This document shows positions 1 through 64,000 of a DNA stretch of 64,000 nucleotides, one piece after another. Positions within the stretch are counted from its first letter, which is position 1, and each line of letters begins with the position of its first letter. Under the pieces are notes generated by a model. It made no database searches. It was not told the origin of the DNA and was given only the letters and a program-made list of their open reading frames with translations. Location: NCBI GenBank assembly GCA_021784595.1, contig JAJYHT010000009.1, positions 62,001 through 126,000 of the forward strand, given 5' to 3'. A program made the position numbers and the translations under genes. The stretch is from Bacillota bacterium (lineage in GTDB: Bacteria; Bacillota; Sulfobacillia; Sulfobacillales; Sulfobacillaceae).

Positions 1-648
1 TTTCTGAAGGAACTGGTAGTAGGCCTGATGGCGGTAACGGTACTGTTTGTTTTCTCCATCTTTGTTCACCCGGTTTTAGGACACATTGCTGATCCGGGCG
101 ACTGGGCGTATGTACCGGCTCCCGATTGGTATTTTTACTGGGTGGAGAACTTCTTTGATGTTGGTGGGTATTATTGGAGTGTGCTAGGTCTGGTCCAATT
201 TGACTGGGTCTTGATGTTCTTGTTTCCTGCGTTGGGTATTGCGGCATTGTACTTGGTGCCCTTCATCGACCGCTATCCAGAACGCCGTCTGTTAAAGCGC
301 CCGTTGATGCTGGGGTTATTGATGTTTGGGGCGCTATTTTTGGGGTACTTCACCGCCAACGGGGTATATGCCCATAGTACCTTGACCGCGCAAGAGCCCT
401 ACAACATTTTTCAGTCTGGTTGCGCTACCTGTCATTACATTCAGGGATTGGGTGGAGATCAAACCGGTGCGATTCAGACTCCTACCGGCCAGTGGATCTA
501 TCCGCCGGATTTGTCACACATAGGCAGTATTCTCAGCCCAGCTCAAATCCAAGCTCAATTGGTCAATCCCAAAGGTGGAATGCCGCAATTGAGTCTTCCG
601 CCTGCGGCTATTAAAGACCTGGTGCCATTTCTATCCAACCTGAAATAA
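1..648 (+). CDS. qcrC: Menaquinol:cytochrome c reductase cytochrome b/c subunit, C-terminal part
   Basis: The reading frame is open at the window edge, so the 5' end of the gene lies outside. The visible 215 residues begin inside a hydrophobic segment, continue with a cytochrome b C-terminal-like region (APDWYFYW, then a hydrophobic segment ending in PFIDRYPERR) and a third membrane helix. They end in a cytochrome c domain with a CATCH haem-binding motif near base 421 and a likely axial Met in GGMPQL near base 580. A fusion of a subunit-IV-like membrane part to a haem c domain is the Bacillus QcrC type, which passes electrons from menaquinol to a c-type cytochrome at the outer membrane face. 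A U-tailed terminator follows directly, so this closes its operon. The family is secure; the exact subunit name is inferred because the start is missing. Confidence 0.85.
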   Translation, partial: FLKELVVGLMAVTVLFVFSIFVHPVLGHIADPGDWAYVPAPDWYFYWVENFFDVGGYYWSVLGLVQFDWVLMFLFPALGIAALYLVPFIDRYPERRLLKRPLMLGLLMFGALFLGYFTANGVYAHSTLTAQEPYNIFQSGCATCHYIQGLGGDQTGAIQTPTGQWIYPPDLSHIGSILSPAQIQAQLVNPKGGMPQLSLPPAAIKDLVPFLSNLK

Positions 649-660
649 TTAGCGCGTGGG

Positions 661-692
661 AAAAGCAGGGACAGTTAGGTCCCTGCTTTTTG
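661..692 (+). terminator. Rho-independent terminator after the cytochrome b/c gene
   Basis: The arms AAAAGCAGGGA and TCCCTGCTTTT pair perfectly over 11 bp around an 8-nt loop. The right arm runs into a T-tract. The hairpin starts 12 nt after the stop codon of the upstream gene and separates it from the spore-protein gene. Confidence 0.9.
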
Positions 693-710
693 CGTTGATG
701 AAATTCACGT

Positions 711-738
711 GCATTTGGTCTGCACCAGATCCATAATG
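711..738 (+). promoter_or_regulatory. Possible forespore (sigma-G-like) promoter of the SASP gene
   Basis: GCATT at 711-715 and CATAATG at 732-738 resemble the -35 (GnATR) and -10 (CATnnTA) elements of sigma-G promoters, separated by 16 nt. They lie about 55 nt upstream of the start codon of an alpha/beta SASP gene, a family classically transcribed in the forespore by sigma-G. The spacing is slightly shorter than ideal and only sequence resemblance supports the call. Confidence 0.4.
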
Positions 739-792
739 TGGTACCTTTCGGGACACCCTAAAGGAAAACCTGTGAGGAAGGAGTGGGACGCT

Positions 793-1068
793 ATGCCGAA
801 CCAAACACAACCTGGTAAACTAAAGAGGAAACCCGCTAACGGGGCAGGAGCAACCCCCAAACAGGAAACCCTGATGAGCCTGAAAATGGAAGCAACGGAA
901 GTCCTAGGCTTGACGGAGAAGGTGCGCCAAGTTGGCTGGGGTGGGTTAACGGCTAAAGAAACGGGCAGCATTGGCGGGCTGATGAACCGCATCCAACGCG
1001 AGAAAAACCGGGAGTTGCAGAACGGGAAGATGGGTGATGGAAGTGTATTGGGAACGGTTAACGACTAA
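793..1068 (+). CDS. Alpha/beta-type small acid-soluble spore protein
   Basis: This 91-residue basic protein has the two conserved SASP blocks: a LMSLKMEATEVLGL segment near residues 28-41 and a GGLTAKETGSIGGLMNR segment near residues 50-66. SASPs of this type coat DNA in the dormant spore, protect it from UV and heat, and are degraded at germination. The ATG at 793 is chosen because a purine-rich Shine-Dalgarno (GAGGAAGGAG) lies about 10 nt upstream, although the frame is open further 5'. The N-terminal 25 residues are Lys/Pro-rich and longer than in the minimal family. The 3' end overlaps the start of the next gene by about 30 nt. Together with other genes here it marks the host as a spore-former. 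Confidence 0.8.
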   Translation: MPNQTQPGKLKRKPANGAGATPKQETLMSLKMEATEVLGLTEKVRQVGWGGLTAKETGSIGGLMNRIQREKNRELQNGKMGDGSVLGTVND

Positions 1069-1774
1069 GACATTTCAAGAACAGGTCTTGAATCAGATTG
1101 ACACTGCTATTTTGCCGTGCGGCAGTGTAGAAGCTCATGGCATGCACTGCCCCTTAGGGACCGACAACATAGCACCGATTGAATTTGCCGCCAGGCTGGA
1201 AAGCTTGTATCCTGATCGTCTGCTGGTGCTGCCCGCAGTGCCCTATGGACACACCTGGGACCTGGCGCAATGGCCGGGCACGATATCAGTATCCAACCGA
1301 GCCTTTAGTCAATATGTGGGAGAAGTGGGAACAAATTTGTCGCGGTGGGGAATTCGCAACATCATTTTGATGAATGGACATGGAGGCAACGTCGGGGCAC
1401 TGCAGGAAGCGATGGAGCCGATGGCTGAAGCTGGAATGAGGGCCGTGCTGGTCAACTGGTGGCTGGATTACAGCCAAGACATCTTGACTATCACCACGGG
1501 TCAGGGCCATGCCGGAGAGGACGAAACTGCGGTAATGTTGGCCATGGCCAAAGATTGGGTGCGGATGGATGATGCCTCTTTCAACCCTTATAAGCCAAAA
1601 TTTCGGGTTAAGGCGCAAGGCATTCAAGATAAATCGCTGCGGCACGCGACCACGGGAGACGGGCGATTGGGAACCAAAGAGAAAGGCGACAAGATCATTG
1701 AAGTGGTGATCAGCCGGCTCAGTACCTTGCTGATGGATTTATGGCAAGACAACTTATTTACGGAAGTACGCTGA
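1037..1774 (+). CDS. Creatininase-family amidohydrolase
   Basis: This 245-residue protein has the metal-binding signature of the creatininase family: GSVEAHGMHCPLGTD near residues 29-43, MNGHGGN near 114-120, and GHAGEDETAVM near 157-167. These supply the Glu, His and Asp ligands of the usual dinuclear metal site. Members hydrolyse cyclic amides (creatinine, mycofactocin precursors, formamidopyrimidines), and the substrate cannot be read from this sequence. A GTG directly before the ATG is an alternative start. GGGAAG seven nt upstream favours the ATG. It overlaps the SASP gene, and aspC follows after about 70 nt. Family assignment is firm; function is open. Confidence 0.85.
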   Translation: MEVYWERLTTKTFQEQVLNQIDTAILPCGSVEAHGMHCPLGTDNIAPIEFAARLESLYPDRLLVLPAVPYGHTWDLAQWPGTISVSNRAFSQYVGEVGTNLSRWGIRNIILMNGHGGNVGALQEAMEPMAEAGMRAVLVNWWLDYSQDILTITTGQGHAGEDETAVMLAMAKDWVRMDDASFNPYKPKFRVKAQGIQDKSLRHATTGDGRLGTKEKGDKIIEVVISRLSTLLMDLWQDNLFTEVR

Positions 1775-1845
1775 TGTGAGCCATGGGCTGGAACCCGTCA
1801 AGGCGGGTTCGCATCGGCTACAGTATTTTTTCAAGGAGGAAGACG

Positions 1846-3045
1846 ATGCAATCACCGTTGAAATTAGCAGACCGTGTTCGTCAACTCAGTCCATCTCCCA
1901 CGATGGCAGTTGATTCCAAGGCCAAGGCCTTGGTGGCGCAAGGACGTGATGTGGTGAATTTTGGGGCCGGGGAACCTGATTTTGATACACCTGAGCATAT
2001 CCGCCGGGCTGCTTGCGAGGCCATTGAGCACGGCCATACCCGATATACTGCGGTGGGAGGCATCATCGCGTTAAAGAATGCCATCTGCGACCGGTTAGCA
2101 CTCGATACCGGTATTAAATATACGCCAGACGAAATTTTGGTGTCGGTGGGGGCCAAACACTCGCTGTACAACGCTATTATGGCTTTGGTGCAGCCGGGTG
2201 ATGGGGTGCTGTTGCCGGTGCCCTATTGGGTGACCTATCCCGAGCAGATTCTTTTGGCAGAGGGGGTAGTGCAGCCGGTAACCATCAGTCCGTCGCACCA
2301 CAACGAACTGACCGTAGAAGACTTGCTGGTCGTGGCAAATGACCAAACCAAAGGTCTGATCTTGAATTCTCCCAGCAACCCCTCTGGTGCCGTGATTTCT
2401 CCTAAGTCTTTGGAGGCTATTGCCAAGCTGGCGGTGGAACGGGATTGGTTTGTCATTTCCGACGAAATTTACGGGCGCTTGGTCTACGATGGGGCGGAAC
2501 AAGCGTCAATCGCCCGCTTTCCTGGAATGCGCGAACGCACGGTGGTCATCAACGGTGTCTCCAAGGCCTATGCGATGACTGGGTGGCGAATTGGCTACGC
2601 GGCCGCTCCTAAACATTTGGTCGCGGCGATGAGCAACCTGCAATCGCAGTCGACATCCAACCCCACTACGATATCGCAGTACGCCGCACTAGAAGCCTTG
2701 ACCGGCCCCCAGGAAATTGTGGGGGAAATGCATCGGGAATTCGACCGGCGCCGACGGTTTGCGGCATCTAGGGTTAATACTATTGCGGGCTTGTCCGTGG
2801 TATCGCCCAAGGGTGCGTTTTACTTATGGGTGAATATGAGTCCTTGGATCGGCAAGACGGTACATGGCCGGTTGATTCAAACGGCAGACGATCTCGCCTT
2901 GGCTTGGCTAGAGTTTGCTGACGTGTCGGTGGTTCCCGGAACGGGATTTGGCATGCCGGAATACTTTAGAATTTCATACGCTACGTCCTTGGAACGTCTC
3001 AGCACCGGATTGGACCGTATGGCCCAGCTTTTGGAGCAGGTCTAA
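1846..3045 (+). CDS. aspC: Pyridoxal-phosphate aspartate aminotransferase (class I, AspC-like)
   Basis: The 399-residue protein is a fold type I aminotransferase of the I-gamma AspC group. Visible are the N-terminal block ending FGAGEPDFDTP, NSPSNPSGAV, the ISDEIYGRLVYDG block that carries the PLP-ring Asp and Tyr, and the Schiff-base Lys in GVSKAYAMTGWR. It should interconvert aspartate and oxaloacetate with 2-oxoglutarate and glutamate; related enzymes also take prephenate or aromatic acids. The ATG at 1846 follows AAGGAGGAAGACG, a strong ribosome-binding site, and is preferred to the upstream in-frame ATG at 1783. murD begins 2 nt after the stop codon, which suggests a shared transcript. 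Confidence 0.88.
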   Translation: MQSPLKLADRVRQLSPSPTMAVDSKAKALVAQGRDVVNFGAGEPDFDTPEHIRRAACEAIEHGHTRYTAVGGIIALKNAICDRLALDTGIKYTPDEILVSVGAKHSLYNAIMALVQPGDGVLLPVPYWVTYPEQILLAEGVVQPVTISPSHHNELTVEDLLVVANDQTKGLILNSPSNPSGAVISPKSLEAIAKLAVERDWFVISDEIYGRLVYDGAEQASIARFPGMRERTVVINGVSKAYAMTGWRIGYAAAPKHLVAAMSNLQSQSTSNPTTISQYAALEALTGPQEIVGEMHREFDRRRRFAASRVNTIAGLSVVSPKGAFYLWVNMSPWIGKTVHGRLIQTADDLALAWLEFADVSVVPGTGFGMPEYFRISYATSLERLSTGLDRMAQLLEQV

Positions 3046-3047
3046 GC

Positions 3048-4412
3048 ATGGCAGGGCCTCAGCGCATAGCGATTGTGGGACTAGGGGTGAACAACCAGCC
3101 CCTGGTTCCTTTTTTCCTAGGTCGGGGCGACCATGTCATCGTGGCAGATCGGAAACCGAAGGTGAAAATTGAGCACACTTTGACGGCTATGGGACGGGAT
3201 CCAGGATCGGTGGAGGTGCTGGGCAGTGATGATTATTTGGCGAAGCTGGCAGGGATGGCCGTCGATCAGGTCTACGTGACTCCAGGTATGCCAAAGGACT
3301 TGCCCGAACTTGCCCAAATGGCCGCGGCCGGGGCCAAGATTACTTGTGAAACCGATCTTTTTTTTGAACTGTGTCCGGCACCCATCATTGGCATCACGGG
3401 CTCAGCCGGCAAGACTACCACAACCACTTTGGTGGGTCTAGGATTAAAACAGGATGGCCGTCGCAGGCTCCATGTGGGGGGAAACATCGGTACGTCGTTA
3501 TTACCCGAGGTCGCTCAAATTAGTCGCGATGATTGGGTGGTGATGGAACTGTCCAGTTTCCAACTGGAATTGGTCACGAAAAGTCCCCACGGCGCGGCCA
3601 TTTTAAATCTGTCACCCAATCACCTGGACGTGCACCGGGATTTTGCCGCTTATAGAGCGGCTAAGGCGCGCATATGGGATTTTCAGTCAAAAAACGATTG
3701 GGCCTTGATTCCCATGGACGACTCTCAATTGCAAACACTGTTCAGTGGTCATCAGGCACGGCCGGTGAGATTTTCTTTGACCGAACTGCCCGCTGTAGGA
3801 ACCGGGATCAGGAATGGGTGGCTGGTTTGGCAGGATGAAAATGGGCCAGTGCCTGTCATTGAGATAGATAAAATTCAGATACCAGGACGTCACAATGTTG
3901 CCAATGCACTGGCAGCCCTGGCGATTCATGTGATGGCGGGAGGCGATCCCAAAGCCATGGCGAAAGCGCTGGCCAGCTTTACTGGGGTGCCGCACCGATT
4001 GGAAAAGGTGCGCGAGCATGATAATATCATATATATCAACGACTCGATCGCCACCGCTCCGGACCGGACGATGGCGGCTTTGGTTGCCATAAAGGCTCCT
4101 ATTGTGTTGATTGCCGGAGGCTATGACAAGCATCTGGATTACGATGGTTTGGGACGGGCGATTGGGCATAGTACGGTAAGAGCCGTCATTGTGCTGGGAC
4201 AAACAGCGCATAAGATTGCGGATGCGGTAAAAGCCCATAGCACGATTCCGGTTGTGTACGTGGAGGATTTTGACGCCGCCGTGGATGCGGCGCGTCGACG
4301 TGCAAAACCAGGCGATGTGGTGTTGCTTTCTCCCGCCTCGGCAAGCTATGATATGTTTTTGAACTTTGAACAACGGGGCCAACGCTTTCGAGAAATCGTT
4401 CAGCAATGGTGA
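3048..4412 (+). CDS. murD: UDP-N-acetylmuramoyl-L-alanine--D-glutamate ligase
   Basis: The 454-residue Mur ligase adds D-Glu to UDP-MurNAc-L-Ala in the cytoplasm during peptidoglycan precursor synthesis. Domain order is as expected. An N-terminal Rossmann-like UDP-binding domain (IVGLGVNNQPLVPFFLGRGD) is followed by the ATPase domain, with P-loop GITGSAGKTTTT near residue 116, GGNIGTSLL and NLSPNHLDVH. The C-terminal domain has the VPHRLE and LLSPASASYDMF blocks typical of MurD. The length matches the family. It lies outside a dcw cluster, between an aspartate aminotransferase and typA. The ATG at 3048 lies just after the aspC stop codon, so translation is probably coupled. Confidence 0.92.
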   Translation: MAGPQRIAIVGLGVNNQPLVPFFLGRGDHVIVADRKPKVKIEHTLTAMGRDPGSVEVLGSDDYLAKLAGMAVDQVYVTPGMPKDLPELAQMAAAGAKITCETDLFFELCPAPIIGITGSAGKTTTTTLVGLGLKQDGRRRLHVGGNIGTSLLPEVAQISRDDWVVMELSSFQLELVTKSPHGAAILNLSPNHLDVHRDFAAYRAAKARIWDFQSKNDWALIPMDDSQLQTLFSGHQARPVRFSLTELPAVGTGIRNGWLVWQDENGPVPVIEIDKIQIPGRHNVANALAALAIHVMAGGDPKAMAKALASFTGVPHRLEKVREHDNIIYINDSIATAPDRTMAALVAIKAPIVLIAGGYDKHLDYDGLGRAIGHSTVRAVIVLGQTAHKIADAVKAHSTIPVVYVEDFDAAVDAARRRAKPGDVVLLSPASASYDMFLNFEQRGQRFREIVQQW

Positions 4413-4442
4413 CAAGAACGTCTATATGGAGGTTTAAACGGA

Positions 4443-6263
4443 ATGGAACGGCGTGACATACGAAACGTGGCCATCATCGCGCACGTGGATCACGGGAAGA
4501 CCACGTTGGTAGACGCCATGCTCAAGCAGAGCGGCATTTTTCGGGATCCAAACCAACTTACTGAGCGGGTTTTGGACTCCAACGACTTGGAACGAGAACG
4601 CGGAATTACGATTTTGGCAAAGACTACCGCAGTACACTATCAGGGCGTCACCATTAACATTGTGGATACGCCTGGCCATGCAGATTTTGGCGGTGAAGTC
4701 GAGCGGATTTTGAGCATGGTGGATGGTGCATTGCTGGTCGTAGATGCCAACGAAGGACCCATGCCGCAAACCCGCTATGTGCTGCAAAAGGCATTAGCCG
4801 AAGGTATTAAGCCAGTGGTGGTTCTTAACAAGATGGACCGTGAGGGTGCAAGACCAGAAGAGGTATTGGAGCAGGTGCTCGAATTGTTCATTGACCTAGA
4901 GGCCACCGATGACCAATTGGAATTTCCGGTGATCTACGCTTCCGCCAAACAGGGCATAGCGTCACGGGACAAAGAGTTGTCGGGCGACAGCACCTTGTCT
5001 GTATTGTTTGAAACCATTGTAGAGTCGATTCCGTTTCCGGTTGGTGATGAATTCGAGCCATTGCAATTGTTGGTGACCACATTGGACCACGACGACTATG
5101 TGGGTCGCCTGGCTATTGGTCGGATTCGACAAGGACAATTGGTATCCAATCAAATGATCGGGATCGTGGATCATGGCGGGACACTGAGTCGTGCGAGGAT
5201 TACCAAAGTATTTGGCCGCATTGGATTGAAGCGGGTGGAAATGGAGAGCGCTACCGTGGGGGACATCGTCACGTTGTCGGGATTGACCAACGTGACCATT
5301 GGCGACACCATAACGGATCCAGAGAATCCAGCACCATTGCCGCCCATAAAAGTGGACGAACCTACTTTGACCATACTGATCGGAGTTAACACCAGTCCGT
5401 TTGCGGGTCAAGACGGGCAATATGTCACATCCCGCCATTTGCGCGACCGCCTGTTGCGTGAGCAGGAACGGAACGTGGCGCTGCGGGTTGAGGAAACCGA
5501 GGATCCGGAAATATTCCGGGTGTCTGGCCGGGGCGAATTGCACCTGGGCATCTTGCTGGAAGAAATGCGTCGCGAAGGATATGAGATGGAGGTTTCCAAA
5601 CCAGAAGTCATCATGCATCAAGGGCCGGGCGGATTGATGGAGCCTACTGAGCGATTGTTTCTAGACGTGCCGGATGAACATGTGGGAACGGTGATGGAAC
5701 TGCTGGGGCCAAGAAAAGCCACCATGGTACAGATGGGGCAAGCTGGTCCCGGACAGACTCGAATGGAGTTTATCATCACGGCGCGAGGCCTTTTGGGTTT
5801 TCGGTCGGCATTTGTCAATCAAACCCGAGGGTACGGCGTGATGAACCATTTATTTGAGGATTTTGCTCCCTATGGAGGAACGATTGAGGAGCAGCCGCGC
5901 GGCGCATTGGTAGCTATCGAGGCTGGGGTCGCCACCTCTTACGCCTTGGACAACGCGCAAGAACGCGGCGTGCTCTTCATCGGACCGACAACGCCGGTAT
6001 ATGTTGGGATGGTGGTGGGAGAAAACAGCCGTCCCACCGACTTGGAGCTTAACGTCTGCAAAAAGAAGCATGTTACCAATATGCGCAATGCCAATGCCGA
6101 AGAGGGCGTGCGATTGACCCCGCCCCGCATACTGACCTTGGACGAAGCATTGGAATATGTAAAATCGGATGAGTTGGTGGAAATCACTCCGAAAAATATC
6201 CGGCTGCGCAAGGCGACCTTGGACCGCAACCTAAGGAAACGGGAGCGTGTCCAGAAGGTTTAG
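4443..6263 (+). CDS. typA: Translational GTPase TypA/BipA
   Basis: This 606-residue ribosome-associated GTPase has all G motifs: [10 protein letters not shown] (G1), RERGITI (G2), [14 protein letters not shown] (G3), NKMD (G4) and SAK (G5). EF-G-like domains II, III and V follow, with [21 protein letters not shown] and the TypA-specific C-terminal domain ending in LRKRERVQK. TypA assists ribosome assembly and translation under cold or other stress. The start lies at a purine-rich GGAGGTTTAAACGG site. The length is typical and no motif is missing. The 30-nt gap after murD and 14-nt gap before dnaE fit an operon. Confidence 0.93.
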
Positions 6264-6277
6264 GAAAGAGGTGCCAG

Positions 6278-9115
6278 ATGACGATCCCGGTCCCGCTCCT
6301 TAACATCTGGTCAGGATATTCCGTGCTGCGCTCAACCTGGCGGTTTGAACCGGGACTTGACGCTCTGTCGTCTCTGGGCTATTCCAATGTAGGTCTAGCC
6401 GATTGGGACACATTGGCGGGTGCCGAAATATTTGATCGTGCGGCTCGTTCCCGAGGCATGACGCCGTGGATTGGGGTCAGCCTAATGGTGGATGTGGGAT
6501 CTGCGTCGCATATGATGCGCTTATATGCGGTCGATGAAATGGGCTGGCGCCACTTGTGCCTTTTGATGCAAGGGCCCCGGCCGTTGACCCTCGATGAGAT
6601 TCAATCGCCCCACGTTCTGGCGATTTGGGCGCATGATAAGCCGGGTGAGCCGCCTATGCCGGATGAGATGCGGGACCGTGATTTTTTCCGAATAGCTGAG
6701 GAATATTGGCCTCCGTACTCCTTGGACAACGCCGATGCACCCTTGTCAGGATGGTGGGTTCCGGCGTGGCCGATTCGGTGGCATGATGCCAGAGATGGGG
6801 AAGCCTATCGGGCGTTGGGCAAGATTGGCGGGATCGAGACGCTAGACGGTCTGCGCGCGCTGCCGCCTGTGAGCGAACTGGTTGCCTTATATCCCCCCAA
6901 CTGGTGGGCTCGTTGTCTGGTCGATTATAGTCCAGAGCGGGTCCTGCCCCCGCCAGTATTGAAGCTGCCAAAGAGCCAAGATTCGCCCAAGGAAGAATTC
7001 GCCGTGCTGCAAGGACTGGTGGATGATGGGCTGCCTACGCGCTATCCCGCCATTACAGCAGAAGTGTTAGAGCGCCGCAACCAGGAACTGAAAATTATCC
7101 ACGACTTAGGATTTGCCGGATATTTTCTGATTGTTGCGGACTTGGTGCAATTTGCTCGAAAGTCTCGAATTCGGGTGGGTCCCGGGCGTGGCTCAGCGGC
7201 TGGCAGTCTGGTAGCCTATTGTCTCGGAATTACTGACATCGACCCGTTAAAATATCAATTAATTTTCGAGAGATTTTTAAATCCCTCCCGCAAGTCCATG
7301 CCCGATATCGACCTCGATTTTGATTATGAAAGACGTTATGAGCTGATCGAATATTTGAGGACGCGCTGGGGCGCGGACCGCGTAGCGCAAATTGGCACGT
7401 TTGGTACATTGGGAGCGCGTGCCGTGGTGCGCGATGTGGGACGGGTGTTGGGAATTTCGGCGCAAGCGATTGACCAGGTTGCGAGCCGCATCGGGATAGG
7501 CCAAGGGGTTTCTTCTGTCAGCACATTGCTCGAACAGGCGGACCCCACGGGCCGGTGGAGTGACTGGTCTCAAAAGCTGGAAGGGTTGCCGCGACATGTT
7601 TCTACCCACGCGGCCGGAGTCGTGATTGCGCCCGGCCCGCTTAGCGACTGGGTGCCTTGCAATCGTGAAGGGACGCATTTGATTACGCAAATGGAAATGA
7701 GTTCGCTCGAGCGGCTGGGGATGTTGAAGTTAGACTTGCTGGGTTTGAGAACTCTGACTGTGATAGAACAGGTAGAAACAGCCGCCGGGTTGGGCGATGT
7801 GCGGATGGATTGTATTAATCCGCGAGATCCGAAGACATTGAAATTGTTGGCGCGGGGCGATACCGAGGCCGTATTCCAACTCGATGGCGGGGGCGTAGTG
7901 GAACTGCTGCGCGCGTTGAAACCTCAATCGATGGAGGATATCATGACGGTGGTCGCACTTTACCGTCCTGGACCGATGGACAATATTGGCCCCTATCTAG
8001 AGCGTCGCCGCAAGCTTAAGCCCATTCCTACCGATCCAGTGGCCCGCTTGGTTCCAGAAACCTATGGTATTTTGGTTTATCAAGAACAACTAATGATGGT
8101 GATTCGTCAATTGGCGGGATATACTTGGGCCGAAGCGGATTTGTTTCGACGGGCGATCAGTAAAAAAGATCATGAGCTCCTATCACACGAAAAAGTTCGG
8201 CTGTTGGAGGCGTTGACGAAGCGGGGCATGCCTTTGGCGCGGGCGGAAGAACTATGGCGTCAAATTACGGCGTTTGCAGACTATGGCTTTAATAAGTCTC
8301 ACGCGGCTGCCTATGGTACCTTAAGTTATTATGTGGCCTATTTAAAAGCACACTATCTAGTGGAATTTTGGGCGGCCGAACTCTCCACTCTAACAGACTC
8401 CACTCGATTGCAAAAAACGCTTGACCTGGTGGTGGCGTCGGGCATTGTCCTCTTGCCGCCCGACGTCAACGCCAGCGGTGCCCGTTATGCAAAAGAAGAC
8501 AGCGGCATTCGGGTTGGCTTGTCCGCAATCCGCGGAATTAGTCGTGAATTGGCTGAGGGGATTGTGCAAGAACGAAGAGACCATGGCCCGTACCTGAGTG
8601 TGACAGAGTTCATGTCCCGCATTGGGCGCCAATTAGGTGACAGGGCGGTCGATATCTTAGATGCTGCGGGCGCGTTTGCCGGCATGCCGGGCCGTCGCGC
8701 CAACACCACCCAAATGTCCCTGTTTGATGAGGGCCTGGAAGCGGCGGACGATGCCGCCCCGGTTATTGACGCGGAATCCAGTCTAGGGTGGAGGTGGCCT
8801 GTGGCCGGGGGACCGATTTATGTACGGATGCGGGATAAGGGCAATGGCCAGAAGATGGCCGGCGAGTTGAATCGGGTGGCTTTGGATTGGCCAGGACCGA
8901 TTCCCGTGGTTCTTGCCGGGACGAGCGGTCGGGGACGTCAGATGGAGAGTTTGGCCATTTCACCCTCATGGCAGGCATTGGAGGCTATCCGCCAAATTGA
9001 CGGAGTCCTAGCAGCAGGACGGCAAATAGAAAGATTGAAGGAGGTGCAGTTTGAAAAATTCGGGTCTCACATCCAAGGAAATTACACAACATCTCACGCC
9101 TCCACCGGGGATTAG
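6278..9115 (+). CDS. dnaE: DNA polymerase III alpha subunit, short form with degenerate PHP domain
   Basis: The 945-residue C-family polymerase carries the palm motifs GPGRGSAAGSLVAYCLGI and MPDIDLDFDYERR, with two catalytic Asp, and a third Asp in KLDLLGL. VALYRPGPMDN, PETYGILVYQEQ and FNKSHAAAYG mark the fingers. The N-terminal PHP-like region reads IWSGYSVLRSTW where active PHP domains have an HxH metal motif, so metal-dependent proofreading or pyrophosphatase activity is unlikely here. The chain ends soon after a clamp-binding-like QMSLFDEG and a short tail. It is about 200 residues shorter than usual DnaE, so the C-terminal OB and tau-binding regions seem reduced. The short form could mean a lesion-bypass or second DnaE (DnaE2/ImuC type) rather than the replicase, but polymerase identity is secure. 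Confidence 0.88.
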   Translation: MTIPVPLLNIWSGYSVLRSTWRFEPGLDALSSLGYSNVGLADWDTLAGAEIFDRAARSRGMTPWIGVSLMVDVGSASHMMRLYAVDEMGWRHLCLLMQGPRPLTLDEIQSPHVLAIWAHDKPGEPPMPDEMRDRDFFRIAEEYWPPYSLDNADAPLSGWWVPAWPIRWHDARDGEAYRALGKIGGIETLDGLRALPPVSELVALYPPNWWARCLVDYSPERVLPPPVLKLPKSQDSPKEEFAVLQGLVDDGLPTRYPAITAEVLERRNQELKIIHDLGFAGYFLIVADLVQFARKSRIRVGPGRGSAAGSLVAYCLGITDIDPLKYQLIFERFLNPSRKSMPDIDLDFDYERRYELIEYLRTRWGADRVAQIGTFGTLGARAVVRDVGRVLGISAQAIDQVASRIGIGQGVSSVSTLLEQADPTGRWSDWSQKLEGLPRHVSTHAAGVVIAPGPLSDWVPCNREGTHLITQMEMSSLERLGMLKLDLLGLRTLTVIEQVETAAGLGDVRMDCINPRDPKTLKLLARGDTEAVFQLDGGGVVELLRALKPQSMEDIMTVVALYRPGPMDNIGPYLERRRKLKPIPTDPVARLVPETYGILVYQEQLMMVIRQLAGYTWAEADLFRRAISKKDHELLSHEKVRLLEALTKRGMPLARAEELWRQITAFADYGFNKSHAAAYGTLSYYVAYLKAHYLVEFWAAELSTLTDSTRLQKTLDLVVASGIVLLPPDVNASGARYAKEDSGIRVGLSAIRGISRELAEGIVQERRDHGPYLSVTEFMSRIGRQLGDRAVDILDAAGAFAGMPGRRANTTQMSLFDEGLEAADDAAPVIDAESSLGWRWPVAGGPIYVRMRDKGNGQKMAGELNRVALDWPGPIPVVLAGTSGRGRQMESLAISPSWQALEAIRQIDGVLAAGRQIERLKEVQFEKFGSHIQGNYTTSHASTGD

Positions 9116-9602
9116 CATTCCGCCCTATCCAGCGCGTCGCGATCGTGTATACCGTACCTCATTGTTGGTTTTTACAGGGTTCCTTTTGGTCACCGCCATA
9201 GGGACGCTCATCGCAAACCCCGGGCTTGAAGAGATTGGGCACTGGGGAGCCAGTCTGTCTTTGGTCGTATCAGGATGGACATTTTTGGTCTGGCTTTCCA
9301 ATTGGCGTTGGCTGGTCCGTAGTTTAGTGGTGATCGGAGCCGTGATTGCTTTTATCCCACATTTAGCTATTTTGTCATGGGCGTTTACCATCGCGGCTAG
9401 CGCGATCATGGCCGCTAAAGAAACTCACTGTTTCCATTTTTGGGCGGGAAAAGTCATCCCGTGGTACTCCCTAGTGCTGGGGATTGGGGTCTTGATTGGG
9501 CTGCCAGCGATCATCCAAGGCCTGTTGTGGTTGGGCCTGGCGGCACTCTGGGCATTCTTAATGGCAGGCCGTCTGAAATTGCCGCTATTTGTGATTGACT
9601 AG
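9051..9602 (+). CDS. DUF2301-like integral membrane protein
   Basis: The 183-residue hydrophobic protein has about five to six predicted membrane helices: near residues 33-52, 64-84, 90-125 in two stretches, and 135-178 in two stretches. The central AAKETHCFHFW segment resembles the conserved KE-x-x-CF block of DUF2301 membrane proteins, whose function is unknown. The TTG start at 9051 follows GAAGGAGGTGCAG, a very strong ribosome-binding site inside the 3' end of dnaE, so the genes overlap by 65 nt and are translationally coupled. The stop codon is followed by a convergent gene. The family match is from memory of the motif and is moderate. Confidence 0.6.
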   Translation: MKNSGLTSKEITQHLTPPPGISIPPYPARRDRVYRTSLLVFTGFLLVTAIGTLIANPGLEEIGHWGASLSLVVSGWTFLVWLSNWRWLVRSLVVIGAVIAFIPHLAILSWAFTIAASAIMAAKETHCFHFWAGKVIPWYSLVLGIGVLIGLPAIIQGLLWLGLAALWAFLMAGRLKLPLFVID

Positions 9603-9635
9603 GCCATTTTAGACGGCACATCCAGCCCGCGATGG

Positions 9636-10220
9636 TTAATATCCTTCGGGCTCTCGGGTAGGTTCTTCCGAGATGCCGCAAGCAAAATTGACATAGCGGG
9701 CCGAAGCAAAAAACGCATCCGAGAGACGGTTAATGAAGGTCAGCACGGCCTTTGGGACCGGCTCCTTGTGGTTCAGACGCAAGATTTCACGTTCAGCTCG
9801 GCGACAGACGGTAGTGCATATGTAAAGGTCTGTTGCGGCCAAAGTGCCTTCTGGGAGCGTAAAAGGCCGCCATGGCGGAGAGGCGTCACGCAATTGGTCT
9901 ATGAGCCGTTCCAAGGCCTCGGTATGTTCAGGCAACGTGGCCACTGGTTTTGGCTGCTGCGGGTTGCGAGACAAGTCGCCACCGACCCGAAACAATCGAT
10001 GCTGCAATTCTTTTAGGCTTATCTCCAAATGATTCCAGAGATCTGGCGTGGGATCGGGCCTGTCTATTTTGAGTTGAGCTCGGGCGTGTCCTAAAAAGCT
10101 GTTCAACTCATAAAGCATGCCGTATGCAGCGACTCGGTCGCTGTGTTTTGCTACCCGTTCGCCTGTGGCTAAGCGGGTTTGACCCTGGTCTCCGCGACGG
10201 GTATAAATTTTTCCTGCCAT
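9636..10220 (-). CDS. Cob(I)alamin adenosyltransferase, PduO/MMAB type
   Basis: The protein (194 residues from the chosen start) opens with KIYTRRGDQGQTRL, the ATP-binding signature of PduO-type adenosyltransferases, then SDRVAAYGMLYELNSFLGHAR and near the C-terminus ICTTVCRRAEREI followed by INRLSDAFFASARYVN. It makes adenosylcobalamin from cob(I)alamin and ATP for B12-dependent mutases or isomerases. The ATG at 10220 is chosen over the in-frame TTG at 10259. A TATAAT box on the minus strand at 10259-10264 would place the transcript start downstream of the TTG, and AGAGAGGCGG precedes the ATG. No other B12 gene is adjacent. Confidence 0.9.
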   Translation of the reverse strand: MAGKIYTRRGDQGQTRLATGERVAKHSDRVAAYGMLYELNSFLGHARAQLKIDRPDPTPDLWNHLEISLKELQHRLFRVGGDLSRNPQQPKPVATLPEHTEALERLIDQLRDASPPWRPFTLPEGTLAATDLYICTTVCRRAEREILRLNHKEPVPKAVLTFINRLSDAFFASARYVNFACGISEEPTREPEGY

Positions 10221-10258
10221 GGGGCTCGCCGCCTCTCTTACCATGCGTTTTGTTAACA

Positions 10259-10264
10259 ATTATA
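10259..10264 (-). promoter_or_regulatory. -10 box (TATAAT) upstream of the adenosyltransferase gene
   Basis: A perfect TATAAT lies on the minus strand between the stop codon of the small YIEGIA partner gene and the adenosyltransferase start. No convincing -35 hexamer is visible at 17 bp. It supports an independent transcript and decides the downstream start codon. Confidence 0.4.
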
Positions 10265-10288
10265 CAAGAGGCGACGGGCGGTGCCTAC

Positions 10289-10495
10289 TTAGACGCTGGC
10301 CTGGTTTACGGTGAGGATGATGGTTCCGTTATGGAGATCATGGGCGATGCAGTTGGTGATCCGGCACAACCACATGGCAATTCGGTCTCGCTCGGGCTCG
10401 TCCGCTGCGACGAATACCGGGGCCATGCCACCGTGCACCGCTTCTTTGTTGGTGGTTACGATGGCAAACATAATCGGGGTAGGGGCATCAGCCAT
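10289..10495 (-). CDS. Small partner of YIEGIA protein (capping-complex-subunit-like)
   Basis: This 68-residue protein has a hydrophobic N-terminal strand (IMFAIVTTN), a GGMAPVFVAADEPERDRIAMWL segment and a conserved-looking end with IAHDLHNGTIILTV. Its start codon lies directly after the TAG of the YIEGIA gene, with AAAGGAGATGGAC spanning the junction, so the two are co-translated. Spore-former genomes pair YIEGIA membrane proteins with a small downstream protein that RefSeq names a capping complex subunit. Size, position and the IAHDLxNGT motif fit that description. This rests on recalled family features, not a search. Confidence 0.6.
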   Translation of the reverse strand: MADAPTPIMFAIVTTNKEAVHGGMAPVFVAADEPERDRIAMWLCRITNCIAHDLHNGTIILTVNQASV

Positions 10496-11413
10496 CTAGT
10501 CCATCTCCTTTCGACGCAGTATCGGGCTGGTAAGTGCCGACCACTTTCCTGCCTCGAGGACGGGAGTGTTTTTGATGGCTTGGATAAGCGCTTGCATGTT
10601 GGACTCCACGGGCAAAATAGAGAGCCCCGCACGGCCCGATCCTTTGGGCATATCCATCCGACAGAGCGGTGTTTGCTCGGGATAGCCAACGTCTTTTTGC
10701 GTACCCACGGCAGCGGCGGCTTCGTGGGAAATCGCTTGGCGCTGGGCGATATTCCACAGTACCGATTGCCCGCGGCGTCCTTTTGGCGTCAAAATTACGC
10801 CCATACCTTCTTTTTGGTAACGGTCCCGCGAATGAGGCAGGCCCACTTCCATCATCATCACGTCGCCCACGTACAGCAAGGATCCCTTTTCGAAGTGCAG
10901 CTTGGCAGGCTCCACTTCAATCATGTCGCCAATTTTTGGCCCAGACATGTAGATCTCGCCAACCACAATGGCAATGATCCCTACGACCAGCCCAATGACG
11001 ATTCCGGTATATTGGGTCGCGACCGCGGTCACCAGTGCGACCAGCATGGCCAGGTAGTTGCGGGCTTCATAAGTAATGGCGATACCTTCAATGTAGCCAG
11101 CGCCCCGCGATACCAAAATCAACTCTTCTTCTTGCTCCAGAGTCTTGCGCTCGGTGGACCGGACGTCGCGAAACTGGGTGGCCGCCAGGGTAAGGAATGT
11201 GGCGGCGGTAAATTCTTTGCCGACTAAGGCTACGATAACACTGGACCCAATCATTGCTGCAATGATGGCCAGTGCCAATTGGGAAATGTAGCCCGAAGGA
11301 AAACCGGGGTAATGGCTGCGTCCGGTGCGGATAGAGATCAGACGCGAGAGAAAACCTGCCGCAAACCCTATGATCATCGGACTCCAGTCAATGGGACCAC
11401 CGCTAGACGACAT
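10496..11413 (-). CDS. YIEGIA family sporulation-associated membrane protein
   Basis: The 305-residue protein carries the eponymous YIEGIA motif at residues 107-112 in RGAGYIEGIAITYEARNYLAML. Membrane segments are predicted near residues 10-25, 43-66 and 118-153, and the C-terminal half is soluble and basic. The family is restricted to endospore-formers; its molecular role is not established from sequence. The ATG follows GGAGGAGGCAACAC, a strong ribosome-binding site. It forms a two-gene operon with the 68-residue partner downstream. The divergent CorA gene lies about 250 nt away. The family call is strong because the motif itself is present. Confidence 0.85.
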   Translation of the reverse strand: MSSSGGPIDWSPMIIGFAAGFLSRLISIRTGRSHYPGFPSGYISQLALAIIAAMIGSSVIVALVGKEFTAATFLTLAATQFRDVRSTERKTLEQEEELILVSRGAGYIEGIAITYEARNYLAMLVALVTAVATQYTGIVIGLVVGIIAIVVGEIYMSGPKIGDMIEVEPAKLHFEKGSLLYVGDVMMMEVGLPHSRDRYQKEGMGVILTPKGRRGQSVLWNIAQRQAISHEAAAAVGTQKDVGYPEQTPLCRMDMPKGSGRAGLSILPVESNMQALIQAIKNTPVLEAGKWSALTSPILRRKEMD

Positions 11414-11661
11414 GTGTTGCCTCCTCCTTTAGACCAAGGTGTACACACCCTGTGCTGTGCACTTTTTTGCATCTTGCACCCGGGTTAAACTGATTCCCCC
11501 GGCGTTTTATGCTGGTGTTATTCCTGACCGCTTTCCACGAGATTAGTTGGCGGGTCATGGGTGGTGTCGATATCGTGGCTAGTCTTGCTCCAAAGACTTG
11601 TTAGCATACATTGGCTTATGCCTGGGAAGAATTGCTTTGATATCACAACAAGGAGACGGTC

Positions 11662-12609
11662 GTGCCCCACTACCTATATTTGACAGATCATAAATCGACT
11701 GAAGAGTCGAGCCATATGCCTCAGTCGGCTGACGAAATATGGGCAGATATCGACGAGAGCGAAACGCAACACATCGGCGCGATAGTCCGCCATTTTTTTG
11801 CTGCCCACCCGGCCACTGTTCAACGCATTCTGGACAGTGCCAATCGCCAACCCAGCCTCCTCGTGCAAGATGATGCGGTGGTATTTGTGTTGTCAGATTA
11901 CGTAGGCGATTTGGATCACCTATCCAATCTACATTTGGGGATATTTTTGGGGCAACATTTCTTGGTCACCGCCCATGTCGGTGGCGCCAGCAACGTGGTG
12001 AGCCAGGCCTGGTCATTCATCGCCAAAAATCGTATGCTGGACGAGGGTGTCGATTTTGCCCTTTACGAAGTGCTTTACCATCATGTCCATCGCTTGGCAC
12101 AACTCAATGCAGTGGTGGTGGCGCGCTTTGAAGCCTTGCATGCCAAACTTCTCGAGCATCCTTATCGCAATTTAGCCAATGACATCGTGAATCTGCGCAA
12201 GTCGGCAATGCGGCTGCGCAAGATGATTCATCCAGAACTCGAGATATTTGCGCTTTTAAAGAGCCCCGATGTGCCCTACATTGACAAAAACAACCGTCCT
12301 TATTTCGATGATATCGCGGCGCGGGCCCGCGAATTGTCCGAAGATGTCGACAGTATCCGCGATGGCTTGTCCGGCATGGTAGAAGCCTATACCTCGATGC
12401 AGTCCAATGAGATCAACAAAGTGATGAAATTTTTGACCATCTTGTCGGTGTTGGCGCTTCCCGCTACCACCATTGCGTCGATTTACGGCATGAACTTTTA
12501 CATTCCAGAAATCCATTGGCGCTATGGATACTTCTATTCTCTCATTGTGATGTCATTAGTTACGGTTCTGCTCTTGCTCCATATGCGAAAGCGTGATTGG
12601 TTTCGTTAA
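11662..12609 (+). CDS. CorA-like divalent cation transporter
   Basis: The 315-residue protein has a large cytoplasmic N-terminal domain with long helices, two C-terminal membrane helices and the GMN selectivity motif (IASIYGMNFYIPE) between them. It ends in a short basic tail (MRKRDWFR), all typical of CorA/2-TM-GxN channels for Mg2+, Co2+ or Zn2+. It should act as a pentamer in the cytoplasmic membrane. A GTG start follows AAGGAGACGGTC. The gene stands alone, divergent from the YIEGIA operon, and the GGDEF protein begins about 20 nt downstream. The actual metal cannot be told from sequence. Confidence 0.9.
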   Translation: MPHYLYLTDHKSTEESSHMPQSADEIWADIDESETQHIGAIVRHFFAAHPATVQRILDSANRQPSLLVQDDAVVFVLSDYVGDLDHLSNLHLGIFLGQHFLVTAHVGGASNVVSQAWSFIAKNRMLDEGVDFALYEVLYHHVHRLAQLNAVVVARFEALHAKLLEHPYRNLANDIVNLRKSAMRLRKMIHPELEIFALLKSPDVPYIDKNNRPYFDDIAARARELSEDVDSIRDGLSGMVEAYTSMQSNEINKVMKFLTILSVLALPATTIASIYGMNFYIPEIHWRYGYFYSLIVMSLVTVLLLLHMRKRDWFR

Positions 12610-12630
12610 TCAGGGGCTACTGGTTGCAGT

Positions 12631-15084
12631 TTGCCATTGTGTCAAATTATACTTAAAAATGTGAAAATACTAAGAAAGAACGGATCGGTTAAGCGTAAGC
12701 ATGGCGTACAATGGACCCTATTTGGATGGGTCTGGATTGTGATGCTCTCCGGGTGGATTGTGGCGGCGGGTTCCAATTTTTGGTTTTCCGCGCGCCACGA
12801 ACTGGCGCTAGGGCAGGGCGTCATAGTGGAACGTATAAATGATCGGCTGCATTTTCTGGGGGACCAACTGGCCACTCTTCCCCAGCAGAAGACCTTTGCT
12901 TCTGTAACCAGACCCTGGGAAAACATACAACTCATGACAATAGGAACAATACCGGTAAAATTTGCGCTTCTTGCCTTGTCTTCGAAAAACTTGCTGGCAG
13001 CCAGTCAAAGATCGTTGCCAGATGTTTGGTCGGCTATTGACTTTAACGTGCCGCAAGGAAGAACTCTGGTCGTTATGCCCTCGGGATCGACTCAATGGTT
13101 AGTGGCGTGGCAAAAGATTTCTCAAAGGCGGCAGGTTCTTTTGGCAATTGTCAATAACGGGCAAGTGACACGAAGAATTTGGGGTGTGGTAGCGCAAGAA
13201 AATGGAGCCATTGCCGGGGTGTTGCTGTTATTGGCTTTAGGGGGCGCTTTTGTGGTGGCGGAATTGTCACGCCGTGCGTTTCGCCCGTTAATGGGAATAA
13301 ACAACCCAAGAGCCGCGGATGCCCTGGCCGAGTCCACGACCATTAAAGAAGTGGGACAGCTAGCGCGTTTATGGGGAGGAATACTGCAGCAGCGACACGA
13401 AGAGCAGGACAAAATGGCATGGCTGGCCGAGCACGATCCGCTGACTGGGATCTTTAATCGCAGAGGATTCTTAGACCACGCTCAACATATGGAAGCGACG
13501 AGTCAGGGACGTCGTTTGATTGTGGCTGTCGCTGACATTGACCATTTTAAGCAAATTAATGACACCTACGGCCACGCCATCGGAGATCAATTATTGGATG
13601 TGGTGAGTCGGCGCTTGGCCGTGACGGGGATGCAAGGGTCCATCGTGGGACGTTTAGGAGGTGACGAATTTGCCTTAATATGCCCCCAAACCCCTTCCGA
13701 CATTGTAGAGTATCTGACCCAGGTGTGCCAACAGGTCTCAAAGCCGATCGGACTTTCAGATGTCCAGATTCATCCTACACTGAGCGTGGGAGCTGCGGTG
13801 TGGCCTGATGATGGTGCTACGCTTGCAGGTGTTTTGCACAATGCGGATTTAGCCTTATATGCTTCCAAGGCCAAAGGCCGTAATGCCACTACGTTGTTTA
13901 CGCCCGATCTTTTAGTCGCTGCCCAGATGCGGGTGCAATTGCGCCATCGTATGGTCCAGGCCATGGCTCAGAGAGACTTGGTGCTGTTTTATCAGCCAAT
14001 AGTGGATTTGAAGTCGGGCCATATGATAGGTGCCGAGGCCTTGTTGCGCTGGCAGGAGGGTAATGTGTTGCACTTGCCCGCGGAGTTTCTCCCGTATTTG
14101 GATGATGAGGCCATATTAACCCAACTGGGAGACTATGTGCTGGAAGCAGCAATGCACCAGGCCAGCGACTGGCATCGTGAAGGGTATTCGCTCCGTATAG
14201 GCATTAATGTATTGCCACAATATTTTCTCGGCCAAACACTGGTTGTCAAAGCAGCCAAACTGTTAAATCAGTATGGATTGCCGCGGGGTAGTGTGGAATT
14301 GGAAGTGACGGCCAGTGCGGGATTGGCCGACATCGACGCGGCTAACCAGCGTATTCGGCAGTTGCAAAAACTAGGGCTGTTAGTCGCTATCGATGAATTT
14401 GGCACAGGATATGCCTCTTTATCATATCTTCTGAAGTTAGCTGCCAATCATGTCAAACTAGACCGTAGCTTTGTTCGGGACTTGCGGCCAGGCACCGAAA
14501 CCTGGATTATGGTCGGGGGAGTGGTGGCTCTTTGCCGTGCTATGAGACAAAATGTGGTGGTGCAAGGCATTGAATATCAGATGACAAGTCTAGCGCTTCA
14601 TAACATGGGAGCCCAAGAAGCTCAAGGCGAATGGTTTGCGCCTGCGATGCCGGCGGACCGATTGCCTGTTTGGATGGCCAGGTGGCAAAAGGCCGCGTGG
14701 AAGCCTCCCTCAAGTGGCAATCCTGCGCCCAATCTCTTGATTCTGCTGCAATATCATGTGATGCAATGGGCTGAACAGGTAGTGCTTTTTGCAAAATCGC
14801 CTGGCACTGCGGACGAGCGGACGCGATTGTTGAACCATGTACATTGCCCGTGCGGCGATTGGCTAGAGCAATTGGAAAGTACGCAATTGCATGATGCAGC
14901 GGCTTGGGCGGCATTTCGCCGAGTGCACGCCCGCATGCACTACTTAGCCACGTTGTTATTGGAACATTCTCATCCACCCGTTTCCCGGTATCAGGCCTTT
15001 GACTATGGGGTGCAAGCATTTTTGGCTCGAGTTCAAGAAATGTCGCGCGAAGTGCTGCAGCAGCCCCAACTGACCGACATTTGA
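12631..15084 (+). CDS. Membrane GGDEF-EAL protein with C-terminal zinc-binding (CZB) domain
   Basis: The 817-residue protein has a signal-anchor helix near residues 32-50, a sensor region outside the membrane, a second helix near 190-215, GGDEF near 260-420, EAL near 440-665 and a C-terminal CZB module near 700-775. GRLGGDEFAL is intact, so diguanylate cyclase activity is plausible; no RxxD inhibitory site precedes it. The EAL domain keeps EALLRW, the Asn of INVLPQ and VKLDRSF. However, the catalytic AEGVE Glu is Gln645 (VQGIE) and the DDFG pair reads DE (Glu589), which suggests a dead phosphodiesterase. CZB ligands H709, C739, H766 and H770 have the spacing of E. coli DgcZ. The start is uncertain: a TTG at 12631 or a GTG at 12661, neither with a strong ribosome-binding site. 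Confidence 0.85.
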   Translation: MPLCQIILKNVKILRKNGSVKRKHGVQWTLFGWVWIVMLSGWIVAAGSNFWFSARHELALGQGVIVERINDRLHFLGDQLATLPQQKTFASVTRPWENIQLMTIGTIPVKFALLALSSKNLLAASQRSLPDVWSAIDFNVPQGRTLVVMPSGSTQWLVAWQKISQRRQVLLAIVNNGQVTRRIWGVVAQENGAIAGVLLLLALGGAFVVAELSRRAFRPLMGINNPRAADALAESTTIKEVGQLARLWGGILQQRHEEQDKMAWLAEHDPLTGIFNRRGFLDHAQHMEATSQGRRLIVAVADIDHFKQINDTYGHAIGDQLLDVVSRRLAVTGMQGSIVGRLGGDEFALICPQTPSDIVEYLTQVCQQVSKPIGLSDVQIHPTLSVGAAVWPDDGATLAGVLHNADLALYASKAKGRNATTLFTPDLLVAAQMRVQLRHRMVQAMAQRDLVLFYQPIVDLKSGHMIGAEALLRWQEGNVLHLPAEFLPYLDDEAILTQLGDYVLEAAMHQASDWHREGYSLRIGINVLPQYFLGQTLVVKAAKLLNQYGLPRGSVELEVTASAGLADIDAANQRIRQLQKLGLLVAIDEFGTGYASLSYLLKLAANHVKLDRSFVRDLRPGTETWIMVGGVVALCRAMRQNVVVQGIEYQMTSLALHNMGAQEAQGEWFAPAMPADRLPVWMARWQKAAWKPPSSGNPAPNLLILLQYHVMQWAEQVVLFAKSPGTADERTRLLNHVHCPCGDWLEQLESTQLHDAAAWAAFRRVHARMHYLATLLLEHSHPPVSRYQAFDYGVQAFLARVQEMSREVLQQPQLTDI

Positions 15085-15170
15085 CAACTACGGGTCTTGA
15101 CGGAGATAGTTATGATGGCGGTGCACTGCGGTGAAGAGCATTAGTTCAACCAAGGGGGGTGTTTCGTGGA

Positions 15171-15638
15171 ATGGAATATGCACTAACGCCGATGACAGGC
15201 AGCGAGGCCAACCAAATTTTGACTTGGCACTACCCCCCACCTTATTCATTTTATGATATGAATGCTGATATCGCGGACTGCCGTGATTTTCTGCTAGCGG
15301 TGGAGAACCAAACCGGCGAATATTATTCGGCCTGGAATTCGTCCCACGAGTTGTCCGGATTTTTTAGCTTCCTCCAACAAACCAACCTGGTGGAAATAGG
15401 GTTGGGCTTGAAGCCAGATCTTACCGGACAAGGCTTTGGTTATTCTTTTGTTTCGTCTGGAGTTCAATTTGCGGTGAGAACATTTCACCCAGAGAAGATT
15501 AGGCTAGCTGTCGCCACTTTCAATCAGCGGGCTATCACACTTTACCAGCGAATGGGTTTTGAAGTAACCTCTCGATATCTAAACCACACCAATGGCGGTC
15601 AGTATGAGTTTTTAGAGATGATTTTGGATCTGCCTTAG
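15171..15638 (+). CDS. GNAT family N-acetyltransferase
   Basis: The 155-residue protein has GNAT organisation: an acceptor region at the N-terminus, a beta strand (NLVEIGLGLKPDLTGQGFGYSF) with the acetyl-CoA pyrophosphate-binding loop Q-G-F-G-Y, and the late block VATFNQRAITLYQRMGFEVTSRYLN typical of RimI/YjcF-like enzymes. The substrate is unknown. The ATG at 15171 is preferred over the in-frame GTG at 15159, since AAGGGGGGTG lies about 11 nt upstream. It appears monocistronic. Confidence 0.82.
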   Translation: MEYALTPMTGSEANQILTWHYPPPYSFYDMNADIADCRDFLLAVENQTGEYYSAWNSSHELSGFFSFLQQTNLVEIGLGLKPDLTGQGFGYSFVSSGVQFAVRTFHPEKIRLAVATFNQRAITLYQRMGFEVTSRYLNHTNGGQYEFLEMILDLP

Positions 15639-15948
15639 GGATTTTGGGAGAATCTCGCATTATACACTGAGGATTCATCGTACCCCCCGGCGTTGCGGGG
15701 CGCCCCGACTTGGTCGACTCAGACCGCCATGGGTTCGTGTAAGACCTGGGACCGGTGTGAATTGATAACACTAAGAGATCCGATTCGGCTTGCTGTAAAA
15801 TATCGGCCAAACGCACGGTTGCGATGGCTGGTGCCTAGTCTCTTACGGAAATTTTCTTTATACTAGGATGCACTAGCGATTCCTTCTGAAATGGAATAAA
15901 AATTGGGATACGACCTGGAATATAGAAATGATGGGGATGTGAGCCGCG
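15639..15948. other. Intergenic stretch without a supported gene
   Basis: About 310 nt separate the acetyltransferase from the thioesterase. A TATACT at 15859-15864 on the plus strand is a possible -10 for the thioesterase, without a good -35. An open frame on the minus strand overlaps the end of the acetyltransferase gene, lacks a ribosome-binding site and shows no family motif, so it is not called. Confidence 0.4.
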
Positions 15949-16383
15949 TTGGATGCCAATGCACTGTTTAATATGGGACAAGAGGTGTTGCGGTCGCAAG
16001 CGTTTAGTCGCTTGCTCGGGACAAAGTTGGTTGCCTTTCTTCCCGGTACCGCGGTATTAGAAATACCGATAACGGAACATTTGCTGCAACAAAATGGTTT
16101 TGTGCATGGGGGAGTACTAAGTTATGCTGCGGATAATGCATTAACGTTTGTGGGGGGATCCATACTCGGCTCCAATGTGTTGACATCGGAATACAAGATA
16201 AACTACCTAAAACCCGCCATCGGACAGACCCTTATCGCGCGTGCGAGTGTCGTTTACGCCGGGAAACGCCAGGCTGTCTGTCGTTGCGAGGTCTTCACCA
16301 TCAACGGTCAATCAAAAGAATCCCTGTGCGCCACTGCATTGGGAACCATCGTCGCGATTGCGTCCGAATCAACCAATGCGTGA
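15949..16383 (+). CDS. Hotdog-fold thioesterase, PaaI/YdiI type
   Basis: The 144-residue protein has the hotdog thioesterase signature GFVHGGVLSYAADNALTFVGG around residues 48-68, where HGG and the following Asp form the active site, then SEYKINYLKPAIGQTLIARASV and a beta strand carrying the RCEVF block. It probably hydrolyses aryl- or acyl-CoA thioesters; the substrate is not determined by sequence. A TTG start is the only one that gives the expected N-terminus (DANALFNMGQEVL), and its ribosome-binding site is weak (GATGGGGATG). No operon partner is evident. Confidence 0.85.
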   Translation: MDANALFNMGQEVLRSQAFSRLLGTKLVAFLPGTAVLEIPITEHLLQQNGFVHGGVLSYAADNALTFVGGSILGSNVLTSEYKINYLKPAIGQTLIARASVVYAGKRQAVCRCEVFTINGQSKESLCATALGTIVAIASESTNA

Positions 16384-16942
16384 GATCTGTGCCGATTTCT
16401 TGACTCTGTGTGCATAGGACTATCGAACTATTATGAGGCACTGATACTCCTTTTGTGGTTGCAGGGCTATCTCCCCGTTTTGATTTCGACATTCATGCCA
16501 GACTAACCTGCCGTTTTACGGCAATCCCATGCCAGGTGCGTATTTCTCTCGACCATGGTGAGGGACGGGTTGGATCGGTGTTAATAAACAGCGGCCGCAA
16601 GGCATTGGGGGACAGGACGCTGGCAATTAAGCTTTGGCGCCATAATATTGACGGAAACTGCTCCGGTGGGCCCCCGGATGTTGGCTGCTCAGAAAGCGCC
16701 ATCACTTCAGCACGCCGGGTTACGGTCTCTACATCGCAAACACGGCTCTGAGGACTCGTGGCCCAACACTCGTTTCCCGGTGGGGCTAGGCCTTGTAGTA
16801 TTTTTGACGCGTTATCTGGGTCGTTTGACCATGAACCCGGATTACGAGCCATGTCAAAAAAGAGTGTGCCAAAACTTCTCAGCGTCGGCATTAATTTTCC
16901 AATTATGGGAAATACTAAGGCAAACACTGAGGAGGTCACGCC
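16384..16942. other. Long gene-free leader region upstream of prkA
   Basis: About 560 nt precede prkA. Open frames occur on both strands, one of them on the minus strand running 450 nt antisense into prkA, but none has a ribosome-binding site, recognisable motif or plausible composition. GAGGAGGTCACGCC immediately before 16943 is the prkA ribosome-binding site. No convincing promoter pair is recognised. The length suggests a long 5' leader, distal promoter elements or decayed sequence. Confidence 0.4.
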
Positions 16943-18811
16943 ATGTCGCGTAACGAGTTTCAATGGGCAGCGGACATTTCGCAACCAATATTCTTGCCAG
17001 AATACCTGGAACGAGTGAAAAAACAACCAACCATTGCGGAAAATAGTCACCAGCGAGTGTGGCGCATGATAAATGGTAAAGGAGAGCGGGGCGCCCATAA
17101 TAATGCCTATCCGTTTTTTACGGACCAGATCTTTGGCATCGACCACTACATCCAACGTATGGTAGAAGAGTATTTTATCCCGGCAGCGCATGGGTTTGAG
17201 GTAAAAAAGCGTATTCTGCTGCTGGTAGGTCCTGTAAGTGGCGGGAAATCTTCTTTGGTCACCTTGATAAAACGCGGACTGGAGGATTTCTCACGGACCG
17301 AATCGGGTGCTCTCTGGGGTATTGCCGATTGTCCTATGCATGAAGAGCCACTGCATTTGCTGCCAAAAGACCTGCGTGTTTCGCTTACCGAAGGTTTGGG
17401 AGTTTTTGCAGCAGGCGATCTTTGTCCTTGGTGTCAGTGGCAGGTAGAACACACTTATTACCGCAATATTAATGAAGTGCCACTTACGCGGATAGTGCTA
17501 TCGGAAAGTCATCGGCTGGGAATTGGCACTTACGCGCCTTCTGATCCTAAGAGTCAGGACATCGCTGATTTAACCGGATCAGCCGATTTTCAAGGCTTGG
17601 GCCAATATGGCAGTGAGTCCGATCCGCGGGCTTTTCGTTTTGATGGTGAGCTGAACATTGCCAATCGAGGAGTCGTGGAGTTTCAAGAAATGCTTAAATT
17701 AGATGAGAAATTCCTCTACCAGCTCCTGTCCCTCAGTCAGGAAGGAAATTTTAAAACTAGCAGATATCAATTGATTTCCGCGGATGAGGTGATTATTGGC
17801 CATTCTAACGAGCATGAATTTCGGACTTTTGTGCAGAACCCGCGAAACCATGCCCTACTATCCCGGATGTTCGTCCAGCCCATTCCTTACAACCTAAGAA
17901 CCGAGGATGAGATGCGGATATACTCCAAGTTGCTGACACCTTACGTGCCGCCCGCTGTTCATGTGCCTCAGCGGGCCCTCGAAATGGCTGCCACGGTAGC
18001 CGTCTTGTCCCGTATCCACGAAGAGCCAAAACCCGGGCGCGACCGTCTCGGAAAATTTTTGCTATACCAGGACATTCATCGGGCGTCAGAGGCTCATGAT
18101 ATGATGCAGGACGCGATCGGCCTAGGAGAGGGGTTGTCGGGTCTGGACCCGCGTTATGTAATCAACCGGATGGCGGCATTGCTTACGCACCCCCATATTG
18201 AGTGCTTGGACCCATTGTCTGTGCTGTTGAGCTTGAAAGATGGCGTGACCCTAAATCCTTTTGCTGAACGTTCTCTCAAGGCAGAGGTGGTGGAATGGAT
18301 CCAAATAGCCAAAGCACTGTATGACCAGCGGGTCGAACGCGATGTTTTGGAGGCGTTTGCGGACGACGTTACCGATGCTTTGGAGCGTCTGTATCAAAAC
18401 TATGTGGACAATGTGGTGAGGTTGTTGGAGAATCCCACTGAAAAACCCCGGGACATGAGCGGCAATCGAGCTGATGAACGCTTGTTGCGCGCAGTCGAGG
18501 AACGCATGGGAATTACGGAAACACAAGCGCCATCCTTTCGGGAAGAAATTTTTACGCGACTCTGCTTAGCGTGCGAAAAGGGTCAGACGCTAAACTATCT
18601 CGACCATCCCGGCTTGCGCCAAGCGTTGCTGCAAAAACTTTTTGATGACATGAAGGATGAAGTCAAAATCACCACTAAGTCGCCGATTCCCGACCGGGCG
18701 ACGCTTGAGCGGATTGAGCAGGCCGCCACCCGACTGGTGCAAACACAACGGTATTGTCCTCGATGCGCTGCCCAGGCGATTCACCATGTAGGGGGGCTGC
18801 TCAATCGATGA
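16943..18811 (+). CDS. prkA: PrkA family serine protein kinase / AAA+ ATPase
   Basis: The 622-residue protein has a PrkA N-terminal AAA domain with P-loop LLVGPVSGGKSSL near residue 96, a conserved block with CPMHEEPLHLLP and later CPWCQWQ, and sensor-like segments NRGVVEFQEMLKLDEKFLYQLLSL. The C-terminal PrkA domain ends in a zinc-like CPRC pair. PrkA (YeaG in E. coli) is described as a kinase or AAA+ protease-like enzyme of stationary phase and sporulation. Length matches the family. The ATG has a strong ribosome-binding site, and the stop codon overlaps the yhbH start (ATGA). It heads a three-gene operon with yhbH and spoVR, a set widely found together. Confidence 0.92.
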   Translation: MSRNEFQWAADISQPIFLPEYLERVKKQPTIAENSHQRVWRMINGKGERGAHNNAYPFFTDQIFGIDHYIQRMVEEYFIPAAHGFEVKKRILLLVGPVSGGKSSLVTLIKRGLEDFSRTESGALWGIADCPMHEEPLHLLPKDLRVSLTEGLGVFAAGDLCPWCQWQVEHTYYRNINEVPLTRIVLSESHRLGIGTYAPSDPKSQDIADLTGSADFQGLGQYGSESDPRAFRFDGELNIANRGVVEFQEMLKLDEKFLYQLLSLSQEGNFKTSRYQLISADEVIIGHSNEHEFRTFVQNPRNHALLSRMFVQPIPYNLRTEDEMRIYSKLLTPYVPPAVHVPQRALEMAATVAVLSRIHEEPKPGRDRLGKFLLYQDIHRASEAHDMMQDAIGLGEGLSGLDPRYVINRMAALLTHPHIECLDPLSVLLSLKDGVTLNPFAERSLKAEVVEWIQIAKALYDQRVERDVLEAFADDVTDALERLYQNYVDNVVRLLENPTEKPRDMSGNRADERLLRAVEERMGITETQAPSFREEIFTRLCLACEKGQTLNYLDHPGLRQALLQKLFDDMKDEVKITTKSPIPDRATLERIEQAATRLVQTQRYCPRCAAQAIHHVGGLLNR

Positions 18812-19950
18812 AGGCCAACTGGTTCAGTGTGGGGGAAGAAGGGTCATGGGTGCCGGGGGGCATAGGACACGATGTGCTGCGGCATCAGCAAAAGGTGAAA
18901 GAGGCCATTCGCAACAATCTTGCAGACATGGTGTCTGAGGAGAGGATCGGATTGAGTGACGGCAAGCGTCTGGTTTCGGTTCCTTTGCCGTCATACCGGG
19001 AATATCGCATTTGCTTTGACCCAGGTCACGGAGAAAGTGTGGGGCATACGGGCCCAGGCAGCGCGAGTCCAGGACAAGACGCCAGCACTGCGGGAGGAAA
19101 AGTGGGAGGTGAAGATCCCGGGAGTGACATTGAAGAAACGTCTCTCAGTCTGGAAGAGGTGCAACGGGTTATCTTTCAAGATTTGCGACTTCCTGACCTG
19201 GATCTTAACCGCCGCGCCTTGGGATTGGGGCAAGAGACCATTTTGCCCGATACGTTGTCGCGTACAGGCCCGCAGAGTCAGTGGCAGCGCCGTGCCACCA
19301 TGCGCGCCCATCTCCTGCGGCAGTCTCGCTTTGGTCATCCCGTAGTAGGCCAGGTGCTTCCCCAAGATCTGCGATTTTGGGCCTTTGGCGAGGAGCCGGA
19401 CGATCACGGGGGGGCCGTGGTGCTGGCGATGATGGATACCTCGGGATCGATGGGAAGTTTTGAAAAATATTTAGCCAAAAGTTTTTTCTATTGGACTGTT
19501 GAGTTTTTGCGGCAAAATTATCCTCGAGTGGAGATTGTGTTTTTGGCCCATGATGTGCGGGCAAGAGAAGTCGACGAAGAGACCTTCTTTCATCGGGGCG
19601 CCTCGGGTGGAACGGTGTCCTCTTCCGTGTATCGATTGGCGTTGGATATAGTGGACAGTCGTTTTGACCCCGCGCAATATAACGTCTATGCCTTCCATTT
19701 TACCGACGGCGGCAATTTAACCTCTGATAACGGACTCGCCCACGAGCTAGGTCTAGAACTTAAGCGTCATGCCAATTTCTTTGGATATGGAGAAATTCAT
19801 GACACAGAACGCAGTCCTTCGCCCCTATATCAGGCCTTCGCCGACCAGGGCCTGGATGTGATCATCCTGCGTTCCAAAGAAGACATATTTCGCTCCCTGT
19901 ATCAGTTCTTTGGTCCAGTAAAGAGGAGTTCGCATGCTAACGTCTTCTAA
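18808..19950 (+). CDS. yhbH: YhbH/DUF444 family protein with VWA-like domain
   Basis: The 380-residue protein belongs to the YhbH/YeaH (DUF444) family: a basic N-terminal region with SVPLPSYREYRICFD, a gly-rich loop, then a von Willebrand A-like domain with the MIDAS motif MMDTSGSMG near residue 210 and a late FHFTDGGNL block. The role is not known biochemically; it is coexpressed with PrkA and SpoVR in sporulation or stress. The ATG overlaps the prkA stop codon, and AGGGGGGCTGC upstream serves as the ribosome-binding site. An in-frame ATG 54 nt further 5' lies inside prkA and is rejected. The 3' end overlaps spoVR by 17 nt. Confidence 0.88.
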   Translation: MKANWFSVGEEGSWVPGGIGHDVLRHQQKVKEAIRNNLADMVSEERIGLSDGKRLVSVPLPSYREYRICFDPGHGESVGHTGPGSASPGQDASTAGGKVGGEDPGSDIEETSLSLEEVQRVIFQDLRLPDLDLNRRALGLGQETILPDTLSRTGPQSQWQRRATMRAHLLRQSRFGHPVVGQVLPQDLRFWAFGEEPDDHGGAVVLAMMDTSGSMGSFEKYLAKSFFYWTVEFLRQNYPRVEIVFLAHDVRAREVDEETFFHRGASGGTVSSSVYRLALDIVDSRFDPAQYNVYAFHFTDGGNLTSDNGLAHELGLELKRHANFFGYGEIHDTERSPSPLYQAFADQGLDVIILRSKEDIFRSLYQFFGPVKRSSHANVF

Positions 19951-21166
19951 GCTTAGAGAGTTGATTAATCGGCTGGCGCCCGCCATCGAATCATCGGGCC
20001 TGGATTTCCCTCATGTGCATTTTGATCTAGTGGACACGGAGACACTGGGCGCTATTGCCGCCTATAGTGGGATGCCTACACGATTTGCTCATTGGAGTTT
20101 TGGCAAGGCCTTTCACCAAATGAAAACTTCGCATGATTATCGACTGACCCAGATTTACGAATTGGTCATCAACAACCGCCCCGCCTATGCCTTTTTGGAC
20201 CGCAACACTCATCCAGCGCAAGCTTTGTTGGTCGTGGCGCACGTCGCGGCGCATGTTGACTTCTTTGCGCACAATCGCCTGTTTTGGACCACGCCTCAGG
20301 AGATGGTGGCCAAGATGGCCCTTCATAAGCGAAAATTTGAGCATTGGCGCCAATTATATGGTGTTGAACGGGTAGAATCGCTGATTGACGCCGCCATGGT
20401 ATTGATGGACTTTGCTGGCGAAGCACCACGGATTCCTTTGATGGGGCAGTCGTCCGATGATATTCTGGGGCACATCATACTGCATGCCCCGTGTCTCGAG
20501 GAGTGGGAAAAGGATGCCTTAGGCATGTTGCATGCCGAAGCGCGATATTTTTGGCCACAGCAACTTAGCAAGATAGCTAACGAGGGCTACGCGACATTTT
20601 GGCATCAGCATCTTTTGCAACAGGTGGACCTTACGGCCGAGGAGTCATGGGAGATATCTCGTCTGCACGCCAAAGTGGTGGAAACCCATCCTCCGCAACT
20701 GAATCCGTATCGATTGGGGGCCGCCATATACAAAAGTCTGTGGCAGGCAGGAGGGTGGGATGCGGTATGGCGTGCCCGCAATGAATTTGACGATGTTGGG
20801 TTGATTCGCGCCGGATTAACCGAAAACATCCTGCCCCAAGCAGGCCTGGCGTTATATCGTCCGGCGGAATCGCAGCCTGAGCCCCGTCAAGCACCTTTTG
20901 CCCTGATTAAATCCCAATTGTTGCGCGACCTAGAAAACGCTGGCATTCCGCACCTGACAGTCGACCGAGCACGTTGCACTACAGAGTTAGTATTGCAGCA
21001 TCGGCACGATGGGCGCGATCTGGATTTTGCCTTGTTGCCGTTCGCGCTCCAAATGATAGCTCAAAGGCTGTGGAAAGGAAAGGTCACGGTGTACACCATG
21101 CGTAATCGAATGGGCCGCACAGTGAGTCATGATGGTGACCATTGGATGGATTCCGCCACGGGATAA
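19934..21166 (+). CDS. spoVR: SpoVR family protein
   Basis: The 410-residue protein matches SpoVR/YcgB: TRFAHWSFGKAFHQMKTSHDYRLTQIYELVINNRPAYAFL near residues 48-88, then VVAHVAAHVDFFAHNRLF with conserved His/Asp residues, and HILQ-type and FWHQHLLQQ segments further on. SpoVR is needed for a normal spore cortex in Bacillus and is partnered with YeaG/YeaH homologues in other bacteria; biochemical activity is unknown. The start lies inside the end of yhbH with AAGAGGAG nine nt upstream. The last two-thirds are slightly divergent, but order and length fit. It is the last gene of the operon. Confidence 0.9.
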   Translation: MLTSSKLRELINRLAPAIESSGLDFPHVHFDLVDTETLGAIAAYSGMPTRFAHWSFGKAFHQMKTSHDYRLTQIYELVINNRPAYAFLDRNTHPAQALLVVAHVAAHVDFFAHNRLFWTTPQEMVAKMALHKRKFEHWRQLYGVERVESLIDAAMVLMDFAGEAPRIPLMGQSSDDILGHIILHAPCLEEWEKDALGMLHAEARYFWPQQLSKIANEGYATFWHQHLLQQVDLTAEESWEISRLHAKVVETHPPQLNPYRLGAAIYKSLWQAGGWDAVWRARNEFDDVGLIRAGLTENILPQAGLALYRPAESQPEPRQAPFALIKSQLLRDLENAGIPHLTVDRARCTTELVLQHRHDGRDLDFALLPFALQMIAQRLWKGKVTVYTMRNRMGRTVSHDGDHWMDSATG

Positions 21167-21196
21167 CCCAGAGATCGAATTAAGGCAACAACGAAA

Positions 21197-21240
21197 AAGG
21201 TAGCTTCGCACCATATAGCACACAGAGACAAAGCTACCTT
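21197..21240 (+). terminator. Inverted repeat after spoVR, weak terminator candidate
   Basis: AAGGTAGCTT and AAGCTACCTT pair perfectly over 10 bp around a 24-nt loop, 30 nt downstream of the spoVR stop codon and between convergent genes. The loop is long and no T-tract follows, so termination is only a guess. Confidence 0.4.
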
Positions 21241-21270
21241 GGATTTCATTGGTTCTCGATCGCGGCGATG

Positions 21271-21516
21271 CTAGTGCGCCGAAAACAAATAGGGCACAAG
21301 AATACTTACGACCACTATAGCGGCCACCCACCACCAAGTGCGAGTCCGATACTGCTTGGGTGGCACAACCCGCTTCTTGGTGGCCTTAAGTCGGGGCCGA
21401 AATGGAATGACTTTTCCTGGTGAACTATTGCGCCGAGCCGGTTCCAATGAAACACCGCACTCGGGGCACGCGTTTTGCGCGGGATCCACCGGTGTGCCAC
21501 AATGTTCGCAAGTCAT
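21271..21516 (-). CDS. Small zinc-ribbon membrane protein
   Basis: The 81-residue protein starts with a zinc-ribbon (CEHCGTPVDPAQNACPECG, four Cys at residues 3, 6, 17 and 20), followed by a basic linker (KATKKRVVPPKQYRTR) and one C-terminal membrane helix (WWWVAAIVVVSILVPYLF) with a very short tail. The ribbon would face the cytoplasm, as in tail-anchored zinc-ribbon proteins. The ATG at 21516 is preferred because GAAAGGGATGAG lies just upstream; an upstream in-frame start lacks support. Function is unknown. Confidence 0.7.
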   Translation of the reverse strand: MTCEHCGTPVDPAQNACPECGVSLEPARRNSSPGKVIPFRPRLKATKKRVVPPKQYRTRTWWWVAAIVVVSILVPYLFSAH

Positions 21517-21595
21517 GATCTCATCCCTTTCAAAGGGAAAATTCAAGAGTCTCCCCTTATTTTACTCAATATTCATTCCCACGACCAGTCATTAT

Positions 21596-22135
21596 TTATG
21601 ATTGGGGCAACGTGGGACTGGTCACCGGACGCCATCGTCCCCTTTGCAAAATCCATCCGCGCGAGTTTAAAAAATACACCAAGCCCAGATGGGTTTTGGC
21701 GTCTGCAGCACGGCCTTCAATCAGCAAACTGGGAACTTCGTCAACCGGAATAACTTTGACCTCGATTTCTTCGGTAGGATCCCAGTTCGTCTCGCCAGGT
21801 GTCGGATTTACCGTATAATACAAATGGACCTTGTGTCGAGACAGGCCTACTGACGGATAAAAACGTGATAATAATCGCATATCCCCTGCATGAAACCCCG
21901 TTTCTTCCTGCAGTTCACGCCGAGCGCCGGCGACGGGATCTTCTCCCCGACGCAATCGGCCTGCCGGAAGCTCGAGAATGCGACGGCCTAGAGCAGGACG
22001 GAATTGTTCCACCAAAATGACGCCTTGCTCGGTTTCGGCCACCACGGCACAAACGTCTGGCAACACTAAATACTCATGAATATAATGAGTTCCGCGGACC
22101 GTCACGGGTACCCGACGGATTCGATTTCTTAGCAA
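21596..22135 (-). CDS. NUDIX hydrolase, ADP-ribose pyrophosphatase-like
   Basis: The 179-residue protein has a complete Nudix box, from the Gly of AGRLRRGEDPV to RRELQEETGF, which supplies the GX5EX7REUXEEXGU pattern, preceded by ILVEQFRPALGRRILELPAG as in ADP-ribose pyrophosphatases. A C-terminal EEIEVKVIPVDEV segment follows. It should cleave a nucleoside diphosphate linked to another group, most likely ADP-ribose. The start is TTG, supported by GAGGAG eight nt upstream. It is divergent from a TetR gene, and a palindrome overlaps its TATAAT box, so TetR control is plausible. Confidence 0.87.
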   Translation of the reverse strand: MLRNRIRRVPVTVRGTHYIHEYLVLPDVCAVVAETEQGVILVEQFRPALGRRILELPAGRLRRGEDPVAGARRELQEETGFHAGDMRLLSRFYPSVGLSRHKVHLYYTVNPTPGETNWDPTEEIEVKVIPVDEVPSLLIEGRAADAKTHLGLVYFLNSRGWILQRGRWRPVTSPTLPQS

Positions 22136-22149
22136 ATTCAGGGCTCCTC

Positions 22150-22172
22150 TAATAGATTGTAAGCCTATTATA
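22150..22172. promoter_or_regulatory. Operator-like palindrome between NUDIX and TetR genes
   Basis: TAATAG and CTATTA form an inverted repeat with a 9-nt centre at 22150-22170. It overlaps a minus-strand TATAAT (22167-22172) that would serve the NUDIX gene, and lies 30-50 nt upstream of the TetR start. Position and size are as expected for an autoregulatory TetR operator, but no binding data are implied. Confidence 0.45.
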
Positions 22173-22201
22173 GCAAGCTCTGAAAGGAAGGGGAAACTCG
22201 G

Positions 22202-22819
22202 GTGGAAGAACGGGATCGGCGCTCAGAAATATTGCAAGCGGCACAAGGAGTCTTCAACCGCAACGGATATCATCAAGCAACTATTCGGGCCATTGTCGAT
22301 GCTGCCAATTGTGCAGCAGGCACCTTTTATTTATACTTTGCCAGCAAAGAAGACTGTTTTTTAGCCCTAATGGACAAGCTTTATCGCAACATTATGGAGC
22401 AGATTCTGGTGGCTAGAAGCCAAGTAGCAGGACCGGCTGATAAGTTGCGCCAATCCTTTTGGGCGGTGGTGGAAGGGTTGTCCCGTGACACTGAGCTCAC
22501 GTCGGTGGTGCTGGTGCGTGCCGCGGGAGCCAATCCGTTATTTGAGGAGCGTCTATGGCGAGTTCGGGATGCTTTTGCGGAATTTATCGTAGAGGATTTG
22601 GTGGAGTGCGGATTAACGTCGGAGCAAGCTGCTATCGGAGCGCACGCCTGTGTGGGAGCTTTGGCGGAAGCAGTCGGGGTATGGGTGCGCTCGGGACAGC
22701 CAGAGTCGGCCTTGTTGGTCGCATTCGAGGAGATTGAACGCATCTTTTGGGTGGGATGGGGATTGACGCGACAGATAGAGGGAGTGGATTCTACATACTA
22801 TGGCGATAGAAATTCTTGA
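22202..22819 (+). CDS. TetR/AcrR family transcriptional regulator
   Basis: The 205-residue protein has a TetR N-terminal helix-turn-helix: RSEILQAAQGVFNRNGYHQATIRAIVDAANCAAGTFYLYFASKEDCFLALMDKL, residues 7-60 with no gap. The all-helical C-terminal ligand domain resembles fatty-acid or acyl-CoA responsive regulators of the FadR/YfiR kind, a weak inference. A GTG start follows GAAAGGAAGGGG. The next small gene overlaps its 3' end by 20 nt. It probably represses the divergent NUDIX promoter or itself through the nearby palindrome. Confidence 0.87.
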   Translation: MEERDRRSEILQAAQGVFNRNGYHQATIRAIVDAANCAAGTFYLYFASKEDCFLALMDKLYRNIMEQILVARSQVAGPADKLRQSFWAVVEGLSRDTELTSVVLVRAAGANPLFEERLWRVRDAFAEFIVEDLVECGLTSEQAAIGAHACVGALAEAVGVWVRSGQPESALLVAFEEIERIFWVGWGLTRQIEGVDSTYYGDRNS

Positions 22820-23066
22820 GGTTGAAACCGGAGATGAGGCGTGGCGAGTGGATCTTAAAGTGTATGAAGGAGTGTACAAAAAAGATCGCTACGCGGTGCG
22901 TGTTGTAGATATTCCAAGACCTCCTGCGGAATGGACGCTGGATCAGCAAAAAGCGGCAATGACGGATTATGTTCGTCACGAGGTGACGCAACACATGCGG
23001 CGGGGTTCGCTGCCGCCGACTGGGATGCAGTTGGATGGCCAAAAAGTATGGCAGCGAGAGATCTGA
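22800..23066 (+). CDS. Hypothetical 88-residue protein downstream of TetR
   Basis: No family is recognised. The protein is acidic at the N-terminus (MAIEILEVETGDEAWRVDLK), continues with a strand-rich VYEGVYKKDRYAVRVVDIPRPP segment and ends with a charged helix (LDQQKAAMTDYVRHEVTQHM). It has no signal peptide or membrane helix. The ATG overlaps the TetR 3' end by 20 nt, which suggests coupling. The composition and the overlap make it more likely real than a chance frame, but no function is offered. Confidence 0.55.
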   Translation: MAIEILEVETGDEAWRVDLKVYEGVYKKDRYAVRVVDIPRPPAEWTLDQQKAAMTDYVRHEVTQHMRRGSLPPTGMQLDGQKVWQREI

Positions 23067-23240
23067 CAGGGTCTTCCGCATTTTCCAGTATTGTGACAAA
23101 ATTGCGCCTTCAACGCGGAATGAAATTAAACGGATCTGTCATGCTAAGAACGAGGTACAATTTAGTTGTGGGGCGAAAATTTTAAGACTCTAAAAAAGTT
23201 TAGCAATGGCGAGGACAACACACGAAGGAGGCCTGATGCA

Positions 23241-24368
23241 ATGCCAGAAACTGGGTACAAGGCAGGGCTTGAAGATGTCGTAGCCGGCACCTCGGATATT
23301 TGTTTCATTGATGGCAAAGAAGGTCGACTGGTTTACCGCGGATACAATGTGGTGGATTTAGCCGAGACCACAAGTTTCGAAGAAGTGGTCTATTTATTGT
23401 GGCATGATGACTTGCCTAACAAACAGGAATATGCCGAGTTTTCCCAACTCCTAGCCAACAATCGCGAGCTGGCAAAACCAGTGGTCGACATGATCACATC
23501 GCTTCCCAAAGATACTCTTCCTATGGATGCGCTTCGTACGTCGGTAAGTTTAGCCGGCATTTATGATCCTGATGGTCAGGACATGTCAATGGAGGCCAAT
23601 CATCGCAAGGCCTTGCGTTTAGTGGCTCAGGTGCCGACTATGGTGGCGTACTTTGAGCGCCATCATAAAGGTCAGGAGTTGGTGCGGCCTAATCCCAAGC
23701 TAACATTAGCGGAAAACTTCTTGTATATGTTGCATGGGAAAGAAGCGCCGGCTTCTCACGGACGCATATTCAACACCGCACTGGTGTTGCATGCGGACCA
23801 TGAATTGAACGCATCAACGTTTTCCGCACGCGTAACGGCTGGGACATTGTCGGATATGTATTCGGCAGTCACGTCCGCAGTGGGCACTTTAAAGGGTCCT
23901 TTACATGGCGGCGCAAATGAGCAAGTGATGCATATGCTGGAAGAGATTGGGCATCAGGAGCAGGCGGAGCAGTGGGTGGAACAGGCTTTGGCTAACAAGC
24001 GAAAAATTATGGGATTTGGCCACCGTGTTTACCGCACGGAAGATCCTCGGGCAACTATATTGCGCCGCTTGTCCAAGCAGTTGGGGGAAGAGGCGGGTAC
24101 ACTCAAGTGGTACAATATGTTGCGCGAAATTGAGCGCGTGATCCATGAGAATAAAGAGCTATATCCCAACGTCGATTTTTATTCGGGTTCCGTATATGCG
24201 TTAATGGGAATTCCGATCGAAATTTTTACCCCGGTGTTTGCGATTGCCCGGACCTCGGGATGGACGGCTCACATTTTGGAACAATACAGCAACAACCGCA
24301 TTATTCGGCCGCGGGCAGAGTATACTGGTCCGACTCATCGGACTTTTACTACGCTGACTGAGCGGTAG
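23241..24368 (+). CDS. Citrate synthase (citrate/2-methylcitrate family)
   Basis: The 375-residue enzyme has citrate synthase motifs: GLEDVVAGTSDICFIDGKEGRLVYRGY at the N-terminus, the catalytic His in LHGGANEQV, GFGHRVYRTEDPRA, the catalytic Asp in NVDFYSGSVY, and FAIARTSGWTAHILEQY at the end. It condenses oxaloacetate with acetyl-CoA in the TCA cycle; methylcitrate synthase activity cannot be excluded. The ATG at 23241 follows GAAGGAGGCCTGATGC. The 170 nt upstream contain TACAAT-type -10 sequence but no clear -35. A U-tailed terminator follows. Confidence 0.9.
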   Translation: MPETGYKAGLEDVVAGTSDICFIDGKEGRLVYRGYNVVDLAETTSFEEVVYLLWHDDLPNKQEYAEFSQLLANNRELAKPVVDMITSLPKDTLPMDALRTSVSLAGIYDPDGQDMSMEANHRKALRLVAQVPTMVAYFERHHKGQELVRPNPKLTLAENFLYMLHGKEAPASHGRIFNTALVLHADHELNASTFSARVTAGTLSDMYSAVTSAVGTLKGPLHGGANEQVMHMLEEIGHQEQAEQWVEQALANKRKIMGFGHRVYRTEDPRATILRRLSKQLGEEAGTLKWYNMLREIERVIHENKELYPNVDFYSGSVYALMGIPIEIFTPVFAIARTSGWTAHILEQYSNNRIIRPRAEYTGPTHRTFTTLTER

Positions 24369-24382
24369 TTTACCATTGATGA

Positions 24383-24412
24383 ACGAGGCCCATTTTTCGG
24401 GGCCTCGTTTTA
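24383..24412 (+). terminator. Rho-independent terminator after citrate synthase
   Basis: ACGAGGCCC and GGGCCTCGT pair perfectly over 9 bp around an 8-nt loop, followed by a TTTTAT tract, 14 nt after the stop codon. Confidence 0.9.
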
Positions 24413-24437
24413 TATGCAAAAAGCGCTAATAGGTGTT

Positions 24438-25493
24438 TTACCATTCGTAGGTCACAGACCCGGGCAGCGCGTTGCCGGCGCTGTTCCATCCGTTGGAAGG
24501 GTATGAGGTTTGGACCTGAACCCATCCTGAACCCGCTCCATAGCCGTTGGAATATCCCCAGCCTGGCTCCGGATTTTGGGAGGTGGCATTGGGCAGATTG
24601 CCATAAACGGTCTGAACCGTTATTTGGCTAGTAGAGCTCGAATCGGATACGGGGGCGGCGAGAAGTTGACCGCCATTGCCATAAAGGCCAATAGTTTGAA
24701 GGCTGTTAGGGTTCATGGATTTCAGCGGCGTGTTGTTGGCTTTGACATTGGTCATCACGGTCGACGACACGGGCGCCAGCGAATCGAGTCCGCTATTGCC
24801 GGTTGGCACCTCAGTGATCCAGTCGGCTGAGGTCTGAACCGCCTGAGCGTGCTTTGGACTCAAGAAAACTAATTTATCGATCAGTGGCGTGGCAGAGCCT
24901 TTTACGTATAGTATCAGCCGCCACTGGTCGTTGCCTGCAGGAACAATTTGGGCGGTAACTGACGATCCGGTAGGAATTGTCGCAGTCTGCACTGCGGAGC
25001 CAGGCAGCTTTTCCCAAAACACTGACGTTTGGGCGCTTCCTTGATTATTGGCGGTGGTAATCGTTCCTACCTGGATTAATTGCGAAGACTGAGCGCCTCC
25101 CAATCCAATCCATTCTGCAATGGAGCTGCCAGGCTGGGCGGCCTGACTAAACCCAGGCGCTGTCCATGACGCTTGTACACTTTGCTCCGAAGTTCCTAAT
25201 TGCACCATGCCAGCCCAGTTGGACGACGGAGAATCCACGTTGATTGTGCCGCTTTGGGTAGTGGACGGTACAGAGGATGCCGGGGCCTGGTTTGGTGTGG
25301 TAGGCTCGGTAGTCCAAGGATTCTGTGCAGTGCTCGGGGCCGGAGTCCATTTCGCCTTTTTTATCACGAACGAGGATGGAATGTGGGTAATAGCCAAAGG
25401 AGTACCGTGAGGCATAACACGTCCTGCCTCAAAAGAACCGGCGGCTATCGCCGCAACACCCAACAAGCTTAGGATACGTTTTCCTATAGACAT
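24438..25493 (-). CDS. Secreted family G1 (eqolisin-like) glutamic peptidase
   Basis: The 351-residue protein begins with a signal peptide (KRILSLLGVAAIAAGSFEA), followed by a Pro/Thr/Ser-rich linker and a G1 peptidase domain. Visible are the SSNWAGMVQ opening, the strand VQASWTAPGF, EWIGLGGAQSSQLIQVGT, VFWEKLPGS, and the catalytic-Glu block ADWITEVP. The domain is all beta, and the C-terminus is Gly/Asn/Ser-rich. G1 peptidases work at strongly acidic pH with a Gln/Glu dyad; the Glu is clear, whereas the Gln cannot be placed with certainty. It is probably an extracellular protein-degrading enzyme suited to an acid habitat. It is monocistronic, convergent with citrate synthase. Confidence 0.85.
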   Translation of the reverse strand: MSIGKRILSLLGVAAIAAGSFEAGRVMPHGTPLAITHIPSSFVIKKAKWTPAPSTAQNPWTTEPTTPNQAPASSVPSTTQSGTINVDSPSSNWAGMVQLGTSEQSVQASWTAPGFSQAAQPGSSIAEWIGLGGAQSSQLIQVGTITTANNQGSAQTSVFWEKLPGSAVQTATIPTGSSVTAQIVPAGNDQWRLILYVKGSATPLIDKLVFLSPKHAQAVQTSADWITEVPTGNSGLDSLAPVSSTVMTNVKANNTPLKSMNPNSLQTIGLYGNGGQLLAAPVSDSSSTSQITVQTVYGNLPNATSQNPEPGWGYSNGYGAGSGWVQVQTSYPSNGWNSAGNALPGSVTYEW

Positions 25494-25656
25494 AACGCCA
25501 TCACGTCCTTTGCTTTACTCTATTGATAGTACACCGCTCAAATGTTGCCAAATCGTTACGATTTAATGGCGAAACAGAGACTTCAGCGAGTTCTCAGGTG
25601 AACATGAGGACACACTACAAATGTCAATAAAAATACGAAAAAAACGCTATACCCTA

Positions 25657-25687
25657 TTTACTATAGGAATAACCTATAGTATTATAT
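25657..25687 (+). promoter_or_regulatory. MerR-type promoter with palindrome in the spacer
   Basis: TTTACT at 25657-25662 is followed 17 nt later by TATTAT (25680-25685), or 19 nt later by TTATAT (25682-25687). The perfect inverted repeat ACTATAGG-N5-CCTATAGT (25660-25680) lies exactly between the two hexamers. Operators inside an extended spacer are the hallmark of MerR regulators, which untwist the promoter. The downstream gene encodes such a protein, so autoregulation is likely. Confidence 0.6.
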
Positions 25688-25703
25688 GAGCGAGGTGACG
25701 AGA

Positions 25704-26363
25704 ATGCTTGGCCATTATCTTCGAGTTCAGGATGTCGCCGATGTTTTGGGGGTCTCTCCAGTAACGGTTCGCTGGTATTCCCAGCAGGGCTGGCTACCCA
25801 CATATCGCGTTGGTAGAGGCCAAGTGAGTCATCGCCGGTTTAAATATAAAGACGTTCAGAGATTGGCGGAGAAAACCGGCCGGTTTATACCTGATGAACC
25901 CATTTGGGATCAGAATGCCGTAATCGGTCTCGATATGGCAGCTCAGTATCTGGGTTTATCACCACGCTATCTCATCAATGCGGGCTGGCTCCAAGCTGGA
26001 GTGCAACTGGCATGGGACGGGCTGTTAAAGCTAGAGCAGCAGATTTATCCAGAACCGGCAGCAATAACGGACGATAAAACAGAGAGGGTGTTACCTATGA
26101 TGATGTCTAACGCAGAAGAGCGGGGTTGTGGATGCAAGGGGTCCCACGGGATGCATGGCGGTCGAGGAGGAATGAAGGGTCAAGGCGGTATGAAGGGCCA
26201 AGGAGGCCAAGGCTGGGGACAGTCTGAAATGCCCAACGAAGAGGCTAGTTTATTGGGATTGCGCCGCGCCAAACGGCACTTGGAAGCCCAAAAAGCTGAT
26301 TTGGAGGACCAAATCGAGGAGTTGGACCGCCGCATTGCCCAACATCCTGACAGTGCGCAATAA
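25704..26363 (+). CDS. MerR-like regulator with Gly/Met/Cys-rich linker and C-terminal coiled coil
   Basis: The 219-residue protein has an N-terminal MerR-like winged helix (YLRVQDVADVLGVSPVTVRWYSQQGWL) and a second helix-turn-helix-like segment near residues 75-100. A flexible linker with the CGCKGSHGMHGGRGG motif and repeated GGMKGQ units covers residues 138-167, and a charged coiled coil ends the protein. The linker offers Cys, His and Met ligands, which suggests metal or redox sensing; that is inference. The C-terminus recalls DUF5320-type coiled-coil regions. The ATG at 25704 is chosen because GAGGTGACGAGA precedes it. The ATG at 25686 overlaps the promoter and lacks a ribosome-binding site. 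No target gene is adjacent on the same strand. Confidence 0.7.
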   Translation: MLGHYLRVQDVADVLGVSPVTVRWYSQQGWLPTYRVGRGQVSHRRFKYKDVQRLAEKTGRFIPDEPIWDQNAVIGLDMAAQYLGLSPRYLINAGWLQAGVQLAWDGLLKLEQQIYPEPAAITDDKTERVLPMMMSNAEERGCGCKGSHGMHGGRGGMKGQGGMKGQGGQGWGQSEMPNEEASLLGLRRAKRHLEAQKADLEDQIEELDRRIAQHPDSAQ

Positions 26364-26367
26364 AGTT

Positions 26368-26408
26368 AAGCCAGCCGAGCATAAGGAAATCCCCGGCTGG
26401 CTTATTTT
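26368..26408. terminator. Bidirectional terminator between MerR gene and small membrane protein gene
   Basis: AAGCCAGCC and GGCTGGCTT form a perfect 9-bp stem with an 18-nt loop. T-rich sequence follows on both strands (ATTTTGT on plus; AACTTTATT on minus). The right arm overlaps the stop codon of the convergent gene. Confidence 0.7.
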
Positions 26409-26734
26409 GTGTCCGTGTTGAGGTTTGATGGATTCGACGAAGTGTCTTTGGAGAGGGTGGGCGTAGTCAATAGGGAAGATTGGGTGGACCTTCCGCTATA
26501 GATGCCCAGACTATAGGCTACGATGCTGGATATGATGGCGGCCGACGCCGCAGAGAGATCGTGAAGAATGGCTAAAATGACGATGGCGATAATCCCTACG
26601 ATCCCGATCGAAAAATGCAACAAGAACCAGCTAAATTGTTGCGGTGGATTTTTGATGATTTTACCATAAAGAGTTAACGTTCCGGCAATGACTAAAACTG
26701 CCACCACAAGCAATCCCAACACCATGCTGTTCAT
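26402..26734 (-). CDS. Hypothetical small membrane protein
   Basis: The 110-residue protein has three hydrophobic segments (residues 1-25, 33-60 and 62-80) and a polar, Ser/Thr/Asn-rich C-terminal tail of about 30 residues. The first segment is preceded by only MNSM, so the N-terminus is probably outside or in the membrane. AAGGGGGAATAAATCC before the ATG at 26734 fixes the start. No known family is recognised and no neighbour on the same strand gives a clue. Confidence 0.55.
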   Translation of the reverse strand: MNSMVLGLLVVAVLVIAGTLTLYGKIIKNPPQQFSWFLLHFSIGIVGIIAIVILAILHDLSAASAAIISSIVAYSLGIYSGRSTQSSLLTTPTLSKDTSSNPSNLNTDTK

Positions 26735-26941
26735 GGATTTATTCCCCCTTAGGATATCATATGGGGGCATATTCCCTTCGGTCCCGCAACTTCTCAAATT
26801 TAAAGAAATAAATCGCCCTAAATGAATGACAGACCGTCCTTAGACCAGCTCGGACACATGAGTCATCTGACCTAATAGGTTGGGAAGGTACGACAAGCGG
26901 TATCCCATTCGCTCCACAGTTGGTGATTAGTGGCGACGCGA

Positions 26942-27844
26942 CTATCCGCAATCAAAAGTTGCCGGCCAGGGCGCCCAAGGGACGGAGCAATAGCGATGGT
27001 GCAGTGCTCGTACCTCTTTTATTAACTGGGCGGGACTTAACGAAGAGTCCGTATAATCGTACGATGGGAACCCAATGCCAGAGGCCTGAAGAGCGATTTT
27101 ATAGCCGTCTTGGTTCGGCCAATGGGTCAACAACCTGCGTAGATGCACGACAAGCTGATGGGTGTCTCGAGCTGCCAACACATTGTTTTCCGCTGCTTGG
27201 CCGACTAAAAGTTTGAGCAGCTTAGGAAACGGGTCCACCAAAAGGGAGATCACGCCACAGGCGCCCATCGCCATCAGCGGCCAGGTGAGGCCATCACTGC
27301 CGGAGTAATAATCTTTGCGGGATGATTGCGAAGTGACGATCGCGGCCTGAATGACGTCCCTGGTACTATCCTTGTACCCAATCACCTGGGGATGCTTTAG
27401 AAGGTCGATCACTATATCTACGGGACAGCGGGCTGTGAGCTTGGGCTCATCATAAATAATCAGGGGTAGTGCGCAGAGTGTGATGACCTGGCTCCAGAAC
27501 TCCTCCGTGGCCAGCGCCCACGCAGTGTGGCCAACTGGACCGCAGACCACCACGGCGATCGCTCCTTGGCGGCGAGCCTGCTCGATTTTTTGCAAGGCGG
27601 TCTCGGTGTCAGCGGGTAGAACTCCCTGCCATACCGGCAAACCTCGGCCTTCATCGCGAGCCATCACCGTTTGCCAGGCAAGGTCTTCTGGACAAAGGGT
27701 CATGCCATCGCCAGCTAACCCTCCCACAAACAGTCCTGTGACAAAAGGCGCCACGAAGTTTACTTGTTGACGAAACGCCTCCCTATCGAGCTGCCCATCC
27801 ACAGAATACAGCGACAGCAGTTCTGCAATTAATTGACCAGACAC
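26942..27844 (-). CDS. Dihydrodipicolinate synthase/N-acetylneuraminate lyase family aldolase
   Basis: The 300-residue TIM-barrel protein has the DapA-family layout: FVGGLAGDGMTLCPEDL in place of the usual GTTGE loop, YDEPKLTAR with the catalytic Tyr, and the Schiff-base Lys in VIGYKDSTRD. The GLTWPLMAMGACGVIS segment matches the later barrel strands. The loop deviates from true DapA, so this is more likely a sugar-acid or hydroxy-acid aldolase. The GTG at 27844 is chosen for the TGGAGGGACTTT site just upstream. It follows an MFS transporter gene with a strong hairpin between them, suggesting uptake and cleavage of one substrate. Confidence 0.82.
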   Translation of the reverse strand: MSGQLIAELLSLYSVDGQLDREAFRQQVNFVAPFVTGLFVGGLAGDGMTLCPEDLAWQTVMARDEGRGLPVWQGVLPADTETALQKIEQARRQGAIAVVVCGPVGHTAWALATEEFWSQVITLCALPLIIYDEPKLTARCPVDIVIDLLKHPQVIGYKDSTRDVIQAAIVTSQSSRKDYYSGSDGLTWPLMAMGACGVISLLVDPFPKLLKLLVGQAAENNVLAARDTHQLVVHLRRLLTHWPNQDGYKIALQASGIGFPSYDYTDSSLSPAQLIKEVRALHHRYCSVPWAPWPATFDCG

Positions 27845-27874
27845 AAAGTCCCTCCATTCTACGGTGGCGTCCCG

Positions 27875-27909
27875 GGCCCAAGCGGGCGTTGGAACCACCC
27901 GCTTGGGCC
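27875..27909 (-). repeat. Perfect 12-bp hairpin between MFS and aldolase genes
   Basis: GGCCCAAGCGGG and CCCGCTTGGGCC form a perfect stem around an 11-nt loop. It begins 15 nt after the MFS stop codon and ends about 30 nt before the aldolase start. No T-tract follows on the minus strand, so it is not a standard terminator; partial termination, attenuation or mRNA stabilisation are possible. Confidence 0.75.
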
Positions 27910-27923
27910 GTGAGCCTCTCAGC

Positions 27924-29258
27924 CTAGACGTCTGCTAGCGGTGTGCCTTTGGGTTCGGGGGCGAGCCAGACGGTAAGAATAAATCCTCCCAATGCACACA
28001 CGCCAAATAGCAGCAACCCTGAACTTAGGCCAAATTTAGCGAGCATGATGGGGAATACAAACACCCCTAATAGACCGCCCAATCGCGAAAATGCAGTAGA
28101 GAATCCGTGGCCGGTAGCACGCACCGAAGTGGGGAAGACTTCGCCGGGAAACACATAAGTCATCTGCCCAGGACCTTGTTGGAAGATGTACATAATCAGG
28201 AATAGCAGAAGAAAGATCGCAAAGGCGGGTTTAATGAGAGCCATGGCAATGAAGATCAATCCCAATCCTAAAAAGCCGACCGCTTGGGGAATCTTGCGCC
28301 CTATTTTGTCTACAATCAGCCAGTCGATAGCGATTCCGACAAATGCAATGGCGGCGATAGCACCCGATGCCAGCACGGAAGATTCTAGGGTCGATCCCGC
28401 CATCATTTTAAATATGGTGGGAAAAAACACAATGGTCCCGTAGTCGCCAACGTCAAAGAGAAACCAACAGCCCGCGGCAAAAATAGTCAGCCGAATCAAA
28501 TCCGGTTCGAACAACCGACGAAACGAGGCTAGCTTAGCGGGGGCGGACGTTTGGACTGTGTCTGCCTTCAGTGTTACGCCTTGTTCCCGAGCTACTGCTT
28601 GAGCTATTTTGTCTCCCTCTTCCTTGCGGCCGGCGGCAGCCAGCCACCGTGGCGATTCAGGTATGGTTCGTCGCAACCACATCACAACCAATGCAGGGAT
28701 GGCGCCCGAGGCCAGCATCCAACGCCATGCCTCGGGGCCCAGGTGCAACATCAAAAGACTTGCTGCGTAAGCTGCGACCGCTCCGACCTGCCAAAACGCG
28801 ATGGTGGTAACCAGCAGCATGCCGCGGCGTTTGGTTGGCGAAAACTCTGCGGTTAAAGCGGAAGAAATCGGATAATCAGCTCCAATGCCAATGCCTAGGA
28901 AAAATCGAAAGATTATAAGTTCGATCATATTTTGGGATAGGGCGGAGAGAATTGCGAAGACGACAAAGAAAAGCAAATCAAACAGATACATTGTGCGGCG
29001 TCCAAAGCGATCGCTAAGATTGCCTAGAACCAACGATCCCACGAACATGCCGCCCAACGCAGCTGCGCCCACCAAACCTAAAAGGTAGGGCGCGGGATGG
29101 AATTGAGGTTTGATGAACAAGAGCGCCACCGAAATGATGGTCAGATCATAGCCGTCTAGAAATAACCCCATGGCAGAAAGAATGGTCAACCGTCTGACAA
29201 ATTTCCCAATCGGCAAGTCGCCAAATGTGATTGGCGAGTTAGGCGTAGCAGTTTGCAT
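27924..29258 (-). CDS. MFS transporter, metabolite:H+ symporter type
   Basis: The 444-residue protein has 12 predicted membrane helices and major facilitator signatures: LSDRFGRR between helices 2 and 3, ESPRWL after helix 6 and a second-half DKIGRK. The GIGADYPISSAL block is typical of the phthalate/aromatic acid and sugar porters. The start has AGGAGGCC upstream. It precedes the aldolase gene and is probably in one operon, with the hairpin between. The substrate is probably an organic or sugar acid, by context only. Confidence 0.85.
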   Translation of the reverse strand: MQTATPNSPITFGDLPIGKFVRRLTILSAMGLFLDGYDLTIISVALLFIKPQFHPAPYLLGLVGAAALGGMFVGSLVLGNLSDRFGRRTMYLFDLLFFVVFAILSALSQNMIELIIFRFFLGIGIGADYPISSALTAEFSPTKRRGMLLVTTIAFWQVGAVAAYAASLLMLHLGPEAWRWMLASGAIPALVVMWLRRTIPESPRWLAAAGRKEEGDKIAQAVAREQGVTLKADTVQTSAPAKLASFRRLFEPDLIRLTIFAAGCWFLFDVGDYGTIVFFPTIFKMMAGSTLESSVLASGAIAAIAFVGIAIDWLIVDKIGRKIPQAVGFLGLGLIFIAMALIKPAFAIFLLLFLIMYIFQQGPGQMTYVFPGEVFPTSVRATGHGFSTAFSRLGGLLGVFVFPIMLAKFGLSSGLLLFGVCALGGFILTVWLAPEPKGTPLADV

Positions 29259-29675
29259 AATAGGCCTCCTAAAAATGAACTTCGGGCCGCTGGTTCAATT
29301 TCGCTGCAATGCGCTTTGATAAGCTGCAATGTTCTTGTGTTCTTTAGATAATTATTTGGCGGCTTATTAGTTAGAACACTCGGAAAAAAGCGAATAGGAT
29401 TGGTTGCAACAGGAAAAATCGGTCAAGGCCTCTCATTGTTTGGCTAAGAAGGGATGGAGGACGCAAAAATGAATGGCCGTCTGGCGCAGCGGCACACCCG
29501 AGGCGGGAAAGCCAAGGGCTGAGAACGAAAATGTTGTATGGGGTGAGGTGCTAGGGGTCTGCGTCTCTGGCAATGGCAGATGGATGAATGCTGAGTTATG
29601 AACACCCGGTAAATGGGAGCACAATCTGGACGAAACCTTTTTGACCTTAAAGGATTTAAATCAATCCAGGTCCGC
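29259..29675. other. Intergenic region between two minus-strand genes
   Basis: About 415 nt separate the nucleoside hydrolase from the MFS gene on the minus strand. No supported gene is seen. A TTGGCT...AGCCAA pairing around 29440-29515 on the plus strand could fold, and GGACGCAAAA recalls pieces of GEMM-type leaders, but the rest of the consensus is absent. The promoter of the MFS gene must lie here; no clear -35/-10 pair is recognised. Confidence 0.3.
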
Positions 29676-30590
29676 TTACTCTGTTAGACTAGCCCACAAC
29701 CATTCGAAAAACTGGGGTGCGTCTACCGATGTAGCCACTTGCACAGGTTCTCGCTCGGCCGCATAAGGCGCCAATACGACGGTGCCGCGCAGAGGACCTT
29801 CGCGCACCACGGTCAGAGGCATTTCTTCCCATTGAAAAAGTTCTGGCGCCTCGGTGGCAGCCACCACGAGCGCATCGTCGAGCGGCATAGCCTGTGGATC
29901 GCCCCCTTCTCCCCGCGCGTGGACCGCATAAAATTGCAGGAGATCAAACAGCATCTGGCCAACCCGCCCAAATTGCTTAAAGCGATCGAGTTGGGAGACG
30001 GGCATCAGCGCGCGATGGGCAACATTGATGCCAATCAGCCGGACGTTAGGCCCATAGCGAAAGACCACATCAGCCGCATGGGGATCGACATAAACGTTAA
30101 ATTCAAAGGCCTTGTCCATCTTGGACCCGGGCAGCGCACCACCCATGCAGGAAATGGAGCCGATGTGCTCATGCGATTCAGGATGGGCCCATAACAGCAT
30201 GGCAATATTAGTGAGCGGTCCTGTGGCCACTAGATGGCAACGTACGGATGAGGTAGTTAGGCGACGGGCCATCCAATTCCAGGCTAGTTCCCCCGAATGA
30301 GGGACATCAGGCACGTCCCAGGTATAGGCGCCCATTCCAGAAAAGCCGTGAATGTCCTCCGCCGTTAATAGGGGATAAAATAGGGGACGGTCGGCTCCTG
30401 CGACCACAGGAATAGTGGAGTGGCGAGTGAACTGCAATATGCGGTGTGCATTTTGAAACGTTTGCTCTACCGGGGCGTTGCCAGCCACGGTGGAGACGCC
30501 AATAACGGTGAATCGGTTAAGGGCGACCACCATCGCCAAGGCATCATCAATTCCAGGATCCATATCCAAAACGACTTGTTTTCTGTCCAT
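29676..30590 (-). CDS. Inosine-uridine preferring nucleoside hydrolase family protein
   Basis: The 304-residue protein starts with the DxDxGxDD calcium motif (LDMDPGIDDALAM) of the IunH family, followed by VSTVAGNAPVEQTFQNAHRIL, VATGPLTNIAMLL, GALPGSKMDKAFEFNVYVDPHAADVVF and LDDALVVAAT in the last third. These build the metal site and ribose pocket. It cleaves the N-glycosidic bond of ribonucleosides for salvage; base preference is open. ATG start; the upstream region holds an 11-bp inverted repeat. Confidence 0.9.
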   Translation of the reverse strand: MDRKQVVLDMDPGIDDALAMVVALNRFTVIGVSTVAGNAPVEQTFQNAHRILQFTRHSTIPVVAGADRPLFYPLLTAEDIHGFSGMGAYTWDVPDVPHSGELAWNWMARRLTTSSVRCHLVATGPLTNIAMLLWAHPESHEHIGSISCMGGALPGSKMDKAFEFNVYVDPHAADVVFRYGPNVRLIGINVAHRALMPVSQLDRFKQFGRVGQMLFDLLQFYAVHARGEGGDPQAMPLDDALVVAATEAPELFQWEEMPLTVVREGPLRGTVVLAPYAAEREPVQVATSVDAPQFFEWLWASLTE

Positions 30591-31026
30591 AAATTAGCAC
30601 GCTCCTATGAGGTCGCATTCAATAGCTGGCGTCCGATCCGAACAGGGTGCCTGCTTTGGAGGAATTTCCCCCACCGAGATGACGGTATGCTTTTACGGTT
30701 AGCGAATTTTGAGATTAACGATTGCTCGCGCGGATAATCTCAAAACCCGACAATGCCAACATTGCGGCATCCGCCCCGAGGTGAGGTTAAGGTTCTATTA
30801 TGGTACCCTGGGGTTAGTATCCACCTGGCACATCCAAGGTATGCAGATGTTTGCGAACGGTCCCGAAGACGCATGCGGACTGACGCTCCAGATGATGAAA
30901 ATTATCGCACACACTGTACTAGGATAAACCCGGCGAGATGGACAAGTACGTTGATCATACCTATATCGGACTAGTAGCTGGACAAATCATGGGTATAAGA
31001 TGAATAAGCATGAGGGGGGATGAATC
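30591..31026. other. Divergent intergenic region without a supported gene
   Basis: About 435 nt lie between the divergent nucleoside hydrolase and methyltransferase genes. Two overlapping short frames on the plus strand have no ribosome-binding site or motif and are not called. The notable element is a perfect inverted repeat at 30707-30745. TGAGGGGGGATGAATC before 31027 is the methyltransferase ribosome-binding site. Confidence 0.4.
30707..30745. repeat. Perfect 11-bp inverted repeat
   Basis: TTTTGAGATTA (30707-30717) and TAATCTCAAAA (30735-30745) are separated by 17 nt. No T-run follows on either strand in terminator geometry. It lies about 115 nt upstream of the nucleoside hydrolase start and 280 nt upstream of the methyltransferase. 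An operator with two half-sites two helical turns apart, or a small RNA stem, are both possible. Confidence 0.6.
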
Positions 31027-31821
31027 ATGGGGACGAAAGATAATCAGGGGAAGGCCTGGGATTCGGTAACGAGATCTCCGGAAGCCATGAAAATGATGGC
31101 AGAGGGTTTGCGACGCTCGAGTCTTGAGGGGGACATGACCCAGTCACCTATTGTCCAAGAGGTGATGCGCAACTTAGGACCGCAGCGCACGGTGCTTGAC
31201 ATCGGGGCCGGGGTTGGAAGGTTTGCCGCCCCCTTAGCCGAAGCGGGTTGCCGGGTCATCGCACTAGAACCTTCTTTGGAGATGCAAGGGTATCTCCAAA
31301 GAACGGTCGACTCAAGACAATTGTCCGACCGTGTTCGGATTGTGCATGAGGCATGGCCAACAAAATCGGAATATCAGGCAGAAGTGGCATTGGCAGCCTT
31401 TGTCATTCAATTTTCCGAGGATCCTGTGCAATTTGTGCGCGCTATGGAGCAATCCGCATCGATTCGCTGTATTTTGGGAGTGCATGTGGATCCAATGTTC
31501 AATTTTGCCTCAGATTTATGGGCCGCATTCCATCCCAACCAGGATCCTCCCCGCATGCCCATACTAGCTGACCTCTATCCTAAGCTTTTAGCCCAGGGGA
31601 TTGCCGCCAATGTGGAAATTGTGACGGAGCAACACGGCCCGCGTTTGTCAGATAAAGGGACGGCGTTTAACATCCTCGCCAATCGGTTGCAGATTACAGA
31701 CGATGAGACTTCGTTACAGCGTCTTCGGATTATGTGGCAGGCACATGGCGAGGTATGGATGAAGCCTAGACCCATGCGCACAGCCATCCTATCCTGGAAA
31801 CCGGACTCTGCATCGAAGTAA
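31027..31821 (+). CDS. Class I SAM-dependent methyltransferase
   Basis: The 264-residue protein has the Rossmann SAM-binding motif I VLDIGAGVGRFAAPLAEAG near residues 57-75, an acidic VIALEPS at the end of strand 2, and a VALAAFVIQF motif IV region. The beginning (GKAWDSVTRSPEAMKMMAEG) resembles small-molecule or lipid methyltransferases of type 11. The substrate is unknown. The ATG has a purine-rich GAGGGGGGATG site. It is monocistronic and convergent with a LuxR-type gene 50 nt away. Confidence 0.83.
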   Translation: MGTKDNQGKAWDSVTRSPEAMKMMAEGLRRSSLEGDMTQSPIVQEVMRNLGPQRTVLDIGAGVGRFAAPLAEAGCRVIALEPSLEMQGYLQRTVDSRQLSDRVRIVHEAWPTKSEYQAEVALAAFVIQFSEDPVQFVRAMEQSASIRCILGVHVDPMFNFASDLWAAFHPNQDPPRMPILADLYPKLLAQGIAANVEIVTEQHGPRLSDKGTAFNILANRLQITDDETSLQRLRIMWQAHGEVWMKPRPMRTAILSWKPDSASK

Positions 31822-31871
31822 TTTAAATCGGCCGTCATAAGAGGATTTTTGCGTTTACGGGATGACGCGGT

Positions 31872-33209
31872 CTATCCAGATTTGTGGGTATAGGAGTACG
31901 CCCGCTGCACCGTGCTGCGCGGAGCAAACTGACTGTATAAATCGCGTCGGTTTTTGGTGTCGGTTTTCCTATAAATATTGCGAAGATGGGTCTTTAGCGT
32001 GTTGATCGAGATATAGAGCTCTCCTAAAATTTCTTGATTGCTGTAACCTTGAAGCAACATCAAGGTGATGCGTTGTTCTTGTTGTGTTAATGGAAACCTG
32101 GCCAGCCATTCTTCGGGTTTGGGTTCTGGCACGGTCCTAGATTGATCGGTGAGGGCATGGCCACTTGGGTGCGGCAATAATGGGATCGCTATGAACAAAA
32201 AGATCAGTGGCAGGGCGTCAATAATCTGAGCTGTCAGGATGGTTTGTGTTGCCCACTCTAAACCGAGTATAAGCAGAGCGATAACGCTACAGCTGGCGAT
32301 GCGGTAGGGCCACGCCCACTGAGGTCGTAGAGCGGAAAAATTGGAGAATGCCCATGTCAATAAGAGGGCTGCCGCTATCACTAATAATATGGTGGAGAGC
32401 ATGGGGGAGAGTATGTGGTCAAGCGTATAGGCCACTCCTAAGAGGGAACATCCGGCATAACTCACATATCGGAGATATCCCAGATGGCGCATCCAAATAA
32501 TGATGGGGCCGACGATGAGAATCGCCGGCAGTATGGCAATGTTGCTGACCGCCTGGTGGGTTAAGATAAGATGGGACGCGGTGACCAATGCCAACAGCAT
32601 GGCTCCTCCACCAGCCATCTTGGTCGGTGAAGTCGCTGCAGGACTTTGATGGCTGGGAAAAGTCGCCTCTTGAGGATATTTTAGAACTTGTCCCCAAACA
32701 AAGAGCCCCGCTAGACACCCCGTCTCAATAAACCAGACCTGCCCCGCCAGCGTATGCACCAACACAGTCAGTGCGATCGCGACTAGTCCAGCGCCAATCC
32801 ACATCCCGGCCAACTGTCTGGTGGTGGCGTGACGGATAGTGGGAATTATTGCAAGGTATGCGTACCATAGTGGAATGACTGCCAAAAGCCACCACATGGC
32901 GATTAAGGGTATGAATCGGATTTGTCCGGCTAGGGGAATCGTGAGCAGATAGAAAACCCCAAACAGGGCAATAATCCTGGCTTTCATGGGTTGGCCGCCG
33001 GATTTCCACACGAGAAACGCCGTGAAGGCAATGCTGAGCACCATGGATAACCCAGGCCAGTACGATGGCTGTCCGGGCAACAGGGGATTGGTAACGCTTT
33101 GCAGGATTACGGCGGCTATCCATCCGCTAGACACCATAAGAAATCCTGATGTCGGCCAGTTCTGCCTTTTCACAACGGACCATAGAAGATATTTGGTCAT
33201 CTCTATCAT
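31872..33209 (-). CDS. Polytopic membrane protein with C-terminal LuxR-type HTH
   Basis: The 445-residue protein has about eleven predicted membrane helices across residues 15-350, followed by a cytoplasmic LuxR/GerE-type DNA-binding domain (LTQQEQRITLMLLQGYSNQEILGELYISINTLKTHLRNIYRKT, residues 375-418). Membrane-anchored one-component regulators of this shape occur in Firmicutes and Actinobacteria; the sensed signal is unknown. It is divergent from a NarL-type response regulator across a 184-nt region with a near-perfect direct repeat and next to an exopolysaccharide locus, so it may control that locus. The start is ATG 33209 or the ATG three codons later. Confidence 0.75.
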   Translation of the reverse strand: MIEMTKYLLWSVVKRQNWPTSGFLMVSSGWIAAVILQSVTNPLLPGQPSYWPGLSMVLSIAFTAFLVWKSGGQPMKARIIALFGVFYLLTIPLAGQIRFIPLIAMWWLLAVIPLWYAYLAIIPTIRHATTRQLAGMWIGAGLVAIALTVLVHTLAGQVWFIETGCLAGLFVWGQVLKYPQEATFPSHQSPAATSPTKMAGGGAMLLALVTASHLILTHQAVSNIAILPAILIVGPIIIWMRHLGYLRYVSYAGCSLLGVAYTLDHILSPMLSTILLVIAAALLLTWAFSNFSALRPQWAWPYRIASCSVIALLILGLEWATQTILTAQIIDALPLIFLFIAIPLLPHPSGHALTDQSRTVPEPKPEEWLARFPLTQQEQRITLMLLQGYSNQEILGELYISINTLKTHLRNIYRKTDTKNRRDLYSQFAPRSTVQRAYSYTHKSG

Positions 33210-33280
33210 CGCCTCTCTAGGGTGATCTCTCCCGTGATGGGGGTGAGACCCTGATTAACAGTTAACCGCCCCATAAAAAG

Positions 33281-33344
33281 CCGATATAGAGAGATACCCC
33301 TAAAGTTGAGGGGGAGATATCCCTAAGGTTGTACGTCATATCGG
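33281..33344. promoter_or_regulatory. Tandem direct repeat flanked by inverted repeat in divergent regulator promoter region
   Basis: GAGATACCCCTAAAGTTG (33291-33308) and GAGATATCCCTAAGGTTG (33314-33331) match at 16 of 18 positions with a 23-bp period. They are bracketed by CCGATAT (33281-33287) and ATATCGG (33338-33344). The region lies between the divergent LuxR-type gene and response regulator gene and is a good candidate binding site for one of them. Confidence 0.55.
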
Positions 33345-33393
33345 ATAATGTTTGCTATTATGTCAGTAAATAAATGGTAAAGAAGGGAATATC

Positions 33394-34074
33394 TTGCGAC
33401 AAGAATCCGACCCCATCCGAATTGTGGTGGTGGAAGATGAGGATTTGTTTCGCCAGTTGCTGTGCCTGTCGTTAAATCAGCACCCGCGAGTTCAAGTGCT
33501 AAATGATTTTCAAAGTGGCGAATCATCCTTGGAATGGTTAGAATGTCATGTTGCCGATGTCGCCCTCCTGGACATCGATTTAGGCAATGGTTGGAACGGG
33601 GTCGCCACTGGACTGCGATTAAAGGAGCGACAGCCAAATCTTGGTATCGTACTGCTCAGTAATCACGCGGAGCCAGAAATATTGCGGATATTGCCTAAGC
33701 ACGATGTGGCCGGTTGGTCATATTTACTGAAAAAATCTGCCCGCAATATAGAAACCGTTGTGCGCGCTATTGAGGGAACGGCCGCCGGTCTGCTCGTGGT
33801 GGACCCCTTGTTGATCAGCCAATTGGGGGAGATGGCCTCGCCGTACCACAAGCTGACGACGCGACAACAACACATTTTGCGGCTAATCGCGCAAGGCTAT
33901 ACCAACAATGAAATTGCCAAACAGCTGTTCTTGTCCGAGAAATCGATTGAAAACCAAGTGGGCATTATCTATCATACATTGGAAATTGACTCCTCGGGTC
34001 GAGTGGAACATCCTAGGGTGCGTGCGACGCTAGCATTTTTAGAAATGGCTAAACATCAAAGTTTTTCTCCCTAG
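33394..34074 (+). CDS. NarL/FixJ family response regulator
   Basis: The 226-residue protein has a receiver domain (acidic pocket VVVEDEDLF, phosphoacceptor Asp in ALLDIDLGNG near residue 54, conserved Lys in YLLKKSA) and a LuxR-type helix-turn-helix (KLTTRQQHILRLIAQGYTNNEIAKQLFLSEKSIENQV). A cognate histidine kinase is not adjacent. The TTG start is supported by AAGAAGGGA six nt upstream. It is divergent from a membrane LuxR-type regulator. The gene ends 14 nt before a convergent exopolysaccharide kinase gene and probably controls polysaccharide or surface functions. Confidence 0.85.
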   Translation: MRQESDPIRIVVVEDEDLFRQLLCLSLNQHPRVQVLNDFQSGESSLEWLECHVADVALLDIDLGNGWNGVATGLRLKERQPNLGIVLLSNHAEPEILRILPKHDVAGWSYLLKKSARNIETVVRAIEGTAAGLLVVDPLLISQLGEMASPYHKLTTRQQHILRLIAQGYTNNEIAKQLFLSEKSIENQVGIIYHTLEIDSSGRVEHPRVRATLAFLEMAKHQSFSP

Positions 34075-34087
34075 CGTTTGCAAAGCA

Positions 34088-34759
34088 TTAATAGCTCATG
34101 GCGTAGTCCGAAGCTTCGTCATCGGCACGCATGCCGTTGACAATGACGCCTAATAATCGAGCGTGCACCTGAGTGAGAAGTTCAATCGCCCTGCGGTCTA
34201 ATTTTCGTGAATTATGTCCGGGTCGCAAAATGTACAGCACTCCATCCACCATATGGGAGAGCAGAATCGCGTCCGTGACGGCAATCGCCGGAGAGGTGTC
34301 GAGAACAATCAGGTCGGCCTGCTGAGATAACTGCTGCAGGGCATCGTGAGCGGGAGGAGAGGCTAGTAACTCAACCGGATTGGGTGGCAACGGGCCGCTG
34401 GGAAGAATTTTGAGATTTGGTATGGGAGTCTCGTGCAGTACGTTCGTTATGGGCAGTTTTTTTGAGATGGCCGTGGTAAACCCCGGTGTTTGGGGACACG
34501 AAAAGATGGCGTGCAGCCGTGGACGGCGTAGATCGGCATCAACTAGGATGACTTTTCGCCCGGTTTGGGCCATTACGGTGGCTAAATTGGCGGCCACAAA
34601 AGATTTGCCGGACTCGGCTACCGCACTGGTGACAAGAATGGACTTAATGGGTGAGGGGACAGCCAAAAAATCGATTTGGGTACGAATGCTGCGGAACGAT
34701 TCGTCGGCGAAATGCGGTTTTCTCTCTAGTGTAATCAATTGGCTTTTAGCGAATGGCAT
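34088..34759 (-). CDS. Bacterial tyrosine kinase / CpsD-CapB family chain-length regulator
   Basis: The 223-residue protein has BY-kinase motifs: a Walker A variant in ILVTSAVAESGKSFVAANLA, Walker A' VILVDADLRRPRLH and Walker B LIVLDTSPAIAVTD. It ends with only a short tyrosine tail (DYAMSY) where longer clusters are usual. It autophosphorylates and, with a Wzz-like membrane partner, controls polymer length. The partner gene is just upstream (about 50 nt) on the same strand. The ATG at 34759 follows an AGGAGG 12 nt upstream. A 9-residue longer form would include the ribosome-binding site and is rejected. Confidence 0.88.
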   Translation of the reverse strand: MPFAKSQLITLERKPHFADESFRSIRTQIDFLAVPSPIKSILVTSAVAESGKSFVAANLATVMAQTGRKVILVDADLRRPRLHAIFSCPQTPGFTTAISKKLPITNVLHETPIPNLKILPSGPLPPNPVELLASPPAHDALQQLSQQADLIVLDTSPAIAVTDAILLSHMVDGVLYILRPGHNSRKLDRRAIELLTQVHARLLGVIVNGMRADDEASDYAMSY

Positions 34760-34809
34760 GGAATGATAATACCTCCTATATGTCAACGGATGTTTCTACT
34801 CTAGGCGTC

Positions 34810-35484
34810 TTAAGGTCCTGGATGTGATGGCAGGTGAGCAACCCAAGGGATAGTGCCCACCACACAAAGGCCTAAGTCTTTTTCTGCTTCGTGGGGATCC
34901 CGGATGCTGTCATCGAAATATTCTCGAAGCAATAACAGACCCACTCCCAAAATGAGACAAGCCATCGCGGCAGCGACACCGTACTTTAGTGTGGGCGAAG
35001 AACTTGGCGTGCTGGGTATGGTGGCTGGATCGACAATTTCCAATTGAGGTTTTCCTACTAAGTTCTGCACTTCTACACTGGTATTGTGCGCCAAGGTATT
35101 GGCGAGTTGGGCGGTTAGCTGTGGGTTGGTGGCGCTGACCTTAATGGACAGCAGATTGGTGTTGCTGATGGGTGTGCTGGACACGTCCTTGGCTAATGTG
35201 GACCATGACCAGTTGAGATTTAAGTCATTCAGTGTGGATGTCAGCAAATTGGATGTGGTGGATAAACTGGCATAGGTGTCGACCAGCTGTTGGTCGGTGA
35301 CCAACGCGGTTAGAAAGTCACTGCTATGACTGCTGGGAACCACCATAAGAGTCGCCGTAGCCTGGTACGTGGGTTTCATCCATTTGTGGGCAGCAAAGGC
35401 TGCTCCGGCCGCCGCAATGATGGCAATAGCCATCACAAACAGCAGGCTTTTTCGCATTCTCCGCCACAATCGCAATATATCCAT
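34810..35484 (-). CDS. Wzz/YveK-type polysaccharide chain-length determinant
   Basis: The 224-residue protein has two membrane helices, at residues 15-35 and 175-196, flanking an external domain that begins YQATATLMVVPSSHSS. The cytoplasmic tail with EYFDDSIRDPHEAEKDLGL is the segment that activates the BY-kinase partner in CapA/YveK systems. GGAGGTAGGAACGATA precedes the ATG. It is the first gene of the minus-strand pair and divergent from the plus-strand glycosyltransferases. The 297-nt region between holds a TATAAA (35748) that may be the -10 of the plus-strand operon. Confidence 0.85.
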   Translation of the reverse strand: MDILRLWRRMRKSLLFVMAIAIIAAAGAAFAAHKWMKPTYQATATLMVVPSSHSSDFLTALVTDQQLVDTYASLSTTSNLLTSTLNDLNLNWSWSTLAKDVSSTPISNTNLLSIKVSATNPQLTAQLANTLAHNTSVEVQNLVGKPQLEIVDPATIPSTPSSSPTLKYGVAAAMACLILGVGLLLLREYFDDSIRDPHEAEKDLGLCVVGTIPWVAHLPSHPGP

Positions 35485-35781
35485 TATCGTTCCTACCTCC
35501 AGCAGAGTGCCCCTTGATTTGCCAATTGTGAATCATGTGCATCATCCAACGGACTCCTGAGGACTGTCCATCATCTCCCAGGGGTGAAATGAACTGCAGG
35601 GGATAAAAGCGCGGACATGTGGTCGTCCCCCCAAGAGGCCACCGAATGGCATAAAGAGTCATGGGAGCGATTTCAGGGGTGAGTCCGGCAATTCATCCTC
35701 AATAGGTGATAGCACCCTGGAAATGACCCAATATACACTGGTCACGCTATAAATCAAATCCACGCATAGGGGGGAAAAGGC

Positions 35782-36537
35782 GTGATTAGTACTCACGAAC
35801 GAGCCCGATTGTCCGTTTTGCCGACCGTCAATATCGGCGATTTAGAAATATTGAATTGTACTCTTGAGGACGGGCTTGATTTGATTTCATGGATCATTGA
35901 ATTTGAATCGCCGGCGCAAGTGGTTTTCGTAAATACCCATGTGGTAAACAAGATTCATCGTACTGCCTTGTCCCCAATTCTTCGCGAGACCCTGAAATTC
36001 AATGATGGAATCGGAATGGAAATTGCAGCTCGCCTCAACGGGTGTCGATTTGCTCAAAACCTGAATGGAACCGATTTCTTGCCGCATCTGCTGCATCGGG
36101 CATGGTCCCAGCATTGGGGGGTATATGTCTATGGAGCACGCAAAACGGCTCTCGAGGCATTTATTCAAAAGGCATCGGCTCTTTTTCCTGGACTTGAACT
36201 GTCCGGCACAGACGGGTATAGCAATGTGCCGGTAGCTCATTTAATCGACGATATTCGGTCCAGCGGAGCTCACATACTTCTGGTGGCGTTAGGTGTGCCT
36301 GGCCAAGAACTGTGGTTGAACGCGCATTTGCAGCAGACCGGTTGCTTGGTGGGTATAGGGGTCGGTGCGTTTATTGATATGTACGGAGAAACAATACCGC
36401 GGGCGCCACGTATTTGGCGTTCGGCACGGTGCGAATGGCTGTGGCGGCTGATTCACGAACCGCGGCGGTTGTGGCGAAGATATTTGGTGGAAGGTCCCGG
36501 CTTTTTGTGGTGGACCCTGTCGAACCGAGGTGGTTAA
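35782..36537 (+). CDS. WecG/TagA/CpsF family glycosyltransferase
   Basis: The 251-residue protein has GT26 motifs: VVFVNTHVVNKIHRT, NDGIGMEIAARLNG, NGTDFLPHLLH, WGVYVYGARKTALEAF, VALGVPGQELWL, GVGAFIDMYGETIPRAPRIWR and EWLWRLIHEPRRLWRRY at the end. Members add N-acetylmannosaminuronic acid, N-acetylmannosamine or glucose to lipid-linked intermediates. It works on the inner membrane face in the second step of repeat-unit assembly. The GTG start follows AGGGGGGAAAAGGC. It is the first gene of the plus-strand transferase block, and the next gene starts directly at its stop codon. Confidence 0.87.
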   Translation: MISTHERARLSVLPTVNIGDLEILNCTLEDGLDLISWIIEFESPAQVVFVNTHVVNKIHRTALSPILRETLKFNDGIGMEIAARLNGCRFAQNLNGTDFLPHLLHRAWSQHWGVYVYGARKTALEAFIQKASALFPGLELSGTDGYSNVPVAHLIDDIRSSGAHILLVALGVPGQELWLNAHLQQTGCLVGIGVGAFIDMYGETIPRAPRIWRSARCEWLWRLIHEPRRLWRRYLVEGPGFLWWTLSNRGG

Positions 36538-37665
36538 GTGCGGGTTCTAATGGTCTGCCGACAGTTTTGGCCGTATCAGGGGGGGTTGGAATCTGCCTCA
36601 TTGTTAATGGCCAAAGGGCTTAGCCAAAAACGTCACCAAGTGGATGTTGTAACCTTGAATTGCCGCATACGTAATCCGCAGTCCTCTCCCCTACCGAGTG
36701 ACGACAGACTCGGGCCGATTCACATCCGCCGGGTGGCCTCCCTATCGCGCAATTACTGTTTACCGGTGTGGAAGCCTCCGCAGTCTCACTATGATGTGGT
36801 TCATCTCAATGGCATTGATGGATTTTTGGAACTGGTGCATTGGTTTAATACTCAATCCCGAATTCCGGTTGTGCTTCAAAGTCACGGATTGATATTTCAC
36901 ACCACGCGTTTGCTAAGGCTTAAAAATGCATATTGGCGTCATTTGTTCACCAAACGCGCCCAGTCCTTGACGGTGGTAGCTTCTAGCAAGAGTGACGCCA
37001 ATAAATTGGCCGAAGTGGGGGTGGCCAGCACGGTCATCCCAAATCCGGTAAGCCTGGTGGGATTTCCCGAAAACCCCGATCGGCCGATTGATTTGCTTTA
37101 CCTGGGCCGGATGGCAGAACATAAGGGCCTGCCGCAAGTCTTGGCGGTGTTTTTGAAAATGCAGGAAAAATGGCCGCATATCCAAATGGTCTTCGCCGGG
37201 GAAGATTGGGACGGGACCTTAAAAGCCTTGTTGCCTTTGCCCAAAGGCGTTACCTGGCTAGGACAGGTCACGGAGCAAAAAAAACGCTGGCTGTTGCAAA
37301 GCGCCAAAATTGCCTTATTTCCATCTCGGGCGGAAGGTTTTGGGATTACTGTGATTGAAGCGATGTCGGCCGGGTCGGTGGTAGTGGCCAATGATATTGA
37401 GGTCTACGGAGAAATTGTTGAGCACGAGGTCAATGGGTATTTGTCCTGTTATCAAGACATCAACCGCACGGCGAAACTGCTGGAATCCCTTTTAGAAAAA
37501 GATTCCAACCGATTGTTCTTTGTTAAAAAGCAAGGCTTTCAGACGGCACAACTTTACGATCCCGACCGCATTGCGAACCTTCTGCTCGGTGTCTATCACC
37601 ATGCACAAGAAAGCCACATGCGGAAATATCGTAGACAAGGGGGCATCAATGCAAAGGGCACTTGA
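36538..37665 (+). CDS. Glycosyltransferase family 4
   Basis: The 375-residue protein has GT-B/GT4 features: an N-terminal strand with QFWPYQGGLESASLLMAKGL, SHGLIFHTTRL, then the C-terminal UDP-sugar domain with LLYLGRMAEHKGLPQVL, PSRAEGFGITVIEAMSAGSVVVAND (the E-x7-E motif) and IVEHEVNGYL. It adds a sugar to the growing lipid-linked oligosaccharide. The GTG start directly follows the stop codon of the previous gene, so translation is coupled. The next gene starts 17 nt before its end. Confidence 0.87.
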   Translation: MRVLMVCRQFWPYQGGLESASLLMAKGLSQKRHQVDVVTLNCRIRNPQSSPLPSDDRLGPIHIRRVASLSRNYCLPVWKPPQSHYDVVHLNGIDGFLELVHWFNTQSRIPVVLQSHGLIFHTTRLLRLKNAYWRHLFTKRAQSLTVVASSKSDANKLAEVGVASTVIPNPVSLVGFPENPDRPIDLLYLGRMAEHKGLPQVLAVFLKMQEKWPHIQMVFAGEDWDGTLKALLPLPKGVTWLGQVTEQKKRWLLQSAKIALFPSRAEGFGITVIEAMSAGSVVVANDIEVYGEIVEHEVNGYLSCYQDINRTAKLLESLLEKDSNRLFFVKKQGFQTAQLYDPDRIANLLLGVYHHAQESHMRKYRRQGGINAKGT

Positions 37666-39160
37666 ACTCAGAAGCGCTAAACACTCGCGTCAGCGGCAAC
37701 ATCTGCGCGACCTGGGTCTGGTGTCAGGATACCTGGCGCTTGCGATAGTACTGGGAGCCGCCGTCACCCAAGGAATTATTTTTCCGGCGATGATTGTAGC
37801 TGTGTTGGCAGTGATAATTATTTGGAAATTATCCGAACCCCAAGCTGTCATTATATTGATTTTGGGGGTCATCTTTATTGACCGGTCCCCAATTGTGATA
37901 CATCAATCATACGTGCGGTTGTATCAGATTTTTTCTATCCCAATTGTCGCGCGCTGGATGGGGTTGCGTCTGCTACACGGAGAGAAAATTCGGTTTCCCA
38001 AAGGAGCCATTTGGGCCGGGTTGTGGGTTGCCTCGTTTGTGATGGCTTACCCGATATTAGTCAGTCGAACCGAATTTTTTGTGGAGTTTCTAGGGATGGC
38101 CTACCTGTTGTTTCTGCAAATTGTTGTGTGCGATGTCATAATCCGTTATGACTGCTGGTCCTCGTCCTTATGGGCTATTACTATTTCGGGCCTGATTGTC
38201 GTGGTCTCGGGTCTTCTTCAGTATCCTTTGCTCATTACTCACATTCTTCATACCGTAACCTACGGAGGATTTGTCAGGCCATTTGGCCTGATGCGGGAGC
38301 CGGACTGGTACGGAGTGGCCTGCGGTATAACGATGCTGTTGGTGATTCATCACAGGAAGCGCTTTCGCAGCGCCTGGTACAAAATGTTTGTGTTTGGATG
38401 CCTATTTGGTGTTTTAGCGAGTTTGGCCCGAGCTTCCTGGCTATCGTTGGGGATTTCTTTGATAGTTCTAGCGGCTATGACCGGACCAGACCAACAAGTC
38501 GCCAGGAATTACATCAAATACGGACTAGGGGCGGTCTTGGGAATGGGCGTGCTGCTGACGGCCATTGATCTGCACCTGGTGGTCGAGGTCATTGCGCGAT
38601 TTAGTCCGGTTTCCATTGGTGTTGCCAATCAATCTCATGTGTTGGCGTTAGAAGCATGGGACAGTCGATTGGCGTCCATTCGTTTGATGATGTTTTTGAT
38701 TCACTTGCATCCCTGGATTGGCAACGGAGCCGGGATAATGGGAAAGTTGAGCAATTTGCCCTCCATTCAATCCATTTTTGCCTACGGGGGCCAGTTAAAT
38801 ACTGGTCGAGCGACAACAAACGTGATATTGGCACAGTTGGCCTCGGTAGGTATTATAGGAACCGTGCCTTTTGTGATTTGGCTCGGAAACGCCTTGGTTT
38901 ACGGTCTTAAGAAATCGCAAGGGAGCCCCATTATCGGAGTCATTTTGATTTTGTGTTTGGTTGACTTTCAGTTTAACAGCGGGACGGGTTATGGATTCTT
39001 TTGGATCTTCATGGGCATGGCGGGAGTTCGAATGAGTCCGAGTATGTCTCGGGTGCTGGTGCCGAGCCCGTCGCCTTTGCCATTGCGGGAGGACCATTTG
39101 AGCCTGTCACACTCCTATCCAGAACTAATCGCGGAATCTCGTCAAATTCTTGGCAAATAA
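37649..39160 (+). CDS. O-antigen ligase / Wzy-like polymerase membrane protein
   Basis: The 503-residue protein has about eleven membrane helices and a large external loop with HLHPWIGNGAGIMGK, the short block typical of the Wzy_C/O-antigen ligase superfamily. It polymerises repeat units outside the membrane, or ligates them. The ATG at 37649 has AAGGGGGCATC upstream; longer in-frame starts fall inside the previous gene and are rejected. Overlap with the upstream GT4 is 17 nt. In context a Wzy-type polymerase is more likely than a ligase. Confidence 0.8.
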   Translation: MQRALELRSAKHSRQRQHLRDLGLVSGYLALAIVLGAAVTQGIIFPAMIVAVLAVIIIWKLSEPQAVIILILGVIFIDRSPIVIHQSYVRLYQIFSIPIVARWMGLRLLHGEKIRFPKGAIWAGLWVASFVMAYPILVSRTEFFVEFLGMAYLLFLQIVVCDVIIRYDCWSSSLWAITISGLIVVVSGLLQYPLLITHILHTVTYGGFVRPFGLMREPDWYGVACGITMLLVIHHRKRFRSAWYKMFVFGCLFGVLASLARASWLSLGISLIVLAAMTGPDQQVARNYIKYGLGAVLGMGVLLTAIDLHLVVEVIARFSPVSIGVANQSHVLALEAWDSRLASIRLMMFLIHLHPWIGNGAGIMGKLSNLPSIQSIFAYGGQLNTGRATTNVILAQLASVGIIGTVPFVIWLGNALVYGLKKSQGSPIIGVILILCLVDFQFNSGTGYGFFWIFMGMAGVRMSPSMSRVLVPSPSPLPLREDHLSLSHSYPELIAESRQILGK

Positions 39161-39516
39161 GTAGAGAGGTCTACGGGCATGGGGTTGCGCGGGCGATTCA
39201 CCTTGTTCCAATCCGAATCGCCCCTTTGGGCTGTCATTCTTTAAGTACAAGCACGTGGTGGGACTTTAGCATCTCAGGTCAGGGCAGGATTGGATTGCAA
39301 ATTAACATACAAATAAAGGAAAAAAGGAAAACAATAACAGAAGATGGGGCATATGCTGAGCTTAGGGGTAAAGGATTTTTGGAAACGCGTCCATCATCCC
39401 CCTCGGGCTTTACAGAGACGGTCGACAGGCCCTTTGACCACGGCTTCTGGCAACTCCCGAATATGAGGAGGATTTTTGAGTCACGACCCTATGTATGTCA
39501 CAGGAGGAAGATATCG
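39161..39516. other. Gap with a 9-bp hairpin after the Wzy-like gene
   Basis: About 355 nt without a supported gene. GGGCGATTC (39191-39199) and GAATCGCCC (39215-39223) form a perfect stem 31 nt after the Wzy stop codon, without a clear T-tract. A 37-residue frame at 39353-39466 (MLSLGVKDFWKRV...) is basic but has only a weak ribosome-binding site and is left uncalled. CAGGAGGAAGATATCG at the end is the ribosome-binding site for the beta-helix gene. Confidence 0.45.
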
Positions 39517-40590
39517 ATGGAAAACGACGAGTTTAGCACCTTACGGTCGCATCTTAGTTCTGTGCATGGTGCGATATCTTGGCTTTTAGAGGAGCTGTCA
39601 AGACTCCCAGAGGCCAAGAGTACATCTGAAGCAACATCTGGGAGCATCGAGCTCTCGGACTTGGTGGTGACTCCCCAACAATATGGCGCTGTGGCAAATA
39701 GCGCAGGAGACGCTACAAAAGCATTTGCGCAAGCTATCGCAGAGGCGGCGCTGACTGGAGTGTTGATGTTCATTCCAGCTGGGACCTATCTTATTAAGGA
39801 GACGCTATCGTTGCCTTGGAACATTCGAATGGTGGGCGCGGGCATGTACCGCACAACCTTGGAGTGGGCCGGCAATGCGGGAGGCGTTGTGCTTAGTACA
39901 CAACGTCTGTCACCGACTTTGATTACCGACAACACCAATTTTGTCGGACATCTTGAAGGATTTGCTATTGTCTATCCTCCCCGTTTATTAACATCCAACG
40001 CCACCGCTCTATATGTCGCCATGCCCTCTGGAACCATTCAGAACATCGCCGTCTTTGCCGGACAAGGGGAGCCTATTCCTCAAACACAGGGTGTGGTTTT
40101 GGATGGCACAGCCAATATGCTGCCCTTTCGAGCTACGCTGAATGTTCAGGGGGGATTTGAGTCAGGAATTGTCTTGCAATGCAACCATGTCGTGTTGGAG
40201 GCATCAACCACCGCCTATACCCAAGATGGCATTGTCATCCGTGCCGACTCGCTGTCGGACGGTTCTGGTCCGCCCTATAACGTCAATATCCTGGGCAGTC
40301 ATGGTTTTCGCAACAAGCGAAGCTTCATCAGGGCAGTCGCCTTGCATAGCGCTCAAGTCTTTGGGGGATTTAACGAAAGCTTCTCAGCGGCGTCGTTGTA
40401 TGTTGATGCAAGCTGTAGCGGATTCATCAGCGTCAACAGCGTGTCTACCGTGGGAGGAGCTCGCATGACGACTTATAGCCCTGACACGCGGATCTTCTTT
40501 CGCGATCCTCAAGACTTTACTTCGGGGACATTCATCGGCTCCGCTGACGGGTCACCTGTCAAAATTCCCGAAGGCACCTGGATCAACTAA
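39517..40590 (+). CDS. Parallel beta-helix protein, pectate-lyase-superfamily-like
   Basis: The 357-residue protein has a short helical N-terminus (residues 1-40), then QYGAVANSAGDATKAFAQAIAEAA...GVLMFIPAGTYLI, the entry motif of pectate-lyase-3/GH28-like beta-helices, followed by repeated beta strands (LEGFAIVYPP, GVVLDGTANM, GIVLQCNHVVLEAST, DGIVIRADSLS). Such proteins include epimerases, lyases, depolymerases and phage-like tailspikes. The usual GDGxTDDT consensus is degenerate (NSAGDATKAF). No signal peptide is seen, which is odd for a surface enzyme. It may modify the polysaccharide or be a cytoplasmic or unusually exported enzyme. A strong AGGAGG site fixes the start. Confidence 0.7.
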   Translation: MENDEFSTLRSHLSSVHGAISWLLEELSRLPEAKSTSEATSGSIELSDLVVTPQQYGAVANSAGDATKAFAQAIAEAALTGVLMFIPAGTYLIKETLSLPWNIRMVGAGMYRTTLEWAGNAGGVVLSTQRLSPTLITDNTNFVGHLEGFAIVYPPRLLTSNATALYVAMPSGTIQNIAVFAGQGEPIPQTQGVVLDGTANMLPFRATLNVQGGFESGIVLQCNHVVLEASTTAYTQDGIVIRADSLSDGSGPPYNVNILGSHGFRNKRSFIRAVALHSAQVFGGFNESFSAASLYVDASCSGFISVNSVSTVGGARMTTYSPDTRIFFRDPQDFTSGTFIGSADGSPVKIPEGTWIN

Positions 40591-40897
40591 CCAGAGATAG
40601 CCCTAGTGGACCATCTAAGAACGCACTCTATGCTGAACCGGGAAATGAGACTTATGGGCAACCAGGTTGAAAGCCCACGCCCAAATTCTTTCCCGGTCTA
40701 TGGTGTCAAAAACCAGCGCTCAATGAGTTATGCGCTAGATGGGGCTTTCCTAGTTGGCGATGGGTCTTTGCAATTTTAGAATCTTGATGTTCAATATGCC
40801 ACGAACCGCCGGAATCACCCATCTGGGAGTATGGCCGAAATATTGTCTGCGTGAAACAATAGAAGTTAGAGTAAGGGCTCCGGGGGTGGTAAACTTT
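40591..40897. other. Structured intergenic region
   Basis: ACCGGGAAA (40637-40645) and TTTCCCGGT (40689-40697) pair perfectly across 43 nt. Inside lies a TGGGC...GCCCA pairing, so the RNA could fold as a stem with an inner hairpin. No gene is supported before the GT2 start. GGGGGTGGTAAAC is the ribosome-binding site for the GT2 gene. Confidence 0.4.
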
Positions 40898-41818
40898 ATG
40901 GAATTGGTTTCGGTCATAATTCCAGCTTACAATGCCGAGCTTTATGTCGGAAACGCAATCGAATCGGTTTTAGCACAGACGTATCACCACCTAGAGATTA
41001 TTGTGGTAGATGACGGGTCTACCGATGATACCTGGGAATCGATTCGTGCCATCCATGACTCACGCATTCAAATGACCAAGAATGAGGGAAATCACGGCCC
41101 TGCCGCAGCGCGAAACTGTGGAATGAAGGCATGCCACGGTGATTGGGTGGCCTTTTTAGACTCGGATGACTGGTGGCATCCAATGCGGATTGAAAAACTG
41201 TTGGCATTAGCTTACAGAACATCTGCACACTTAGTTGCCGATGATTTATGGCTGATAGAAAACGGAAGAGAAAGGCCCTGGACGACGTATTTGAAGGATG
41301 CTGGCGTGGCGTGGCGCGACACGCATCTGCTGACTTGCCATGAGTTGGCAAGCAATGACTTAGGTATGTTAAAACCTATCGTGCAAAGACTATTTTTGAT
41401 ACAAAATGAAATCCAATATCTTGAATCAATGCGGCATGAGGATTTTATATTTCTATTAGACTGCTTGCAGAAAAACCCGCTCATGGTGGTTACTCCCGAA
41501 CCCCTCTACTTTTATCGAAATAGGAGAGGATCCCTTTCAGCGTCAGTAGCGACGACGGGGGCAAAATGGTTGGAAACTGTAGAATACTTGGAAAAACGCT
41601 ATAGTCTTCGGGAGGATCTCGCCGATATTATCCGATATTATCGAAAACTGGCCGAACAAGCCCTGTTTGTCGGTCAGGTTCGCAGTCACATAGAACAGAG
41701 GCAGTGGACAGGAGTCACCAATGCTTTTTTCAGCCAGCGGGAGATGTGGCCGCTATTTGGGAATTGGCTCATACGGGCTGCCAAGAGGAAAATTCAAAAA
41801 ACGAGAGCATCCATCTGA
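40898..41818 (+). CDS. Glycosyltransferase family 2
   Basis: The 306-residue protein has a GT-A fold: VSVIIPAYNAELYVGNAIESVLAQTYHHLEIIVVDDGSTDDT at the start, AARNCGMKAC and the DxD metal motif in LDSDDWWHP near residue 89. The later HEDFIFLLDCL segment is typical of capsule GT2 enzymes. It transfers one sugar from a nucleotide donor to a lipid-linked acceptor in the cytoplasm. The ATG at 40898 is chosen for the GGGGGTGG site; in-frame codons upstream have no support. A decayed relative lies 2.4 kb downstream. Confidence 0.88.
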   Translation: MELVSVIIPAYNAELYVGNAIESVLAQTYHHLEIIVVDDGSTDDTWESIRAIHDSRIQMTKNEGNHGPAAARNCGMKACHGDWVAFLDSDDWWHPMRIEKLLALAYRTSAHLVADDLWLIENGRERPWTTYLKDAGVAWRDTHLLTCHELASNDLGMLKPIVQRLFLIQNEIQYLESMRHEDFIFLLDCLQKNPLMVVTPEPLYFYRNRRGSLSASVATTGAKWLETVEYLEKRYSLREDLADIIRYYRKLAEQALFVGQVRSHIEQRQWTGVTNAFFSQREMWPLFGNWLIRAAKRKIQKTRASI

Positions 41819-42065
41819 GGTATTAAGGTGACCGACTCTTCATCAAACGACACTTTGATTACAAAGACTCAAGGAACAACCGAAAATTTCTCATCCACCC
41901 GTGCACCCGGGTCAAAACCCGGATAGGCCACGGCGAAAATTAGAAGATTCTTCGGTTTTTTGGAATGCATGTCCTGATTGCACCCCATCAATTCACGGAT
42001 TTCACCCTGGAAGGCGATATCGAACGACAAAAAATTCCACTAAAGTGCAAGAAGACAGACTAGCA

Positions 42066-43217
42066 ATGGAGGCGGGATTTTTGCCGAACCATGTCCTCAT
42101 TTTAGACCCAATGCCTTTGCATGGAGGCGAAGAGCAGCATATTGTGATGCTGACTGAGGAACTTTCTTTGTTAGGGTTCAAGGTGTCGCTGGCGGTGTCA
42201 AATAGTAGCCCGTGGATTGGAGAACTGCGAGAAAAGGGGTGTGAGGTGATAGTGTGCGATATGAGTCGCAGGCTATCACCGTCCACGCTTTTTCACTTGA
42301 GGGCATGGGTTAAACAAGCAGACATTGATTTAATTCATAGTCATGGTGGTCGTGGGGGGCTCTATGGCCGCATTTTAGGATACCTAACTGGTCGCCCAGT
42401 GGTTCACACCTGGCATCTTACCCCCCAAGACTGGGCCGGAAGCCGTCCCATAAAGAGACAGCTCTACTATTGGGGAGAATTTGCCTTAAGCAAATTGACC
42501 GACCATTACATAGCGGTGTCTACGGAAATTGAATCGAATTTAATTCAAACCTATGGAATCCTACCAACCCACGTGACGCGCATTGTAAATAGGATCAAAA
42601 AGCCAGCGGCTGTTATCATCAAACGGCCAATTTCATCTCGCAAGCAGATTGTATGCATAGGTCGGCTTTCACCTCAGAAGGGATTTCACGTGCTTCTTGA
42701 AAGTCTAGGAAAACTTCAACAGCAAGAGATATCATTTAGCGTAAAAATCTTGGGCGATGGACCAGAACAAGAAATCTTGGTCCGATTAGCCAAAACGCTC
42801 AACCTTTTGGACAACGTGGAATTTATGGGGTACCAGGCCGAGCCGCATCGAATCCTCGATGACGCCGATTTGTTTGTATTGCCATCATTATGGGAAGGGA
42901 CGCCACTAGTGCTTCTTGAAGCCATGGCACACAGGCTGCCGATTGTGGCCACGGCAGTAGGCGGCAATCGGGAGTTGCTTACCAATTACGGTCCAAAACT
43001 GCTGGTCAGGCCGGCTGATAGTGTTGCGCTGGCTCAGGCGATTGAATGCGGTCTCAAGCTTACTTGGGCATCAGATGAAGACATGTTGGCGGTATCGCAT
43101 TTTTTTGACGCACAGGCAATGGCAAGGGAGACTGCTGAGGTTTATCAACAAGTTTTGGGCCAGAGCATGGCGCGCTCATCTTCTATATGCAATGTGGACC
43201 ATCCTTTGTCATATTAG
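42066..43217 (+). CDS. Glycosyltransferase family 4
   Basis: The 383-residue protein has GT4 motifs: ILDPMPLHGGEEQHIVMLTEEL at the N-terminus, DLIHSHGGRGGLYGRIL, then IVCIGRLSPQKGFHVLLESL, LGDGPEQEIL, DLFVLPSLWEGTPLVLLEAMAHRLPIVATAVGGNREL with the E-x7-E-type motif. It probably acts on a lipid-linked intermediate of the exopolysaccharide. The ATG at 42066 is the most reasonable start although its ribosome-binding site is weak; the frame is open to 41901. A gap of about 250 nt separates it from the GT2 gene. Confidence 0.86.
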   Translation: MEAGFLPNHVLILDPMPLHGGEEQHIVMLTEELSLLGFKVSLAVSNSSPWIGELREKGCEVIVCDMSRRLSPSTLFHLRAWVKQADIDLIHSHGGRGGLYGRILGYLTGRPVVHTWHLTPQDWAGSRPIKRQLYYWGEFALSKLTDHYIAVSTEIESNLIQTYGILPTHVTRIVNRIKKPAAVIIKRPISSRKQIVCIGRLSPQKGFHVLLESLGKLQQQEISFSVKILGDGPEQEILVRLAKTLNLLDNVEFMGYQAEPHRILDDADLFVLPSLWEGTPLVLLEAMAHRLPIVATAVGGNRELLTNYGPKLLVRPADSVALAQAIECGLKLTWASDEDMLAVSHFFDAQAMARETAEVYQQVLGQSMARSSSICNVDHPLSY

Positions 43218-43811
43218 AAATTGCGGGGGTTGGTGAAAGATCGTGACACCAGAGTGGATGCAAAAGACCGATGAATCTACGCTAGGATATACAAATGGAT
43301 ATATTGCAGGAGTCAAACGTCATCATTTCTATATATAACGTCGAAGTTTACATTGCCACGGCTATTGGGTTGGTTACTGAGCAAACTTACCGTTCTACTG
43401 GACTTATCCAAATCTGTTCATTGCCGATTCCATTTTGCATCCCCTTCCTGCGTCATCATGTCACGGATTGCTAAGGTTGATGCCGGCCATCCACCGTAGG
43501 CCATTTCCCAGACGGGCACTGAGCAGTTTCGTGAATGCGGCGATCAATTTACAACACGTGGCCGAGAGCTCGATGACCGGCTGCCCATCCGTTGCCGTGT
43601 AAATCCTAGACGCGGGTGTTTTCCTCCATGAATCATTAGTGTAGGAAATTATAGCAAGGTCTTAGCTCTCTCTTCGGTTGGGGAATCCGCTGAATCTAAG
43701 GGTGAACCGATACTGTCATCCCATGTGGGTGATAGTCATGGTTTCGGGCACGTTGTACGCTGTTTTTGTGGCTGTATGTCAGGCGAGTGGCCACAAGAAC
43801 GGGGGATCGCT
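43218..43811. other. Decayed region between two transferase blocks
   Basis: About 590 nt without an intact gene. It contains a GT2 N-terminal fragment (43295-43474) and, further on, a minus-strand frame at about 43461-43610 encoding IELSATCCKLIAAFTKLL that ends at a TGA and starts nowhere convincing. The latter could be a gene remnant, but no family is recognised. Confidence 0.5.
43295..43474 (+). pseudogene. Remnant of a family 2 glycosyltransferase gene
   Basis: A 59-codon frame begins with NVIISIYNVEVYIATAIGLVT followed by EQTYRS. This matches the first strand and helix of GT2 enzymes; the intact neighbour at 40898 has SVIIPAYNAELYVGNAIESV there. The frame then departs from the family where VVDDGS should follow, and stops. 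It is only about 40 residues of a normal 300, so this is a truncated, non-functional copy. Confidence 0.65.
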
Positions 43812-44333
43812 GTGAAAATTCTCATGGTCTCTTCAAACGGGGGGCATTTTTGGCAACTGAAGATGGCCCATACATGTTTTTCACAAGACGAAGTAAGGAT
43901 GGTTTCGTTTCCGACGCCTGACGTGAAAACATGGGTAGCAACCCATCGGATTCCAACATATTGGGGGTATTACCCCACCAATCGAAGCATAGTCAACCTG
44001 ATAAGAAATGCGTGGCTGGCGCGTCGGATTTTGCAAGAGTACCATCCCGATCTCGTGGTGACCACGGGGGCTGGGGTAGGCGTACCCTTTATCATCCTGG
44101 GGAAGTTGCTGTTACACTGTCACACCATGTTTATTGAGGTATTTGATCGAGTGGCGTCTCCGACCCTCACGGGCCGAATGGTTTACCGGTTTGCTGACAC
44201 GGTGGTATTGCAGTGGGAAAGCCAAAAGCAATTTTATCCTAAAGGGATTGTGGTAGGAGGATTATTATGGTCTTCATTGCAAGTGGCACCCACCGGCAAT
44301 CTTTCAACCGGGCGATCCATTGGATTCAAATAG
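43812..44333 (+). CDS. Alg14/PssD-type glycosyltransferase subunit
   Basis: The 173-residue protein starts with VKILMVSSNGGHFWQL, the Alg14/PssD N-terminal GGH motif, and has PDLVVTTGAGVGVPFIILGKLL with the conserved TTGAG block and a short hydrophobic stretch. Members anchor an Alg13/PssE catalytic partner at the membrane to transfer GlcNAc, GlcA or Gal to a lipid-linked sugar. A GTG start follows GGGGGATC. The partner gene overlaps its 3' end by 67 nt. Confidence 0.85.
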   Translation: MKILMVSSNGGHFWQLKMAHTCFSQDEVRMVSFPTPDVKTWVATHRIPTYWGYYPTNRSIVNLIRNAWLARRILQEYHPDLVVTTGAGVGVPFIILGKLLLHCHTMFIEVFDRVASPTLTGRMVYRFADTVVLQWESQKQFYPKGIVVGGLLWSSLQVAPTGNLSTGRSIGFK

Positions 44334-44761
44334 CCGAACAAGAGCATTTAGTTTGCGGGCCGATTGTAGTGCAAACCGCGCGGGTGGGGTCTGAGGGGGG
44401 CGTCGTTTGGAAAGACATCCTCCCGGAATTGGAATTCATCCATCTGATTCGGAAAGCCGACGTGCTTATTACGCATGGTGGTCCTGCAACGATTGTCACG
44501 GCGTTGTCAGAGGGCCGGGTGCCTATCATCATTCCGCGGGAAAGACAGTATCGTGAGCATGTGGATGACCACCAAGTCCAGTTTGCGAAGGTATTAGCCT
44601 CGATTGGTCTTCCTGTCGCCCGCACACTTCCGGCGCTCCGCGCGCTGCTAAATGACGATAGGAATAATAATTTAAACGCCGATGCCATCTTGCGTAAGGT
44701 TTCCACGGGATTTGAAAATCTCTCGCTACTGTTCACCGACCTGCGACACCAAATCCGGTGA
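44267..44761 (+). CDS. Alg13/PssE-type glycosyltransferase subunit
   Basis: The 164-residue protein has the C-terminal half of a GT-B transferase in GT28/Alg13 form: an initial MVFIASGTHRQSFNRAIHWI, DVLITHGGPATIVTALSEGR with the UDP-binding HGG, and PIIIPRERQYREHVDDHQVQFAK with the characteristic Pro/Arg and H-x-x-x-HQ residues. The catalytic subunit pairs with the upstream Alg14-like protein. AGGAGGATTATT directly before the ATG supports strong, partly independent translation within the overlap. Confidence 0.87.
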   Translation: MVFIASGTHRQSFNRAIHWIQIAEQEHLVCGPIVVQTARVGSEGGVVWKDILPELEFIHLIRKADVLITHGGPATIVTALSEGRVPIIIPRERQYREHVDDHQVQFAKVLASIGLPVARTLPALRALLNDDRNNNLNADAILRKVSTGFENLSLLFTDLRHQIR

Positions 44762-45671
44762 TTCAAAGGGAATGCAGAGGACCCTGGATGGTTGGAGAAT
44801 CGGTTGGGCCCATGCACTGTGTTATTAGTCAATACACGCTAATGGAGTCTGCAACTTATGATTGGCCACAACAATTAATATCTCGAGATCATCAACTCTC
44901 GGCAATAGAATCCTAATTTTGGCCGAGAAAGCATATCACCTCGCTATCGCCTACGGACACTCTCATGGGTGAGCTGGGTGGCAAAATGATGAAAAGTAAT
45001 GGGTGTCCTGCTTATAAGTGCTTCACCCCTACAGGAGGATAGTTCTTGACTGGGGGGCCGATTAGCATGGAACTTGGGTTCTATATAAGACGTGAAATGG
45101 CGAGGGCGAGGGATATTTGCCAATGATGTGTAAAGACCATGCAATAAACATGTGGGATAAAGTTGTCAAGGTGTAAAATCCCCCCTATGGGATTGGGCAG
45201 AGTATCATCCGTCCTATTTCTTGGTTCAGCTAATGCCAAACTTTTCCGTAGACCTCTCATCAATTGGTCAGTCCATAAGGATTGGGGATAACCCTATGTT
45301 ACAGGCATGTATAACGCTTTCCCATTATCAATCACAGGAAGCAGACCGCATCGCGGTGAACCGTGGTGAATGCGGCAGAGCAGTGATGCCCGGTTCGATT
45401 GGCCAGCAGGTCAAGATACAATATCCTTTAGAAAATCGCCATGACCGCGTATGTTACCAATGTCTTCGACGTTTTCGGGTTTTTGATGAGTAGGCCACAC
45501 GATGAATAGCCAAAATATTGGTTACGATGTAAGGCGTTGGGTCAGGCAATTCTATGCGAAATGCTTTCGTGTGGGGCAGACGACTTTGCAGGTCCCAAGA
45601 ATTAAGACCGGATATATGACAATGGTGGCAAACCCAAACCCATGGTACGGAGTGCCAGGCCGAGGCCATTT
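44762..45671. other. 880-nt gap without a supported gene
   Basis: This is the longest gene-free stretch of the window. Short frames occur on both strands, none longer than about 90 codons, with no recognisable family and no good start sites. CTCGGC...GCCGAG pairing near 44900-44930 and an AATCCC...GGGATT pairing near 45177-45195 are small. It probably holds decayed genes of the exopolysaccharide locus. The MurJ-family gene start lies at its end. Confidence 0.4.
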
Positions 45672-47039
45672 GTGATAAAGCGAACGTTGGTGCGGCATCT
45701 CCTACAAAAAGACATCCGTTCGTATGCCGGGACCATTGCCCTGGGAACGGGGATTAGCCGGATATTGGGATATGGTCGGGAAGTGCTTATGGCTGCCCTA
45801 TTTGCCACCTCCAACGCGACCGATGCCTGGTTAATGGCCAGTGTTTTGCCAAACTTGCTATTTACTGCGCTTTATGGCAGCGTCTCGAATCTGATTGTTC
45901 CTCTATATTTAGAATCCCAAAAAACGTCGTCTCATGACAATGCCAATGCATTTATCCAGGAAGTCTTTACGCTTTTGACGGTGGTGGCCGTCGTGCTCAC
46001 GCTTGTGGTATTCGTCTTTTCTCGAATGATTATCCATGGGCTCGCTCCCGGCTTCCATGGAACCACGTTTCAACTTACAGTGACCATGACGCGCATCATG
46101 CTGCCGACTTTTTTGTTTTGGCTGTGGGCGGGATTCTTCACGGCTTTACTCCAATCGTTGAACATTTATGGACCTCCCGCATGGGCGTCGGTTCTTCAAA
46201 ACATTGTGCGAATAGCGGCAATTATTACGTTAGGCCGGGTGATGGGCATTGGGGGAGTGGCTTGGGGATACACGATCGGTGTGGGAACACAATTGGTCTT
46301 GTTAGCCTCGGCGACCCACCGGGCGCCGCTCCATATTAGGTTTCGTTGGCCATTGACTCATTCATTGGTTAGAAAATTGTTTCGGCTGGCTCTACCGGTG
46401 GTACTGACGTCTTTGGTGAGCGCCATGGGACTCACTGTAGATCGGATTTTTGCCTCCCGTCTCGCAACGGGAAGCATCGCGGCACTGAATTACAGTTTCC
46501 TCCTGATTATGTTGCCGATTAGCTTGGTGGCAATCCCCCTCGCAATTCCCGTATTGACGGCCCTGTCCCGTCAGTTCATTGAACAACAATATCAGGAATG
46601 GACGCGCCTTTTACGGCGTTCCAGCCTTGCGCTTGCGCTCGTGATGGGCATCCTAACGGTGATTCTTATTCTCCTACGCGGTCCTTTAATTCAGTTTTTG
46701 TATGAACACGGGAATTTTGGCCTACATTCGGCCTATATTACCGCCGGAATCTTACCATACTTTGCAGTGGGCATGATCGCGATGGCGTTAGCCCAGTTGT
46801 TCCTGAAGGCATTGGTCTCAATTCAATACACGGCAACATTATCGGTTTGGGCGATAGCGGCTGCGGCAACGAACATTCTTGCGGACTTTATATTGGTACA
46901 CGTTTTGCAGGCCCGAGGATTAGCGTTGGGCACCAGCTTAGGGAACATTGTATATGCATGCGGACTGGCATGGAGCGTGCGGTCAGCCATTCGCGCCCAA
47001 CGACATCGCCGGCGAGATCCCTTGGTGCATTCTGGCTAG
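45672..47039 (+). CDS. murJ: MurJ/MviN-family lipid flippase
   Basis: The 455-residue protein has about 14 membrane helices and MurJ-family sequence: GTGISRILGYGREVLMAALF with the conserved Arg near the N-terminus, NATDAWLMASVLPNLLFTALYGSVSNLIVP, and LPVVLTSLVSAMGLTVDRIFASRLATGSIAALNYS. It flips lipid-linked intermediates across the membrane. At the end of the polysaccharide locus a Wzx-like role for that polymer is more likely than general lipid II export, so the symbol denotes the family only. The GTG at 45672 with GAGG six nt upstream is preferred; an ATG at 45642 is the alternative. Confidence 0.8.
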   Translation: MIKRTLVRHLLQKDIRSYAGTIALGTGISRILGYGREVLMAALFATSNATDAWLMASVLPNLLFTALYGSVSNLIVPLYLESQKTSSHDNANAFIQEVFTLLTVVAVVLTLVVFVFSRMIIHGLAPGFHGTTFQLTVTMTRIMLPTFLFWLWAGFFTALLQSLNIYGPPAWASVLQNIVRIAAIITLGRVMGIGGVAWGYTIGVGTQLVLLASATHRAPLHIRFRWPLTHSLVRKLFRLALPVVLTSLVSAMGLTVDRIFASRLATGSIAALNYSFLLIMLPISLVAIPLAIPVLTALSRQFIEQQYQEWTRLLRRSSLALALVMGILTVILILLRGPLIQFLYEHGNFGLHSAYITAGILPYFAVGMIAMALAQLFLKALVSIQYTATLSVWAIAAAATNILADFILVHVLQARGLALGTSLGNIVYACGLAWSVRSAIRAQRHRRRDPLVHSG

Positions 47040-47353
47040 AGTTAGAGCAAACACGTTTCAGAGCGCACGAGTGAGTTCCTGGAATAAGTATTCCCCCGCA
47101 GCTGTTCTCGATTTGTCGCTAAAGCAGATCCATGGCGCTATGAACTGCCAGTTTGAGATTAGCATCCTCATGATTTGGCATGACAATAGAGTGTGGAGGG
47201 CTTCGGATGGAAGCGTTCGGGTAGGTTTCATAAAGGTCAAAAGGAATCTCAGATTTGATTTTATTAAAAACCAGTTCTTAGATTCACGTAAGCTGGACCC
47301 CAGATTAGTTCTTATACTTGAAATACATTAGACAGCTCAGGGAGGGAACGCAT
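47040..47353. other. Intergenic region between flippase and TDT genes
   Basis: About 315 nt without a supported gene. GGAATAAGTATTCC at 47081-47094 has 6-bp palindromic arms. TTATACT at about 47312 is a possible -10 for the downstream transporter. GGGAGGGAACGCAT precedes its ATG. Confidence 0.35.
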
Positions 47354-48475
47354 ATGTTGGGGTTTGTGAAACATTTCACGCCGAATTGGTTTACGGTGGG
47401 AATGGGAACCGGGATTACGGCGCTGGGCGCCTATTTATATCCGGATGGACCCCATTGGCTAAAGCTGCTAGGCACCGGTTTGTGGCTGTTCAATGCGGTG
47501 CTGGTAGGAAGCCTACTGGTTTTGATGGTTGCGCGCTGGGTGTTCAATTGGTCAGGTTCCGTAAAAATTTTGCATGATCCGGTGCAGTCGATGTTTTTAG
47601 GTGCGGTACCCATGGCATTGGCCACCGTGATTAACGGATTTGTGGATATGGGTGCCCCTATTTTTGGTCCCGTGGCCGTGCATATCGCCTTTTGGCTATG
47701 GGGATTAGATGTGGTGATGGCATTAGGATCCGGCATTGTGGTGCCCTATTTGATGTTCGTCAGCCATGATCACCGCCTCGACAAGCTTACTGGCATTTGG
47801 TTGATGCCAGTAGTCCCGGCCGAAGTGGCCGCGGCCAGCGGCGCCATATTATTGCCGCATGTCGTGGGAGCAACCGCCCAAGCGAATTTTATGGTCGTGA
47901 GCTTAGGTCTATGGGCATTAAGCGTTCCGCTGGCATTTTTGATGCTGGGATTTTTATTCCTGAGACTGGCTTTACATCGGTTGCCTCCCGCGGAGATGGC
48001 TATATCAACATGGATCTCGCTGGGGACCTTAGGCACCGGCATTATGGGGCTGGTTGGTCTGGGCAAGGATATGCCGTTAGTCTTTGGAGCCTTGGGTCAT
48101 GCGATGCAAGCCAGTGCCTTAATTGCCTCGTTTGCTTTGTGGGGTTTCGGTCTTTGGTGGCTTACCCTGAGCATTTTGACTACCGTACACTATGCGCGTC
48201 GTGGATTGCCCTTTAATCTGGGGTGGTGGGGATTGACCTTCCCGTTGGGAGTGTTTACCGGCGGCACCGACATGCTTTATGACCAACTGCATGTGTCTCT
48301 GATAGGATGGCTCGCGCATGGCTTTTACTGGCTGTTGGTGGCGTTTTGGTCGCTGGTGTTCATTCGGACTTTGGCAGAGTTCGTGGGAGGTCGCCTGAAT
48401 GTCTCGGGAACACTGCATCGAACTCTCCACCAGATGTCGCTTGAACCAAGGGTTAAGACGGGAACTGACGATTAA
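47354..48475 (+). CDS. TDT family transporter (tellurite resistance/C4-dicarboxylate/sulfite exporter type)
   Basis: The 373-residue protein has ten predicted membrane helices, with the TDT/SLAC1-type features HFTPNWFTVGMGTGITALG at the N-terminus, LMPVVPAEVAAASGAIL and WWGLTFPLGVFTGGTDML. The superfamily includes malate permease Mae1, tellurite protein TehA and sulfite exporter Ssu1. In an organism likely to oxidise sulfur, sulfite or another anion is a fair guess, not shown by sequence. The ATG at 47354 has a strong ribosome-binding site, and a hairpin terminator follows. Confidence 0.8.
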   Translation: MLGFVKHFTPNWFTVGMGTGITALGAYLYPDGPHWLKLLGTGLWLFNAVLVGSLLVLMVARWVFNWSGSVKILHDPVQSMFLGAVPMALATVINGFVDMGAPIFGPVAVHIAFWLWGLDVVMALGSGIVVPYLMFVSHDHRLDKLTGIWLMPVVPAEVAAASGAILLPHVVGATAQANFMVVSLGLWALSVPLAFLMLGFLFLRLALHRLPPAEMAISTWISLGTLGTGIMGLVGLGKDMPLVFGALGHAMQASALIASFALWGFGLWWLTLSILTTVHYARRGLPFNLGWWGLTFPLGVFTGGTDMLYDQLHVSLIGWLAHGFYWLLVAFWSLVFIRTLAEFVGGRLNVSGTLHRTLHQMSLEPRVKTGTDD

Positions 48476-48487
48476 ACGCATGATGCT

Positions 48488-48530
48488 AGACACCATTTCC
48501 AAGCGTCACTTGGGAGTGGTGTCTTCTTCT
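48488..48530 (+). terminator. Terminator-like hairpin after the TDT gene
   Basis: AGACACCA (48488-48495) and TGGTGTCT (48517-48524) form the outer stem, with an inner CCAAG/CTTGG stem, 13 nt after the stop codon. TCTTCTCT follows, a pyrimidine tract rather than a pure T-run. Confidence 0.65.
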
Positions 48531-48644
48531 CTGCTTAGCGAATAGATTTTAGGGCAGATAGGGAATAATACAAAAAATGAGATTTGCCGTGGGGGTCCGG
48601 GTAAATCAACCGGATGATGCAGCCCCCGGCCGCCCAATTGCCGT

Positions 48645-48681
48645 AAAGAAAAAACAGTGCCCGCGGGTCTCCCCGGGGCAC
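48645..48681 (-). terminator. Rho-independent terminator after the SDR gene
   Basis: Read on the minus strand, GTGCCCCGGG and CCCGCGGGCAC pair with a single bulge, followed by TG and a run of six Ts. It lies 14 nt after the SDR stop codon and ends the arrangement that begins with the class V aminotransferase gene. Confidence 0.8.
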
Positions 48682-48694
48682 CATAAGCATTTTG

Positions 48695-49486
48695 CTAGTG
48701 TGCCTGGTTGCGCGTGGACGGGTCGGGCCGTCCGGCACGTGAGCCGCCGTCTACCAACATTACCGAACCGACGATGAAATCGGCACGTTCCGAGGCTAAA
48801 AATGCCACAAGCTCGGCGGTGTCGCTGGCCTCGCCCAGCCGGCCCCGCGGGGGTAGCGGCCACGACAAATAATCATCGGGAGATCGCTCAATTTCTCCTG
48901 GACGCAGCAAGTACCGCATGCCTGGCCTGGTGTCCCCGGGGCACACGGTATTAACGCGGATTCCCCGGGGTGCCAAATCCAGGGCAAGCATGCGGCCCAT
49001 CATGTTAAGGGCGGACTTTGTCACCGAATATGCGCCCAATGACTGTTCGCCATCCACCCCAGCGTCAGAGGAAATGAGGATGACGCTGGACGGGGATTCA
49101 AAGTGGGGCAGCAGTGTCCGTACGAGGTGGTGGGGCGCCAGTAAATTAACGCGTAGGAGACGGTCTAATTCGGAGCTCGGAGTGTCGATCAAATGCGCCT
49201 GCAGTCCGGTGGCGGCTGAGGCGACCAATAGCGCTAAACCCCGGCCCTCAAGGGGCTTGGTTAAGGCCTGATAGCCGGACCAATCGTCATTTGCTAGGGA
49301 AATGAACTGACAATGAGTGGGTGAGGATTGCAGGAGCGCATCTTGGGCTTGGACCCCGCGTTCGGCGTCGCGTCCTGTGATAATGAGGTCGTAGCCCTCT
49401 TGGGCCAAGCGCTGGGCTACGGCGAAACCGATGCCAGAGGTGCCGCCAGTAATCAGAGCCAGGGGAGGGGGGTTGTCACGCGCCAT
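48695..49486 (-). CDS. Short-chain dehydrogenase/reductase
   Basis: The 263-residue protein is a classical SDR: NAD(P)-binding ITGGTSGIGFAVA, LLVASAATG, ISSDAGVDGEQSLGAYSVTKSALNMM with the catalytic Ser-Tyr-Lys, and GIRVNTVCPGDTRPGM. The end has FIVGSVMLVDGGSRAG. The substrate is unknown. It overlaps the upstream class V aminotransferase gene by 11 nt, so the two are coexpressed. A terminator follows. Confidence 0.88.
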   Translation of the reverse strand: MARDNPPPLALITGGTSGIGFAVAQRLAQEGYDLIITGRDAERGVQAQDALLQSSPTHCQFISLANDDWSGYQALTKPLEGRGLALLVASAATGLQAHLIDTPSSELDRLLRVNLLAPHHLVRTLLPHFESPSSVILISSDAGVDGEQSLGAYSVTKSALNMMGRMLALDLAPRGIRVNTVCPGDTRPGMRYLLRPGEIERSPDDYLSWPLPPRGRLGEASDTAELVAFLASERADFIVGSVMLVDGGSRAGRPDPSTRNQAH

Positions 49487-50711
49487 GGGCTGCCACCTCG
49501 CGGATGACGGTTAAGGTACGTTCAATTTCTTCCATGGTGTTGTAAGGCGCCAAACCTAGACGGACTAAACCGGCTTGATCGCGGATGCCCAGTTCGTCAA
49601 CTAAGGTCATCGCATAGAAGTCACCATCCCAAGCGAGAATGCCCCGATGCCCCAAAGCACGCGCCACGTCTTCAGACGATCGGCCTTTCATGGTAAAGGA
49701 GACAGTGGGAGCCCGGTCCTCCCCACCGACCGCTGGCCCATAGACGGTAACTCCAGGCGTTGTGAGCAGACCCGTATAGAGTCGTTTAGCCAGATTGTGT
49801 TCGTAAGCATAGATATTCTCCATCGCTTGGTGAATGCGATCCGACCATCCCAGTTGGGTTTGATCGGACAGAGAGGCAATAAATTGGATGGCTGCCGATA
49901 CGCCTGCCAAGGCTGCATGATTTAATGTGCCGGTTTCGATCCTTTCTGGAGCAGTGGGCGCTTGAGGACGCACTCGCAAGGTGGGCAATGCCTCTAGTTG
50001 TCCTTTTTTGCTGTACAAAATGCCAATGTGCGGACCAAAAAATTTATACGCCGAACAGAGCAGAAAGTCGGGATCCAACTGCGCGGCATTGATGGGTCCG
50101 TGCGGTGCCCAGTGCACTGCATCGACTAAGAAGAGACTACCTGCCTCTTTGGCCCAAGCCCGAATGGTAGGCAGAGGATTGACCGTGCCGACAGCGTTTG
50201 AGGCCCATCCTACGGCAACCAGGCGTGTCTTGTCGGAAAATAGCCTTTTGAATGCATCTATATCCAAGGTGGCCGAAGCCGTAATGGGAACGCGTCGTAT
50301 GACCGCACCCCGCGCAGCCAAGGCCAGCCAGGGGGCGACATTGGAATCGTGGTCCAAGTCGGTCACAATGATTTCATCACCGGGTTTCAATGTGGCTCCG
50401 ATGGCTTGGCTCAATAGAAAGTTCAGGGTGGTCATGTTTTGCCCGAAAGAAATCGAGCCGGTTTCGGGTGCCGCTAAAAAGGCTTTAACGTCCGAGCGTG
50501 CTTGCGCAATGACCGCGTCAGATTCCTCACTAGTGATAAACTGACCATGTGTGTTGGCGTTGCGGTGCATATAATATTCTGCAATGGCGCCAATGACCCC
50601 ATAAGGGACTTGGCTCCCGCCAGGACCATCTAAATAGATAAGAGGCTCATGGCTTGCTGTCGTTCTTGTTAAACTTGGAAACTGCTGTCGACAAACTGAG
50701 AGGTCGTGCAC
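49476..50711 (-). CDS. Class V aminotransferase, cysteine-desulfurase-like, without catalytic Cys
   Basis: The 411-residue PLP enzyme matches the SufS-like VC1184 group: YLDGPGGSQVP, FGQNMTTLNFLLSQ, DHDSNVAPW, VGWASNAVGTVNPL, FLVDAVHWAPHGPI, and Schiff-base Lys in SAYKFFGPHIGIL. Where SufS has the persulfide Cys (SGHHCAQP), this protein has DGDFYAMTL, so desulfurase activity is unlikely. The reaction is unknown. The GTG at 50711 is chosen because it places the FPSL motif at the normal distance; an ATG at 50756 is possible. Overlap with the SDR gene suggests a two-step conversion. Confidence 0.8.
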   Translation of the reverse strand: MHDLSVCRQQFPSLTRTTASHEPLIYLDGPGGSQVPYGVIGAIAEYYMHRNANTHGQFITSEESDAVIAQARSDVKAFLAAPETGSISFGQNMTTLNFLLSQAIGATLKPGDEIIVTDLDHDSNVAPWLALAARGAVIRRVPITASATLDIDAFKRLFSDKTRLVAVGWASNAVGTVNPLPTIRAWAKEAGSLFLVDAVHWAPHGPINAAQLDPDFLLCSAYKFFGPHIGILYSKKGQLEALPTLRVRPQAPTAPERIETGTLNHAALAGVSAAIQFIASLSDQTQLGWSDRIHQAMENIYAYEHNLAKRLYTGLLTTPGVTVYGPAVGGEDRAPTVSFTMKGRSSEDVARALGHRGILAWDGDFYAMTLVDELGIRDQAGLVRLGLAPYNTMEEIERTLTVIREVAAHGA

Positions 50712-50847
50712 CGATATCGCCCCATTTCTCCATAGTCTATGTTCAGATCGTACCATGATAATCTTCGTTACCGAAAACGCGAAATCCTGTCGACACTTTG
50801 TCGAAGTCTGTCGCATTTTATACTGACAACATGTCGGCTGATTCTGC

Positions 50848-52140
50848 TTAAGACAAAACCGCAGTCCAGCCCCACAGAGCCAACAAAGTGGCCAATAGCA
50901 CCGGTACCGTTAGAACTGCACCCATCTTCATATAATATCCCCAACCGATGCGAATGCCACGGCGCTCCAAAACGTGTAGCCACAACAAGGTGGACAAGGA
51001 ACCAATCGGAGTAATTTTGGGACCCAAGTCGCATCCTGCGATATTGGCGTACGCCATGGCATGGTGCAGCGTGAGATGGCCCGCATCGTGGATTGCAAGC
51101 GCATTAATCATTACGGTGGGCAAGTTGTTCATCACACTAGACAGGAAGGCGGCAATAAAGCCCGTGCCAATGACAGCAGCCCCGGTGCCGAATTGCGCCA
51201 GCCAAGTCAGGACGTGGCTTAACAGATGGGTCAAGCCAACGTTGCGCAATGCAAACACCACGACATACATTCCCACTGAAAACACCACGATTTTCCATGG
51301 CGCCTCTCCTATGGTGCGTCCAATGTTGACAGCTGGGCTCCGATAGCTGATTAGAATCAGACTCAGAGCGGCGGCCCCGGCAAATATTGAGACCGGCCAA
51401 TGCAAGTCTTGGCTTAAGAAATATCCGACCAACAACAGACCTAATACGATCCATGACTGATGAAACACTCGGGTGTCTTTAATCGCAGTGGCGGGATTGG
51501 GCAAAGAGGAGATGGAAACCGACGAGGGCAAGCTTTTGTGGTAGAACAAATACAGCATCAGGAGACTGGCCGCCAAGGCCACTACGTCAACCGGGACCAT
51601 GCGCACGGCATACGATCCAAATTCCAAATGAAAGAAGTCCGCCGACAAAATATTGACTAAATTAGACACCACTAGTGGAAGCGATGTGGTGTCGGCAATG
51701 AACCCGCTGGCCATAATGAGCGCAAGGGTCGACCGAGGCTCCAACCTTAGGGCTTTAGCTTGTTCATAAACGATGGGGGTCAGGATAAGGGCCGCACCGT
51801 CGTTGGCAAAAAACATGGCGACTAAGGCGCCTAAAATGCCCAGCAGTACAAACAAGCGACCGCCCTTGCCGCGCGAGGCGCGGGTCATGTGCAGCGCGGC
51901 CCATTCAAAGAGTCCTACCTCGTCCAGCACGAGAGAAATTAGGATGAGTGCTATAAAAGTTAACGTAGCATCCCACACGAGTCCCACTACTTCAAATACA
52001 TTGGACCAGGTCACCAATCCCAACGTCAAGGCCAGTGCACCGCCTCCAGCAGCGGTCCACCCGATTGAAAGGCCGCGGGGCTGGGTAATAATTAAAATTA
52101 GAACTAGCACAAAGAGGGCGAGCGAAAGAATTAGATGCAC
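50848..52140 (-). CDS. arsB: ArsB/ArsB-NhaD family arsenite transporter
   Basis: The 430-residue protein has about eleven membrane helices of the ArsB/NhaD type: LVTWSNVFEVVGLVWDATLTFIALILIS, FFANDGAALILTPIVYEQ, MASGFIADTTSLPLVVSNLVNI and the end SVMNNLPTVMINALAIHDAG...NIAGCDLGPKITPIGSLSTLLWL. It extrudes arsenite or antimonite. The GTG at 52140 follows CAGGAGACCTCATCCA, and the frame is open beyond it. The arsR gene ends 28 nt upstream, which makes an arsRB operon without arsA or arsC. Confidence 0.87.
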   Translation of the reverse strand: MHLILSLALFVLVLILIITQPRGLSIGWTAAGGGALALTLGLVTWSNVFEVVGLVWDATLTFIALILISLVLDEVGLFEWAALHMTRASRGKGGRLFVLLGILGALVAMFFANDGAALILTPIVYEQAKALRLEPRSTLALIMASGFIADTTSLPLVVSNLVNILSADFFHLEFGSYAVRMVPVDVVALAASLLMLYLFYHKSLPSSVSISSLPNPATAIKDTRVFHQSWIVLGLLLVGYFLSQDLHWPVSIFAGAAALSLILISYRSPAVNIGRTIGEAPWKIVVFSVGMYVVVFALRNVGLTHLLSHVLTWLAQFGTGAAVIGTGFIAAFLSSVMNNLPTVMINALAIHDAGHLTLHHAMAYANIAGCDLGPKITPIGSLSTLLWLHVLERRGIRIGWGYYMKMGAVLTVPVLLATLLALWGWTAVLS

Positions 52141-52168
52141 TGGATGAGGTCTCCTGGGGTTGGGATGT

Positions 52169-52501
52169 TTAGGGGCGACATTGAACCCGCAGACCCTGAT
52201 TTTTGAGCATGGCGACCTCACTTCCCACATCAGGCAGGAGGACTAGCATTTGCGCAATGATTGGAGGCAGAGTGGACGAAAGAGAGTAAAAAACCCACTG
52301 AGCGGTGCGGCGTTCTGCCACTAACCCCGCTCCCTTCAACTTGCGAAGGTGCTGTGAAATGGCGGGTTGACTGACATTGAAAACCGAAACCAACTCGCAG
52401 ACGCAAAATTCGTCCTGCTGCAATAAAGCCAAAATATGCAGTCTGGTTTTGTCTCCTAATACTTTAAACGTCTCCGCCCAGTTATCAAACGACGATTCCA
52501 T
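52169..52501 (-). CDS. arsR: ArsR-family metalloregulator
   Basis: The 110-residue winged-helix protein has LGDKTRLHILALLQQDEFCVCELVSVFNVSQPAISQHLRKLKGAGLV; the CVC of FCVCEL is the As(III)-binding alpha-3N-type motif. It should repress arsB until arsenite binds. The minus-strand region before it has TATACT and TTAAGGAG before the ATG, so promoter and operator are close. No other ars gene is adjacent. Confidence 0.9.
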   Translation of the reverse strand: MESSFDNWAETFKVLGDKTRLHILALLQQDEFCVCELVSVFNVSQPAISQHLRKLKGAGLVAERRTAQWVFYSLSSTLPPIIAQMLVLLPDVGSEVAMLKNQGLRVQCRP

Positions 52502-52743
52502 GAGAGATTCTCCTTAACAACACGCCAGTGATGACCTTAGTATATCGTGATTACCCCTAATGCGCATGGGCTTGGCCGTTATGATCAGCGCCAATGGACC
52601 ATCGATGTCCTTACAAGTTCAAAACTTGCCACGCCGAGTCGGGGTAGGAAAATATCGGACTTGATTACAGTGAGTGGAAACGTTTGGGATTCAACAGGCC
52701 GGTCTGGCTCTGATATCAATACGCCTACTTAGTCTTAGTGGTT

Positions 52744-53931
52744 TTATGCCGGCGCAGGCGTTTCTGGGGATCGACGATAGGTGATAAAAATTAAGATGGG
52801 CAAGAGCGCCCAGAGTCCCAAGATCCACCGAAAATTCACGATGCGAAAGTGTGGCAAGAGGCCCACGATGGCCAACAACATGAGAAGGCTTAACAGACGT
52901 CCGCTGTTGATCCAGACTTCTTTAACGCCGGTCAATTGAATGCGGTCGCCTTCATGACGGCTGTGTTGATCAATCACTGTCAGTGCGGACGATTCTAACG
53001 CTACTTTGTATGAAGGGTAAGCTAAGGCGACCAGCGCGCCCAATTCAAACAGCGTGGGGGCGTTTATTGGCCTGATGACGATGCCAAATGCTAAAAGCGA
53101 TATGGCAGTGGCCGCTATCAGACTGGCCCGGCGTGAGATTTTTGCCGACCATCGCGCTAAGGACCAGAAGATGAGACCCTCAATGGCCGCTTGCATGGCC
53201 ACAAAAAATCCTAGCAGCACCGTGCTGTGGCTGACTATGTAAAGCAGCAGATTGGGAACGAAAAAGTACATTCCATCCCGCATGCCCAACGCCCAAAAAC
53301 TCCACAACAAGCGTCGCCAGCCGGGGATGGCGGGGGGCATTTCCATGCTGGTCGGCACAGACGGTCTGATTTTAGTGGGATGCTTCCCAAAAGCAATCAG
53401 CATAAAGCAGCCTAACAGGCAGAACAGAGCTATAGCAAAGACGGTTCGGTAGCCTGAAAGCCCAGGCAGTGATGCGATAATCCATCCGCTGAGGGGCGGT
53501 ATGGTCAGCCCGAGTATTGCCTCAAGCGTGCCGGTCCACCCGTTGTACCAATCGGCCTGGCCGCTTTGGACCCAACTTGACGCCAACACAAATAATGCCA
53601 GCCAGTAAAAACTTGACGAGAGGCCCTCGACAAAGGCGATCAGAACGTAGTAGTGCCGGGCATCGGCTTGAAGCCACAGCAAGAGACCCAAATATCCTGC
53701 ATTCATAAGGATTCCCACAGCCATCAGGGTAGCGCTCTTTATCCGGCTTCGGATCCGGGATGCTAACCCAAAGCTGGCAATCATGACCACGAACAAGATA
53801 CTGTAAAACACGATAATGGGAATCAGACCTGTGCCAATGTCCCAAAACCAGGCGCCAATAAAGCTAGATGCCATAAAAGATGACAATGTCCATAGGGTGG
53901 AAATGAGAAACAAGCGTGTAACCGGTTTCAC
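52744..53931 (-). CDS. MFS transporter
   Basis: The 395-residue protein has twelve predicted membrane helices in the major facilitator layout, starting LFLISTLWTLSSFMASSFIGAWFWDIG. Signature motifs are weak: the loop between helices 2 and 3 reads ASRIRSRIKSAT and the second half has ARWSAKISRRAS. It resembles drug or metabolite efflux MFS proteins of Firmicutes that have no known substrate. No co-oriented neighbour gives context. An intergenic stretch with an IS remnant lies upstream. Confidence 0.75.
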   Translation of the reverse strand: MKPVTRLFLISTLWTLSSFMASSFIGAWFWDIGTGLIPIIVFYSILFVVMIASFGLASRIRSRIKSATLMAVGILMNAGYLGLLLWLQADARHYYVLIAFVEGLSSSFYWLALFVLASSWVQSGQADWYNGWTGTLEAILGLTIPPLSGWIIASLPGLSGYRTVFAIALFCLLGCFMLIAFGKHPTKIRPSVPTSMEMPPAIPGWRRLLWSFWALGMRDGMYFFVPNLLLYIVSHSTVLLGFFVAMQAAIEGLIFWSLARWSAKISRRASLIAATAISLLAFGIVIRPINAPTLFELGALVALAYPSYKVALESSALTVIDQHSRHEGDRIQLTGVKEVWINSGRLLSLLMLLAIVGLLPHFRIVNFRWILGLWALLPILIFITYRRSPETPAPA

Positions 53932-54312
53932 AGGGTATCCCTCGAGTTCATGGTTGGCAGCAGAGATGTAAAGACCACTTTAAGTTCTTTTCTATTCTAC
54001 TTGAATGCGGCGTAAAACTCCGCCGTTCAGGGCGGAGACATATCTTTTCTTAGGCTACACATGTTCGCTCTTTGACAACGGGATACGTTCGTGTGGTTGG
54101 CTCCCGCACTCGGCGAACAACCAACTCAAGTACCCGGAGACCTGCGCGACCGGATAGGGGGCTGTTGGCGAACCCCTTGCGAGTAAAGCTGACGTCAAAG
54201 TCGGTTTCTCGTAAGAATCCCCTTCCTTCAGGGAGGGAAGCGTCAACAGCATCGAACAATGAAATGCAGGTTTGCTCCCGTATGCGCTCAGTTTGGCTAC
54301 AAAAGCGTAGAG
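53932..54312. other. Intergenic stretch containing an insertion-element remnant
   Basis: About 380 nt between the two MFS genes contain no intact gene. Overlapping short frames on both strands are artefacts of the GC-rich remnant at 54018-54240. The rest is non-descript. Confidence 0.5.
54018..54240 (+). mobile_element. IS200/IS605-type element remnant with two hairpins
   Basis: CTCCGCC-GTTCAG-GGCGGAG (54018-54037) and a second stem TCCCCTTCC/GGGAGGGA (54217-54238) both have TTCA-type loops, as seen at the ends of IS605-family elements and their tnpB guide RNAs. Between them the plus frame EPLASKADVKVGFS followed by a stop resembles the C-terminal tail of TnpB. No catalytic part remains. It is a short relic or miniature element; the assignment rests on the hairpin style and tail. 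Confidence 0.5.
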
Positions 54313-55596
54313 CTAATGCTGTGAACTGGGCGAGACATCATCGGAGAGGGCAGGAGTCAGGAGATCAGGTGTGGACAGCGGCAAAAGTCCTTTGGTTTCC
54401 GGCAGCGTGACTTGACTCAGCACGGCCCCTAGGATGGCCATCGCACCGAAAAAGAGAATGCCTGCAGGGGCGCCATAGGTCGAAGACAAGAGACTATAAC
54501 CAATTACGCCCAAGAGACCGCCAAAGCGTCCACTGGCCTCAGCGATGGCTTGGCTGCTGGCGCGAACTTCCGTAGAGGCCTGTTCCGCTGCCGTAATCAC
54601 TGTGGTTTTGTCGGGACCCCAAGCCCCGGTGGCGTATGCTAAGGCGAGTAAGGCCCAGGCAATCATGGGTTCTCGCGCTAGGGAGAACGGATTTGCTAAA
54701 GGCAGCAGCAAGACAAAACTCAAGATCACCAAAGACAGGCCGCGTCCCCAAAACCCCAGGATTTGCAAGGGCCGCCGACCCCAGCGCTCTATGGTCACCA
54801 CTGTCAACAAGGCGGCGGGAATGGTGACCGCCTTGACCAGGACACTATGCCAGGCGGCGATAGCAACAGTGGAATTGAACATAGTGACCAACATCAACGG
54901 CAAAAAGAGCGACAAGCCTTGATCACTCACTTGGTAGCTGAACCAAATCACAGAGCTCCACATCACCGGTTTCCAAAGCCGCTGACGGCGGAAAGTGTCT
55001 AAAGTTTGTGCTAAAGAACGCGTGCGATGCTTTTGCCACAGCAGGGACTCCGGCAACGAGCGCCTGAACCATAGCAAAGGGACCACTAAAAGCGCCCCTA
55101 AGCCTAAAGGAATGCGCCAGCCATTGGGAGACGAAAGCGTGAGGGCGCCCATCGCATAGGCAACCAACATGCCAAAGTTGGCTGCCCATAAGGCCCAAGC
55201 CATTACCTTGCCACGGCCTGGAACGGGCAGATATTCCACTAAATAGGGGAACACCACAGCATAATCGGCCCCAATGCCAATGCCGACGATTAAACGGCTG
55301 ATAATCAAAAACGACAAGTCGGGCGCCATAGCGCTGACCGTAGCGGCCAATCCATAGGCGGCGAAATCCAGAAGCAACACCACTCGCCTGCCCCAGCGGT
55401 CGGCAAGGATCCCAGCCGCCAGGCTGCCTGCGATCATTCCCACAAAAGTCGACGCGGTCAGCAAAGTAAGAGCGAGGGGAGACGGATGCCAGATTTTTAA
55501 AATGCGGGGCAATACCACCGCGATCGCCGCTATATCGTAGGTCCCAATAAAAATTCCAAAGCTTACTGCAAAGATAACCCAGCGACGACTATTCAC
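54313..55596 (-). CDS. MFS transporter under a Fur-box promoter
   Basis: The 427-residue protein has twelve predicted helices and MFS motifs: ADRWGRR between helices 2 and 3, ISRLIVGIGIGADYAVVFPYLVEYLP, and ERWGRR in the second half. It resembles sugar/aromatic-acid porters. The GTG start has GGGAGG about 10 nt upstream. A complete sigma-A promoter overlapped by a near-consensus Fur box sits 40-70 nt before the start, so expression is probably repressed by iron. The substrate may thus be an iron chelate, siderophore or a compound linked to iron supply. Confidence 0.83.
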   Translation of the reverse strand: MNSRRWVIFAVSFGIFIGTYDIAAIAVVLPRILKIWHPSPLALTLLTASTFVGMIAGSLAAGILADRWGRRVVLLLDFAAYGLAATVSAMAPDLSFLIISRLIVGIGIGADYAVVFPYLVEYLPVPGRGKVMAWALWAANFGMLVAYAMGALTLSSPNGWRIPLGLGALLVVPLLWFRRSLPESLLWQKHRTRSLAQTLDTFRRQRLWKPVMWSSVIWFSYQVSDQGLSLFLPLMLVTMFNSTVAIAAWHSVLVKAVTIPAALLTVVTIERWGRRPLQILGFWGRGLSLVILSFVLLLPLANPFSLAREPMIAWALLALAYATGAWGPDKTTVITAAEQASTEVRASSQAIAEASGRFGGLLGVIGYSLLSSTYGAPAGILFFGAMAILGAVLSQVTLPETKGLLPLSTPDLLTPALSDDVSPSSQH

Positions 55597-55632
55597 CCGA
55601 CCAGACCTCCCGGATACCCATGCCTTCTCTGC

Positions 55633-55663
55633 ATTATATTGATAATAACTATCATTATCAATA
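55633..55663 (-). promoter_or_regulatory. Sigma-A promoter overlapped by Fur-type box
   Basis: On the minus strand, TTGATA and TATAAT are separated by exactly 17 nt (55661-55656 and 55638-55633). The palindrome TATTGATAAT-N7-ATTATCAATA (55637-55663) covers -35 and spacer. The core matches the 19-bp Fur consensus GATAATGATAATCATTATC at about 16 of 19 positions. It points to the MFS gene at 55596. Confidence 0.8.
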
Positions 55664-55841
55664 GCGGAAAGAGATTTAGCTTAATGTGCTCCCATGACAT
55701 GGAACCTATACAAATAGAGGGACATCAAGCAAACTATGAGAATTTTTCAGCCCACACAACCCCGAGGTTGGCGGTTCACGCTCCAGGGATTGGGCATAGG
55801 CTCCTGATTGTCGTATCCTATGCCCAATGAGCGTAGCCGGC
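55664..55841. other. Region between Fur box and terminal aminotransferase gene
   Basis: About 180 nt without a gene. A plus-strand frame starts inside the Fur box and has no ribosome-binding site. The main feature is the 12-bp hairpin at 55789-55828. Confidence 0.4.
55789..55828 (-). repeat. Perfect 12-bp hairpin after the catabolic operon
   Basis: ATTGGGCATAGG and CCTATGCCCAAT pair perfectly around a 16-nt loop, 14 nt after the stop codon of the last gene of the catabolic operon. No T-tract follows on the minus strand. Confidence 0.75.
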
Positions 55842-57149
55842 TTAAAGAGCCAATAGGGCAAAGCTGGCCTCTAGACGGGATTGCAAATCATCTAGTTCCG
55901 CCTCGGAGATAATGAAGGGGGGAGCGATCAAAAGATGATCTCCCACAGGCGAGGTGCTCCCGCCACTGCCAGGATAGATGATTAGCCCTTGATCAAACGC
56001 GATATTGCCCAACCGGGTTGCGATGCTGCCGGGGGCCAGCATCGGATCAGATTTCAAGACAATACCTTGCATCAATCCTCGGCCACGTACTGCTCGGATG
56101 ATGGGAAACTTTTGCTGTAGAGTTTTCATATGGCGGTGCAAACGAACTCCCTGCTGTCGAACATTTTCCAGTAGATGTTCCTCTTCGATAATTTCCAGTA
56201 CGCGCTGACCGACGGCAGCGCCAAGAGGATTGCCACCGTAGGTAAAGCCGTGCTGAAAGTTGCCACTGCCGGACCGAAAGGTTTCCCACACGGACTGGGT
56301 GGCGGACACCGCACCTAGCGGCGCATAGCCACTTGCTAAACCTTTGGCCATAGTTACCAGGTCGGGTGCCAACGATTCCTGTTGAAACGCAAACCAGTCG
56401 CCCGAGCGACCTACACCCGTCATGACTTCATCAACCACAAAGAGAATGCCATATTGTCTGCATAGCGTTTGCAAACCCGGTAAATATCCGGTATGGGGAA
56501 CAAACGCTGACAGCGCAGATCCTCCCACGACCTCCATAAAAAGCGCTGCAATGGTGTGGGGTCCTTCCTGCTGAATGACGGCCTCCACTTCTTGAAGGCA
56601 TGCACAGAGACCGGTTTTGAGTGCGGATAAACACTGCGCGTTTTCAGCGCGAGGGACTCCGATATGCGCAAAACCTTTGGGCAAAAGCGCATCATAGGGT
56701 CGTCGACGCGCAATATGTCCACTGACCGCTAGGGCGCCTAAGGTATTGCCATGATAGCTCGCCCAGCGCGACAAAATCTTTGTTCTTTCAGGGTGGCCCT
56801 GTTCCAGGTGATATTGGCGAGCCATTTTGATGGCGGTTTCGGTGGCTTCCGATCCTCCCGAAACAAAATAAGTGTAATAATCGCCAGAACCTAGGCGTTC
56901 CGCCAAGTTTTGGGCTAGCTGTTCTTGGGCCATCGAGGTAAAGCGGGTGGTATGGGCAAATGCGACGCGACGGGCTTGGTCTGCCATGACGGCCGCGATA
57001 TCGTCGCGCCCGTGTCCCACATTGACCACCAGCGCCCCGGAACTGCCGTCCAAATATTCTTTACCGGCAGTATCCCAGAGGAATACACCTTGAGCATGGC
57101 TGATGGTGGGATAGGAGCGGATAGGAGATCGATAAAAAACCTGTGACAT
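55842..57149 (-). CDS. Class III aminotransferase (omega-amino-acid type)
   Basis: The 435-residue PLP enzyme has class III motifs: GKEYLDGSSGALVVNVGHGRDDIA, FVSGGSEATETAIKMARQYH, SYHGNTLGALAVSGH, LFVVDEVMTGVGRSGDWFAF and the Schiff-base Lys in LVTMAKGLASGYAPLG. It probably moves an omega-amino group to pyruvate or 2-oxoglutarate. It starts at the last base of the CoA-transferase beta gene and ends the cluster. The substrate is not clear; polyamines, beta-alanine or GABA-like amines fit the cluster. Confidence 0.88.
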   Translation of the reverse strand: MSQVFYRSPIRSYPTISHAQGVFLWDTAGKEYLDGSSGALVVNVGHGRDDIAAVMADQARRVAFAHTTRFTSMAQEQLAQNLAERLGSGDYYTYFVSGGSEATETAIKMARQYHLEQGHPERTKILSRWASYHGNTLGALAVSGHIARRRPYDALLPKGFAHIGVPRAENAQCLSALKTGLCACLQEVEAVIQQEGPHTIAALFMEVVGGSALSAFVPHTGYLPGLQTLCRQYGILFVVDEVMTGVGRSGDWFAFQQESLAPDLVTMAKGLASGYAPLGAVSATQSVWETFRSGSGNFQHGFTYGGNPLGAAVGQRVLEIIEEEHLLENVRQQGVRLHRHMKTLQQKFPIIRAVRGRGLMQGIVLKSDPMLAPGSIATRLGNIAFDQGLIIYPGSGGSTSPVGDHLLIAPPFIISEAELDDLQSRLEASFALLAL

Positions 57150-57886
57150 TAAAGAGCACCTCCGGGCAGTGTGTCATAAAGTGACTGTAACACTCGGATT
57201 TCTTCGGGCGAAGGGTCGGGAACCACCGACAGCGGGGATTGAAAAGGGATGTGCCATCCGCTCATGTCCAAAATCTCTTCGTAGGTATGACTTGGCATGA
57301 GCGAAAGACAGATCATTTCACCCTCAGAGTCAAAGCCAAACAGCCCAAGATCGGTAACTACGCGCCAGGGACCGCCACCATCGGTCCGACAACCGCCCGG
57401 GGGGTGCCCCGGAGAGGTAACAAAATCGATTTTAGCGGCAAAGCGTTCGCGGCTATGGGGCAAAATTGTAATGGTGCGGCGCGCATGGTGAGCTATGTCG
57501 GCCGCTCCTCCCGAACCGGCTAGTCGAATGGTAGGATGTTCATAGGAGCCGATTGTCGTGGAATTGAGATTTCCCCGGCTGTCGATTTGCGCCGCTCCAA
57601 GAAACCCGATGTCGATCCATCCCGTTTGCAGATATTGACTGAAGAGTTCGCCCATCGGTAAAACTGCCAGCGATTCCTCCACCAAAGTCCCATCTCCAAT
57701 TGAGAGCGGGAGTTTTTTGGGCCTGGCGTCTATTATCCCCGATTCATAAATCATGACGAGATTGGGTGCATGAAGCCGTTTGGCTAAATTAGCGGCTACA
57801 TTGGGCGTACCCACGCCGACCAGCACCCGTTGTTGGTCTTCTAGAAGGCGTGCACTAATGATTGCCATAACATCCCGGTTATTCAT
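57149..57886 (-). CDS. CoA-transferase subunit B (GctB/PcaJ-like)
   Basis: The 245-residue protein matches family I CoA-transferase beta subunits: VLVGVGTPNVAANLAKRLHAPNL, MIYESGIIDARP, DIGFLGAAQIDSRGNLNSTTIGSY, LAGSGGAADIAHHARRTI, DFVTSPGHPPGG near the middle and VTDLGLFGFD. The usual catalytic Glu is expected in YESG. The ATG overlaps the stop codon of the alpha gene (ATGA) and has GGAGGGATGTT upstream. A longer in-frame start lies inside the alpha gene and is rejected. It probably acts on glutaconate, oxoadipate or acyl intermediates. Confidence 0.85.
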   Translation of the reverse strand: MNNRDVMAIISARLLEDQQRVLVGVGTPNVAANLAKRLHAPNLVMIYESGIIDARPKKLPLSIGDGTLVEESLAVLPMGELFSQYLQTGWIDIGFLGAAQIDSRGNLNSTTIGSYEHPTIRLAGSGGAADIAHHARRTITILPHSRERFAAKIDFVTSPGHPPGGCRTDGGGPWRVVTDLGLFGFDSEGEMICLSLMPSHTYEEILDMSGWHIPFQSPLSVVPDPSPEEIRVLQSLYDTLPGGAL

Positions 57887-58779
57887 AACATCCCTCCAAC
57901 CACGAGGTGGTTGAGATAGTCTTGGCCCCACTTGGACAGGTACTGTTCATGATTGGCTGTCCCGTAAATCCATTCCTCAAGCCACGCCTGACAACGCTCG
58001 GCATCTTTGGCAATCGCCGTCCACTGCTGGTAAAAACGTGTATCGCGCTCATAGAGGCCGCTGGCATAGGATGGATGAGCCCCCATTGGCACGTGGGCTA
58101 CGGCCGACACCCGAAAACCAGGAAGCAGCAACTCTCCCCGCCTTGTCCTCAAAACATCAGCCGGATAAAAAGATTCCGTGGTGGCTACTACGGTTTTGGC
58201 GGCTAACGCGGCTTCTTTCATTTCCCCTACCAGACCAGATACATAGAGATTGCCATCACTATCGGCGGCTTGCACGTGCACCCAGGTCACGTCCGGATTG
58301 AGGGCGGGCACCGTGGGAACCGCCGCCCCAGTGTAAGGGCAGGTGACGGTGGCAGCCGGGCGTCTTAGCACGAGGTCCGTGATGGGAGATTTCAAGGGCC
58401 AAAATGGCAGTCCGGCTGCACCAGCCTCCAGTCTAGCCACCATTTCAAAGTGCGTGTACTCCTCAAGGGAAATGTCACCCTGTTCGACGGCGCGTCGAAA
58501 CGCCGGTAAAAGGCCTACACCGGGATTGCCCGCATAGCTGAAGACCAAGCGATCGGCAACGCCGGCTGCGATCATCTGATCATAAATCAAGTCGGGTGTG
58601 GCACGGCATAAAGTGAGGTGGGACTTTTTTTGACGAATGATTTCGTGAGCGGCGGCAAAAGGTATCAGATGACTAAAACCAGCCATATATAAGGTCATCC
58701 CGTCCTCGATATATTCTCTGACCAGTGCATCCAGCGTTAGTTGTCGCGTAGTGATTCCTCCTCTCCTTGCAATGGCCAT
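57883..58779 (-). CDS. CoA-transferase subunit A (GctA/PcaI-like)
   Basis: The 298-residue protein matches family I alpha subunits: MTLYMAGFSHLIPFAAAHEIIRQK, LTLCRATPDLIYDQMIAAGVADRLVFSYAGNPGVGLLPAFRRAVE and VTWVHVQAADSDGNLYVSG. It forms the heteromer with the beta subunit whose start overlaps its stop. The start is unclear. Homology expects one near ITTRQLTLDALV, a region with an AGGAGAGGAGG ribosome-binding sequence (58754-58766) but no ATG, GTG or TTG in frame until MTLYM (58698). The ATG at 58779 overlaps the IclR gene and is used here provisionally. Confidence 0.8.
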   Translation of the reverse strand: MAIARRGGITTRQLTLDALVREYIEDGMTLYMAGFSHLIPFAAAHEIIRQKKSHLTLCRATPDLIYDQMIAAGVADRLVFSYAGNPGVGLLPAFRRAVEQGDISLEEYTHFEMVARLEAGAAGLPFWPLKSPITDLVLRRPAATVTCPYTGAAVPTVPALNPDVTWVHVQAADSDGNLYVSGLVGEMKEAALAAKTVVATTESFYPADVLRTRRGELLLPGFRVSAVAHVPMGAHPSYASGLYERDTRFYQQWTAIAKDAERCQAWLEEWIYGTANHEQYLSKWGQDYLNHLVVGGML

Positions 58780-59537
58780 CCAAGCGATTGCGAAATCGTT
58801 TTGGCCGCCTCGAGCAGTGCGCTCTGATGTGTGCTCAGAAGTTTTTGCGCGGGCATGGTTAAGCGGTGGGCCGATAAATTGATGGCAGCCACAACGTGGC
58901 CCGAATGGTCGCGAATAGGGGCTGCCATGGAACATAACCCTTCATCTAATTCGCGGTCTGCAATCGAAACCCCTAAACGCGCAATTTGGCGCAAATCCGC
59001 TTCTAGCATGTCAAAATCAGTGCGCGTGCGGCGAGTGAACTGCTGCCAAGGGGCAGGACCTAAACGACGTTGACGCTCTTGGGGAGTCATGCCGAACAAC
59101 AACACTTTGCCTAGTGAGGTGGCATGCAAAGGAAGTCGCGAACCGACATCGAGCGTGGTGGACAATATCCGGTGGGGAACGGCGACGCGTGCCACGTACA
59201 CCGCGTCTTTTCCGTCGGCCACCGCAATATTGCTGGCTTCGCCAGTCATTCGGGTCAGCTCCTCGAGTACGGGATGGGCCAAGTCGGGAATGTTCAGACC
59301 GTCCAGGTAATGTCGGCTTAGTTGCAACACTTTGGGGTTTAGACGAAACTTTCCGGTGTCCAACAGATCAACGTATCCGATGTCGCGCAACGTAAGCAAG
59401 AGGCGACGCGAGGTGGCTTTATTCAAGCCCACTGCGCGACCGGCTTCGGTGGCGGTCAAACTCGGCCGCTGGGCGGTGAATGCCTCTAAAATGGCGAAGG
59501 CTTTTTCAATTGACTGAACAAAGTAGCGCGGCGGCAT
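58737..59537 (-). CDS. IclR family regulator, PcaR/PobR type
   Basis: The 266-residue protein has the beta-ketoadipate type IclR beginning YFVQSIEKAFAILEAF, a winged helix (TEAGRAVGLNKATSRRLLLTLRDIGYVDL) and the effector domain with LHATSLGKVLLFGMTP and SIADRELDEGLCSMAAPIRDHSGHVVAAINLSAHRLT. It should regulate the cluster in response to a carboxylic acid. It starts 3 nt after the aldehyde dehydrogenase stop codon, so it is cotranscribed inside the operon rather than divergent. The alpha CoA-transferase gene overlaps its end. Confidence 0.88.
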   Translation of the reverse strand: MPPRYFVQSIEKAFAILEAFTAQRPSLTATEAGRAVGLNKATSRRLLLTLRDIGYVDLLDTGKFRLNPKVLQLSRHYLDGLNIPDLAHPVLEELTRMTGEASNIAVADGKDAVYVARVAVPHRILSTTLDVGSRLPLHATSLGKVLLFGMTPQERQRRLGPAPWQQFTRRTRTDFDMLEADLRQIARLGVSIADRELDEGLCSMAAPIRDHSGHVVAAINLSAHRLTMPAQKLLSTHQSALLEAAKTISQSLGWPLQGEEESLRDN

Positions 59538-59540
59538 CGC

Positions 59541-61100
59541 TTAGTATCGCACCTTCTCTGTGATGGTTTGAGCTTCTAAAAAAAATCCTAGGTAGTCGGG
59601 GCTGCCCACTTTGGGGCCAGTGCCCGATCCCTTATACCCGCCAAACGGATGCACTCCCGCCATGGCTCCTGTCGATGACCGATTTAAATATAAATTACCG
59701 ACATAAAAATCCTGGCGGGCGGATGCCAGCCGCTTGGGAGATCGGGTAAACACTGCGCCGGTTAAGGCATATTCGCAATCATTGGCTAGTTCTAACGCTT
59801 GAGAAAAGGTGTCTGCTGGCGTAAAGGTTAGCACGGGTCCGAAGATCTCCTCCCGAAAAAGGGGAGAACTGGTCAGGACGTCGGCCACAATCAAGGGCGA
59901 AACCACATAGCCAGCCTGATCCAGCCGACCGCCGGACAACACCACCCGTTCTTTCATTTGGGCGATTTCTTGGTAGTGAAGGACCTTAGACACGGCTTTT
60001 TGGTTGATCAAGGGACCATAAGGGGCATTGTCTTGGGGCAGACCTACCTGGTCCGGCAGTCGTTTGGCTTCTGTTGCCACGCGTTCTATCAATTCATCGT
60101 AAATCGGCCGCATGGCGATGACGCGCGAAGTAGCCGAACATTTTTGGCCTTGGTAACCAAAAGCCGATGATAATATTTCGCTGACAGCCCACGACAGGTC
60201 GGCATCATCCGCTACGACGGTGGCATTTTTCCCGCCCATTTCGGTCATCACGCGTTTGAAATGGGTTTGTCCTACAGACATGGCAGCCCCTATGTGATGA
60301 ATTTGGGTACCGACCGCACGCGAACCCACAAAAGCTACGAAGCGGATGCGTGGATGGGAGACCAGGGCTGGTCCGAGGGTAGCGCCGTCGCCCGTAATTA
60401 AGTTGACGACGCCCGGCGGCAGCCCCGCATCATCCAGAATGTCGACCAATTGGTGGGCAATCACGGAAGCATCTTCAGCGGGTTTGAAGACCACCGTGTT
60501 GCCGGCCGCAATGGCGGCTACAATCATTCCCACGGGTAGTGTGGTAGGAAAGTTGAAAGGCGATATCACGGCACCGACCCCGAGCGGTCGGTACCGATAT
60601 TGGTTGAATTCCGAGGCTAAAGGCTGAATGGCCTGGCCTTCACTCCACCGTAGCAGTTCACGCGCATTCCATTCAAAATGGTCGATGGCTTCTGCCACCT
60701 CGCCGTCTGCTTGCGACCAATTTTTGCCCACTTCCACTGCGATCCAAGCCAGCATGTGGCGGCGTCGTTGACGCAAGAGATGTCCTGCTCGCAACAGCAG
60801 TGCAGCGCGGTCCCAGGCCGGGACTTGAGACCAGTGCCGAAATGCGCTTTCTGCTGCCAAGACGGCTTTTTCCACATCATCCGGTTCGGCAGCCGACAAA
60901 TGTCCCACCACTTCTGCTGGCTGGGCGGGATTAATGGAATCGAACAGGGTCTTCCCAGCGCGGCGCTGGGACCCAATGCGAAGGTCGTAGGTCTGTCCTA
61001 GTTGGGTGCGAACTTGTGCTACGGCATGAACCATTTGGTCCATTTCGATAACGGAACTGAAATCAAGAAACGGCTCGTTTTGAAAGGGGAACAATCCCAT
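59541..61100 (-). CDS. rocA: L-glutamate gamma-semialdehyde (P5C) dehydrogenase-like aldehyde dehydrogenase
   Basis: The 519-residue ALDH has the RocA/PutA-type features: FPFQNEPFLDF at the start, VISPFNFPTTLPVGMIVAAIAAGNTVVFKPAE, AFVGSRAVGTQI, EMGGKNATVVADDADL and the catalytic Cys in FGYQGQKCSATSRVI. The end has GGYKGSGTGPKVGSPDYL. It oxidises glutamate semialdehyde or P5C to glutamate with NAD; succinic semialdehyde is possible in this context. AGGAGGAAATGCC precedes the ATG. It lies 38 nt after the aminotransferase gene. The symbol reflects family resemblance, not proven substrate. Confidence 0.85.
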   Translation of the reverse strand: MGLFPFQNEPFLDFSSVIEMDQMVHAVAQVRTQLGQTYDLRIGSQRRAGKTLFDSINPAQPAEVVGHLSAAEPDDVEKAVLAAESAFRHWSQVPAWDRAALLLRAGHLLRQRRRHMLAWIAVEVGKNWSQADGEVAEAIDHFEWNARELLRWSEGQAIQPLASEFNQYRYRPLGVGAVISPFNFPTTLPVGMIVAAIAAGNTVVFKPAEDASVIAHQLVDILDDAGLPPGVVNLITGDGATLGPALVSHPRIRFVAFVGSRAVGTQIHHIGAAMSVGQTHFKRVMTEMGGKNATVVADDADLSWAVSEILSSAFGYQGQKCSATSRVIAMRPIYDELIERVATEAKRLPDQVGLPQDNAPYGPLINQKAVSKVLHYQEIAQMKERVVLSGGRLDQAGYVVSPLIVADVLTSSPLFREEIFGPVLTFTPADTFSQALELANDCEYALTGAVFTRSPKRLASARQDFYVGNLYLNRSSTGAMAGVHPFGGYKGSGTGPKVGSPDYLGFFLEAQTITEKVRY

Positions 61101-61138
61101 GGCATTTCCTCCTCTGCTTAATCTGGGGTTTGAAGGCC

Positions 61139-62407
61139 TTAGCGGTTTGAGGACAACTCGGCAATGAGACGGGCAATAGTATGCAATGCATCGGTAAAGA
61201 GTGTGCGATCAATGTTTAGCGGGGGCATGAGGCGAATGACCTCATGACGCAACCCAGCCGCATGCAAGATGATGTGCTCCTCGAGCGCTTTCGCGATCAA
61301 TTGACGGACCAGTCCAGGGCCGTTTTCCCCGCTAAATTCCACGGCTACCATGAGTCCTTGGCCGCGCACATCGCATACCTGGGGCAACTCGGCCAGAGCG
61401 CCTAAAATATCCAATGCTACGTTTCCCAGTGCGCTGGCATGCGCCGTGAGATTTTCCTTTTCAATGGTGCGCAGGGTGGCTAAGCCCGTGGCGCAGGCCA
61501 AAGGATTGCCGCCAAAGGTGGTCCCGTGCGTACCCGCCGTCCAAGCCTGCATGAGATCCCGCCGCCCAGCCAACGCAGAAATGGGAAGACCTCCCCCTAA
61601 TGCTTTGCCCATGATGATTAAGTCTGGTCGGATGGCAGTGTGCTGATATGCAAACATGCGACCCGTTCGGCCAATGCCGGACTGCACCTCGTCCACCGCC
61701 AATATGATGCCGTTGCGAGCGGCGACATCAGCCAACCATTCTAAAAATCCCGGCGGTGGGATGATATAACCGCCTTCTCCTTGAATGGGCTCGACGACGA
61801 TGGCGGCTACCCGCTCAGGGCCAATTTCGTTGTCAAACACCGTTTGCAGTTGGCGTTGGGTTTCCTGAAGAGCCTGGTTTGGGGTCAGGCCCAGACGGGT
61901 AGGGGCAGGATAGTCCACATGGTAGACAGAGGGCAGGAGTGGTTCATAAGCAGAGCGGTAACGAGCAGCCGAAGCGGTCAAGCTGAGAGCTCCTAGCGTA
62001 CGCCCATGAAACGCTCCACGAAATGCGATGATGCCAGGACGCCCAGTCGCGAGGCGTGACAATTTGATGGCGGCTTCCACCGCTTCGGTGCCGGAATTGC
62101 CAAAAAACAGTTGATATTGGGGTCCTACCGTCGCTAAGATGGCTTCAGCAAAATCAATCACCACATCCTGGTAGCCGGTTCCTCCGTATAGATGAAGGTG
62201 GCGCTGGGCTTGTTCGGCTAATGCGGCCATTACCTCGGGATGTCGGTAGCCTAACGCATTGACCGCAATGCCAGTGGCTAAATCCAAATAGCGTTCGCCA
62301 CTTTCTGTCTCCAGGAAAGAGCCGCTGCCGGAACGGATGTGGAGCGTGGTTTCCATCGGCACGACGCCAGCCAAACTATTTGAGTATCGCGCAGCAATAT
62401 TGGACAT
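61139..62407 (-). CDS. gabT: 4-aminobutyrate-type aminotransferase (class III)
   Basis: The 422-residue PLP enzyme has GabT/ArgD-like sequence: YLDLATGIAVNALGYRHPEV, LFFGNSGTEAVEAAIKLSR, AFRGAFHGRTLGALSLTAS, VVEPIQGEGGYIIPPPGFLEWL, ILAVDEVQSGIGRTGRMFAYQ, Schiff-base Lys in LIIMGKALGGGLPISAL, and TFGGNPLACATGLATL. It transaminates GABA, ornithine or related omega-amino acids to semialdehydes, which suits the ALDH next door. The ATG has GAGGAGTG upstream. It follows the permease gene across a strong hairpin. Confidence 0.87.
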   Translation of the reverse strand: MSNIAARYSNSLAGVVPMETTLHIRSGSGSFLETESGERYLDLATGIAVNALGYRHPEVMAALAEQAQRHLHLYGGTGYQDVVIDFAEAILATVGPQYQLFFGNSGTEAVEAAIKLSRLATGRPGIIAFRGAFHGRTLGALSLTASAARYRSAYEPLLPSVYHVDYPAPTRLGLTPNQALQETQRQLQTVFDNEIGPERVAAIVVEPIQGEGGYIIPPPGFLEWLADVAARNGIILAVDEVQSGIGRTGRMFAYQHTAIRPDLIIMGKALGGGLPISALAGRRDLMQAWTAGTHGTTFGGNPLACATGLATLRTIEKENLTAHASALGNVALDILGALAELPQVCDVRGQGLMVAVEFSGENGPGLVRQLIAKALEEHIILHAAGLRHEVIRLMPPLNIDRTLFTDALHTIARLIAELSSNR

Positions 62408-62437
62408 TCGATAACACTCCTCACAGATGTCTTAGTT

Positions 62438-62476
62438 GGGAACACAATGCGTACTAGTGGTACGCATTGCGTTCCC
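62438..62476 (-). repeat. 17-bp near-perfect hairpin between permease and aminotransferase genes
   Basis: GGGAACACAATGCGTAC (62438-62454) and GTACGCATTGCGTTCCC (62460-62476) pair at 16 of 17 positions around a 5-nt loop. It begins 9 nt after the permease stop codon. A T-run lies before, not after, the hairpin on the minus strand, so standard termination toward gabT is unlikely. A cis element that protects the permease mRNA or lowers read-through is possible. Confidence 0.8.
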
Positions 62477-62484
62477 CAAAAAAA

Positions 62485-64000
62485 TTACAGACTGAGACTT
62501 TGCGCTTCCTGAGCAACCTTGTGGGCTTCCGGCAAGGAGTCGGTTTTGTGGCCTGAGGCCACGGCCCAGTAATAGAAAGCGATCGATACGATGGCTACTA
62601 TGATATCATCCCAAGGCGCTTTAATGGCATTGGTGCCGCCAAAGGTTCCAAATTTGGCCATCACGAGGATGAACAGAAAGTACACGATAAGCCAGATGGC
62701 GCTTTTGACATCGCGCCACGAGCGATTGGGATCCTTGGCAAAGTAAAAGGCGTAAACGGCGAGGCCGATTAAAGTCATCAGCAGCAGCCAGCCATCAGTC
62801 GGCCAACCCGTCCAGTAAAAAATCAGGCTGCCAATCACAAAACCGATGGGTCCGAGCCATGAGATTTTGCCGACTTTGTAGGGGCGATGCAGTTCGGGCG
62901 CGGTGCGGCGGAGAACCACAGCGCTCACGGGGCCGAGCATATAGGTTAGAATGGTCGCGCTCGAAAGCACTCCCACTAGTTTTTGCCAGCTGGGGAACGG
63001 CAACAAGAACAGCAATCCCATGACAAAAGACAGGTAAATGGCGCTCGATGGAACGCCTTTGCTGTTAAGCGATAAAAAGGTCTTGGGGAAATAACCGTTG
63101 CGGGAAAAAGCCAAAATACCGCGTGGAGTGCCTGCGGAGTACACAAGGCCGGTTCCGAACGGAGACAAGATGGCGTCGCCATAAAGAATCACGGCTACCC
63201 AGGTGAGGTTTAGCGCGACAGCCAAGTTAGCGTAAGGCGAGGCGAATGCCAGCGATACCCACCCTTTAGCTAAATCGTGTCCCGGCACGGCGCCGATAAA
63301 GACTAATTGCAGCAAGATATATAAAATGCCCACGGTGCTCATGGCCAAAATAAAAGCGCGGGGCAAGTCATGCTGCGGATCCTTTGCCTCGCCGGCTAGA
63401 TCCATCATGGGGCGAAACCCGGTGTAGGCGAAAATGATGCCTCCGGTCGATATGGCTGCGAATACACCGCCCCAATGATAGGGCATGAAACCGCCATAGT
63501 GGGTAAAGTCGGCGGGATGAAAGCCCACGATCAAAAAGGCGATGACAGTCAGGGTGGGCGCCGCGAACTTGATAAACGTGACGGGGGTGTTGACCTTGGC
63601 ATATAGTTTGACGCCCAAGTAGTTTACGCCAAAAAACACCGCGACCAAAATGGCCGCTACGATGAATCCCAAACCCGTAAGCGATCCCGAGGTGGCATTG
63701 TACAGCCCGTGAAGGTAACTTGAAGAGTATTGAATCACAGCCTCTGCCTCAATGGGCGGTATGCCTGCCCAAGAAATCAGTGCAGCCCAGCCAATTAAAA
63801 AGCTGACTAAACGTCCATGGGTATACTGGGGATATCGTATCACGCCTCCAGCTTCAGGCAACATGCCAGCCAATTCCGCAAACGTGAGACCCAAGATAAT
63901 CACGGCGATGGCACCAATGCCCCACGACAATAAAGCCGCCGGGCCCGCAATGGTTGCGGCTGTCATCGAGGCAAAGAGCCAACCAGACCCAATAAGTCCG
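62485..64000 (-). CDS. APC superfamily amino acid permease, partial at 5' end
   Basis: The visible 504 residues run off the window: the frame continues upstream of the internal ATG at 63966 with the canonical GLIGSGWLFAS block, so the true start is outside. About eleven membrane helices remain, with GLTFAELAGMLPEAGGVIRYP, YTGFRPMMDLAGEAKDPQHDLPRA and a cytoplasmic tail. It imports an amino acid or amine, presumably the substrate of the downstream aminotransferase and dehydrogenase. The hairpin at its 3' end separates it from gabT. Confidence 0.88.
   Translation of the reverse strand, partial: GLIGSGWLFASMTAATIAGPAALLSWGIGAIAVIILGLTFAELAGMLPEAGGVIRYPQYTHGRLVSFLIGWAALISWAGIPPIEAEAVIQYSSSYLHGLYNATSGSLTGLGFIVAAILVAVFFGVNYLGVKLYAKVNTPVTFIKFAAPTLTVIAFLIVGFHPADFTHYGGFMPYHWGGVFAAISTGGIIFAYTGFRPMMDLAGEAKDPQHDLPRAFILAMSTVGILYILLQLVFIGAVPGHDLAKGWVSLAFASPYANLAVALNLTWVAVILYGDAILSPFGTGLVYSAGTPRGILAFSRNGYFPKTFLSLNSKGVPSSAIYLSFVMGLLFLLPFPSWQKLVGVLSSATILTYMLGPVSAVVLRRTAPELHRPYKVGKISWLGPIGFVIGSLIFYWTGWPTDGWLLLMTLIGLAVYAFYFAKDPNRSWRDVKSAIWLIVYFLFILVMAKFGTFGGTNAIKAPWDDIIVAIVSIAFYYWAVASGHKTDSLPEAHKVAQEAQSLSL

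Follow-up and report, generated by a model that had tools for sequence, protein, structure and literature searches.

The gene under study occupies positions 12631..15084 on the forward strand of the window, by which we mean the whole stretch of 64,000 nucleotides that was analysed, and its host is an acid-loving bacterium of the Sulfobacillus type. Counted from a TTG codon at 12631, it codes for a protein of 817 residues with relatives at 36-62% identity; an in-frame GTG at 12661 is the other candidate start codon, so that residue numbers may shift by 10. The first-pass annotation had described a membrane protein where a GGDEF-EAL pair is followed by a C-terminal tail of the CZB type, and this is the layout we find, with the open reading frame, two transmembrane segments and both domains in place. 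The first transmembrane helix is placed by the sequence at about residues 29-48 (12715..12774; AlphaFold helix 30-82) and the second at about residues 189-211 (13195..13263; AlphaFold helix 176-221). Between them, residues 49-182 (12775..13176) form an extracytoplasmic sensor region, modelled as a long helix followed by five strands (pLDDT mostly 50-79), which would resemble a single-Cache domain by layout only. A Pfam scan of these residues gave no match, and a search with the full-length model returned GGDEF-EAL cores only, nothing for the extracytoplasmic region. Then follow the GGDEF domain (residues 266-418, 13426..13884; 135 bits) and the EAL domain (residues 442-671, 13954..14643; 172 bits), both far above their Pfam cut-offs, and finally a CZB-derived domain of five helices (residues 701-809, 14731..15057), for which Pfam, further profiles, AlphaFold and shuffling provide the evidence.

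The family is represented by 34 genomes, and just five of them have an EAL-CZB end of this kind: three belong to the window's own genus and two to one sister genus. The relatives come from Sulfobacillus benefaciens AMDSBA4, one Sulfobacillus sp. metagenome-assembled genome (MAG) and two Bacillota MAGs; they share 54-62% identity with the window protein within the genus and 36-38% in the sister genus. Comparisons of the EAL domain and of the tail therefore involve five proteins of two genera, while the GGDEF residues can be read in four of the five. In one genome of the same genus (L022) the gene lies between a CorA gene and an open reading frame of 645 residues, and this same frame is also found downstream in the window, after two small genes. 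It is again downstream in a further congener (L025), where the contig ends inside the EAL-CZB gene. The sister-genus copies have a different genomic location. The CorA gene that precedes ours (11662-12609) was considered as an operon-linked metal clue and then rejected, as CorA is present in 31 of the 34 family genomes and the CZB protein in five: CorA is there whether or not the CZB protein occurs, and no CorA gene adjoins the CZB gene in either sister-genus copy. There are thus no metal genes specifically tied to this gene. A promoter scan around the start was uninformative, with two weak matches against 0.7 expected.

A probable cyclase next to a degenerate phosphodiesterase domain

The residues of the GGDEF active site (DxDHFK, ND, GD, GGDEF and YxSKxxGR) are kept in all four proteins that cover the region, and the RxxD I-site that may precede the GGDEF motif is absent from the same four alignments, as had been proposed from the window sequence. 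This I-site is common and is not required for cyclase activity. The domain probably makes c-di-GMP, although intact motifs alone are no proof of cyclase activity.

The state of the EAL domain is quite different. At position 645, which aligns with the general bases RocR E352 and TBD1265 E703 and lies 57 residues after D588, the three proteins of the own genus have Gln and the two of the sister genus Glu. At position 589, the second Asp of DDFG, Glu is found in the window genome only, the two congeners having Asp and the sister genus Asn (DNFG). Both substitutions had been listed beforehand, and alignment of the metal ligands bears them out; Glu589 is private to this genome, however, and the earlier verdict of an apparently dead domain had not included the defect that all the proteins share. 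This is at position 561, the second Glu of E-x-T-E-S, replaced by Ala in the own genus and by Gly in the sister genus, hence altered in five proteins out of five. We take this Glu to be the equivalent of RocR E268, presumably the anchor of catalytic loop 6. The three features expected of an active EAL phosphodiesterase (the general-base Glu, DDFG and the Glu of E-x-T-E) thus appear in the window protein as Q645, E589 and A561. By comparison, 11 other EAL domains in the same table, three from the same genome and the rest drawn from the class, from an Aeromonas plasmid and from MorA (four further EAL domains of the own genome being left out), retain every residue lost here, so that within this set the defects belong to this lineage only. 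The own genome also has an EAL match that is broken in two (C52:2615-3276, reverse strand), the neighbouring parts lying in different frames, possibly through a frameshift or an assembly error.

Can such a domain still cleave c-di-GMP, if only slowly, which would make the protein bifunctional? Most of the metal ligands (E469, N526, E558 and D588) remain, as does K609, but the Glu of E-x-T-E is lost in all five proteins, together with either the general base or the second Asp, and the E703A change in TBD1265, equivalent to position 645, abolishes phosphodiesterase activity (PMC12943098). We give slow hydrolysis hardly any credence: with a defect conserved across five genomes and two genera, hydrolysis of c-di-GMP appears very unlikely. 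Binding is another matter. The alignments show that YQP, ExLxR and Q665 are kept along with the ligands just named, and we infer from these residues that the domain likely binds c-di-GMP without hydrolysing it.

A membrane-bound GGDEF-EAL protein with a degenerate EAL domain might also be nothing other than a receptor of the LapD kind, devoid of any enzyme activity, and the full-length model does resemble the cores of MorA, PA0575 and LapD. Against this, the GGDEF domain is intact in the four proteins that cover it, and the NCBIfam LapD profile gives a score of 96 bits where LapD-type proteins are defined at 1020. We regard a receptor without enzyme activity as very improbable, and retain that of a cyclase flanked by a non-hydrolysing EAL domain.

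A tail derived from CZB, with a ligand set of its own

The spacing H709-x29-C739-x26-H766-x3-H770 is, as first noticed, exactly that of the zinc-binding CZB domain of DgcZ. Shuffling the 122 residues of the tail reproduced it in 29 cases out of 200,000, which rules out chance as the origin of the motif. Pfam CZB (PF13682) matches residues 736-773 with 17.2 bits in the full protein and 21.1 bits when the tail is scanned alone, and CZB is the match in the four relatives too, at 17.7-21.1 bits; all five proteins lie below the gathering cut-off of 29.4 bits, and the match covers profile positions 27-60 only, leaving the helix of the first His outside. We also made a profile of our own out of 21 CZB domains that come from other Bacillota; with it, the tail scored 17.3 bits and its relatives 13.7-16.5 bits, against a maximum of 11.6 bits in 20,000 shuffles. 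Profile-profile comparison with hhalign gave a probability of 82%, with C739, H766 and H770 in register and the helix of the first His again not covered. The signature of helix alpha3, C-x-[hydrophobic]-G-x-W together with H-x3-H, is recognizable as CPCGDW and HARMH, where the third position is Cys, not Leu or Phe. The CZB assignment made at first pass is consequently kept in part: CZB is matched in all five proteins and the profile score is above chance, but it stays below the cut-off, and we therefore describe the tail as CZB-derived rather than as a full member of the family.

The predicted fold is compatible with that of DgcZ. AlphaFold, fed with five rows from this lineage only, predicted a five-helix bundle (pLDDT 83, pTM 0.77) that superimposes on DgcZ (4h54) with Z 10.0 and 2.7 A over 103 residues at 16% identity, a score that many unrelated four-helix bundles equal or exceed, so that the fold search is not specific. 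A sequence search of the domain against solved structures returned no CZB match, only matches with E above 0.2. It is the sequence, not the fold, that decides for a CZB origin.

What the tail may sense depends on its ligands. C739, C741, G742, W744, H766 and H770 are invariant in the five proteins, even where overall identity of the tail is down to 39-41%. The two Cys lie in the Cys739-Pro-Cys741 segment (14845..14853), Cys739 being the counterpart of the zinc Cys in aligned CZB domains and Cys741 a lineage-specific invariant; the two His, His766-x3-His770 (14926..14940), are candidate zinc ligands. His709 (14755..14757), the candidate first ligand, is present here and in the congeners and is Gln in both proteins of the sister genus, where the Cys-to-His spacing is x24 against x26 in the window protein. 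The helix reads His-x3-Trp, with Trp at +4, and not the canonical His-x2-Trp (Trp at +3) found in the other sampled CZB domains wherever they cover it; these have Leu or Phe at the third motif position (C-x-[LF]-G), where our lineage has C-x-C-G. Variation is also met elsewhere in the sample: one CZB sequence (L108) is without the zinc Cys itself, and another from the class-wide search (L089) has its first zinc His replaced by Gln (MDQEMW), the rest of the motif being canonical.

The most direct reading would be a zinc-controlled cyclase of the DgcZ type, H709, C739, H766 and H770 making up a site of three His and one Cys through which zinc inhibits the GGDEF domain. The exact spacing speaks for it, and DgcZ itself is inhibited by zinc (PMC8262984). 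This control is weakened because His709 becomes Gln in the sister genus and is not placed by the profiles, because the helix has the His-x3-Trp register, and because an extra Cys741 is invariant: judged by its residues, the zinc site does not simply repeat the one in DgcZ. We would call this reading possible, though rather unlikely as it stands. C739 and C741 may instead be oxidised or bridged, with a metal as resting-state ligand or with none, placing the cyclase under the control of oxidants in a habitat rich in ferric iron. Invariance of C741 down to 36% identity, at a place where the other sampled CZB domains have Leu or Phe, fits such a redox switch, and there is a precedent in the control of DgcZ through oxidation of its CZB Cys by HOCl (PMC8262984); yet CxC disulphides are strained and a single metal could take both Cys, so that a switch of this sort seems quite unlikely. 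At the other extreme, the tail might be a relic that has lost its metal and merely aids dimerisation. One canonical ligand does vary, and the Pfam score is low, but six residues stay invariant at such tail identity, which would not be required for structure alone, and we hold this to be improbable.

A proposed membrane sensor among known systems

Putting these elements together, we give an about even chance to a membrane sensor that produces c-di-GMP, with a non-hydrolysing EAL domain probably used for ligand binding and a CZB-derived module responding to metal or redox state. Domains, residue states and conservation were computed; from them we infer that the protein acts as a cyclase, that its EAL domain binds c-di-GMP, that the tail senses metal or redox state, and which way control would run. 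The protein would be a membrane-bound diguanylate cyclase, its GGDEF-EAL core being flanked by the extracytoplasmic sensor region and by the bundle in the cytoplasm at its C-terminal end. The GGDEF domain would make c-di-GMP; the EAL domain would probably still bind it and may supply product sensing in place of the missing I-site. The bundle would bind zinc or another soft metal, or change redox state, via C739, H766 and H770 with either H709 or C741, and its occupancy would alter the packing of the homodimer, thereby tuning the cyclase; in the DgcZ precedent, zinc inhibits (PMC8262984). Of the zinc-controlled cyclase with a binding EAL domain that had been suggested at the outset, divergent CZB homology, an intact GGDEF domain and an EAL domain very unlikely to hydrolyse c-di-GMP survive, but DgcZ-type zinc control does not come through as well, and zinc control as such is a hypothesis. 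A bolder proposal, which we consider unlikely, is that the added Cys has turned the site of three His and one Cys into either a thiol switch or a metal site of two Cys and two His, coupled to the cyclase via a dead, product-binding EAL domain that replaces the I-site, in acid-dwelling Bacillota of metal- and iron-rich places.

The extra Cys741 could change what the tail senses, and a natural CZB domain whose ligand set shifts between sister genera, with His replaced by Gln and a Cys added, could be used to probe the choice between zinc and oxidant. Likewise, product sensing by an EAL domain could be tested on this protein, where the EAL is degenerate and its neighbour is an intact cyclase that has no I-site.

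The arrangement of domains had been thought rare, and it is not. Acidithiobacillus has Protoglobin-GGDEF-EAL-CZB and PAS-GGDEF-EAL-CZB proteins, with CZB in 62 of 387 GGDEF-EAL proteins (PMC6416229). The survey of 10,140 sequences by Perkins et al. 2021 (PMC8262984) counts among its classes both EAL-CZBs and CZB cyclases that contain an EAL; an Aeromonas plasmid and another family of the same class add further cases. In that other family, L065:2940-5834 and L109:750-3581 (both reverse strand) are of the GAF-GAF-GGDEF-EAL-CZB type, with a degenerate GGDEF (GGAEF) and an intact EAL, the mirror image of ours, and in their CZB domains the position of the first ligand is not clearly occupied by His. 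L111:940-4068 (forward) and L112:1075-4215 (reverse) are of the GAF-PAS-GGDEF-EAL-CZB type, GGDEF and EAL being both intact; their CZB-like tail reads C-CGLG, with an extra Cys directly before the zinc Cys. Elsewhere in the Sulfobacillus family (G003, G013, G021, G011, G019, G025 and G022), PF13682 matches lie in open frames, most of them some 400 residues long, probably soluble chemoreceptors, none of which was found in the window's own genome by the class-wide CZB search.

LapD and FimX also combine a GGDEF domain with a non-hydrolysing EAL domain; in them the GGDEF domain is degenerate as well as the EAL, whereas it is intact in the window protein. E. coli DgcZ (YdeH) shares the CZB domain and the intact GGDEF, and the window protein alone has the identical ligand spacing, but DgcZ is soluble, with its CZB at the N-terminus and no EAL, whereas ours is membrane-bound, with an EAL domain and a C-terminal CZB. 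The Aeromonas caviae plasmid protein WP_244073144.1 (L113; HAMP-PAS-GGDEF-EAL-CZB) has its CZB likewise at the C-terminus but, unlike ours, above the Pfam cut-off (44 bits) and next to an intact EAL. The Acidithiobacillus proteins are alike in bearing a C-terminal CZB after GGDEF-EAL in extreme acidophiles; compared by domain layout, leaving aside the state of their EAL and their CZB motif, they differ in using protoglobin or PAS as input, where the window protein, from Bacillota, has a two-TM extracytoplasmic region, a degenerate EAL and CxCG. The classes of Perkins et al. 2021 have the same combination of domains and are restricted to Proteobacteria, from Alpha- to Deltaproteobacteria (PMC8262984), so that GGDEF-EAL-CZB is now placed in Bacillota, where that survey had none. 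The layout itself is already known in other acidophiles; what distinguishes the present protein is its Bacillota setting, its dead EAL domain and its CxC variant.

What the first reader, a model, noticed from the sequence alone, without database searches (positions are those of the whole stretch)
33281..33344. Tandem 18-bp repeats between divergent membrane LuxR regulator and response regulator
Two copies match at 16 of 18 positions with a 23-bp period and are bracketed by CCGATAT/ATATCGG. Such arrangements are typical of sites for cooperative binding of LuxR/NarL-type proteins. The genes flank the exopolysaccharide locus, so the pair could be its switch.
Basis: partly seen in the sequence, partly recalled or inferred. 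Interest (0 to 1): 0.5.

Follow-up and report, generated by a model that had tools for sequence, protein, structure and literature searches.

The report
Tandem operator between two LuxR-type regulators
The repeated DNA is a real, evolutionarily conserved element, most likely a docking site for the response regulator encoded next to it, so it probably lets this regulator pair control its own expression beside a slime-polysaccharide gene cluster; it is a new example of a familiar kind of genetic switch.

Summary
The repeat is real: 33291-33308 and 33314-33331, 16/18 identical, 23-bp period, the only such close repeat in the window. The CCGATAT/ATATCGG bracket exists but is chance-level and absent from the nearest relative. 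Unit 2 holds a GGG-N-CCC dyad, unit 1 a half-degenerate one. The dyad recurs at orthologues of the flanking response regulator and/or membrane LuxR gene, often in tandem at 23-24 bp; Sulfobacillus benefaciens AMDSBA4 has three at exactly 23 bp. A motif learnt without the window ranks this pair first of all tandem pairs in the 64 kb (24.5 against 9.1; 0 of 200 simulations); single-site scores alone are not exceptional. None of 102 unrelated gaps has a tandem pair above 9.2. So: a conserved, probably autoregulatory operator, best attributed to the response regulator, at about -48/-71 of a predicted extended -10 promoter. In seven relatives the dyad lies at about +29 instead, suggesting repression there. 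The proposed direct switch of the exopolysaccharide genes is not supported: no site near 35750; of eight EPS-promoter gaps only G020's has tandem sites. No binding was tested.

The parts
33286..33308 (+).
   Evidence: aligned with tandem units of relatives; score 8.7 with a motif learnt without the window
33309..33331 (+).
   Evidence: best single site of the 64-kb window (15.8) with a motif learnt without the window; simulated windows have a mean best of 14.8, so only the tandem pair is exceptional
33239..33258 (+). Further predicted dyad GGGGGTGAGACCCTGATTAA, nearer the membrane LuxR gene
   Evidence: third-best single site of the window (14.4); not in the 23-bp register; not significant alone
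33353..33361 (+). Predicted extended -10 promoter TGCTATTAT of the response regulator gene
   Evidence: sequence; present as TGCTATGAT inside the shared block ATGTTTGCTAT(T/G)ATG in G004; the sigma-70 scan, which needs a -35, found no promoter in 33100-33500
33394..34074 (+). NarL-type response regulator (receiver + GerE), TTG start; favoured binder
   Evidence: PF00072, PF00196; the Asp of the LLDIDLG stretch is Asp in all 20 aligned family members
31872..33209 (-). Predicted polytopic membrane protein with C-terminal LuxR/GerE domain, divergently transcribed; alternative or second binder
   Evidence: PF00196 at 373-426; hydrophobic segments over residues 21-353
34088..35484 (-). wze-like P-loop ATPase gene and wzz-like chain-length gene, convergent with the regulator
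   Evidence: PF10609, PF01656 and PF13614 above cut-off; PF02706 above cut-off
35782..36537 (+). WecG/TagA glycosyltransferase gene, rightward EPS gene; the gap before it (35485-35781) has no matching operator

Best explanation
The repeats are two adjacent 23-bp operator units, each a dimer-type dyad (consensus over relatives about gGGGGGTaaCCCCt), in the shared control region of a divergently transcribed NarL-type response regulator and a membrane-embedded LuxR-type regulator. The response regulator (probably phosphorylated) most likely binds them side by side, and cooperatively, to control its own gene and the divergent partner. SHOWN: the repeat, its conservation and period in relatives, and its rarity in unrelated gaps and in this genome as far as searched. 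INFERRED: that a protein binds; that the binder is the response regulator; that in this genus binding activates the response regulator gene, because the units lie at about -48 and -71 of a predicted extended -10 promoter without a good -35; and that in seven relatives, where the dyad lies at about +29, binding represses the response regulator promoter. Effects on polysaccharide genes would then be indirect or through weaker sites.
For: (1) A motif learnt from 12 regions of relatives with the window left out gives unit 2 as best single site (15.8) and units 1+2 as best tandem pair (24.5; next non-overlapping 9.1; 0 of 200 Markov simulations reach it) in the window. (2) Spacings between successive motif sites: G004 23 and 23; G006, G020, G046, G049 23; G009 24; G005b 46 and 21; G018 78 (second site weak); four of the 12 regions show a single site. 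(3) GGG-N4-8-CCC dyads: 22 in 13 regions (own included) against 5.8 +/- 2.1 in 300 shuffles, maximum 12 (regions chosen after dyads had been seen by eye). (4) 9 of 20 promoter regions of this response-regulator family carry a tandem pair scoring 17.7 or more (8 of the 9 were in the training set, the window was not); of 102 unrelated gaps, 2 have any tandem pair and none scores above 9.2. (5) Genome profile search: own site E 7.6e-5 (it is in the profile), next match E 0.38 inside a coding frame (150 of 760 first-look candidates scored). (6) Binder: G018 and G014 keep a dyad at the response regulator gene and show only short HTH matches to the membrane LuxR protein. (7) In seven relatives a -10-like hexamer lies at a near-constant distance from the dyad: +28 to +30; at one exact offset 5 of 7 match TATAAT at 5 or 6 positions, group mean 4.14 against a null maximum of 3.29 in 300 shuffles (group chosen).
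Against: No binding or expression data. Single-site scores are not exceptional: simulated windows have a mean best of 14.8 against 15.8 here, and a site in the 43725-44333 frame scores 14.6. 11 of 20 family regions lack a tandem pair, including all six rows of the clade that is sister to the window's own pair in the tree, a moderately supported fork. The set of 15 other NarL-type regulators with no tandem pair is a weak control, since by mechanical ORF calls only 5 of their upstream regions are mostly non-coding. In G020 the dyads sit at the membrane LuxR gene and not at the response regulator gene, and in G022 a single dyad lies upstream of a membrane LuxR gene that precedes the response regulator. 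The distance between the arms, read by hand, varies (about N4 to N7; runs of G and C make it ambiguous), which is untidy for one dimer. Placement relative to the promoter differs between this genus (upstream) and seven relatives (downstream), so one mode of action does not fit all; over all 11 relatives' contexts the -10 profile is weaker (3.18). Promoters are predicted by eye, and the sigma-70 scan found none here.
Confidence: 0.62

Rival explanations
1. The membrane-embedded LuxR protein, alone or together with the response regulator (mixed or competing occupancy, as in BldM-WhiI or RcsA-RcsB), is the binder, so the units integrate a membrane signal with a phosphorylation signal.
For: The dyads lie in the shared divergent region with the membrane LuxR gene in own, G004, G009, G015, G049, G046 and G005b and at the membrane LuxR gene without the response regulator gene divergent to it in G020 and, as a single dyad, G022. 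Unit 1 has a degenerate left half and unit 2 a good one, which would fit unlike half-site readers. Precedent for palindromic homodimer and non-palindromic heterodimer sites: PMC4125116, passages seen.
Against: G018 and G014 keep a dyad, while only short HTH matches to the membrane LuxR protein were found in these genomes.
Confidence: 0.25
2. One reading: the pair is the direct switch of the exopolysaccharide locus through copies of this repeat at transferase promoters.
For: Linkage to wzz/wze genes in own, G004, G006, G015 (one gene between) and, for the membrane LuxR, G020; a wzz-like gene about 3 kb away in G009. Tandem sites in the G020 wzz-wecG gap (pair score 23.7, spacing 27).
Against: Own wzz-wecG gap best score 6.2, no tandem; G004 7.7, no tandem; 7 of 8 EPS gaps without tandem; 28% of 102 other gaps score at least 6.2. 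The G020 sites overlap a long palindrome that may be something else.
Confidence: 0.1
3. The dyads act as RNA hairpins in a transcribed leader (attenuator or riboswitch-like) rather than as a protein operator.
For: Inverted symmetry with variable loop length; in seven relatives the dyad lies downstream of the predicted -10, and in G018 and G014 next to the ribosome-binding site; the G004 region folds better than shuffles (z -2.6).
Against: No Rfam match in 31800-36600; the other five of six folds are unremarkable (z from -1.2 to +0.3); in this genus the units lie upstream of the predicted promoter; the 23-24 bp period and near-constant distance to the -10 are DNA-type constraints.
Confidence: 0.05
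4. Chance or a simple duplication without function.
For: The CCGATAT/ATATCGG bracket is chance-level; single-site scores are not exceptional.
Against: The tandem pair found with the window left out of the learning, the conserved period, and the 102 unrelated gaps without such a pair.
Confidence: 0.03

Closest known systems
DevR/DosR (Mycobacterium tuberculosis), NarL-family response regulator with paired Dev boxes
   Same: Closely packed binding sites bound cooperatively, the nearer one overlapping the -35 element, at divergent promoters, and autoregulation (PMC3029386, passages seen)
   Different: Motif differs (G-run/C-run dyad here); here the partner gene is a membrane LuxR protein and no kinase gene adjoins the regulator
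NreC of Staphylococcus (NreABC oxygen/nitrate system)
   Same: Response regulator binding a GC-rich palindrome (PMC8139620, one passage seen); the consensus TAGGG-N4-CCCTA is recalled and comes from no call, and resembles the dyads here
   Different: In the window 6 bases (unit 2) separate the runs; sites are often tandem at 23-24 bp; neighbours are EPS and regulator genes. Orthology not tested
BldM-WhiI and RcsB-RcsA partner systems
   Same: Two LuxR-type regulators at one promoter; RcsA-RcsB controls capsule genes (PMC4125116, passages seen; that all four are LuxR-type is recalled)
   Different: Here one partner is a predicted integral membrane protein; heterodimerisation is untested
CrbR (Pseudomonas) ACTU motif
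   Same: LuxR-family response regulator with an imperfect inverted repeat at -52 to -36 found by comparative motif search (PMC5715377, passages seen)
   Different: Acetate genes; described there as one inverted repeat, not a tandem pair

Membership tests
NarL/FixJ-type response regulator operator (tandem, cooperative, DevR-like) | Adjacent gene encodes receiver + GerE HTH protein | tested here: met
   aligned family
NarL/FixJ-type response regulator operator (tandem, cooperative, DevR-like) | Repeated dyad sites conserved at orthologous promoters | tested here: met
   met in 9 of 20 family regions as a tandem pair, not in the other 11
NarL/FixJ-type response regulator operator (tandem, cooperative, DevR-like) | Promoter-proximal site overlaps or abuts the -35 region | tested here: inconclusive
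   units at about -48/-71 of a predicted -10 in own, -36/-59/-82 in G004, but about +29 in seven relatives; no mapped start
NarL/FixJ-type response regulator operator (tandem, cooperative, DevR-like) | Cooperative binding of the phosphorylated regulator | not testable with these tools
   needs footprinting or EMSA
NreC regulon | Site of the recalled form TAGGG-N4-CCCTA | tested here: not met
   window units: six bases between the runs in unit 2, no G-run in unit 1; several relatives' sites can be read as GGG-N4-CCC because the runs are long, so the test is negative for the window only. One search searched N5-9, not N4
NreC regulon | Linked sensor kinase and nitrate genes | tested here: inconclusive
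   none of six neighbouring proteins scanned is a kinase, and a search with the G049 kinase gave no match inside the window; NreB itself and nitrate genes were not searched
LuxR (acyl-homoserine lactone) lux box system | Autoinducer-binding domain in a flanking LuxR protein | tested here: not met
   up to E 0.001: only GerE in the membrane protein, receiver + GerE in the other
RNA leader element of a described family | Rfam match | tested here: not met
   none up to E = 1 in 31800-36600

The most novel reading that the evidence does not exclude
The tandem dyads are the meeting point of a phosphorylation signal and a membrane signal: the response regulator and the membrane-anchored LuxR protein occupy unlike half-sites of the same 23-bp units as partners or competitors, an RcsA/RcsB-like control of extracellular polysaccharide in acidophilic Firmicutes with one partner tethered in the membrane; and the operator has moved between a repressing position (+29, seven relatives) and an activating one (-48/-71, this genus), alongside loss of the linked kinase gene (direction and order of these changes untested).
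Probability: 0.12. Interest if true: 0.7.

Novelty: new member of a known kind. Interest (0 to 1): 0.38.

Why it matters
It gives a testable operator motif, and a likely binder, for a response-regulator family found in 18 of the 34 family genomes searched, linked in several of them to exopolysaccharide genes, which matter for mineral attachment by Sulfobacillus in bioleaching (general knowledge). The listings of two literature searches (Sulfobacillus with exopolysaccharide and response regulator, 10 papers; Sulfobacillus with LuxR, promoter and regulon, 1 paper) showed no title on this operator; none of these papers was opened, so this is weak evidence that it is unpublished. The apparent change of operator position between genera would be a tractable example of promoter rewiring.

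Tried and rejected
Bracket CCGATAT/ATATCGG as part of the element: rejected, chance-level and absent from G004. A third decayed 23-bp unit over 33332-33354: 9 of 23 matches to unit 2 by hand count, not claimed. Other copies in the genome: the 18-mer with up to 3 mismatches gave 7 matches against 6 in the reversed control, two of them the known copies; TAGGG-N5-9-CCCTA gave 14 sites against 39 in the control, and of the 9 contexts printed (of 14) the best-looking one lies inside a coding frame; a tighter pattern gave 4 against 9 in the control, two of them this locus. The highest rival single site in the window (43957-43976, score 14.6) lies inside the 43725-44333 reading frame. sigma-70 promoter and terminator scan of 33100-33500: nothing. 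Rfam: nothing. RNA folding: unremarkable in five of six, G004 z -2.6. Quorum-sensing lux box: flanking proteins show no autoinducer domain. Literature: the NreC site consensus was not found in the two papers opened for it; PMC10269533 was searched for LuxR and GerE with no hit; PMC1274295 passages seen but not used; some searches were used as listings to pick papers. Weak profile matches in relatives (29 places listed, nine of them below E 0.01 and all nine from the profile's own alignment): 12 loci were inspected, one the window's own site; of the other 11, nine lie in coding frames, one (G045) is intergenic and one (G023) was not placed; not pursued.

Limits: the 13 regions used for the motif were chosen after dyads had been seen by eye; the window was left out of the learning, which is why one search is the main test. 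The statement that genomes with a dyad also have the response regulator is circular for those reached through it; only G020 and G022 came through the membrane LuxR gene. The 15-regulator control proved weak on checking (10 of 15 upstream regions mostly coding), so the 102 gaps are the better control. The profile searches scored only 150 first-look candidates per genome. The PWM counted overlapping positions and was replaced by the non-overlapping one. Site scores differ slightly between (relatives' background in the listing of their sites; window background). Transcription starts are assumed 7 bases after the -10 hexamer. The seven-genome group was chosen after one search had shown similar distances.

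Full report
WHAT IS THERE. The window lies in contig C95 of a 3.79-Mb genome. The closest genome with an orthologous locus (G004, same genus) appears to be Sulfobacillus benefaciens AMDSBA4: its contig has the length of PXYW01000021 and the same locus. Between a divergent membrane LuxR gene (31872-33209, -) and a receiver+GerE response regulator gene (33394-34074, +) lies a 184-bp region with two direct copies of an 18-mer at 33291 and 33314, 16/18 identical, 23 bp apart. No other 18-mer in the window is repeated so closely and so well; 60 simulations give a mean of 0.03 per window. The 7-bp bracket is present, but 41% of 347 same-sized tiles contain at least one such inverted pair.

WHAT THE UNIT IS. 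Read as 23-bp units (33286-33308 and 33309-33331) the sequence is a head-to-tail pair in which a G-rich left half is followed 6 bases later by a CCCTAA right half. Unit 2 has both halves; unit 1 has a degenerate left half (alignment).

RELATIVES. Response regulators of this family were found at E <= 1e-30 in 18 of 34 family genomes, 20 places. Reading upstream of them showed GGG..CCC dyads in many. G004 has three, TAGGGATGTATCCCG, TTAGGGGTTATTCCTAA and GCGGGTGATATCCCC, at exactly 23 and 23 bp. G006, G046 and G049 have two at 23 bp, G009 two at 24 bp; G020, where the pair lies at the membrane LuxR gene only, two at 23 bp; G005b three at 46 and 21 bp; G015, G005a, G014 and G022 one above the threshold; G018 one strong and one weak site 78 bp away. 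Over all 13 regions there are 22 such dyads against 5.8 +/- 2.1 in 300 shuffles. I chose these regions after seeing dyads by eye, so this count is descriptive.

THE FAIR TEST. I learnt a 20-bp weight matrix from the 12 regions of relatives only and scanned the window on both strands. Units 1 and 2 together are the best tandem pair (24.5), the next non-overlapping pair scoring 9.1, and no Markov simulation of 200 reaches 24.5. Unit 2 is also the best single site (15.8) and 33239-33258 the third (14.4), but that alone means little: simulated windows have a mean best single score of 14.8, and a coding site at 43957 scores 14.6. The strength lies in the pairing at the conserved period.

CONTROLS. 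Of 102 unrelated gaps of 100-400 bp in the window and relatives' loci, 2 have any tandem pair (both about 9.1, with spacing 20-28 allowed) and none more, whereas 9 of the 20 family regions have one scoring 17.7 to 37.7 (8 of these 9 contributed to the matrix, the window did not). The upstream regions of 15 other NarL-type regulators also have none (best single 6.6), but 10 of these 15 are mostly coding by mechanical ORF calls, so that control is weak. A sequence-only profile of the tandem unit finds in the own genome this site (E 7.6e-5; it is part of the profile) and then only a match at E 0.38 inside a coding frame; the search scored 150 of 760 first-look candidates. In the family search all nine matches below E 0.01 belong to the alignment the profile was built from.

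WHO BINDS. Both neighbours have a GerE/LuxR DNA-binding domain. Two genomes with a dyad at the response regulator gene (G018, G014) show only short HTH matches to the membrane LuxR protein. All twelve genomes with a dyad, own included, have the response regulator, but ten of them were reached through it. In G020 the dyads sit at the membrane LuxR gene while the response regulator gene lies about 20 kb away; in G022 a single dyad lies upstream of a membrane LuxR gene that precedes the response regulator in the same direction. In G005a a second dyad, not in the training set, lies upstream of a stand-alone receiver gene next to the response regulator. I therefore favour the response regulator, but a contribution of the membrane protein is not excluded. 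Against a simple story, 11 of 20 family regions lack tandem sites, including the six that are sister to the window's clade in the tree.

HOW IT COULD WORK. Own and G004 share the block ATGTTTGCTAT(T/G)ATG, read as an extended -10 without a recognisable -35; with a start assumed 7 bases downstream, the units centre at about -71 and -48 in the window and -82, -59 and -36 in G004, positions suited to activation. In G009, G006, G015, G049, G046, G018 and G014 the first dyad centres at +28 to +30 of a predicted -10; the second, computed in G009, G046, G049 and G006, at +52 or +53. At one exact offset 5 of these 7 have a hexamer with 5 or 6 TATAAT matches (G046 and G014 are one base off), and the group mean of 4.14 exceeds all 300 shuffles (maximum 3.29); over all 11 relatives' contexts it is 3.18 (group chosen). 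That position would suit repression of the response regulator gene. These are inferences from predicted promoters.

THE POLYSACCHARIDE LINK. The pair adjoins wze/wzz genes in own, G004 and G006, with one gene between in G015, and, for the membrane LuxR, in G020. But the wzz-wecG gap of the window scores only 6.2 with no tandem pair, and 28% of 102 unrelated gaps score as high; G004 scores 7.7. Only G020, of eight EPS gaps tested in six genomes, has tandem sites (12.3 maximum, pair 23.7), overlapping a long palindrome. Direct control of the EPS genes in the window is therefore unsupported; linkage alone remains.

KINASE. G049 and G005b have a kinase with an HATPase_c domain just after the response regulator gene. 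In G009 and G015 the neighbouring protein shows weak similarity to these kinases but gives no Pfam match up to E 0.01 and has Arg where the H-box His stands, G009 having a better match farther on. In own and G004 no match adjoins the response regulator; the best ones are on other contigs (31% and 33% identity). How the receiver is phosphorylated here is unknown.

KNOWN OR NEW. The arrangement works like DevR's paired boxes (PMC3029386, passages) and the dyad resembles the GC-rich palindrome bound by NreC (PMC8139620, one passage; its consensus is recalled). The NarL heptamer TACYYMT (recalled) is matched exactly by TACCCCT at 33295-33301. I file it as a new member of a known kind: a conserved, probably autoregulatory tandem operator of a NarL-type response regulator family.

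Noticed in passing
L113:11901-13019 and L115:7973-8998 (G009, G015): Proteins beside the response regulator with weak similarity to the HATPase-bearing kinases of G049/G005 but no Pfam match and Arg where the H-box His stands; they look like decayed or repurposed sensor kinases.
   Followed up: partly
L108:11439-11767 (G020 wzz-wecG gap): Long palindrome CTTAACGGGTGAAA..TTTCACCCGTTAAG in an EPS promoter region, overlapping tandem motif hits.
   Followed up: no
L107:5809-5828 (G005): A dyad (GGGTGCTAACCCCTAACTTT, score 12.3) upstream of a stand-alone receiver-domain gene next to the response regulator, suggesting a second target.
   Followed up: partly
window 16462-16481: Intergenic single motif hit CAGGGCTATCTCCCCGTTTT (score 12.3), no tandem partner.
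   Followed up: no
L111:3128-3961 and L113:8926-9771: A gene for a HisKA-type histidine kinase lies directly downstream of the membrane LuxR gene in G046 and G009; the domains were confirmed by Pfam only for G009.
   Followed up: no
L119 around 9600-9830 (G022): The region upstream of the membrane LuxR gene in G022 reads like a structured-RNA or rRNA-like stretch to the eye; Rfam gave no match up to E 0.1 in 9300-10600.
   Followed up: partly
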